A stretch of DNA of 27,912 bases from the IMG/VR virus record IMGVR_UViG_3300042908_000444, positions 1 through 27,912 of that record. One strand, given 5' to 3'. This stretch comes from a virus. Shown here one piece after another: positions 1 to 27,912 of this stretch. Each line of letters begins with the position of its first letter. The first letter of the stretch is position 1. Under the pieces are notes generated by a model that saw only the letters and a list, made by a program, of their open reading frames with translations, made no database searches and was not told the DNA's origin. The position numbers and the translations under genes were made by a program.

Positions 1-2
1 CG

Positions 3-416
3 CTCACCATAACGCAGATTGCATTTGCCTGTACCACCGCAGCGTCAGGCGTGACGCTCTGCCGCTACGGCCTGTACACCGCAGACGCATCTGGCAATGC
101 CACGCTGGTGGCTCGCACGGCGAGCGACACAACGATATTCAACGCCAGCAATACCGTGTTCACGCGGTCGCTCGATACCAATGGCGGATACCCATCGTCT
201 TATACGCTCAACGCAGGAACTCGGTACGCTGTGGCACTGTGCATCGCTGCCACCAATACGGGATCGGTCTCTGGTGCGCTTATCCCACACGTGATCTCTG
301 CCCTGGCGCCTCGCGTGCAGGGCGTGCGCACTGGTGCCAATGAGATCCTGACGACACAGGGTTCTGCCCAGTACAACGGAAGCGTCGGGCATGCGTACTG
401 GGCGAGGCTGTCATGA
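3..416 (+). CDS. Phage surface/decoration-type protein, 5' truncated
   Basis: The reading frame is open from the first bases of the window to a TGA at 414-416, so the N-terminus lies upstream. The visible part is about 137 residues, rich in Thr, Ala, Ser and Gly, with alternating hydrophobic positions typical of a beta-sandwich. A segment like YTLNAGTRYAVALCI resembles strands common in phage fibre and decoration proteins. It sits directly before a head-tail joining gene, where capsid or decoration proteins are usual. I infer a virion surface protein; no specific family is recognised. A GTG at 51 could be an internal start, but the open frame upstream argues for truncation. Its stop overlaps the next ATG. 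Confidence 0.6.
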   Translation, partial: LTITQIAFACTTAASGVTLCRYGLYTADASGNATLVARTASDTTIFNASNTVFTRSLDTNGGYPSSYTLNAGTRYAVALCIAATNTGSVSGALIPHVISALAPRVQGVRTGANEILTTQGSAQYNGSVGHAYWARLS

Positions 417-589
417 GCGTCACCATCAGCTATCTCGGCGTGATCGACGGACTGCACACGTGGCAAGTGCGAGATGAGAGCGGCACCGTGATCGGAAAAA
501 ACGAGTCGCCGATCCCGCCATGCCCCGGCCCAGGCTGGACGCTGGACGAGGTCAACTGCGTGTGGGTGGCACCGCCCGACGCCGAATAG
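413..589 (+). CDS. Small hypothetical phage protein (58 aa)
   Basis: The ATG at 413 overlaps the preceding stop in an ATGA arrangement, suggesting translational coupling, and the frame ends with TAG at 587-589. The product starts MSVTISYLGVIDG and ends in a Pro/Cys segment (SPIPPCPGPGW) followed by an acidic tail. The family is not recognised. Position between a virion surface gene and the head-tail joining gene suggests a minor structural or assembly role, but this is inference from location only. Overlap with the upstream gene and similar composition support it as a real gene despite its small size. Confidence 0.55.
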   Translation: MSVTISYLGVIDGLHTWQVRDESGTVIGKNESPIPPCPGPGWTLDEVNCVWVAPPDAE

Positions 590-633
590 GCCGAAACTGC
601 CAGTATCCACGGGTTTGCCCGTAGGGTGGGGAG

Positions 634-957
634 ATGATCCGACCCGGCGACCTACGCGAGCGTGTCACCGTACAGATCGCCAGCGGCACCACCAATGCCC
701 TCGGCGAGACTGTTCTGACGTGGTCTGACTCCTCGGCCGTGTGGGCTAGCGTCGAGGGGGTCTCGGCCCGCGAGGCCCTGACAGCCGGCCAGCAGGAGAC
801 GACCGTCACGCACCGGCTGCGGCTGCGTTACCTGCCCGGGCTCAACAGCCAGATGCGTTTCGCATGGCGTGGCCGCACGCTTGAGATCTCCAGCCTGCTC
901 GAGCACGGCAATCGCACCGAGCACGAGGCTATTTGCACGGAGCGTCGCAATGGCTAA
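634..957 (+). CDS. Head-tail joining (head closure) protein
   Basis: The 107-aa product starts MIRPGDLRERVTVQ and carries the typical head-closure layout: short N-terminus with RPGDLRERVT, a central segment with WASVEGVSAREAL, a HRLRLRYLPGL strand, then a WRGRTLEISSLLEHG-type turn. This matches the Phage_H_T_join family (SPP1 gp16/HK97 gp9 type, usually about 100-115 aa), which closes the portal and offers a platform for the tail. The start is supported by GGTGGGGAG just upstream of ATG 634. A small hairpin (ACGGG-tttg-CCCGT, 609-622) lies just before that ribosome site. The downstream genes follow the canonical connector order. Confidence 0.88.
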   Translation: MIRPGDLRERVTVQIASGTTNALGETVLTWSDSSAVWASVEGVSAREALTAGQQETTVTHRLRLRYLPGLNSQMRFAWRGRTLEISSLLEHGNRTEHEAICTERRNG

Positions 958-1501
958 AGAGACTGGCATCAGAATCACCGCAGACGTGCCTGGGCTTGAG
1001 GAAATCCGCAAGGAGTTTCTTGGCCTCGGAAAGACTCTATCTGCCAAGTACATGGCCTCAGCGCTAAAAAAAGCTGCTGAGAAGGGCGGCACAAAGGAAG
1101 CTCTTAAGGCAGCAACGCCACGCGGTCCAACTGGCAACCTGCGGCGAGCCATTGCGGTAAAGACAAAACGCTATCCACGTACCGGCGTTGGCATTGCCAT
1201 CCTCGGGTTTCGTTCTGGCCGCAAGATGAACGAGGCGTATGACAACACGAAGCTCGGCTACCACCAGGGGCTTGTGGAGTTTGGCACCAAGGAACGCACA
1301 CGCACCACGAAGGACGGCCGCCGGGTGTCAACCGGAAAGATGCCGGTCGGCGGCTCGTACGGCAGGCCGCCTATACGGTCGGCATGGGAGCAGACCCGCG
1401 AGCGGGTCGAGTCGCTGATGTTGGAGGAGATGAAGGCCGCTTTTGAAAATGCGACCCGGGAAATAGCCGCGAGAACCAAATCTGCACAGGGGCCGTTCTG
1501 A
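950..1501 (+). CDS. HK97 gp10-like tail completion protein
   Basis: The product is 183 aa from ATG 950, which overlaps the stop of the head-tail joining gene. An upstream in-frame ATG at 869 lies inside that gene and is unlikely. The N-terminal helix region (VPGLEEIRKEFLGLG) is followed by a basic stretch, the conserved TPRGPTGNLRRAI motif, and VEFGTKERT with a C-terminal helical tail. TPxxTGxLrrsI and veFGt are hallmark motifs of the HK97-gp10_like family, whose members act at the neck or tail-completion stage. It overlaps the next gene by one base (TGATG). The middle is richer in AAG/AAA codons than its neighbours, which may reflect mosaic exchange. Confidence 0.88.
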   Translation: MAKETGIRITADVPGLEEIRKEFLGLGKTLSAKYMASALKKAAEKGGTKEALKAATPRGPTGNLRRAIAVKTKRYPRTGVGIAILGFRSGRKMNEAYDNTKLGYHQGLVEFGTKERTRTTKDGRRVSTGKMPVGGSYGRPPIRSAWEQTRERVESLMLEEMKAAFENATREIAARTKSAQGPF

Positions 1502-1920
1502 TGGCGCTCAAATCCCCCGAGGCGATCCTGCGAAATGCCCTGGTGGCCAATGCCGACGTGCAAGCGTTGATCAGCGGCCGCATCTACCCGCTGCGGTACG
1601 TTGGGCCGTCGCCGATCCAGTTTCCGCTGATCATCTGGCGGCGTGCCCGCGTGCTGCGTGAGATGGCGATGGGTGGCCCGGTTGGGCTGCCGCGTGTCAC
1701 GGTGGAGATGTACGTCTACGGAACCACCTACGAGACGGCGCGAGACCTAGCAGATAAGTGCCGCCGGGTTCTGGATGGGTTCAGTGGCAGTATCGACAAT
1801 ACGGAGGTGCGGCAGGCGTCCTTGATGGACGAGGCCGACGACCTGGTGGAGATCGACGGAGCGGAAAACTCGCTCTATCTGGTCCGGCAAACATACGACC
1901 TTTTTTGGGTGGAGAACTAA
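1501..1920 (+). CDS. Tail terminator / DUF3168-like tail completion protein
   Basis: The 139-aa product starts with SPEAILRNALVANADVQALI, then GRIYPLRYVGPSPIQFPLIIW, and ends with YLVRQTYDLFWVEN. This is the organisation of the DUF3168 (gp17/tail completion) family: N-terminal helix, a grIyp..p....fPli segment, and a beta strand at the C-terminus. These proteins cap the tail tube at the end next to the head. The ATG overlaps the stop of the gp10-like gene (TGATG at 1499-1503). Order after gp9- and gp10-like genes and before the tube protein is canonical, which strengthens the assignment. Confidence 0.85.
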   Translation: MALKSPEAILRNALVANADVQALISGRIYPLRYVGPSPIQFPLIIWRRARVLREMAMGGPVGLPRVTVEMYVYGTTYETARDLADKCRRVLDGFSGSIDNTEVRQASLMDEADDLVEIDGAENSLYLVRQTYDLFWVEN

Positions 1921-1923
1921 TAC

Positions 1924-2295
1924 ATGCCTTCGCACGCTCAGGGTACGACGCTCACTTTCGCAGGCACTGCATACACGGTCACGAATGTGACCTACTCAAT
2001 GACCGACGTGGCGGCTGGGGACACGATCGACGTGTCGCATCTCGGCCAGTCGGCTGGCAGCGCCGTTGCGACGATGGACCGGCCGCTCAAGGGCTCGGCC
2101 ACCGACACGGGCCGCGAGGTCAGCATGGAGTATCTTGGCAACGCCCCGATTGCCGACGGCAGCACTGGCCAACTCGTGATCGCTGGCGGCCCGCTCTCGC
2201 TCACCGCGGCGGCCACTGTCAGCTCGTCGAGCGTCACGCTCGCCGTGAACGACGCCGTCCGGGGCCAGGCCACCTTCCGAGTCGCGCGGGTCTAG
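1924..2295 (+). CDS. Tail tube (major tail) protein candidate
   Basis: The 123-aa Thr/Ala/Ser-rich product begins MPSHAQGTTLTFAGTAY. Its central part has SHLGQSAGSAVATMDRPLKG and EYLGN, and it ends with a GQLVIAGGPLSLTAAAT strand region. Location after the tail terminator and before the tail chaperones is where the major tail protein sits. The protein is smaller than many major tail proteins but compatible with a single tube beta-barrel. It shares clear similarity with the next gene: both start with QG(T/C)T(L/V)xF(A/T)G and share a GQLxIxGGxxSL core. A longer overlapping frame (1758-2540) is rejected because this frame carries the matching paralogue and correct spacing. Confidence 0.72.
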   Translation: MPSHAQGTTLTFAGTAYTVTNVTYSMTDVAAGDTIDVSHLGQSAGSAVATMDRPLKGSATDTGREVSMEYLGNAPIADGSTGQLVIAGGPLSLTAAATVSSSSVTLAVNDAVRGQATFRVARV

Positions 2296-2313
2296 TCCGC
2301 TACGGAGGCTTCC

Positions 2314-2622
2314 GTGGCGACGTACTCGCAAGGCTGCACGGTGTCGTTTACTGGCGCGACCTTCACGGAGGTCACAAGCGTGCAGGCGGACATCGGCGGC
2401 GGCATGGCTATCGGCAGGGACAATTTTGCGTACGCACAGAGCGGCGGCAGCGTCACTGTGGAGTCTCTTGGGGGCTCGTGGACCTACGGAGCTTATGGCC
2501 AGCTGTCTATCTCCGGTGGCGGAATCTCCTTGACACGTAATGCAGTCTGTACGGGTGTGTCAGCCACAGCGGCGGCCAACGACGTGACCCGTTACAGCGT
2601 CACTTTCGAACTGATTGTGTGA
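2314..2622 (+). CDS. Second tail tube-like protein, paralogue of the preceding gene
   Basis: The GTG start at 2314 is preceded by ACGGAGG, a strong ribosome site. The 102-aa product starts MATYSQGCTVSFTGATF and contains YGQLSISGGGISLT, aligning over most of its length with the preceding tube candidate. I infer a tandem duplication. One copy may form the bulk tube while the other forms a specialised tube ring or decorates the tail. It could instead be that only this copy is the real tube. No catalytic motif is present. The next gene starts five bases after its stop. Confidence 0.68.
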   Translation: MATYSQGCTVSFTGATFTEVTSVQADIGGGMAIGRDNFAYAQSGGSVTVESLGGSWTYGAYGQLSISGGGISLTRNAVCTGVSATAAANDVTRYSVTFELIV

Positions 2623-2626
2623 CTAC

Positions 2627-2971
2627 ATGGCACTGACGAAAGAACAGATTCTGGCAGCGGACGATCTGGGCCTCCTCGAGGTCAAGGTCAAGGAGTGGGG
2701 CGGCAGCGTCTTCATTCGTGTCATGACCTGCGGCGAGCGTGACAGCTACGAGAACGACTGGGTGGCCAACAAGGGCAAGGGCGTTGACAACTTCCGCACG
2801 AAGTTCTTGGCACGCTGCCTGTGTGACGAAAAGGGCGCGAGGCTGTTCACCGACGCAGAGGTCGAGCAGCTGGCGAAGAAGTCGGCCAAGGTGATGAGCC
2901 GGGTGTGGGCCAAGGCTATGGAGCACAACGCCCTCACTGACCACGACGTAGAGGAACTCGCAAAAAACTAG
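2627..2971 (+). CDS. Tail assembly chaperone G
   Basis: From ATG 2627 the product is 114 aa, starting MALTKEQILAADDLGLLEV. A TTG at 2615 would add four residues but is less likely. The acidic, helical protein with DDLGLLEVKVKEWGG and an AEVEQLAKKSAKVMSRVWA helix resembles the lambda gpG-type chaperone family that binds the tape measure protein before tail assembly. It sits immediately before the tape measure gene. The stop codon lies directly after an A AAA AAC heptamer in frame, so part of translation is expected to shift -1 into the following T frame. Function rests on family resemblance plus gene order plus the frameshift signal. Confidence 0.85.
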   Translation: MALTKEQILAADDLGLLEVKVKEWGGSVFIRVMTCGERDSYENDWVANKGKGVDNFRTKFLARCLCDEKGARLFTDAEVEQLAKKSAKVMSRVWAKAMEHNALTDHDVEELAKN

Positions 2972-3010
2972 CACTCCGCCCGACGAGGGTCTTCCTGTTT
3001 CGTCTGGCGG
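2962..3010 (+). promoter_or_regulatory. Programmed -1 ribosomal frameshift signal (slippery site plus hairpin)
   Basis: The heptamer AAAAAAC at 2962-2968 reads A AAA AAC in the G frame, the classical X XXY YYZ form. It is followed by the G stop (2969-2971). After a 7-nt spacer comes a hairpin: CCGCC (2976-2980) and GACGA (2982-2986) pair with TCGTC (3000-3004) and GGCGG (3006-3010). This gives ten base pairs with one C/T mismatch and a 13-nt loop. A -1 shift continues in the open frame that ends at 3279. This is the standard arrangement for making G and G-T tail chaperones. Confidence 0.9.
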
Positions 3011-3279
3011 CACATCTCGGAATGACGGTACGGCGGTTGTGTCAGGAAATGGACAGCCGGGAGTTCGCGGAGTGGATTGCGATCCACCGGCACTTCCACC
3101 CGCTCCCTGACACGTGGCGGCAGACGGGCCTTGTGGCTAGTGCGGCGCTCGCGCCGTACTGCCCGCGGGGCAGGACGCCGAAAGCGGAGGACTTTGTGCC
3201 GGTCGTGAAAGCACCACAGCACGATCTGCAGATGCAGGAAGCGTTGGAACAGTTGGCACGAGACCTGGCAGGTGAGTGA
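2968..3279 (+). CDS. Tail assembly chaperone T domain, made as G-T by -1 frameshift
   Basis: After a -1 slip at 2962-2968 translation continues CTA GCA CTC and reads on to TGA at 3277-3279, giving a 217-aa G-T fusion. The T part contains RLAAHLGMTVRRLCQEMDSR then EFAEWIAIHRHF, the hallmark of the lambda-type T extension (lgmtv..l...ms..Ef.eW.a). The ATG at 3022 falls in the middle of this conserved stretch, so an independent start there would drop part of the domain; the fusion is preferred. T is known to recruit the tube protein to the tape-measure/chaperone complex. It overlaps the tape measure start. Confidence 0.85.
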   Translation, partial: LALRPTRVFLFRLAAHLGMTVRRLCQEMDSREFAEWIAIHRHFHPLPDTWRQTGLVASAALAPYCPRGRTPKAEDFVPVVKAPQHDLQMQEALEQLARDLAGE

Positions 3280-6200
3280 TGGCAACGGTGATCGGACTCG
3301 GCGTGCAGTTCTCGGCCAATGCCAACGGCATGACCAAGGGACTGTCGCAGGTAGATCGCCAGCTTCAGAACCTCGGCAAGCAGGCCGCGGCTGCTGGCTC
3401 GCTTTTTAGCAGCTTCACAGCATCGAGTGCGGCGGCGGGTGCGGCCCAGCAGCAGGTCGCCACGGACATCGCCTTTCTCGGCAGTGCCTTCAAGACCGGG
3501 CAGATCTCCGCCCAAGAGTACGCAGCTGAGTTGCAGGCCGTCGTTGGCAGTGCCCAGACGGCTGCGGCTGCGTTTGCCGAGGGGGCACGCATCACCGAGC
3601 AGGTGGCCACGGCCGAGGAGCGGCGTACCGCCCAGCTTGAGCGGCTGGGGGAGTTGCTGGCGCAAGGTGCGATCAGTGAGCAGACATACTCACGTGCAGC
3701 GGCCGAGGCGAGCGGTGCAGCACAGGCAGCTGCTGCTGGTATCGCCAAGGCAGAGAGCGACAGGGCAAAGGCAATCGCGGAAGGCGCAGCCGTTACGGCG
3801 TCTGTACAGACTCAGCAGGAACAGCGAGAGGCTGAGCTGGCGCGCCTCGCTGGCTTGCTGCAACAGGGCGTGATCAGCGAAGAAACCTACTCGCGTGCTG
3901 TGTTTGTTACCTCCGGCGCTCACGAAGCCGCACAAAACGCTGAGGCCGCCCGTGCTCAGTTGCTGCAGGAGGGGCAGGCGATTTCGGCTCGGTATGCAAC
4001 AACAGAGGAGACCCGCGCGGCAACGATTGCCAAGCTAGATTCCCTGCTGGAAGCAGGAGCAATAACGCAAGAGACCTACATGAGGGCTTCCATTGATGCA
4101 CTCGGCATTAATGAGCAAGCCGCACAGTCAGAGGAAGAGCGTGCAAAGGCCACTGCTCGAGCAGCCCAGATCACACAGGCCAACCTCACGCCGCAGGAGA
4201 AGTACGACGCCCAGGTGCAGGAGCTTGCTGAACACTTGGCCGCCGGTCGCATCTCGCAGGACACGTACAACTCTGCGTTGAACAAGGCCGCCACGGAGTG
4301 GTCGAAAGCCACAATCGCCGCCGACAAGTTTGGCTCTTCCGTGGATGGTGCTGGCGACGGCGGCACGATGAAGTTCAACGAGTTGTCCGGCGTGCTGTCT
4401 GCACTGCCCGGCCCGATCGGCAACGTGGCGGGCCGGCTGTCGGGTCTGGCGTCTGCTGGCGAGGGACTGAGCAAGGTATTCGGCGGCGGTGCCGGGCTGT
4501 CGGGCGGGCTGGCCAACATCGGCGCAACGGTGGCCGGGCTAGTCAATCCTTTCACGATCGGCCTCGCTGCAGTGGCTGCGTTTGGTGCTGGTGCAAGTGC
4601 AGTAGCCAGCGGGCTGCTCGACCTCGAGGACCGAGTCGAGAAGCTTGGCAACACCGCCGACAAGCTCGGCGTGTCGTTTGAGTTCATCCAGACGCTCGAG
4701 GAAGCAGGCAACCGCTCTGGCGTCTCAATCGAATCAGTCAGCAGTGCATTCGGCAAACTGCAAAAAACGCTTGCTGGTGCAGACGAAGAGAGCAAGGCAG
4801 CGACGGAGGCCCTCGGCAAGCTCGGCATCTCGTTCACGGACTTGGAGAACCTCAGCCCAGAGGAACAGATCCGCCTGGTTGGCGAGCAACTACAGGGCAT
4901 CGAAGACCCGGCGAAGCGCACGGCAGCCGCTATGCAGATTTTCGGCAAGAGCGGCGCAGACCTGCTGCCATTCTTTGCAAACCTTGGGCCAGCGGCCGAC
5001 GACATCGCACGGCTCGGCGGATCGCTCACGGCGATCGATCGTGGCCGCATCGACGACTTCGGGGCTGGCATTGATGCGTTGGGCGTTGCGAGCTCGCGGC
5101 TCGGCGAGCTGCTGCTCTTGCCGTTCGTTGGCCTTGGTGAAGGCATCGCCCAAGGCTCGGCCGAGTTCCTTGGCGGCATCAACGCAATCGTCGGGCCTAT
5201 AGGAGACGTGCTTGAGCCTGCGCTTTCTAACATTGGCAGGCTCTTTGAAATTGCTGGCACAAACATAGGAACAATTGGCAGGGTTATCGGTGCTGTTCTT
5301 GAGCCTGTCGGAAAAATCTTTCAGGGTCTTGGCCAATCGCTAGAGCCGTTTTACGAAGGTATCGTTGGCTTAAACCAAGGCATTGCGGATGGAATTGTCT
5401 CTGTAGCCAAGTGGATCGTGTCGTTCTCGCCGCTGGGCGCTGTCGCCGGCAATATCGGAGCCATCGGCGAAGTTGTCTCCCGCGTGGCCAACATCATCGG
5501 CACCGCGTTATCGCAGGTCAGCGAATACGTGGGCGACGTGTTGGCATCGTGGGTTGAGTTCTTTGGGATTGAGTCTGCCATCGAATCAATCGGCGCGGTG
5601 ATCTCGTCGGTGTTCGGCGTCGTGTCGTCGACCCTTGCGACGATCGCCACCGCAGTTAGTGCCACTGTGGGGCAGCTGCTTACGATTGCCGAGGACTTCC
5701 TTGGCATCACGGCAGAGGTTGACACGACCATCACGCCAGAGCTTGATCTCTCGCAGCCCACGCTGGCTGCGGCACAGTTCGCCAAGGAGATCGGCACGGC
5801 CGCCACCGCAGCGGCTGAGTTCGGGCAAGCCGGCTTCGACGCGGCGCTGGCCTACCAGAACTCGCTCGAGCAAATCGCACAGCTGCAGGCCGACGGCACG
5901 CTGACGGCTGAAGAGGGTAAGAGGGCAGCCGAGCAGGAGAAGGCTGCGTTCGAAGCCAAGATTGAAACGCTGGACAAGGAGGCCGAGGCTCAGGCTCGCG
6001 CTGCGGAAGCTGCACAGAAGGCAGCCGACGAGAAGATCGCTGCTGCCGAGCGTGCCGCAGCTGCTGCCGTCGAGGCCGACCGCAAGCTGGCTGATGCGTT
6101 CATCACCGCCCAAGGCCTTGGCGCTGGCGACCAGGCCACGGCGGCCGACACGCTGCTTGCCATCGCGCGGCAGATCGAAGAGACGGAAGCCGCCATCGTC

Positions 6201-6800
6201 GAGGCACGTGCCGCAGGTGATGCTGCCGCCGAGCAGGCTGCGACTCGCCGCCTGGCCCTGCTCGACCAGGCGCAAGCCGCTGCACAGGAAACGGCCCAGT
6301 TCGGATTCTCGACGCAAGATGCCGATCGGGCGATCGCTTCAGTGCGAGAGAAGCTGGACGACACATTCTCGTTCGTCAACTTTGAGCTTGCCCCCGAGGC
6401 GTTCACGGCGGCCCAAGAGCAGCTGGCCCAGCTCGAGGCCGACCTCGACGCCAAGGTGATCGACCCTGAGACATTCGAACAAGCGGCCGATGCGATCCGG
6501 TCTGGCTTTGAGGATGCCCTAAAGACGGCCGAGCGTATCCAAGACCTGCAGGAGCAGTACGCGCAGCGTGTCGCCGAGATCGACGCTGAGCGTATCAATG
6601 CCCTCTCCCAGGCTTCCCAGCAGACCGTGCAGGCGACGGACTTGCGGACCAGCGAAGGCGCAAGCGAGTTCCTGCGGCTGGCCACAGGCCGTGATGATCC
6701 AGCGATTGCCGAGTACCGCAAGCAGTTGTCAGAGCTCAAGAAGATTGCCAAAGAGATCAGCAATCTTGGCGGCGTGGTCGACATCGTGGGGGCCGCATAA
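3279..6800 (+). CDS. Tail length tape measure protein
   Basis: At 1173 aa this is the longest gene in the window, placed right after the G/GT chaperones. I prefer ATG 3279 (AGGTGAG upstream) over the GTG three bases earlier. Residues about 1-350 are Ala/Glu/Gln-rich helix with repeated LxxLLxxGxISxETYxRA units. Around residues 380-450 there is a Gly/Ala-rich hydrophobic part (LVNPFTIGLAAVAAFGAGAS) and about 600-850 has long hydrophobic stretches typical of the membrane-interacting part. The C-terminal third is again charged coiled coil. No lytic domain is recognised. At roughly 0.15 nm per residue its length would imply a tail of about 170-180 nm, a family rule rather than a measurement. Confidence 0.93.
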   Translation: MATVIGLGVQFSANANGMTKGLSQVDRQLQNLGKQAAAAGSLFSSFTASSAAAGAAQQQVATDIAFLGSAFKTGQISAQEYAAELQAVVGSAQTAAAAFAEGARITEQVATAEERRTAQLERLGELLAQGAISEQTYSRAAAEASGAAQAAAAGIAKAESDRAKAIAEGAAVTASVQTQQEQREAELARLAGLLQQGVISEETYSRAVFVTSGAHEAAQNAEAARAQLLQEGQAISARYATTEETRAATIAKLDSLLEAGAITQETYMRASIDALGINEQAAQSEEERAKATARAAQITQANLTPQEKYDAQVQELAEHLAAGRISQDTYNSALNKAATEWSKATIAADKFGSSVDGAGDGGTMKFNELSGVLSALPGPIGNVAGRLSGLASAGEGLSKVFGGGAGLSGGLANIGATVAGLVNPFTIGLAAVAAFGAGASAVASGLLDLEDRVEKLGNTADKLGVSFEFIQTLEEAGNRSGVSIESVSSAFGKLQKTLAGADEESKAATEALGKLGISFTDLENLSPEEQIRLVGEQLQGIEDPAKRTAAAMQIFGKSGADLLPFFANLGPAADDIARLGGSLTAIDRGRIDDFGAGIDALGVASSRLGELLLLPFVGLGEGIAQGSAEFLGGINAIVGPIGDVLEPALSNIGRLFEIAGTNIGTIGRVIGAVLEPVGKIFQGLGQSLEPFYEGIVGLNQGIADGIVSVAKWIVSFSPLGAVAGNIGAIGEVVSRVANIIGTALSQVSEYVGDVLASWVEFFGIESAIESIGAVISSVFGVVSSTLATIATAVSATVGQLLTIAEDFLGITAEVDTTITPELDLSQPTLAAAQFAKEIGTAATAAAEFGQAGFDAALAYQNSLEQIAQLQADGTLTAEEGKRAAEQEKAAFEAKIETLDKEAEAQARAAEAAQKAADEKIAAAERAAAAAVEADRKLADAFITAQGLGAGDQATAADTLLAIARQIEETEAAIVEARAAGDAAAEQAATRRLALLDQAQAAAQETAQFGFSTQDADRAIASVREKLDDTFSFVNFELAPEAFTAAQEQLAQLEADLDAKVIDPETFEQAADAIRSGFEDALKTAERIQDLQEQYAQRVAEIDAERINALSQASQQTVQATDLRTSEGASEFLRLATGRDDPAIAEYRKQLSELKKIAKEISNLGGVVDIVGAA
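3478..4290 (+). repeat. Degenerate internal repeats in the tape measure gene (SHOCT-like units)
   Basis: Five diverged copies of a short helix-turn-helix unit begin near 3478, 3645, 3846, 4040 and 4228. Representative cores are LLAQGAISEQTYSRA, LLQQGVISEETYSRA, LLEAGAITQETYMRA and LAAGRISQDTYNSA. Spacing is about 167-201 nt (56-67 codons). The pattern L..L...G.It..ey resembles the SHOCT motif seen at protein ends and in some tape measure proteins. Two weaker copies occur near 5890 and 6450. The copies are conserved in protein rather than in DNA, so this is old duplication. Confidence 0.7.
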
Positions 6801-7672
6801 TGGGAGTTATCGCATTCCGCGAAGTCTTGCCGCGTACGTTCTCGCACAAGTTCGGCAGTTCGCCGAGGGCCGAGATTAAGTACCACGTAACGACAGACGG
6901 CCCTCTCAGCACGCAGGAAGTGATCAATTCGGTCGGCATCTCGCATGGAACACCTCATCCGGAATACAGCTATCTGCTGTGCGACAATGGCGAGTTGAAC
7001 GAGCTCGACCGATTTCATGTCGAGTTAAGCTACTCGTATTCTGTTCCCGCCATCGGCACCGCGGATAGCGATCCAAACCCGCTTGCCCGGGCCGACATTT
7101 GGAGTTTCTCTACGGGCGGTGCCGCGATCCCTGCCCTGTCGTACTACCACGGCAGCGGCAACGACGACCTGCGTCCACTGGTCAATTCTGCCTACGACTT
7201 CTTCGAAGGTGCGATGACCGAAGAGAGTGAGATGCGTGCCACGATCTCTGGCAACCGAGCCGAGTTCCCGGTTGCCGTGGCCGTCTCTGTAACTAACTGC
7301 GTCAACTCAGACGCATTTCTGGGCGCAGCACAATACCAGTGGAAGTGCGCAGGGATCAGCGGACAGCAGCAGGTGGAGATAGTCAACGGTGCCGAGGTGA
7401 AGTATTGGGCGGTGTCCGTTGAGCTTGCGTTCCGGCAGAGCGGATGGGAGTTGATCCTGCCCGACGTAGGCTTTAACTACATTGAGGGCAACCAGCGCAA
7501 GCGGGCCTATGTCATTGACTCGGAGAGCGGCGAGCGGCTTGCCTCCAGCAATCCAGTCGCCCTGAACGAAAACGGCTCGCTTAAGGCTCAGGGCTCGGCA
7601 CCCGACATCATTTACCGCCGCGTCCACCCAGAGATCGAGTTCGCCCCGCTGTTCGGCACGCCGCCGTTCTAA
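6800..7672 (+). CDS. Distal tail/baseplate-region protein, unknown family (290 aa)
   Basis: The ATG overlaps the TAA of the tape measure gene, indicating coupling. The 290-aa protein has mixed beta composition, including a YHVTTDGPLSTQEVINSVG segment, a FHVELSYSYSVPA strand and a C-terminal segment VHPEIEFAPLFGTPPF. No catalytic motif is seen. By gene order it occupies the slot of a distal tail or hub protein that follows the tape measure in siphoviruses. The repeated aromatic-rich strands around residues 125-230 (SYYHGSGNDD, VKYWAVSVELAFR) suggest a structural protein. Function is inferred from position only. Confidence 0.6.
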   Translation: MGVIAFREVLPRTFSHKFGSSPRAEIKYHVTTDGPLSTQEVINSVGISHGTPHPEYSYLLCDNGELNELDRFHVELSYSYSVPAIGTADSDPNPLARADIWSFSTGGAAIPALSYYHGSGNDDLRPLVNSAYDFFEGAMTEESEMRATISGNRAEFPVAVAVSVTNCVNSDAFLGAAQYQWKCAGISGQQQVEIVNGAEVKYWAVSVELAFRQSGWELILPDVGFNYIEGNQRKRAYVIDSESGERLASSNPVALNENGSLKAQGSAPDIIYRRVHPEIEFAPLFGTPPF

Positions 7673-7704
7673 AAGTAAATACACGCACCGAGTAGGGTGA
7701 CACT

Positions 7705-8073
7705 ATGGCCAACGAATTCCTCGCGCTGCCTGGAACGCTTAATATCTCGCTGACGACCGGCGATGAGTTCGGCATGCTTGCCGACCTCGACATCGACACC
7801 ACGGGCTTCCAGTGGACGGCAATCGTCTACGCAGCGTCTACGTCTGTGTCTTTCGTCAATCCGGCCGGAGTGCCCACCCAGGGGGCTACTGCTGCCACGT
7901 TCACGGTGACTGTCGTGAATGCCGCAGCCGGCCAGGTGAATCTTTCACTGACTGAGATCCAAACTGCGGCACTCAATCCTGCCACCAGTTATCGGTGGTA
8001 TCTGCGTGGCGTCTCGCCGGCAATGGTGACGAGAACCTATCTTTCCGGCACACTGAAGGCGTACGCCCCGTGA
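7705..8073 (+). CDS. Small beta-rich tail/baseplate protein (122 aa)
   Basis: The product starts MANEFLALPGTLNISLTTGD and has alternating hydrophobic strands, ending TSYRWYLRGVSPAMVTRTYL plus a short tail. The pattern of an N-terminal strand with TTGDEF, a T-rich middle and a YRWYLR strand near the end recalls small baseplate or upper-fibre adaptor domains that join fibres to the tail tip (BppU-like N-terminal fold). I cannot assign a family with certainty. It lies between the distal tail gene and the fibre gene and overlaps the fibre start by four bases, which supports an adaptor role. Confidence 0.55.
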   Translation: MANEFLALPGTLNISLTTGDEFGMLADLDIDTTGFQWTAIVYAASTSVSFVNPAGVPTQGATAATFTVTVVNAAAGQVNLSLTEIQTAALNPATSYRWYLRGVSPAMVTRTYLSGTLKAYAP

Positions 8074-9905
8074 GCATCAACGTCGTCGTATCGAGCACCG
8101 CTGCCGGCGTGAGCGTGTCGGGCGGTACGTCTGTTGCCATTGCCGTGAGCGGTGGCAACACTGCGGCCATCACGGTTGGCGGCGGCATTGGCCCGGCGGG
8201 CTTTCTGATCAACCCGGGCACGGCCACCAATGCCTTTGGCACTTTCCAGCTGACCGCAGGCGACGGCATCACGATCTCGACCAGCGCGGCCCAGTTTCAA
8301 ATCGCGTCGTATGGCACGACTGCCGTGGCGAGCCTGGCCCCGGTGCAGTCGGTGGCCGGGCGGGTGGGTGCCGTGCAGCTGCAGGCCAGCGACGTGACGG
8401 CAGGGACGTTTGCCATCGCCCGCATCCCGACGATCTCGTACACGGCCCTGGCCAACGTGCCGACGGACTTTAGCCCCTCGGCCCACACCCACTCGACGAG
8501 CGATGTAGTGTCGTTCACAGCTGCGGCAGCGGCGGCTGCCCCGGTGCAGAGCGTGGCGGGCCGCCAGGGGGCTGTCTCGCTGGGTGCTGCCGACGTTAGC
8601 GGGCTGGCCTCCGTGGCCACCAGCGGCAGCTATACGAGCCTGCAGAACGTACCGACCGCCTTCGCCCCACAGGCCCATACGCACTCAACGGCGGACATCA
8701 CGGGATTCACGGGATCCTTTGCGGCGGGCAATCACACCCACGACGCCGCCGCGATTACTAGCGGCGTGCTCGAGCTCGCCCGCATCCCGACCGTCGGCTA
8801 CACGGCACTGGCGGGTGTGCCGGCCACCTTCGCCCCGCAGGCCCACACCCACAGCACGGCAGACGTAGTTGGCCTCACGGCCTCGTTCTCGCAGGTCGGG
8901 CACTCACACGACTACGTACGGATTCTCAACGGGCTGACGGGCACTGTGACGATTGCCGGAGGTGCTGGCGTCACAGTGAGCACGGCCAGCAGCTCCATTA
9001 CGATTTCGGCTGGCGGCGGTGGCGGCGGCGGCGGCTCCGCAAACATCGTGGAGGCCGCGACGGCGGCAGGCTTCCCGGCAACGGGTGCCAGCAGCACGCT
9101 GTACGTCAGCACCGATGCCAGCCGTGCCTATAGGTGGGATGCGTCTGGCGTCTACGTCGAGATCGGCACGGCTGGCGGCACCGGAACTGACTCGGACCTG
9201 CGTGCCCTGTTCGTACCTGCAGCACCGACGAGCGTAACGGCCACGGGTGGCAACGCACAGGCGACTGTGTCATGGACTGCACCGGCTGCATTGTCCGTGC
9301 TGCCGATCACGGACTACACAGTTCAGTACAGCACCAACAGCGGCACGACGTGGACGACTTTCACGCGGGCCGCGTCAACTGCGACATCGGCTACCGTGAC
9401 AGGATTGACCAACGGCACGGCGGTGGTGTTCAGGGTCTCGGCGACGAATGGCGTGGGGACTAGCAGCTACTCGACAGCGAGCAGTGCGGTGACGCCTGCG
9501 GCACCAGCTGCGGTGCCAGTCACATCCGCCAACCGCTACGGGCCGGCTGGTGCTAGTTCCTCTTTTGCTGGCACCAGCACAGTCACGGTGGTGCTGAATG
9601 GAAACTCTTCATTCGCCAACGATAGCGTCCGACAGTGGATGCTGATCAATGTCACAGGCACACTCAGCTACACGGTGACTGCCAGTTCGCAGGCTGGCGG
9701 CGACATTGGGCGGCTGCACATCTCGTCGGCCTCTCCATCCAGCAGCGCGGCAATGACGGCCGTGTCTAGTGAGGTCAGCGGAACGCAGACAACGAGCGGC
9801 ACGGCGTCGGTCACCGCAGGGCAGCATCTAGTCTTGGTATATAGCAAAGATTCTGAAGACAGCGAACTTAACGACCGAGTCACTGCCGTACTTAGCATCT
9901 CGTAG
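8070..9905 (+). CDS. Tail fibre with HxH repeats and fibronectin III domain
   Basis: The GTG at 8070 (GTGA overlap with the previous stop) gives 611 aa; the longer open frame upstream lies inside the preceding gene. Residues about 90-285 carry repeats of VQSVAGRxGAVxL and fibre motifs with five HxH pairs at 139/141, 203/205, 222/224, 259/261 and 278/280. HxH motifs in T4 gp12 and gp37 fibres bind iron in trimeric needles, so a metal-stabilised trimer is a sound inference. A poly-Gly linker near 315 leads to a fibronectin III domain at about 384-475 (APTSVTATGG to SSAVTP). The C-terminal 130 residues are Ser/Thr-rich and probably form the tip or receptor-binding part. Confidence 0.85.
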   Translation: MSINVVVSSTAAGVSVSGGTSVAIAVSGGNTAAITVGGGIGPAGFLINPGTATNAFGTFQLTAGDGITISTSAAQFQIASYGTTAVASLAPVQSVAGRVGAVQLQASDVTAGTFAIARIPTISYTALANVPTDFSPSAHTHSTSDVVSFTAAAAAAAPVQSVAGRQGAVSLGAADVSGLASVATSGSYTSLQNVPTAFAPQAHTHSTADITGFTGSFAAGNHTHDAAAITSGVLELARIPTVGYTALAGVPATFAPQAHTHSTADVVGLTASFSQVGHSHDYVRILNGLTGTVTIAGGAGVTVSTASSSITISAGGGGGGGGSANIVEAATAAGFPATGASSTLYVSTDASRAYRWDASGVYVEIGTAGGTGTDSDLRALFVPAAPTSVTATGGNAQATVSWTAPAALSVLPITDYTVQYSTNSGTTWTTFTRAASTATSATVTGLTNGTAVVFRVSATNGVGTSSYSTASSAVTPAAPAAVPVTSANRYGPAGASSSFAGTSTVTVVLNGNSSFANDSVRQWMLINVTGTLSYTVTASSQAGGDIGRLHISSASPSSSAAMTAVSSEVSGTQTTSGTASVTAGQHLVLVYSKDSEDSELNDRVTAVLSIS

Positions 9906-9913
9906 GAGTCACC

Positions 9914-10855
9914 ATGCCACTCTCATTCCCAGCATCGCCGACCGTCGGGCAGCAGTCGACGCAGAATGGGCGCGTCTACTCGTGGACGGGCTATGCGTGG
10001 GAACTCGTTGCGGCGAGTGGTGGCGGCGGCCTATCGTGGTCATCCGTGCCTGCATCCTCGACGGCGACAGGCACGGCGGGGCAGATCGCATATGACGTTT
10101 CGGGCAGGTTCTATCTCTGCACTGCCACCAACACGTGGAGACGGACGACGCTGTCGTCGTGGGTCTCGGACTCGTACTGGTCAGACGTTGTGCTGATGAT
10201 GCACGGCGACGGCTCGTTTACTGACTCGTCAAGCTACGCGCGCACAGCCACCGCAGTCGGAGATGCCAACGCCAACGGCACGGCTAGGTTCGGCTCAGGC
10301 AGCCTCTCGTTTGACGGAAACGGCGACTACCTGACGATCCCAACATCCACCAGCCTAGACCTCGGCAACACCTATACGGTCGAGTGCTGGATTAACCCGG
10401 CAAGTTCCAGCCTGACGGGTGGCGTAGTCAGTCGCGCTCTGTATTACGCAAGCGGTAACGGCGGTCTGTCGTCAACGTGGGACGGGCTGAACTTCTCTAT
10501 AAGAGGTATGGACTCGTTCATGAGGTTCTACTTCTACGGAACGACGGCAGAAAATGAGCAGTATGTGGACGTGTCGCAGTCCAATTTCCCGGCCAATACA
10601 TGGACGCACTTGGCTATGGTGCGAAATGGAACCAGTGGTCAAATCTACGCCAATGGTTCTCAGGTCGGCTCTATCTCATCTCTGGGCAACACATCGGCAT
10701 CGTCGCAGCCATTGCTGATCGGTACGTGGAAGTATCTGGTGAGTGGAAACGACACGTTCGCTGGCTACTGGAACGGCCGCATCGACGACCTGCGGATCAC
10801 CAAGGGCGTTGCTCGCACGATCACTGTCCCAACTGCGGCGTATCCAGACGAGTAA
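9914..10855 (+). CDS. LamG-like (concanavalin-type) tail adhesin
   Basis: The ATG is preceded by TAGGAG. The 313-aa product has an N-terminal fibre-attachment part (SFPASPTVGQQ, then RVYSWTGYAWELVAA, a motif common in phage and collagen-type fibres), then from about residue 92 a Laminin_G_3-type jelly roll. Features of that fold are LSFDGNGDYLTIPTS, YTVECWINPASS, TWTHLAMVRNG, GQIYANG and FAGYWNGRIDDLRITKG. Such domains bind glycans, so this is a likely receptor-binding protein working with the fibre encoded just upstream. The final strand ends in the acidic tail YPDE. Confidence in the domain is high; the receptor is unknown. Confidence 0.87.
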   Translation: MPLSFPASPTVGQQSTQNGRVYSWTGYAWELVAASGGGGLSWSSVPASSTATGTAGQIAYDVSGRFYLCTATNTWRRTTLSSWVSDSYWSDVVLMMHGDGSFTDSSSYARTATAVGDANANGTARFGSGSLSFDGNGDYLTIPTSTSLDLGNTYTVECWINPASSSLTGGVVSRALYYASGNGGLSSTWDGLNFSIRGMDSFMRFYFYGTTAENEQYVDVSQSNFPANTWTHLAMVRNGTSGQIYANGSQVGSISSLGNTSASSQPLLIGTWKYLVSGNDTFAGYWNGRIDDLRITKGVARTITVPTAAYPDE

Positions 10856-10858
10856 CCC

Positions 10859-11518
10859 ATGGCCACCAAACCCGACGGCCGCTCTGCTGGCGTTGACCGA
10901 GTCTCATTCACGAGGCCGGCGGCTGAACGCATCGGCAAGGTCGTTCGCCAGGTCGAAGGTGGCAGCCGTGACCTGAGCCCGATTGAGTGGGGGCCTCGAG
11001 GTGTTGGCGGGTCGTCGGGCAAGGTGTTTCGGGTGGGGACGTTTACTGGGGCGTGGGCCGTTGACACCGCCAACGTGGTCACATTCCGCAACGTAACCAG
11101 CACACCCAATACGGTTCACGCAACAAACCTTCTGATCAGCCTGCCATCCGGGGCAGAGACTTCGTCGAGCCGTATCTGCAACATCGCCAAGGATGGAACG
11201 GCGTGGTATCTCGTTAGCTTCCGTGCTGTATCTGCAACCGCCGTGTTTGCAAGGCAGACGCAGACGATAACTTTCTTCGGTACAGGCAGCACGCAGGCGA
11301 TCACATACGCCACGCCGGGGAGTCCTGTTGCCGTCCTGACGGACGTGGCCGCATCGCTCAACACCACCAGTTGTGCCATCACGGTGACGAAAACCACAGC
11401 AAGCGTGCAGATCGTGGGCACCACGCAGACCGCCGCAGTGATCTCTACCGCTGCAATGCAAACGGCGGCTGTGATGAGCCAGACATACACGGCCACCTAC
11501 ATCAGCTTGGAGTTGTGA
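10859..11518 (+). CDS. Hypothetical tail-associated protein (219 aa)
   Basis: The ATG lies three bases after the adhesin stop. The first 50 residues are charged and basic (PAAERIGKVVRQVEGGSRD, then a GG-rich VFRVGTF segment). The remainder is a Thr/Ala-rich beta region containing TQTITFFGTGSTQAITYAT and ending in YTATYISLEL. The segment GGSSGKVFRVGTFTGAWA looks like a shared linker motif of phage fibre-accessory proteins. No enzyme motif is seen. By position in the fibre gene block it probably forms a tail-tip accessory part; the family is not recognised. Confidence 0.5.
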   Translation: MATKPDGRSAGVDRVSFTRPAAERIGKVVRQVEGGSRDLSPIEWGPRGVGGSSGKVFRVGTFTGAWAVDTANVVTFRNVTSTPNTVHATNLLISLPSGAETSSSRICNIAKDGTAWYLVSFRAVSATAVFARQTQTITFFGTGSTQAITYATPGSPVAVLTDVAASLNTTSCAITVTKTTASVQIVGTTQTAAVISTAAMQTAAVMSQTYTATYISLEL

Positions 11519-11519
11519 G

Positions 11520-12044
11520 ATGGCGTGTCCGTGCTGCGGCCCGAAGTGGGTGTGCTATCAGTGCTGCTGCCCGGACGGGTCAAATCCACCAGCGTCAATC
11601 ACGGTAAGGGTGGAGCCCAACGCCAGCTTCCGAGTTCCGTACCAGATCTTTGAGGGCTCTTACACCCTTACGCACGACCAGACAATAGGACGGAGTGATG
11701 CAATCGTTGAGCCAACGCAACTAAATTCAACGTGCGTGAGGTATTCCTTCATTGGTAACGCGGCTGATGCTGAATGCGGTGGGTACTTTGGAGGGCTGGA
11801 GAAATACATCACGTTTCGGCAACAGGTGAACGGCGAGCTTGTCACCATGTGGGGCTGGTCTGGCCGGGATGAGCAGAATCGCTGCACACGGACTGGCGGA
11901 ACTGTGTACGGCTTTCCAGCAGGCAGGCCGGTCGCCAACCTGTGCAGCGGTCTGACTGGACTGCTGTTTCAAGACTTACAGTTCTTGGTGACTCGCGGCG
12001 GCGTGCGTACCGCGTTCGCCGCATTTGACGTATACATCGACTGA
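11520..12044 (+). CDS. Cysteine-rich N-terminus protein of the fibre block (174 aa)
   Basis: ATG 11520 follows TTGGAG at good spacing. The N-terminus MACPCCGPKWVCYQCCCPDG packs seven cysteines in twenty residues, suggesting a small metal-binding knuckle or disulfide cluster. A beta-rich body follows, with further cysteines at CVRYSF, ECGGYFGG, NRCTRTGG and NLCSG, ending in VRTAFAAFDVYID. I do not recognise the family. Its place at the end of the fibre block suggests a virion surface role. The clustered cysteines are unusual for phage tail proteins and are matched by the next gene, which also starts MAC. Confidence 0.55.
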   Translation: MACPCCGPKWVCYQCCCPDGSNPPASITVRVEPNASFRVPYQIFEGSYTLTHDQTIGRSDAIVEPTQLNSTCVRYSFIGNAADAECGGYFGGLEKYITFRQQVNGELVTMWGWSGRDEQNRCTRTGGTVYGFPAGRPVANLCSGLTGLLFQDLQFLVTRGGVRTAFAAFDVYID

Positions 12045-12056
12045 CGGAGGCTTGCA

Positions 12057-12281
12057 GTGGCGTGCTTCAAAGCCGACGACCCCAATAGGCCTGCGCTTGT
12101 CGGATGGACGGTAGTGGCAGCACAGTTCTCCACGAAGGAGGAGTGCGAGGAAGACTGTGACAGCGAGACCGGGGCGTGCATTGGCCCAGGCGGGGTGTGT
12201 TCACAGAAACGGCCGTGCATGTGCAATACCGCTCAACAACAATTCCTTGGCTTGGGGACAGTATGCAATCCGCTTCCTTGA
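12057..12281 (+). CDS. Small cysteine-rich protein (74 aa)
   Basis: The GTG start at 12057 follows ACGGAGG. The 74-aa product has eight cysteines, at about positions 3, 30, 34, 41, 48, 54, 56 and 70, including CEEDCDSETGAC and CSQKRPCMC. The local segment FSTKEECEEDC is reminiscent of the C-terminal end of Kunitz-type small disulfide domains, but the rest does not match convincingly. There is no signal peptide. It may be a virion-bound disulfide or metal-stabilised module partnered with the upstream cysteine-rich protein. Its end overlaps the start of the next gene by 19 bases. Confidence 0.55.
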   Translation: MACFKADDPNRPALVGWTVVAAQFSTKEECEEDCDSETGACIGPGGVCSQKRPCMCNTAQQQFLGLGTVCNPLP

Positions 12282-12697
12282 TTGCCTGCAGCCGTTTGTT
12301 CCTTGAGGCCCGTTGCGTCGAGCGCGGCTACACGCTCGACGAGGTGCTGCCGTGCGTCGTCGGCCAGGACGGCGACGAGTGGACGATTGACGTGGAGCAT
12401 CCGGCGTACCCGAGAGTGTCGCGGCTGCCGGAGCCTGTCGCACCACCCACGCACGGCCCAGGCACGGAGCTCAAAAAGCTGCTCGCCCGTGTGGGCATCG
12501 TGGCTACGCCGGATTGCAGCTGCAACGCTCGCGCTGCCGAGATGGATCGCCAGGGCGTCGATTGGTGCGAGGCCAACGTCGACACGATCGTCGGCTGGCT
12601 CCGCGAGCAGGCCGAGGCCCGCGGCCTGCCGTTCTTCGACGTGGCCGGGCGGCTACTGGTGCGACGTGCCATCGCCAACGCCAGGCGTAACGCTTGA
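12263..12697 (+). CDS. Hypothetical protein with CxC...WC motif (144 aa)
   Basis: I chose ATG 12263 (GGGGA just upstream); the open frame extends to 12176 but that would bury most of the preceding gene. The C-terminal half holds GTELKKLLARVGIVATPDCS, CSCNARAAEMDRQGVDWCEA and IVGWLREQAEARGLPF. This looks like a compact helical domain with a CxC and a WC pair able to bind metal. Similar C-x-C...M-x-x-G...WC patterns occur in phage hypothetical proteins near tail genes, as far as I recall, but I know of no assigned function. The stop TGA lies inside a TTGACA sequence. Confidence 0.6.
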   Translation: MQSASLIACSRLFLEARCVERGYTLDEVLPCVVGQDGDEWTIDVEHPAYPRVSRLPEPVAPPTHGPGTELKKLLARVGIVATPDCSCNARAAEMDRQGVDWCEANVDTIVGWLREQAEARGLPFFDVAGRLLVRRAIANARRNA

Positions 12698-12718
12698 CAC
12701 TGCTGCCACGCTGGTGGC

Positions 12719-12901
12719 ATGGGACGCCAGCGAGCCAAGCCACAGCCCGAGGCGGTGATCCTGCCGCCGGACCTCGAGGACGACGAGGAGTGCGGCGGTG
12801 GGGGCATTCCCGACGAAGACGGCTGGATTCACCTTGAGGGAAAGGAGCCACAGCGTGAACAAGAAAAGCCCAAGCGTAAGCCTGCTCGACGACGTTCGTG
12901 A
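12719..12901 (+). CDS. Small charged hypothetical protein (60 aa)
   Basis: The product MGRQRAKPQPEAVILPPDLE is followed by an acidic Gly-rich patch (DDEECGGGG), then EDGWIHLEG and a very basic tail (KPKRKPARRRS). This strongly bipolar sequence suggests an unstructured DNA- or protein-binding peptide. A hairpin TGCCAC-gctg-GTGGCA (12704-12719) reaches into the ATG and no good ribosome site is visible, so translation may be controlled or the gene may be weakly expressed. It overlaps the next gene by 47 bases. It could be spurious. Confidence 0.4.
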   Translation: MGRQRAKPQPEAVILPPDLEDDEECGGGGIPDEDGWIHLEGKEPQREQEKPKRKPARRRS

Positions 12902-13118
12902 GGCGATGCAGGCAGTTCGCCCCGGGCCTGCCCGATGGTATGAGCGTGTCGCCCCTGAGCACCAAGCAGAACTGGCGGCGGTGAAGGCTGCATGGCGAGC
13001 CGGCGAGCTCGGCAAGCACAAAAAGACTTTGGCCAGGAACATCGCAGCCCGGCTGCGAGCGCGTGGCATCTCCGACGTTGGCGAACAGGGGGTGATCGGA
13101 TGGCTGGACGCAGTCTGA
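12855..13118 (+). CDS. Small helical, possibly DNA-binding protein (87 aa)
   Basis: GTG 12855 with AAAGGAG at good spacing is preferred to ATG 12798, which lacks a ribosome site. The product starts VNKKSPSVSLLDDVREAMQA and includes APEHQAELAAVKAAWRAGEL, KTLARNIAARLRARGIS and GVIGWLDAV. The helix-turn-helix look of KKTLARNIAARLRARGISDV followed by a WL-containing helix suggests a small winged or HTH DNA-binding protein, perhaps of the small-terminase kind. This is inference from sequence pattern. It overlaps the start of the phosphoesterase gene by 19 bases, suggesting co-expression. Confidence 0.6.
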   Translation: MNKKSPSVSLLDDVREAMQAVRPGPARWYERVAPEHQAELAAVKAAWRAGELGKHKKTLARNIAARLRARGISDVGEQGVIGWLDAV

Positions 13119-14170
13119 GGGACGAGCTCGTAGACGACGTGGCCGCTGCGTCACGGCTGCAAGCCGACGCGGAGATCGCCCGGCTGCGTTCTGAGGTGGC
13201 CACGCTCAAGGGCCGATACAACGCCGCCCTGGCTCAGATCGACCGGGAGCGTGAGCGTGGCGACGCCCTGGCGGGGCTGTCTGGGATCAAGGCCCCCAAT
13301 CGGCCCACGGCCAAACCTGGCAAGGCAAAGCGGCACGCCGCTACGGCGGTGCTAATGCTGTCGGATGTTCACTGTGAAGAGCGAGTGCTGCCTGAGACCG
13401 TCAATGGCGAAAACGACTACTCGCTTGACGTATGTCAACTGCGGATCAACGAGCTCGAGGAGCGGTTCCTGGCCTGCCTTGAGCACGAGCGCAACCAAGC
13501 CAACGTGCGCCGTGTTCTCGTCTGGCTCGGCGGCGACTTCATCACGGGGCACATCCACCCGGACTGCATGGAGGTCGCCCAGCTTAGCCCGATGAACGCC
13601 ACCAGGTGGATCGCCGAGCGGCTGCGTGGACTCATCGACTCCATTGCCGGACACGCCGACGAGGTGATCGTCTGCACCAACGCCGGCAACCACGGGCGGT
13701 CCACCGAAAAGAACCGCATTGCCACTGAGCTTGACCACTCGTGGGAGCAGATGATGTATCACACGCTGGCCCGCGAGGAGCAAAACAAGAATGTGGCGTG
13801 GCAGATCGCCGCTGGACACCTCGGCTACGTGGACCTCGACGGGTTCCTGATCCGCACCACGCACGGGCATAGCATTCGTTACGGCGGCGGCGTCTACGGT
13901 CTGGCCCTGCCGGCCAGCAAGTCGATTGCCCGGTGGGACGCAGGACGCAAGGCGGACCTGACGATCTTCGGCCACTACCACTCGTGGGGCTGGCTGCGTG
14001 GGGCACGCTACGTCGCCAACGGCAGCGTGATCGGGCACAGCCCATATGCCGAGCGTGTCGCCTCCCCGGAGCGGCCCTGTCAGGGCATGGCAATCATCGA
14101 CCACGGCCGCCACGAGGTGACACGGGCGTATCCGCTGTTCTGTGATCGAGACCTAAGAGCGAAGCGTTGA
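13100..14170 (+). CDS. Calcineurin-like metallophosphoesterase
   Basis: The product is 356 aa from ATG 13100. Residues 1-60 are a coiled coil (ADAEIARLRSEVATLKGRYN) followed by a basic linker. The catalytic domain then shows all metallophosphatase motifs in order: SDVH (88-91), GGDF with D146, NAGNHG with N197 and H198, THGH (H255, H257) and FGHYH (H292, H294). These residues hold a two-metal site. Members act as nucleases, phosphodiesterases or phosphatases; the N-terminal coil and a phage setting near a nucleotide-metabolism gene favour a nucleic acid or nucleotide substrate. Proteins of this layout are frequent in phages, usually unassigned. The substrate is not known. Confidence 0.88.
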   Translation: MAGRSLRDELVDDVAAASRLQADAEIARLRSEVATLKGRYNAALAQIDRERERGDALAGLSGIKAPNRPTAKPGKAKRHAATAVLMLSDVHCEERVLPETVNGENDYSLDVCQLRINELEERFLACLEHERNQANVRRVLVWLGGDFITGHIHPDCMEVAQLSPMNATRWIAERLRGLIDSIAGHADEVIVCTNAGNHGRSTEKNRIATELDHSWEQMMYHTLAREEQNKNVAWQIAAGHLGYVDLDGFLIRTTHGHSIRYGGGVYGLALPASKSIARWDAGRKADLTIFGHYHSWGWLRGARYVANGSVIGHSPYAERVASPERPCQGMAIIDHGRHEVTRAYPLFCDRDLRAKR

Positions 14171-14173
14171 CAG

Positions 14174-14869
14174 ATGGGCTACGACCTCACCGACGAGTAT
14201 CTCGCCGAGGCACGGCAGCGGGCCTACCGCTACCAGGGCCAGTGGACAGGGACGGCCGGGGCACTCGCCGCAGACGTGGCCAGACTTCTCATCGAAAGGA
14301 AAACCATGCAAGGAACTATCACGGACCTAGAGGACACCAACTCGCAGCTGCGGGCGGCTGTCGAGACTCGCCTGGCCGGCGGGTGCTGCGACGGTGGCAA
14401 GTGCCAGACCACGCCCGAGGACCTGGCGACAGCCTGGCGTCAGATCACCCAGGCCAGCGCCGCCAAGTACGCCGAGCGGCTCGCGGGCGACAGCCTGTTG
14501 GCCGCGTCGGACGTTCACCCGACGAGCCAGGCGTTCTACGACCTGTGCGATGGGCTCAAGCGGATGCACGCCGGCAAGAGCCGGGACTACGGCTGCCCGA
14601 GCGGGACCGACCCGCTGGCCAACATTCGGAACGGGGCCAAGTTCGTCGGCATTCCGGCCTGGAAAGCTGCGATGGTGCGGCTGTCGGACAAGGTCACCCG
14701 GCTGGCCACGTTCAATGCCACGGGATCGCTGCACAACGAGGGTGTCGCTGACACGCTCGAGGACCTGGCCAGCTACAGCCTGTTGGCCCTGCTGCTGTAC
14801 CGCGAAGAGCAGGCATCAGTCGTCAAGCAGCCCCGGCATTTCTCTGAGCATCTCGCGGATGTGCTCTAG
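14174..14869 (+). CDS. MazG/Nmad1-like nucleotide-metabolism protein, with possible internal start
   Basis: ATG 14174 gives 231 aa. The C-terminal part, about residues 125-215, has LKRMHAGKSRDYG, DPLANIRNGAKFVG, MVRLSDKVTRLATF and EGVADTLEDLASYSLLALL. This all-alpha pattern (K..DYg..dpl.N.r, rl.DK..Rl, e...Dtl.DLa.Y.ll) is that of DUF1599/Nmad1 and MazG-like phage proteins linked to dNTP pyrophosphohydrolysis or base modification. The N-terminal 80 residues are helical with a CCDGGKC cluster. An in-frame ATG at 14306 has a better ribosome site (AAAGGA) than 14174, so a 187-aa form is plausible. The 3' end overlaps the convergent gene on the other strand by 54 bases. Confidence 0.75.
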   Translation: MGYDLTDEYLAEARQRAYRYQGQWTGTAGALAADVARLLIERKTMQGTITDLEDTNSQLRAAVETRLAGGCCDGGKCQTTPEDLATAWRQITQASAAKYAERLAGDSLLAASDVHPTSQAFYDLCDGLKRMHAGKSRDYGCPSGTDPLANIRNGAKFVGIPAWKAAMVRLSDKVTRLATFNATGSLHNEGVADTLEDLASYSLLALLLYREEQASVVKQPRHFSEHLADVL

Positions 14870-15025
14870 GTGCTCTCGCGTCTCCTCGCTCGGGTCGCCG
14901 TGCTTGAGAATGCTGCGGCAGTGCTGATCAACAGCCCAGATCGCAGCCTTGGCGTCGGCACCCTGCATGGCAGCGGTGAACTCGGCCTGCTCTTCCGGCA
15001 ATCGGAAGCGGAGGATGGCGTGCAT
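14816..15025 (-). CDS. Small conserved phage protein, minus strand (69 aa)
   Basis: Starting at the minus-strand ATG at 15025, the product MHAILRFRLPEEQAEFTAAM continues with an AIWAVDQHCRSILKHGD segment and ends REMLREMPGLLDD. This is the shape of a widespread small phage protein (f.LPeE..eF..a..g......l......r...KHg....e....l..iR..l.e), usually annotated as hypothetical. An ATG at 15106 would extend it across a hairpin and is less likely. It lies downstream of the integrase on the same strand and converges on the MazG-like gene with 54 bases of 3' overlap. Function unknown. Confidence 0.7.
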   Translation of the reverse strand: MHAILRFRLPEEQAEFTAAMQGADAKAAIWAVDQHCRSILKHGDPSEETREHLEHIREMLREMPGLLDD

Positions 15026-15051
15026 GTTCCAGATTCCAGAAAGTGAAACGC

Positions 15052-15077
15052 CGCCCGGCTGGGTTGCCAACCGGGCG
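15052..15077 (-). terminator. Hairpin downstream of the integrase, possible weak terminator
   Basis: CGCCCGG (15052-15058) and CCGGGCG (15071-15077) form a perfect 7-bp GC stem with a 12-nt loop between the integrase stop and the next minus-strand gene. On the minus strand it is followed by GCGTTTCACTTTCT, only moderately T-rich, so it may be a weak intrinsic terminator. It could also be part of the attachment region, which commonly lies beside the integrase. Confidence 0.4.
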
Positions 15078-15109
15078 ACGTGAGGGCATTTGACAGAACT
15101 GGTCAAGGG

Positions 15110-16030
15110 TCACGCGGCTGGCGGCTCGTGCGGCCTGTCGAGATCCGGCAGGTAGTCGAGGTTAGATTCCCGCCCGGTGATCTCCTCGTCGTAGTAGTGG
15201 TTCTCGGCCATCTCCTCGCTGCTGTGCCCCAGCTGCTTCCTGGCCGAGATCCCAGCCCGCTTGAGGTAGCTGGCCGTGGATTTGCGGATGGCGTGAAACG
15301 GCTTGTAGTCCACGCCAGCCACCCGGCAGAGCACCCGCAGGCTGTTGTAGGCGGACAGCGGCTCCCGGTCGTCCAGCCAAGGCCATACGCGAGCCTCTGG
15401 CGGGCCTTTCTGGGTCGCCAGCATTCGAGCCAGTTCCGGCGTGATCGGCCGTGTAATCGTCTCTCGGTGCCCCTTACGGGTGGCAGCCAGGAACGTGAGC
15501 GTGTTCCGCTCGAGGTCGACCTCAGACCAGCGGATCTGCAGGATGGCACCGATCCTCTCGCCGGTCTGGAACATGGCCATGATTTTGGTCGGCCAGTACC
15601 AGGCCGCCGGCTTGCCCGAGACCAGTCCCTTCCGCCGTCGGCCAACCTCGACCAGCTTGGCGAGCTCCTCGGCCTTGTAGGCCTTCGGCACGGGCCGCGG
15701 GACCTTCGGCCTGGCGTAGTCGGGGAACTCCACCATTTCGCCGTCTGACCGCTTCCAGCGCTTTCGGGCCAGCCAGTTCCACAGCGTGCGGATGTGAGCC
15801 GAGTCCTTGGCCAAGCTGGCCGGGCTGATCAATTTCCACTTGGAATGCTGGGTGACACGCCGCCACCGCAGAAACTTGGCGATGGTCAGGTCGTCCAGGT
15901 CGTCCACCGTGGGCTCCCGGCCCAGGAAATCCCGCAGGCGGGCCAGCGTAGCCACGTACATTGCCACCGTCCGGTCGCACAGGTCCTTGTGTGGGGCAAA
16001 TCGGTCGATCAACAGGTCTTTCAGCTGCAT
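15110..16030 (-). CDS. int: Tyrosine site-specific recombinase (integrase)
   Basis: The product is 306 aa from ATG 16030, chosen because GAGGAG (16038-16043) sits at ideal distance; a longer frame to 16102 would read through the promoter and inverted repeats. Residues 1-95 form the core-binding SAM-like domain (TVAMYVATLARLRDFLG, LTIAKFLRWRRVT). The catalytic domain has R159 (TGERIGAIL), K186 (TRKGH), H246 and R249 (FHAIRKSTASYL), H269 (LGHSS) and nucleophile Y279 or Y280 (ENHYYD). All catalytic residues are present, so it should be active. No separate arm-binding domain is obvious. It is transcribed opposite to the excisionase-like gene, with a divergent control region between them. Confidence 0.93.
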   Translation of the reverse strand: MQLKDLLIDRFAPHKDLCDRTVAMYVATLARLRDFLGREPTVDDLDDLTIAKFLRWRRVTQHSKWKLISPASLAKDSAHIRTLWNWLARKRWKRSDGEMVEFPDYARPKVPRPVPKAYKAEELAKLVEVGRRRKGLVSGKPAAWYWPTKIMAMFQTGERIGAILQIRWSEVDLERNTLTFLAATRKGHRETITRPITPELARMLATQKGPPEARVWPWLDDREPLSAYNSLRVLCRVAGVDYKPFHAIRKSTASYLKRAGISARKQLGHSSEEMAENHYYDEEITGRESNLDYLPDLDRPHEPPAA

Positions 16031-16054
16031 CTTCGCTCTCCTCTTTGGTGTTTG

Positions 16055-16122
16055 AGGGGCGATCCTAGCGGATAGTGTACAGTTGTTCAAACTGCACCCC
16101 ATCCGCTAGAACAATCGCCCCT
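16055..16122. repeat. Long interrupted inverted repeat upstream of the integrase
   Basis: Two nested perfect arms are visible. AGGGGCGAT (16055-16063) pairs with ATCGCCCCT (16114-16122), and CTAGCGGAT (16065-16073) pairs with ATCCGCTAG (16101-16109). The arms flank the predicted integrase promoter and one copy of a 12-bp direct repeat. The symmetry suggests regulator binding or looping, or a recombination site beside the integrase. As RNA or cruciform it would form an 18-bp stem with small internal loops. Confidence 0.75.
16062..16090 (-). promoter_or_regulatory. Predicted integrase promoter
   Basis: On the minus strand, TTGAAC (16085-16090) and TAGGAT (16062-16067) are separated by 17 bases, a good sigma70-type match. 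Transcription would begin near 16055, giving a short leader containing GAGGAG before the integrase ATG at 16030. The -10 element lies inside the left arms of the inverted repeat, so binding there would control integrase expression. Confidence 0.6.
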
Positions 16123-16147
16123 TTTCGGGTCGGTTGATAGTGTACAG
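16071..16147 (+). repeat. Two 12-bp direct repeats, GATAGTGTACAG
   Basis: Perfect copies lie at 16071-16082 and 16136-16147, 65 bp apart. The first overlaps the integrase promoter spacer. Spacing of about six helical turns puts both copies on the same DNA face, which fits cooperative binding by an excisionase or repressor, or integrase arm sites. The role is inferred from location. Confidence 0.6.
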
Positions 16148-16229
16148 GGTTTCTAGTGAACAGGACAAAGCGGGAATCCGAAACGGGTGAACGCTTGGTG
16201 AAATACGGACCAAGGTTGTCCGCATATGT

Positions 16230-16257
16230 TTGACACTGCAAACGCTAGCGTTACATT
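16230..16257 (+). promoter_or_regulatory. Promoter P1 with palindromic operator, for the excisionase-like gene
   Basis: TTGACA (16230-16235), 16-base spacer, TACATT (16252-16257). The perfect palindrome AACGCTAGCGTT (16241-16252) lies in the spacer and touches the -10. Expected transcription start is about 16264, the A of the next ATG, so the mRNA should be leaderless. The same spacer word recurs in the same register in P2 and P3. Just upstream, CGGAC-caaggtt-GTCCG (16206-16222) is a further small inverted repeat. Confidence 0.75.
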
Positions 16258-16263
16258 CCGGGA

Positions 16264-16527
16264 ATGATTGCCGTGGCCTCACCAGACAAAGAGTGGATCA
16301 CAGTCGCCGAAGCAGTGAAGCTCTGCGGCTGCACCGAGGGCTACATCCGGCGGCTCCTTATCGCCGAGGATCCCAGGCTGACCGGCTGGAAGGCCGGCGA
16401 GCGGGCCTGGCTGGTCAAGCGGGCAGATGCCCTGGCCCTCAAGGCCAGCCTGTCCATCCGCTCCGTAGGCAGGCGGGCCGAGAAGCCGGCCGCACCCAAG
16501 CCGAGCCGCAAGCGGAAGCCCTCGTAA
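16264..16527 (+). CDS. Excisionase-like small DNA-binding protein (MerR/HTH_17 type)
   Basis: The 87-aa product has WITVAEAVKLCGCTEGYIRR near the N-terminus, a wing-like AGERAWLVKRADALAL and a basic tail (PKPSRKRKPS). This is the organisation of HTH_17/excisionase-type winged helix proteins that recognise DNA and often bend it. It is encoded divergently from the integrase, the usual location of xis or a small repressor. Its ATG coincides with the expected +1 of P1, suggesting leaderless translation as for lambda cI from its maintenance promoter. It could act as excisionase, as the regulator binding the AACGnTAnCG operators, or both. The exact role is not decided by sequence. Confidence 0.75.
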   Translation: MIAVASPDKEWITVAEAVKLCGCTEGYIRRLLIAEDPRLTGWKAGERAWLVKRADALALKASLSIRSVGRRAEKPAAPKPSRKRKPS

Positions 16528-16570
16528 TCCTCGAGGAAAACCGCACCCCAGAAAATCTGCTCAAGAGCCC

Positions 16571-16598
16571 TTGCATGAAGTAACGATATCGGTACACT
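16571..16598 (+). promoter_or_regulatory. Promoter P2 with operator-like spacer
   Basis: TTGCAT (16571-16576), 16-base spacer, TACACT (16593-16598). The spacer holds AACGATATCGG, with the palindrome CGATATCG, at the same spacer positions as in P1 and P3. The preceding GAAGT is shared with P3. It would drive the 47-aa ORF that starts at 16638, leaving a leader of about 30 bases with a strong AGGAGGG ribosome site. Confidence 0.72.
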
Positions 16599-16637
16599 AG
16601 GGCACGCAGGATTCTCTCGGCCAAGGAGGGCCAAGCG

Positions 16638-16781
16638 ATGCGACGACACCTCGACCGGCTCATTCAAGCCCTCGTCTTCATCCGTCTCGGCCAGCAGCTT
16701 GGCACGGACTCCGACCTCGCCCAGGCGGTGGCCAGCGGCATCGACCTGCTGGTTTCCACGCTCTCCCGATTTCTTGCTTGA
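16638..16781 (+). CDS. 47-aa ORF with very strong ribosome binding site
   Basis: ATG 16638 is preceded by AAGGAGGG at ideal spacing and by promoter P2. The peptide MRRHLDRLIQALVFIRLGQQ continues with LGTDSDLAQAVASGIDLLVS and ends TLSRFLA. It has two amphipathic helices separated by a short acidic turn, plausible for a small regulator, anti-repressor or membrane-associated peptide. No family is recognised. Its stop codon TGA lies within the -35 hexamer of P3. Being flanked on both sides by promoters of the same design suggests it belongs to the lysis-lysogeny control circuit. Confidence 0.6.
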   Translation: MRRHLDRLIQALVFIRLGQQLGTDSDLAQAVASGIDLLVSTLSRFLA

Positions 16782-16805
16782 CAGAAGTAACGCTATCCGT
16801 ACTCT
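16778..16805 (+). promoter_or_regulatory. Promoter P3 with operator-like spacer, reading into the early operon
   Basis: TTGACA (16778-16783), 16-base spacer, TACTCT (16800-16805). The spacer contains GAAGTAACGCTATCCG, which matches P2 over most positions and P1 over the AACGCTA core, all in the same register. A degenerate fourth copy, GAAGTCACGTTAGCGAC (16814-16830), follows immediately but has no -35 or -10, so it may be an auxiliary operator. P3 probably starts the long early transcript beginning with the gene at 16960. Confidence 0.75.
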
Positions 16806-16959
16806 CTCGCACCGAAGTCACGTTAGCGACACACACAAAGCCACGACTAATGAACGCAGTTTCCAGTCCCCAAAAATCCAACTGGAATGCCTGACCAGTA
16901 GATTGCCTGTACCTGAACAGCCGTATATGTTTGCCCCACACACGAAGGAGATGACCACG
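16806..16959 (+). other. Non-coding leader of the early operon with an inverted repeat
   Basis: This 154-base stretch has no convincing gene. It holds the auxiliary operator-like copy at 16814-16830 and the inverted repeat TTCCAGT (16861-16867)/ACTGGAA (16881-16887) with a 13-nt loop. A 14-codon ORF (16850-16894) without a ribosome site covers the repeat. AAGGAG at 16945-16950 serves the next gene. The leader is long for this compact genome, so antitermination, attenuation or an attachment site are possible; none is shown. Confidence 0.5.
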
Positions 16960-17208
16960 ATGGATGCACACCACGCCGAATACGCCGCAGCAGTCGCCGG
17001 AATGCAGGACACGTACGGCATCGACACTCAGAACACGTTCGCCGTCGGCGACCACGTTTCATTCCGGCTCAAGGGCTGGAGCGACAGCTCGTACGACGAC
17101 GGCCGGGTGACGGACCACCACAACGGCAAGCTGCTCGTGGAGACGGCCGACGACATCGTCGAGGTCGACCCGAGGCCGTGGCCCGTGGGCAACGTGTTGC
17201 CCTTCTGA
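16960..17208 (+). CDS. Small early protein (82 aa)
   Basis: AAGGAG ends at 16950, immediately before an ATG at 16951 that is too close, so I chose the in-frame ATG 16960. The product begins MDAHHAEYAAAVAGMQDTYG, then FAVGDHVSFRLKGW, DDGRVTDHHNGKLLVETADD and a C-terminal Pro-rich end. The second half resembles a small SH3-like beta barrel (gDhV.fr......dGrV......g.l.Ve) of the kind seen in small phage and CarD- or KOW-like proteins. The specific family is not recognised. It is the first gene after P3, hence probably the earliest product of the operon. Confidence 0.65.
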   Translation: MDAHHAEYAAAVAGMQDTYGIDTQNTFAVGDHVSFRLKGWSDSSYDDGRVTDHHNGKLLVETADDIVEVDPRPWPVGNVLPF

Positions 17209-17345
17209 ACGCACAGGACCGGCCGGCGGTGGAACCGCAGGCCGGAAGGATGGCCGTCGGAGACGGCAGCAGCAGGGACGCAATTCATCCGCCCGCCAGC
17301 ACGACGCGAAACGGGCTTTTCACATCAGTAGCAAAGGACGCAGAC

Positions 17346-18299
17346 ATGGGATTCAAGAAGGCAACGAAGGCAGCGGCGAAGCTTCGCGCGGCGATTCATG
17401 GGCCGAGCGGGGCCGGGAAGACGTTTACCAGTCTCCGAGTGGCCAACGGGCTGGCCGGCGGCAAGCCGGTCGCCGTGATCGACACCGAGCGCGGCTCGGC
17501 CAGCAAGTACGCCGACCGCTTCTCGTTCGACGTGCTGGAGCTCCAGGACCAGACGATCGACGGCTACGTGGCCGCAATCGGCGAGGCCGCCAAGGGTGGG
17601 TATGCGGTGCTCATCATCGACAGCCTCTCGCACGGCTGGCAGACGCTGCTTGAGGAGGTCGAAAAGCTGGCGAAAGCCAAGTACCGCGGCAACACGTGGT
17701 CCGCCTGGTCCGAGGGCACGCCGCACCAGCGGCGGCTCGTCCAGGCGATCCTCAACTACCCCGGCCACGTCATCGCCACCATGCGGTCGAAGACCGAGTG
17801 GACGACCGTTGACAACAACGGCAAAAAGACGCCGCAGCGTGTCGGCCTGGCCCCCGAGCAGGGCAAGGGAATCGAGTACGAGTTCGACCTGTTGCTGGAG
17901 ATCTCGACCGAGCATATCGGCCACGTGATCAAGGACCGCACGGGCAAGTTCCAAGACAAGCTCATCGACAAGCCCGGCGAGGACTTCGGAGAGCAACTCG
18001 CAGCGTGGCTGTCATCTGGAAACTCGGAACCGGCGGCTGTGTCGCCGTCGGGTGGAAAAAGCACCGCGGCAGTTCACGGATCTGCCGCGGTGCCTTCCAC
18101 GACTGAGCCGAAGCTCGGCTGGCTGGATCGCGTGAACCAGGCGGCGACTGTCGAGGAGCTCGGCACGATCGGCGACGAGGCCGACGAGGCTGTTTCCACG
18201 GGCGACCTCAGCCCGACACAGCGGGCGCGGCTCGACAAGCAGATCAGCATCCGCCACCAGCAGATCGAGCCGGAGGTCGTGGCGAATGGCGTGGCATGA
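17346..18299 (+). CDS. RecA-like AAA_24 ATPase, Sak4-type recombination protein
   Basis: The 317-aa product from ATG 17346 (AAAGGACG upstream) has Walker A GPSGAGKT (19-26), an IDTERGSAS strand (45-53) and Walker B VLIID (88-92) followed by SLSHGW. This matches the AAA_24/Sak4-like RecA-core ATPases found in phages, which support single-strand annealing or recombination, usually next to an SSB-like partner. The next gene is such a partner. The last 100 residues are a linker plus a helical domain (LGWLDRVNQAATVEELGTIG). It acts on DNA in the cytoplasm. The family assignment is confident; the biochemical mode (annealing versus replication support) is not. Confidence 0.82.
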   Translation: MGFKKATKAAAKLRAAIHGPSGAGKTFTSLRVANGLAGGKPVAVIDTERGSASKYADRFSFDVLELQDQTIDGYVAAIGEAAKGGYAVLIIDSLSHGWQTLLEEVEKLAKAKYRGNTWSAWSEGTPHQRRLVQAILNYPGHVIATMRSKTEWTTVDNNGKKTPQRVGLAPEQGKGIEYEFDLLLEISTEHIGHVIKDRTGKFQDKLIDKPGEDFGEQLAAWLSSGNSEPAAVSPSGGKSTAAVHGSAAVPSTTEPKLGWLDRVNQAATVEELGTIGDEADEAVSTGDLSPTQRARLDKQISIRHQQIEPEVVANGVA

Positions 18300-18357
18300 C
18301 TCTTGGACGGCGATGAAACGGAAGAAGCAACCAACACAGGAAAGGACAGCGACAGCA

Positions 18358-18879
18358 ATGGATTGGGACATCTCGGTAGATCAGCCGCAGCAAGCGGCAC
18401 CGGAAAGCACCGAGCGGATGGACCTGCCCGAGGGCATCCACGAGCTCAAGATCAAAACGGTGTCTGAAGACACCACGCAGCTCGTGCTCGAGCTCGCGCA
18501 CGAGGATCGCAAGTTCTGGTGGGTCAAGGTGACCATGAAGAAGGGTGAAGGCTGGGCGCGGGTGCTCGTGTCTCAGCTTGCCGCTTCTCTGGCACTGTCG
18601 GCACAGGAGTGGTCTGAAACCCAGATGGACGACCTGACAGGCCGGCGCGTGGTGGCCGAGATCCGCCACCGGGTCGGCACCAACGGCCGCACGTTCGTCA
18701 ACGCGTGGAAGTTCATGCCCATCCAGCAGTTGGCCTCGGAGGCCGCCGAGGTGGCGAGGAAGCCGCCGAGGACGCCTGCCGCAAAGGTCAAGGCGACGGC
18801 ACCGGGGATCGGCAGCGACGACATCCCGTTCGCCTGGCTGGCTCCGCTGCTCGTGGCGCTGATCGGAGGTGCTGCATGA
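18358..18879 (+). CDS. DUF669/SSB-like DNA-binding protein with internal DDIPF motif
   Basis: I chose ATG 18358 (173 aa); ATG 18313 is possible and would add 15 basic residues. The body has ELKIKTVSEDTTQLVLELA, FWWVKVTMKKGEGWARVLVS and LTGRRVVAEIRHRVGTNGRT, an OB-fold-like pattern shared by phage DUF669/SSB-type proteins that partner Sak4 or RecT-like proteins. Near the C-terminus SDDIPF (153-158) looks like the acidic SSB tip that recruits repair proteins. Instead of ending there the protein continues with AWLAPLLVALIGGAA, an unusual hydrophobic extension. It is immediately downstream of the ATPase and overlaps the next gene by four bases. Confidence 0.68.
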   Translation: MDWDISVDQPQQAAPESTERMDLPEGIHELKIKTVSEDTTQLVLELAHEDRKFWWVKVTMKKGEGWARVLVSQLAASLALSAQEWSETQMDDLTGRRVVAEIRHRVGTNGRTFVNAWKFMPIQQLASEAAEVARKPPRTPAAKVKATAPGIGSDDIPFAWLAPLLVALIGGAA

Positions 18880-19133
18880 GTGGGCACGTCTACCGGGTCA
18901 GCGTGTTTCGTGAGGTGAACGAGAGCGGCGTGGTCGGCTATCTGGACCACGGCGATGCCATCTTGGTCGATGGTCAGCGGTACGCACGTCGTCCAGGCGG
19001 TTCGCTCCAGCCAGCCGGGATCGACTGGCACGACACCGCAGAGGCGGCGTACCGCGCTGCTGCACCGCAGCTCGTTGACATAGTAGCGAGGATCACAGCA
19101 CAGGCCCAACGCTGGCAGGAGGGCCATTCATGA
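18876..19133 (+). CDS. Small hypothetical early protein (85 aa)
   Basis: ATG 18876 overlaps the previous stop (ATGA), with CGGAGG upstream. The product starts MSGHVYRVSVFREVNESGVV and has YLDHGDAILVDGQRYARR plus a helix EAAYRAAAPQLVDIVARI. It is a small alpha/beta protein with an N-terminal strand pair and a C-terminal helix. The family is not recognised. Tight coupling to the SSB-like gene and to the following gene (four-base overlap) places it in the DNA-metabolism operon. Confidence 0.65.
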   Translation: MSGHVYRVSVFREVNESGVVGYLDHGDAILVDGQRYARRPGGSLQPAGIDWHDTAEAAYRAAAPQLVDIVARITAQAQRWQEGHS

Positions 19134-19381
19134 GCAACATCAGTCCCAGCACACGCGAATGGGTACAGGACCGCAAGTGGCAGTTGCGGCAGCTGATCTC
19201 CGACGCCTGGGGTGAGTCGGCGGCGGGCCACGTGTCGGCGGCGATTAGCTCGTACCTAACGAGCGAGCCCCAGGCGGAGCGCATGCGAGTTGAGATTACG
19301 AACCTGCGGGCTCGCCTGCGGGTCTACGAGCCGGAGGTCGTGGTGCGGGTCGACCCCGGCCCGACATGGACGGGCGACTGA
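19130..19381 (+). CDS. Small helical early protein (83 aa)
   Basis: ATG 19130 overlaps the previous stop and has GGAGGG upstream. The product contains TREWVQDRKWQLRQLISDAW and PQAERMRVEITNLRARLRVY, then a short basic/acidic tail. It is mostly helical with a coiled-coil-like centre. The family is not recognised. It may be an accessory protein of the recombination or replication complex, but this is based only on its position. Confidence 0.6.
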   Translation: MSNISPSTREWVQDRKWQLRQLISDAWGESAAGHVSAAISSYLTSEPQAERMRVEITNLRARLRVYEPEVVVRVDPGPTWTGD

Positions 19382-19441
19382 CAGTCAGTGACGGTAGGGC
19401 ACGGTGCCCATGGTTCGGTGAGTTCCACGGAGGGATCTGAT

Positions 19442-19762
19442 ATGTCCGCAAGATTCATGGTGATGATGACGTTGGCCCTGCTCATGGGCGCTGCACAGGC
19501 TCAGGCCGAGCAGGTGTTCACGGTGACGACGACGATCACGGCCCAGCAGCAGGCCGACGAGAACGCCCGCACGGGGCGGATGGCCCACTGCCGGATTCTC
19601 AACGGCAGGCGAGAGGGGATCGGCTTCTCCTCGAGCTCGGCCCAGCAGGCGATCGAGTCGTGTTGCTTCTTTCGTGAGGCCCAGCGTGGCCGCTACCGGA
19701 TCGTCGAGCAGGGCGTGGCCCGTGGCCCACGCGGCTGGTTCGCCGTGATTCGCTACGAGTGA
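19442..19762 (+). CDS. Small exported protein with signal peptide (106 aa)
   Basis: ATG 19442 has GGAGGG at good spacing; an upstream GTG (19388) is less likely. The N-terminus MSARFMVMMTLALLMGAAQA is a typical Sec signal peptide with likely cleavage near AQA-EQ. The mature part contains GFSSSSAQQAIESCCFFREA and VARGPRGWFAVIRYE. The G.G.S....A...CCF...GWFA..Y pattern recalls small exported proteins I associate with planctomycetes, from memory only. An exported protein inside an early DNA-metabolism operon is unexpected; it might modify the envelope during lysogeny or infection. Function unknown. Confidence 0.65.
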   Translation: MSARFMVMMTLALLMGAAQAQAEQVFTVTTTITAQQQADENARTGRMAHCRILNGRREGIGFSSSSAQQAIESCCFFREAQRGRYRIVEQGVARGPRGWFAVIRYE

Positions 19763-19929
19763 TCGACAGCGGCCCGCCCTGGTCGTCGTGGCGTTTGCAT
19801 CCGCCACATGGGTCGCCGAGCCGGGTGTGGCGTGTAACACCGGCAGTTGTGGATGTGTCGCCTTCTTCACAGGCCACAACCGGCATGCCCCACGACACGG
19901 GGCCAATTCAAACGCTAGGAGCCACGCAG

Positions 19930-20205
19930 ATGATCAGACCGCACTACATCACGCCGCCGATTGAGCTTGATACGGCATGTGAGCGATGTCGTGCAAGCAA
20001 GAAGGTAGACGGCTGGCGTTTTTGCTCTGCGTGCTTGGCCGAGTCTCAGTCGCAAACCCTGGCAGAACGCAAGCGTCGTGACAAGGAAGGCAGGCAAGTC
20101 ATTGGCGGCCCACGCGCTAGCAACTCAACCGCAGATTGGGACCACGACGAGCAGATCGGCGGCATGTCTCGGTGCGTCAGAAACTTGGAGGACAAGACGA
20201 CATGA
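19930..20205 (+). CDS. Small zinc-ribbon-like protein (91 aa)
   Basis: ATG 19930 follows TAGGAG; the open frame continues upstream to 19759 but without a ribosome site, and that 167-base gap (19763-19929) shows no other gene. The product has two CxxC pairs (CERCRASKKV and FCSACLAES), the signature of a four-cysteine zinc ribbon. A basic helix (QTLAERKRRDKEG) follows, so DNA or protein binding is likely. Its end overlaps the methyltransferase start by four bases, so it may be co-translated with it. Confidence 0.6.
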   Translation: MIRPHYITPPIELDTACERCRASKKVDGWRFCSACLAESQSQTLAERKRRDKEGRQVIGGPRASNSTADWDHDEQIGGMSRCVRNLEDKTT

Positions 20206-21464
20206 GTAATGGCTACGAAATCACCGAGACTGGCCTAGTTACCCATAGCGGCTGGACGCCGGAACTGTGGGAAGCCGCAGGCCGCGAAATCGCCCGCTAC
20301 CAGAAAGGGCTGATGTGGCTGATCGGAGACTGGCTTAACGCCGGCGACCGTGAAGGCTACGTCGAGCGTGGCAAGCTGGCCGAGGCATGCGAGCGGTTTG
20401 GGATTGCATACCAGACGGCGAAGCAAGCGGCGTGGGTGGCGGCAGCTTTTGAAAGGTCTAGTCGTCTAGACCATTTGACCTTCAGCCATCATGACGCCGT
20501 GGCCGGAAACGACCAAGCCGCCGACCTCTTGGCGTGGGCCGAGACGACTGGGGCGACCGTTAAGCAACTCCGAGAGGAGAAGCAGCGCCGCAGTATCGCT
20601 TCTGCGCCAACCGCAGCTGAGGCCAGCGGCACTAAGGGCGAAGTGTCGTGGGAGTTTAAGGTTGGCGACTGCCGAAAGCTGCCATACCCCGACGACCACT
20701 TTGATCTCGTCTTCTGCTCTCCACCTTACGAGTCGCAGCGATCCTACGGCGAGCTCGACTTTGATCTCTGTGGCGAGGAGTGGGTGGCGTGGGCAACCGA
20801 GTGCTACATGGAGTGCCTGCGTGTTTCAAAGGGGCTCGTCGCTTGGGTGGTCGAGGGTTACACGGACGATTTCTCGTATACATCGACTCCTTTTCTGCTT
20901 CACGCCGACCTGCATCGTCGCGGCGTAAAGATGCGGAAGGTCGTCGTCTATCAGAGGAACGGCATTCCCGGCACTGGCGGCCCAGAGTGGCTGCGGAATG
21001 ATTGGGAGCCAATCATCTGCGGCACAAAGAACGGGCGGCTGCCGTGGGCCGACAACACGGCGATGGGCCAGCCACCGAAGCAGAACGTGCCGAGGGTGGC
21101 TACCAACCGCAACGCAGACGGCAGCCGGAAGTCAGCAATCTATATCGACCCCGAGGTTTGCAACCCGGGCAACATCATCAGCGGCCTGGTGGGGAGCGGC
21201 GGGATGGGCTGGCGCGACGCCACAAAGAACGAGGCTCCGTTTCCTGAGTGGCTTGCCGAGTTTTTCATTAAGAGCTTCTGCCCTGTCGGCGGAACCGTGC
21301 TCGATCCATTCAGCGGTTCAGGGACGACTGTTTCGATGGCCGTGAAGCATGGACGAAATGCAGTCGGGATCGATGCAAGAGAAAGCCAAGTCTGGCTAGG
21401 CGAAACAAGGCTGTTAGGGATGACAGTTTCTGAACGTCAACAGGGGCAAGGAGTGCTTGTATGA
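20202..21464 (+). CDS. DNA methyltransferase, beta class (N4-cytosine or N6-adenine)
   Basis: The 420-aa product has motif IV SPPY (173-176) within FDLVFCSPPYESQRSYG and the AdoMet motif I DPFSGSGTT (368-376) near the C-terminus. Catalytic motif before motif I is the beta-class order, and SPPY is typical of N4-cytosine or N6-adenine amino methylation. Residues 1-150 form a helical N-terminal domain (GLMWLIGDWLNAGDREGYVE, then RLDHLTFSHHDAVAG) known from other phage and plasmid proteins, possibly a DNA-binding region. It may protect phage DNA or act with the next gene as a restriction-modification pair. It overlaps the zinc-ribbon gene and the next gene by four bases each. Confidence 0.9.
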   Translation: MSNGYEITETGLVTHSGWTPELWEAAGREIARYQKGLMWLIGDWLNAGDREGYVERGKLAEACERFGIAYQTAKQAAWVAAAFERSSRLDHLTFSHHDAVAGNDQAADLLAWAETTGATVKQLREEKQRRSIASAPTAAEASGTKGEVSWEFKVGDCRKLPYPDDHFDLVFCSPPYESQRSYGELDFDLCGEEWVAWATECYMECLRVSKGLVAWVVEGYTDDFSYTSTPFLLHADLHRRGVKMRKVVVYQRNGIPGTGGPEWLRNDWEPIICGTKNGRLPWADNTAMGQPPKQNVPRVATNRNADGSRKSAIYIDPEVCNPGNIISGLVGSGGMGWRDATKNEAPFPEWLAEFFIKSFCPVGGTVLDPFSGSGTTVSMAVKHGRNAVGIDARESQVWLGETRLLGMTVSERQQGQGVLV

Positions 21465-22123
21465 GCGGAAAAAAGTACGACACCATGAACGGTGAATGGG
21501 GATCTGCGGGAGAAGCGTTTCTGCGCCAATACATCAGGTCTTCAGGCTATGAAGCAAACAAGCATCCGCACGGCATTTACTTAGAAGACATCGAGTACAA
21601 GTCTAGCGTTGAGCGATTCTACGCTGACGTGGAACGCCGCACTTCGAGGACTTGGTCCGGCACTGATTGGATGCAGTGGCCTACGTTGCATGTTCTCAAC
21701 AGAAGGAAGGTTGAACCCGGGACGCTTTTCTTCACGCTCTCGGCAAACATGGAAAAGGCATACGTCTCGTTTCCAGAAGACTTAGTGACGGTTGCTCCAG
21801 AAAAGATGGACAACATTCACGCCAAGGGCGAGTCGATTAGGGACCATGAAATCTTGCGGTGCTTGCCGCTTGATTTGACAAAACCGATCGAAGGCTCGAT
21901 CGCCGAAATGAACGCTTGTCGCGTTCGCACAATCGTTCGCGACACCAGCAGCTACTTAGAGGCTACCCGCGTTCTTAGAGGACGTGAGCCATTCGGTTTT
22001 GGTGCCCCATACGGCATCAGCGACGAAGAGTGGAAGGAAATGATCTTGGACGTTGAGCGGCGATCGGGGCTGCTCAAGCTGACCGGCCGAAACAATAAAG
22101 ACCAGCAAAAGTTTGACTTTTAA
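21461..22123 (+). CDS. Lower-GC protein coupled to the methyltransferase, possible PD-(D/E)xK-like nuclease
   Basis: ATG 21461 overlaps the methyltransferase stop (ATGA), with AAGGAG upstream. The 220-aa product has a helix GSAGEAFLRQYIRSSGYEAN, then EDIEYKSSVERFYADVERRT and WPTLHVLNRRKVEPGTLFFT. A leading helix with Glu, then strands carrying acidic residues before a basic position (EYKS, DVERR), is reminiscent of PD-(D/E)xK-fold nucleases and Vsr-like proteins, but the motif is not clean. Hand counting 21481-21600 gives 59 G/C of 120, versus 38 of 60 in 22201-22260. A foreign, lower-GC gene tied to a methyltransferase suggests a restriction or mismatch-repair partner. This is a hypothesis. 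Confidence 0.6.
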   Translation: MSGKKYDTMNGEWGSAGEAFLRQYIRSSGYEANKHPHGIYLEDIEYKSSVERFYADVERRTSRTWSGTDWMQWPTLHVLNRRKVEPGTLFFTLSANMEKAYVSFPEDLVTVAPEKMDNIHAKGESIRDHEILRCLPLDLTKPIEGSIAEMNACRVRTIVRDTSSYLEATRVLRGREPFGFGAPYGISDEEWKEMILDVERRSGLLKLTGRNNKDQQKFDF

Positions 22124-22134
22124 GGAGGCCACGG

Positions 22135-22938
22135 ATGGCCAGTAGCTGGTTCGCATTCTTCGGACGCGACTTCCTCGCATCCACCCTTGGGTGGTCTGCG
22201 GAGGAGCGTGGCCACTACGTGACTCTCCTGATCGCTCAGTGGGAACAGGACGGGCTACCGGCCGACATGAAGCGGCTCGAGCTCATCTCCCCTGGGGTCG
22301 GGAAGGCTTGGAAGACGGTCGGCGAAAAGTTCCCGGTTGGGGTCGGCGGCAAGCGCCGTAATGTCCGCATGGAGCACGAGCGGCACCTGTCCCACGAACG
22401 GAGCGAGCGGGCTCGTCAGTCCGCCTCCGCTAGGTGGGCCGGGAGGTCCGCAGCACCTGCCCCAGAAGTGGATAATCCGGCCCAAAACGACGATTCCGAA
22501 TGCGTGGAGCAATGCTCCGAGCAATGCGATCGCATATGCGACCGCATATGCTCCAGCGATGCTTCCATGTCCATGTCTTATTCACCTCCTCCTCCTCCCC
22601 CGCCTCCGTCGGGTTTGGATGAGGAAGCAGGGCAGGCATGGGCACAGCTCCGAGGGGCGTGGAACGCCGCCTGGGGCGACAAGCGGCAGTGGCGGTCCAT
22701 TGAGCCGCCACCACAGTTCATCGCAAGGCTCTCGGAGCCCGGCTGGCTGGAAGAGGCCCTGACGGCAATCCCAGAGATCAAGCGCGGGGCGTGCTCTGGG
22801 TTCAAAACGCCGCCAACCCTTTCGCAGTTCTGCGACAGGACCGAGAAGGGCTCATTCGTTTCCCGAATGCTCGGCGGGGAGTTCACCGACACGGCGCGTG
22901 GAGCGCCGAGACATCAACGACAGGAGGTACCCACATGA
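22135..22938 (+). CDS. DUF1376 phage replication protein
   Basis: The 267-aa product starts after AAGGAGG. Residues 1-90 show the DUF1376 pattern: WFAFFGRDFLASTLGWSAEE, RGHYVTLLIAQWEQDGLP and KFPVGVGGKRRNVRMEHER. These YdaU-like proteins are phage replication initiators or accessories with a winged-helix fold. A low-complexity linker follows with EQCSEQCDRICDRICS and a run of eight prolines, then a C-terminal helical domain (RGAWNAAWGDKRQWRSIEPP) that may recruit helicase. The linker DNA contains four 12-bp repeats, recalling the lambda origin inside gene O. It overlaps the LexA-like gene by four bases. Confidence 0.8.
   Translation: MASSWFAFFGRDFLASTLGWSAEERGHYVTLLIAQWEQDGLPADMKRLELISPGVGKAWKTVGEKFPVGVGGKRRNVRMEHERHLSHERSERARQSASARWAGRSAAPAPEVDNPAQNDDSECVEQCSEQCDRICDRICSSDASMSMSYSPPPPPPPPSGLDEEAGQAWAQLRGAWNAAWGDKRQWRSIEPPPQFIARLSEPGWLEEALTAIPEIKRGACSGFKTPPTLSQFCDRTEKGSFVSRMLGGEFTDTARGAPRHQRQEVPT
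22507..22554 (+). repeat. Four tandem 12-bp repeats and palindromes inside the DUF1376 gene (possible origin)
   Basis: Units start at 22507 (GAGCAATGCTCC), 22519 (GAGCAATGCGAT), 22531 (CGCATATGCGAC) and 22543 (CGCATATGCTCC). Each encodes a four-residue unit: EQCS, EQCD, RICD, RICS. The DNA also contains palindromes GGAGCAATGCTCC (22506-22518), ATGCGATCGCAT (22524-22535) and two GCATATGC. A pyrimidine-rich tract follows at about 22581-22610. Iterons within the linker of an initiator gene are the lambda O layout. No strongly AT-rich neighbour is visible, which weakens the origin idea. Confidence 0.55.
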
Positions 22939-23156
22939 CCACGGCCGAAAAGGCTCCGCTCACGGCGCGGCAGCAGCAAGCGTACGACTTCATCACGTCG
23001 CACATGGAGCTCTACTCGCCGACTGTGCGAGAGATCGCCAGGGCGATGTCGATCAAGAGCCCAAACGGGGTGATCGTCCACCTGGACGCCCTCGAGAAGA
23101 AGGGCTGGATCAGGCGTCGGCCCAACTCCACCCGAGGGATTGAGGTGACACCGTGA
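22935..23156 (+). CDS. Orphan LexA-type DNA-binding domain (73 aa)
   Basis: ATG 22935 overlaps the previous stop and has AGGAGG upstream. The product holds LTARQQQAYDFITSHMELYS, PTVREIARAMSIKSPNGVIV, HLDALEKKGWIRRRPNSTRG and a short IEVTP end, the LexA_DNA_bind winged helix nearly complete. Cellular LexA is about 200 aa and continues with a self-cleaving S24 peptidase; that part is absent. The phage protein could bind host SOS boxes without being inactivated by RecA, or act as a private regulator. The winged helix is intact, including the VREIxxxxxIxSPNGVxxHLxALEKKG motif. The domain is confident; its targets are unknown. Confidence 0.85.
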   Translation: MTTAEKAPLTARQQQAYDFITSHMELYSPTVREIARAMSIKSPNGVIVHLDALEKKGWIRRRPNSTRGIEVTP

Positions 23157-23314
23157 CGATCGAGCAGCTGGTCTGCATCGCGATCGGATGCGTGATGCAG
23201 GGCGCGACGTTTGTGCTGGGCGTTTTGGTCGGACTCTCGATGAGAAAGGATTCACATCGTGAAGGTGAGGGACAAGGACGGACAGGCTCCCAGCAGGTGG
23301 GACGAAAGCTGTAG
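23153..23314 (+). CDS. Small single-span membrane protein (53 aa)
   Basis: GTG 23153 overlaps the previous stop (GTGA), with GAGGTG upstream. The product starts VTIEQLVCIAIGCVMQGATF and continues VLGVLVGLSMRKD, giving one clear membrane helix, then a hydrophilic tail of about 20 residues. No family is recognised. It overlaps the next ORF by 56 bases in another frame, unusual even in this compact region, so one of the two may not be real. The helix and start signal favour this one. Confidence 0.5.
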   Translation: MTIEQLVCIAIGCVMQGATFVLGVLVGLSMRKDSHREGEGQGRTGSQQVGRKL

Positions 23315-23444
23315 CAGGAACTCCCTGCGGCCTTCGCCGTGGGTTCGCAGGCGGATCAAGGAGCTCGGCTACGAGGGCAAGCTGGTGAAGCACTGGGTGC
23401 CACCTGTGTTGGCGTTCGCGGTCAAGGATGGCCAAAACGCTTGA
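23259..23444 (+). CDS. Small basic hypothetical protein (61 aa)
   Basis: GTG 23259 follows AAAGGA at good spacing. The product starts MKVRDKDGQAPSRWDESCSR and contains SPWVRRRIKELGYEGKLVKH, a basic helix. No family is recognised. Its beginning overlaps the preceding membrane protein in another frame and its end overlaps the RusA-like gene start. A basic peptide directly before a Holliday junction resolvase could be an accessory DNA-binding protein, but nothing in the sequence proves this. Confidence 0.5.
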   Translation: MKVRDKDGQAPSRWDESCSRNSLRPSPWVRRRIKELGYEGKLVKHWVPPVLAFAVKDGQNA

Positions 23445-23865
23445 CAAGGCGGCGACTATGGCCGGCATGTCCATCACGTTTTCCGTAGACGGCGAGCCGG
23501 TCCCGCAGCCTCGGGCAAAGATCACGACCCGTGGCAAGTTCGCGCACGCCTACGTTGAGGCGAAACACCCGATCCACGCCTACCGCAAGGCTATCCAGAT
23601 GGCAGCCGTTGACGCTGGCCTGCGGCCATGCACGGGCACGGTAGACGTGGTCATCGACGCCGTGTTCACCAGGCCGAAGTCGCACCTGAACAAAAACGGG
23701 CTTAAGCCCACGGCCCCTCTCGCCCCTCGGCCGGACGTGGACAACGTGGCCAAGGCGGTGCTCGACGCTATCGGGCCTGTGCTCGGCAATGACTCGCAGG
23801 TCAAGCGGCTGGTGATCGAGAAGCGTTACGGCACGGAGGCACGGACCACCGTGCGTGTGACGTGA
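23428..23865 (+). CDS. rusA: RusA-family Holliday junction resolvase
   Basis: The product is 145 aa from ATG 23428. In-frame ATGs at 23458 and 23467 are also possible and would begin MAGMSITF or MSITFSVDGEPVPQPRAK, the latter the usual RusA-type beginning. The metal-binding motif PRPDVDNVAKAVLDAI is present (D103, D105), followed by GNDSQVKRL with D122, corresponding to the three essential RusA aspartates. RusA dimers cut four-way DNA junctions in recombination and genome maturation. Length and order match the family. It sits between early genes and the glycosyltransferase and overlaps the latter by four bases. Confidence 0.92.
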   Translation: MAKTLDKAATMAGMSITFSVDGEPVPQPRAKITTRGKFAHAYVEAKHPIHAYRKAIQMAAVDAGLRPCTGTVDVVIDAVFTRPKSHLNKNGLKPTAPLAPRPDVDNVAKAVLDAIGPVLGNDSQVKRLVIEKRYGTEARTTVRVT

Positions 23866-24758
23866 GCACGGTAGACATTCCAGATCACCTGCTGCTCCCG
23901 TTCGCGCCGTTCCGGTCGTCGTTCGACGAGCTCGTGGCTCAGGGTGCCAACGACCTGGCCAGCTGCGACATCGCCATCGTCGGCCTGGCCCGCAGCTGCG
24001 CGCCGCACTTAGCAGCCAACCTCGAGCGTGTCTCCAGGCTCGGCGAGTTCTGCCGCTCGTGGAAACTGCACGTCGAGACGAACGACAACGAGGACAACAC
24101 CGACCAGGTGCTGGCCGACTTCTGCCGCCAGCACCGACAGGCGACGTTCACAAGCCAGCGGCTGGGCCGGGAGCATTTCACGTCGGAGTTTGCAGGCCGG
24201 CGGACTGAGGCGCTGGCCGAGTACCGCACAGCGTGCCAAGAGTGGGTGCGTGAGAATGCAGCAGAAGCCGACTACGTCGTGGTGATCGACCTCGACGCAT
24301 GGGGCGGGTGGTCCAATCCCGGTTTGCTCAACGGTTTCGGGTGGATGCGTTACATGCCCGAGGCCTATGGCATGGCCAGCGTGTCGCTCCTGCAGCATCC
24401 GGCTTACGAGACAAACGCCGCAGGGGATACTCGGCCGACTGCGGCGTGGCTCCACTACGACTGCTGGGCACTCCGGCTGAACTCGTACTGGGACGACTAC
24501 ACGAACGGGCTCGGCGGCTGGAAGCACCAGTGGTTGCCCCCGGTCGGCAGCCCTCCGGTGCCCGTGTGTAGTGCGATGGGCGGGCTGACGATCTACCGCA
24601 CAGACGCATATCTGGCCGGACAGTACGACGGCAGTGACTGCGAACACGTGAAGTTTCACGAAAGCATTGAGCGGGCTACTCGGCAGGGGCTGTACCTGAA
24701 CCCGTCGCAGCGGTGCGTCATGAGGTGGATTGATGGCGGGCAACACAGCCAGGATTGA
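23862..24758 (+). CDS. Glycosyltransferase-like protein (GT-A type, mannosyltransferase-like)
   Basis: GTG 23862 overlaps the previous stop (GTGA). The 298-aa product has a first Rossmann strand IAIVGLARSCAPHLAANLER, NDNEDNT (74-80) and ADYVVVIDLDAWGGW with D143 and D145 as the DxD-type metal/nucleotide-sugar site. The layout resembles CAP59/Cryptococcal mannosyltransferase 1 type glycosyltransferases. A second part holds aromatic segments (AWLHYDCWALRLNSYWDDYT). There is no membrane segment, so it should work in the cytoplasm, on DNA bases, virion proteins or lipid-linked sugars. Its position among DNA genes makes base glycosylation conceivable; surface or virion glycosylation is the alternative. 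Confidence 0.75.
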   Translation: MSTVDIPDHLLLPFAPFRSSFDELVAQGANDLASCDIAIVGLARSCAPHLAANLERVSRLGEFCRSWKLHVETNDNEDNTDQVLADFCRQHRQATFTSQRLGREHFTSEFAGRRTEALAEYRTACQEWVRENAAEADYVVVIDLDAWGGWSNPGLLNGFGWMRYMPEAYGMASVSLLQHPAYETNAAGDTRPTAAWLHYDCWALRLNSYWDDYTNGLGGWKHQWLPPVGSPPVPVCSAMGGLTIYRTDAYLAGQYDGSDCEHVKFHESIERATRQGLYLNPSQRCVMRWIDGGQHSQD

Positions 24759-25092
24759 CCTGCACCTGCTGCGAATGCAGTGGGACTCTCACTCCGCCAT
24801 GGTGGCGATCTGCACCCACTGGACAATCACGAAGGACCAGCTGATCCGGCTGAAGGGTGTTGTGCCCCTGGCCCCGCGCCACGACCGACGATTTCGGTTC
24901 AAGCCGAAGCGATCCGAGTGCCGCGATCCGACGCCAGCCGAGATCCGCGAGGCCACGCAACGCATCCGTGCAACTTGGGACGAGGCGACGGAGCAGGATC
25001 GGCGAGTAACGAAGACACAGCTTTTCCAACTGCGTTCGTATTCGCTGCCCGAGGAACTGCAAGACAGCCCGGAGATACAGCCAGATTGGTAG
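24733..25092 (+). CDS. Small HTH-like regulator candidate (119 aa)
   Basis: ATG 24733 has GAGGTGG upstream; a TTG three bases earlier is ignored. The product contains HSAMVAICTHWTITKDQLIR and LKGVVPLAPRHDRRFRFKPK, then DPTPAEIREATQRIRATWDE. The first part reads like a helix-turn-helix of the kind found in GcrA-like or sigma-like small regulators, with a basic follow-on; the rest is helical. The exact family is not certain. It overlaps the glycosyltransferase end by 26 bases and precedes the lysis region, so it could be a late-gene activator. That role is inference. Confidence 0.55.
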   Translation: MAGNTARIDLHLLRMQWDSHSAMVAICTHWTITKDQLIRLKGVVPLAPRHDRRFRFKPKRSECRDPTPAEIREATQRIRATWDEATEQDRRVTKTQLFQLRSYSLPEELQDSPEIQPDW

Positions 25093-25094
25093 GT

Positions 25095-25466
25095 ATGGTC
25101 GCCGACGCTCCTATTGCCGCCGCTCGCCCGTTCGCGGACATCGCCGACAAGGTCACGGCGTTTCTCGTGACGGCACGAGTCTCGGCCCGCGACGGGCTGA
25201 CGTGGATGGAGTTCGGTGCTCTCGTCGCCGCACTTGTGCGGCTGTCAGTGGAGACGCTCGACGCAACCAAGACTCTGACAGGCGACGAGAAGCGAGCGAT
25301 CGTGCTGGAGGCTGTCGGCGTGCTGTTTGACTCGCTCGCCGTGCTGTGCGTGCCGTACGCAACGTATCCGTTTTGGTTCATTGTCCGCCCAGCAGCTCGA
25401 GCACTGGTCGTCGCCATTGCTGCCGGGACCATCGAAACAATTCTGCCACTCGTGAGGAAGTCGTGA
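25095..25466 (+). CDS. Membrane-associated protein of the lysis region (123 aa)
   Basis: ATG 25095 lies three bases after the previous stop (TAGGTATG). The product has an amphipathic first half (MEFGALVAALVRLSVETLDA), the charged KTLTGDEKRAI segment and a hydrophobic C-terminal half (VLFDSLAVLCVPYATYPFWF, then ARALVVAIAAGTIETILPLV) with one or two likely membrane helices. No named family is recognised. Placement before a membrane-anchored peptidase and other small membrane proteins suggests a holin or other lysis accessory, which is inference from neighbours. Confidence 0.55.
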   Translation: MVADAPIAAARPFADIADKVTAFLVTARVSARDGLTWMEFGALVAALVRLSVETLDATKTLTGDEKRAIVLEAVGVLFDSLAVLCVPYATYPFWFIVRPAARALVVAIAAGTIETILPLVRKS

Positions 25467-26017
25467 TCACAGCGTTATTGGTGGCGTTCGCCGTCTACGT
25501 GCTCGCGGGCCAGCAGATCACCGAGCGGGTGAAGACGTGGTATGCCACGGCCAAGGTGCCGACTATCGACGGCAAATACGTCGCCGTTGTGGCGTTGCTC
25601 GTCGCTGCGGTGATTGCGTTCGCACCCAGCCGGCAGGCACCAGCACCAGGCCCGGCACCGCTGCCGCCGGATGCGTTCTCGCTCCGGGGAAAGTTCATTG
25701 GGCCGACTGCGGCGGCTGATGCTTCGACCATGTCAGCGCTGTGCGGCGAGCTCGCTGATTGCATCGAGTACGACGGGAAGCACGACCAGAGACTCAAAAC
25801 AGGCGTGGCGTTCGACGATCTGCGTATCGCAGCACGCGATATGCGATGCCGTGGCGAGAGCATCGGTGCTCGGCAGCCGGCAGTCCGGGATGCCGTTCAC
25901 AAGTTCTTGGACGACGCCGTCGGCTCGTCTGGCGGGCCTGTGACGCCCGAGAGCCGTGCCGCGTGGGTGTCGGCACTTCGTGACCTGTCGAGGGCTGCAG
26001 CCGATGTCACGCGCTGA
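25463..26017 (+). CDS. Membrane protein with two N-terminal spans and helical tail (184 aa)
   Basis: GTG 25463 overlaps the previous stop (GTGA) and has GAGGAAG upstream. Residues 1-15 (MITALLVAFAVYVLA) and about 39-52 (YVAVVALLVAAVIAF) are hydrophobic helices joined by a short loop. A Pro/Ala-rich hinge (APAPGPAPLPPD) then leads to a soluble helical domain with two cysteines (ALCGELADCIEYDGKHDQ). Length and topology are compatible with a holin-like or spanin-like component, but no family match is obvious. It overlaps the peptidase gene by 14 bases, indicating coordinated translation. Confidence 0.55.
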   Translation: MITALLVAFAVYVLAGQQITERVKTWYATAKVPTIDGKYVAVVALLVAAVIAFAPSRQAPAPGPAPLPPDAFSLRGKFIGPTAAADASTMSALCGELADCIEYDGKHDQRLKTGVAFDDLRIAARDMRCRGESIGARQPAVRDAVHKFLDDAVGSSGGPVTPESRAAWVSALRDLSRAAADVTR

Positions 26018-27137
26018 TCGCTGGTCACTGTCTGCCGTCGCCTTCGTGATCGTGATGGCGATCCTTGGGGCACTCGTGGAGCGTGCCACGCACAGAGTCG
26101 CCGCACGCATTAACGGGCAGTTTGGCTACACGCCCGACCCGGCAGGGACAAAGGCGTTCTTGGCCGAGCTCGAACAGCCGCTCTTCTCTGACGCTGCCAA
26201 GGATGTGATCAAGAACGCCAAGGGGCAGGACACGTTCCTCTATCGCTTCGCAGATCGTGCTCACCGCCAGGTCTACGGCAAGCCGTTTGGCCCGTGGCGG
26301 CAGGGCATAGGCGACTGCGTCTCGTTTGGATGGGCGATGGGCTCGTATGTCGGCCAGTGCGTTGACTGGGCCGAGGGCGAATTGCCTGAGCCACCCAAGC
26401 TTGTGGCCACCGAGCCGCTGTACTCCGGCTCGAGGACAGCCGGCAGGCTTCCCCCTGTCGCACAGGCTGGCTACAGCGACGGGAGCTACGGCGGTGCAGC
26501 TGCACGGTGGGTGGCTGGCAAGTGCAAAGACCCGACGGTCGGCGGCATCCTCTTCCGCCAGCAGTACCCCGGTGCCGACCTGACTGCCTACAGCGCGCAG
26601 CGGGCGAAGGAGTGGGGCAACCTATTGTGCGGCGGTGGGCAAGTGGGAACTTCCCTTGCCAAGCTCGCCAACAAGAACACGGCGACAAACGTCGCCCTGG
26701 TGCGGAACTTCGACGAGGCGGCTGCCAGCATCGAAAGCGGTTACTGCGTGCCGGTGTGCAGCGGTGTTGGCTTCTCGTCGCAGCGCGACGCCGACGGCTT
26801 CGCACCTCGCAGCGGCTCGTGGGCACACTGCATGTGCTTCATTGCCGTCAGGTACGCCAAGAACGAGGGCAAGCGAGACGGGCTGCTGTGCATGAACTCG
26901 TGGGGCGTCTTCAACGCCGGGCCGAAATGGCCAGCAGATCAGCCCGACGGCTCTTTCTGGGTGGATCGCCAGACGGTCGACGCGATGCTCTCGGGGCAAG
27001 ACTCGTTCAGTATCAGCGGCGTGAACTTCCGCTACCGCAATCTGGATCACGGCAACTGGCTGCAACCTGTACCGCCCGAGGCTCGCAAGCCGTCGCCCGC
27101 TCGACTCATCGCAGACACTTTCCACATCGCACAATAG
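26004..27137 (+). CDS. Membrane-anchored papain-like cysteine peptidase (candidate lysis enzyme)
   Basis: The 377-aa product starts with an uncleaved-signal-like helix (LSAVAFVIVMAILGALV, residues 9-25). The peptidase C1 core is clear: RQGIGDCVSFGW with Q100 (oxyanion hole) and nucleophile C105, SWAHCMCF with H275, and MNSWG with N298. The Q..C spacing, the His and the NSWG motif are those of papain. The N-terminal anchor would place the enzyme outside the cytoplasmic membrane. Small membrane-protein genes lie on both sides. I infer a proteolytic lysin or envelope-processing enzyme. Alternatives are virion protein maturation or cleavage of a host surface protein. No inhibitory propeptide is recognised. 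Confidence 0.85.
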   Translation: MSRADRWSLSAVAFVIVMAILGALVERATHRVAARINGQFGYTPDPAGTKAFLAELEQPLFSDAAKDVIKNAKGQDTFLYRFADRAHRQVYGKPFGPWRQGIGDCVSFGWAMGSYVGQCVDWAEGELPEPPKLVATEPLYSGSRTAGRLPPVAQAGYSDGSYGGAAARWVAGKCKDPTVGGILFRQQYPGADLTAYSAQRAKEWGNLLCGGGQVGTSLAKLANKNTATNVALVRNFDEAAASIESGYCVPVCSGVGFSSQRDADGFAPRSGSWAHCMCFIAVRYAKNEGKRDGLLCMNSWGVFNAGPKWPADQPDGSFWVDRQTVDAMLSGQDSFSISGVNFRYRNLDHGNWLQPVPPEARKPSPARLIADTFHIAQ

Positions 27138-27146
27138 GAGACGCCC

Positions 27147-27374
27147 ATGGGCTTGTTGTTGTGGCTTGTATTCGGTGCCATCGTTGGCGGCGTCGCTAAG
27201 TGGCTGATGCCGGGCAAGTGCCCCGAGGGCTGGGTGCCAACGATTGGCCTCGGCCTCATCGGTTCTCTCGCAGGCGGCCTGCCGTTCGGTAATGGCCCTG
27301 CTGGGCTCATCGGCAGCGTGATCGGTGCGTGTGTCGTGATGTACGTGTACTCGATCTGGAGTGACGACCGATGA
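27147..27374 (+). CDS. Transglycosylase-associated (GlsB/YeaQ/YmgE-type) small membrane protein
   Basis: ATG 27147 follows AGGAGA. The 75-aa product starts MGLLLWLVFGAIVGGVAKWL and has two further hydrophobic stretches (TIGLGLIGSLAGGLPFG and GLIGSVIGACVVMYVYSIW), three helices with the Gly-rich pattern of the Transgly_assoc family. Despite the name these proteins have no proven transglycosylase activity. Three helices in about 75 residues directly after the peptidase make it a good holin candidate. It overlaps the next gene by four bases. Confidence 0.8.
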   Translation: MGLLLWLVFGAIVGGVAKWLMPGKCPEGWVPTIGLGLIGSLAGGLPFGNGPAGLIGSVIGACVVMYVYSIWSDDR

Positions 27375-27637
27375 CCAAGCGTGAGATCCAGACAGCCGTG
27401 GTCGTGGGCCTGGTGGCCGTGATGCTCACATGGTGGGCCGCCACGAACGATTACTCGCCGATCAAGCCACAGCCAGAGCCGCAGCGGCCCGTCCTGCGTC
27501 TGCTGGCTAGGCTGGCCAAGGCTGGCCTATGGGTGATGATGTTTGCCGAGCCTGCACCTGCTGAGCAGGCGTATGTAGTCCACGCTCGGGTCGATGCTGA
27601 TGGGCACCGAGTAATCAATCACGGGCAAGGATGGTAA
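27371..27637 (+). CDS. Small membrane protein of the lysis region (88 aa)
   Basis: ATG 27371 overlaps the previous stop (ATGA). The N-terminus MTKREIQTAVVVGLVAVMLT holds one membrane helix, continuing into a WWAATNDYSPIKPQPEPQRP linker. A second hydrophobic stretch (LAKAGLWVMMFAEPAPAEQA) and a soluble tail (VVHARVDADGHRVINHGQGW) follow. The two-helix topology suggests another lysis accessory, perhaps spanin-like; no family is identified. Confidence 0.6.
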   Translation: MTKREIQTAVVVGLVAVMLTWWAATNDYSPIKPQPEPQRPVLRLLARLAKAGLWVMMFAEPAPAEQAYVVHARVDADGHRVINHGQGW

Positions 27638-27639
27638 CC

Positions 27640-27891
27640 ATGTGGCAGTACATCCTCTCAGTGCTCGCCGCCCTGTCGGCTGACCCTGCACAGATCGACC
27701 TCGAGGCCCCTAGAGCCTCGGCTGCGGTGTCTGCGGCATATGCGACAACTGCACCAGAAAGGGCTCCAGAGCCCACACCAGAGCCGCCCAAGCCCAAGCC
27801 CGCCGTGTGCGTGGACTGTGGCGGCAAAGGCTACATCGTTCACGGTGATGGCCACAGGACGGTCTGCCCTACGTGTGCGGTGAAGAAGTAG
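27640..27891 (+). CDS. Exported or anchored protein with DnaJ-type zinc ribbon (83 aa)
   Basis: ATG 27640 is better spaced from AAGG than the in-frame ATG 27631. The N-terminus MWQYILSVLAALSADP looks like a short signal or anchor helix, followed by an Ala/Pro-rich linker (PERAPEPTPEPPKPKP). The C-terminus has CVDCGGKGYIVHGDGHRTVC and a final CPTC, the CxxCxGxG pattern of the DnaJ cysteine-rich zinc domain in one half-unit. An anchored zinc knuckle at the envelope is unusual. It may help fold or hold cysteine-containing envelope proteins. Function is not known. Confidence 0.62.
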   Translation: MWQYILSVLAALSADPAQIDLEAPRASAAVSAAYATTAPERAPEPTPEPPKPKPAVCVDCGGKGYIVHGDGHRTVCPTCAVKK

Positions 27892-27894
27892 CCC

Positions 27895-27912
27895 ATGCCC
27901 AGCAGGATGCCA
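27895..27912 (+). CDS. Start of a further gene, cut by the window end
   Basis: ATG 27895 comes four bases after the preceding TAG and the frame stays open for the six visible codons (MPSRMP). GAAGAAG upstream is a weak ribosome site. The dense gene packing makes a gene start here likely, but six codons are not enough to say what it is. Confidence 0.3.

Follow-up and report, generated by a model that had tools for sequence, protein, structure and literature searches.

Uncultured phages may burst their hosts with a papain-fold peptidase in place of the usual lysin

Nearly all enzymes with which phages lyse their hosts are peptidoglycan hydrolases. Papain-like folds are known among virus lysins, namely, in the CHAP endolysins and the C71 pseudomurein endoisopeptidases PeiW and PeiP (PMC10318531), and the N5 domain of mycobacteriophage LysA is a further papain-like lysin domain (PMC6116114). 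Since these other families exist, the combination of a papain fold and lysis is not unprecedented in itself. As for the envelopes of planctomycetes, the older literature describes an outer membrane and a protein wall that resists SDS (PMC3422733), and Planctopirus limnophila possesses DAP-containing peptidoglycan sacculi that are disintegrated by lysozyme (PMC4432640).

The peptidase analyzed here is encoded in a 27,912-base fragment from IMG/VR (the window), which is the entire record; the question of other lysins was therefore put to complete relatives. The open reading frame (ORF) (26004-27137, plus strand) encodes 377 amino acids and is proposed, from its residues, predicted fold, and homologues, to be a membrane-anchored lysis enzyme of the papain/C1A fold. 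Its one hydrophobic segment, at about residues 9 to 27 (26028-26084), is a putative N-terminal signal anchor or transmembrane segment and forms part of a helix covering residues 9 to 38 in the structural model. Sequence and alignment identified the oxyanion-hole glutamine Q100 (codon 26301-26303), the catalytic cysteine C105 (26316-26318), the catalytic histidine H275 (26826-26828), and, within an NSW motif, the catalytic asparagine N298 (26895-26897), all on the plus strand; this Gln-Cys-His-Asn set stands in papain order. The sequence-only reading had described a membrane-anchored ORF with these four residues intact, and each was found at the position given. All four are invariant in an alignment of 30 diverse homologues (32 to 86% identity), which, together with at least 572 matching IMG/VR stretches, indicates a real conserved enzyme and excludes a chance ORF. 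The window also contains a siphophage tail module with a tape measure gene (3276-6800) and genes for an exonuclease, a Sak4-like annealing protein, a methyltransferase, and RusA. An integrase gene on the opposite strand (15110-16099, minus strand) suggests a temperate phage.

The earlier assignment of the protein to the C1 type was borne out by the predicted structure only and not by Pfam, PHROGs, or PDB sequence searches. The peptidase matched no Pfam family at an E value of ≤1, including CHAP, NlpC/P60, and peptidoglycan-binding domains; PHROGs and PDB sequence searches returned nothing useful, and there was no match to PF00112. An AlphaFold2 model built on the 30-sequence alignment had a pLDDT of 90 and a pTM of 0.83 (an earlier alignment of 14 close homologues gave a pLDDT of 48 and was set aside). 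Comparison of this model with Foldseek and VIA-align placed it in the papain/C1A group, the best match being xylellain (3ois), with a Z score of 21.5 across 244 residues at 18% identity. Papain, procathepsins, and Cwp84 (4ci7 and 4d59) followed with Z scores of 17 to 19, that of Cwp84 being about 17. Going by the model, fold and active site are those of the C1A enzymes, but the sequence does not match Pfam PF00112, and the peptidase thus lies outside that family as defined. CHAP and NlpC/P60 structures were absent from the best fold matches, a distant relation to them being conceivable. The structural matches to proenzymes reach back to about model residue 30, indicating that the stretch following the anchor overlies a propeptide-like region, and the peptidase may be subject to zymogen control.

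The best 80 of the 572 IMG/VR matches share 58 to 95% identity with the peptidase, and further scans retrieved relatives at 40 to 50% identity, some of them in genomes of 82 to 163 kb. GenBank phages (50,697 records) contained no convincing match, the two weak partial ones having E values of ≥0.2, and among phage-like records a single named one, the plasmid pPLIM01, has a relative, PLIM_RS21800. The open-licence literature contained no report of this peptidase or of the pPLIM01 phage lysing its host. For the study of protein forms and neighborhoods, we used 57 loci, nonredundant at 90%. When the 57 representatives were sorted with a simple hydrophobicity criterion, 36 had an N-terminal anchor, 2 had an anchor and a possible lipobox (clear in L177 and doubtful in L166), 1 had an RR motif ahead of the anchor, and 18, mostly from large phages, scored as leaderless. 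L148, scored as leaderless, begins with a Tat-like RR motif, and the start of L132 is uncertain. Endolysins likewise occur as signal-arrest-release (SAR), signal-peptide, or holin-dependent forms, and we counted the alternation of anchored, lipoprotein-like, and leaderless homologues in favor of a role in lysis. The homologue at L169 (6669-8720; 683 amino acids) carries an intein directly ahead of the catalytic cysteine, inserted between Asp and Cys (GD, then the intein ending in HN, then CVSMG); it matched Pfam Intein_splicing with an E value of 2e-7, slightly below the family cut-off, and its LAGLIDADG signal was weak. Active-site intein insertions are typically seen in important proteins, and this one was likewise counted for the lysis role. 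At L067 (G010:C1:16518-17647), the gene is split by an in-frame TGA into two pieces, which may reflect an error of sequencing or decay of this copy. Two Mucilaginibacter chromosomes contain leaderless stand-alone homologues that are about 40% identical (L114:9974-10888 and L115:10049-10975); no prophage is obvious around them and the upstream genes are the same in both, as if the copies had been adopted by the host.

The peptidase gene is surrounded by genes for small membrane proteins, present on both sides in the window as previously noted, and most of the 57 loci conserve this cassette. All of its members in the window are on the plus strand. Upstream lies family S2 (25095-25466; 123 amino acids), a holin-like candidate so labeled because of its size, transmembrane segments, and position; two homologues of this protein had no PHROG or Pfam holin match. 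At 37 of the 57 loci, a relative of S2, mostly with 2 or 3 predicted transmembrane segments, lies two or three genes ahead of the peptidase. It is followed by the partner family S1 (25463-26017; 184 amino acids), which has two transmembrane segments and a soluble domain and overlaps the peptidase start by 14 nucleotides; S1 relatives (1 or 2 transmembrane segments plus a soluble domain) were present at 39 of the 57 loci, in 37 of them directly upstream of the peptidase. A comparable protein, S13, was found in nine large phages, and pPLIM01 has a transmembrane protein in the same place. Downstream of the peptidase are S5 (27147-27374; 75 amino acids, glycine-rich, 2 or 3 transmembrane segments; 22/57 loci), S3 (27371-27637; 88 amino acids, a single transmembrane segment; 36/57 loci), and S4 (27631-27891; 86 amino acids, with a hydrophobic N terminus and the pattern CxxCxGxG...HGDGH...CxxC; 31/57 loci). 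S5 resembles Transgly_assoc, a homologue matching PF04226 with an E value of 7e-5 and 23.4 bits, below the Pfam cut-off of 25.3. In large phages, the gene 3' of the peptidase encodes an exported thioredoxin-like protein (PF00085, E values down to 7e-9) fused to a related CxCxGxG...H.DGH motif; such genes, with CxCxGxG...HGDGH, are located at L149:5170-5904, L155:4426-5124, L165:2488-3072, and L169:8720-9382.

The cassette moves as a unit. Its members stay together, but the block was seen in at least four different settings: (i) upstream of TerS-TerL; (ii) between the exonuclease side and F3/F5; (iii) flanked by an S78-like protease gene and the capsid gene, in 6 of the 57 loci; and (iv) adjoining ribonucleotide-reductase-like genes in large phages. 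The S78 and capsid genes in (iii) and the context in (iv) were assigned by inspection. The six capsid-module cassettes (L131, L173, L191, L195, L079, and L144) occupy an unusual site for a lysis module. A glycosyltransferase-like gene (weak match to PF13704; 23862-24758) lies just 5' of the cassette in the window and is kept in relatives whose cassette precedes TerS-TerL. Judged by its position, the cassette is probably expressed late.

The plasmid pPLIM01 (NC_014149.1; locus L208) is a complete circular plasmid of Planctopirus limnophila. It encodes a terminase, a portal protein, a ClpP-type protease, capsid, tape measure, and tail proteins, integrases, and ParB, and we consider it a phage-plasmid because head, tail, terminase, and integrase genes occur together with ParB. 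Its peptidase, PLIM_RS21800 (WP_013112484.1), is 23 to 27% identical to the window-type proteins over about 300 residues and stands in the order transmembrane protein, C1 peptidase, transmembrane protein, HNH, TerS, and TerL. Two relatives differ at this place. The order in G037 is a protein with 2 transmembrane segments, one with a single segment, an M23 protein (266 amino acids), HNH, a doubtful 102-amino-acid ORF, TerS, and TerL, and that in G032 (locus L215) is a protein with 3 transmembrane segments, a 73-amino-acid protein, an M23 protein (217 amino acids), HNH, TerS, and TerL. The HNH-TerS-TerL block is homologous in the three, with identities to pPLIM01 of 43% for TerL, 33 to 37% for TerS, and 27 to 42% for HNH. 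M23 is a family of peptidoglycan endopeptidases. Judged from this gene order, the C1 peptidase occupies the slot of its relatives' canonical M23 lysin, and no other single observation argues as strongly for a function in lysis. The same plasmid bears on the host. G001 and G014, which are closely related to the window phage, have TerS, TerL (39%), portal, connector, and tail genes in common with pPLIM01, from which we infer a planctomycete host; the host proposed in the sequence-only reading is thus supported indirectly, through these shared genes and the homologue in pPLIM01.

The same reading had seen no lysin of the usual types, and scans of window proteins of this 27.9-kb fragment against Pfam and PHROGs likewise returned no lysin family among those proteins scanned. 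We then counted matches to lysozyme, Amidase_2, SLT, M23, and M15_3, which were found in none of 25 peptidase-bearing records. In TerL-matched controls, searched for four of the five families, 5 of 25 records had matches and 20 had none. For these four families, the contrast was 0/25 versus 5/25 over all records (P = 0.025) and 0/23 versus 4/8 among records of at least 35 kb (Fisher's P = 0.002), with both values uncorrected for lineage relatedness and the 35-kb cut chosen after the counts; one control match (G034) lies in a long frame of 533 amino acids and may be a tail protein. The five-family counts alone were judged weak because the TerL-matched controls were also poor in two families, and full Pfam scans of complete genomes and a control were therefore added. 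Complete genomes with the peptidase are G005 (45 kb) and G006 (42 kb), taken as complete because of their end repeats, and pPLIM01. Their scans, for G005 among the best 25 of 27 families, detected no canonical lysin, although diverged hydrolases could escape Pfam, so that the proposed check for an endolysin elsewhere in the genome found none in three complete relatives. A parallel scan of two control phages, with related TerL and no C1 peptidase, found Peptidase_M23 and Peptidase_M15_3, indicating that the method is able to see lysins. The scan of the 162-kb genome G017 covers the best 25 of its 48 families. Each of the three complete genomes also has its own prohead protease, which is of the S78 type in G005 and G006 and of the ClpP type in pPLIM01.

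Based on the active-site residues, the predicted fold, the cassette, the slot, and complete genomes in which a canonical lysin was not detected, we consider it probable that the papain-fold peptidase is a host-lysis enzyme in the role of an endolysin, and a widespread group of uncultured phages may burst its hosts with a protease in place of the usual lysin. The support is circumstantial and we grade it as strong. Several observations count against this role: diverged peptidoglycan hydrolases could evade Pfam, and most of the TerL-matched controls also lacked the families searched; six cassettes lie between S78-like protease and capsid genes; leaderless stand-alone copies exist in Mucilaginibacter; the holin-like partner is without database support; and, because planctomycetes have peptidoglycan, a pure protein protease would need help. 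According to the mechanism that we propose, a compact mobile lysis cassette would supply the peptidase. In the window phage, the N-terminal signal anchor would hold it in the inner membrane, probably facing the periplasm, whereas leaderless homologues of large phages would be released by a holin. The enzyme would then cut an amide bond in the envelope, and this cleavage would lead to the bursting of the cell; the target would be either envelope proteins, cross-linked ones or those that serve as anchors, or the peptide moiety of peptidoglycan.

The sequence-only reading had gone further and proposed a proteolytic lysin acting on a planctomycete envelope rich in cysteine-containing protein. Its lysis part is well supported by position, cassette, M23 replacement, and the absence of canonical lysins from complete relatives; digestion of envelope protein specifically is not. 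As to the envelope, the SDS-resistant protein wall (PMC3422733) agrees with the proposal, but lysozyme-sensitive peptidoglycan is also present (PMC4432640), so that the peptidase could equally cut peptidoglycan peptides. Proteolytic lysis through envelope protein is plausible; the protease might dissolve that protein or free it from its anchorage, with help from the thiol-active partners. In its most elaborate form, a guild of phages of planctomycetes, and probably of other hosts, would digest envelope protein with the C1A protease and the exported thioredoxin-like/CxCxGxG partner and use no peptidoglycan hydrolase, the partner keeping the protease reduced and/or opening thiol cross-links of the protein wall. 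We regard this as rather unlikely. Within the lysis reading, and overlapping with it in probability, the enzyme might instead be a papain-fold endolysin that cuts DAP stem peptides or cross-links. The DAP peptidoglycan of P. limnophila (PMC4432640), the papain-like folds of known lysins (PMC10318531 and PMC6116114), and the M23 protein in the same slot of relatives favor this idea, but the closest structural matches (xylellain, cathepsins, and the S-layer protease Cwp84) are endopeptidases of proteins, and Pfam detected neither a CHAP or NlpC/P60 profile nor a recognizable peptidoglycan-binding domain; we hold it as a tentative possibility. Alternatively, the peptidase could be an accessory that opens the outer membrane or protein layer, in the manner of a spanin or LysB, while an unrecognized peptidoglycan hydrolase does the main work. 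An envelope with an outer membrane and SDS-resistant protein wall (PMC3422733) as well as peptidoglycan (PMC4432640) would suit such a factor, and the exported thioredoxin-like and CxCxGxG partners suggest an attack on thiol-containing protein. Against this, Pfam scanning revealed no peptidoglycan hydrolase in G005 (best 25 of 27 families), G006, or pPLIM01, and we regard such an accessory role as unlikely.

Roles outside lysis fit the loci less well. Proteases commonly serve phage head maturation, and the six cassettes between S78-like protease and capsid genes would be in keeping with a virion-maturation or structural processing protease. Each of these six loci, however, keeps a separate S78-like gene, so that the check for homologues in capsid modules turned up a minority with its own processing enzyme. 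The three complete genomes have their S78 or ClpP-type prohead proteases, the cassette is common to unrelated head modules (Phage_portal/Phage_capsid in G005; a lambda-type portal and gpA terminase in G006), and the peptidase is membrane anchored and moves with membrane proteins. On the grounds of the separate prohead proteases and unrelated head modules, we rejected a capsid-maturation protease, a virion role being highly improbable. Hardly more probable is a cassette for lysogenic conversion or superinfection exclusion by which the host surface is remodeled: the integrase of the window phage, the maintenance of pPLIM01 as a plasmid, and the mobile, membrane-bound nature of the cassette are consistent with it, but phages of up to 163 kb that have ribonucleotide-reductase-like genes carry the cassette too, as do all of the complete genomes examined to which it led, further lysis genes are not to be seen, and relatives have an M23 lysin in the slot.

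If the lysis role is correct, a cathepsin-like protease as the lysis enzyme of a large phage group would represent a new lysis chemistry and would account for the absence of a recognizable endolysin in these genomes. With the enzyme, planctomycete cells could also be opened, and one could test how far their envelopes continue to rely on protein, which has been under debate ever since a proteinaceous wall was proposed and planctomycete peptidoglycan was later discovered. The idea of an altogether new lysis strategy has to be narrowed, since papain-like lysins are known (PMC10318531 and PMC6116114); as far as our searches show, what appears to be new is a lysis enzyme of the C1A type in phages where no peptidoglycan hydrolase can be seen.

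Among described proteins, xylellain (3ois) and the papain/cathepsin C1A enzymes share with the peptidase the fold, over about 244 residues, and the Gln-Cys-His-Asn site; unlike them, it is phage encoded, membrane anchored, and part of a lysis-type cassette. Cwp84, which is associated with the S-layer of Clostridioides difficile, has the same C1A fold and acts on surface-layer protein, but it is a processing enzyme of the cell itself and not of phage lysis. The pPLIM01 protein PLIM_RS21800, annotated as a hypothetical protein, occupies the same place upstream of TerS-TerL, and its flanking partners differ in sequence. SAR endolysins such as HP1 Lys (PMC7312051) have an N-terminal anchor on a lytic enzyme encoded beside small membrane proteins, an arrangement resembling that of the candidate lysis enzyme here; HP1 Lys is a muramidase, whereas the present enzyme is a papain-fold peptidase with an anchor segment recognized from its sequence. 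The CHAP, C71, and LysA N5 lysins belong to other families and cut peptidoglycan or pseudomurein, whereas the peptidase described here resembles the C1A protein endopeptidases.
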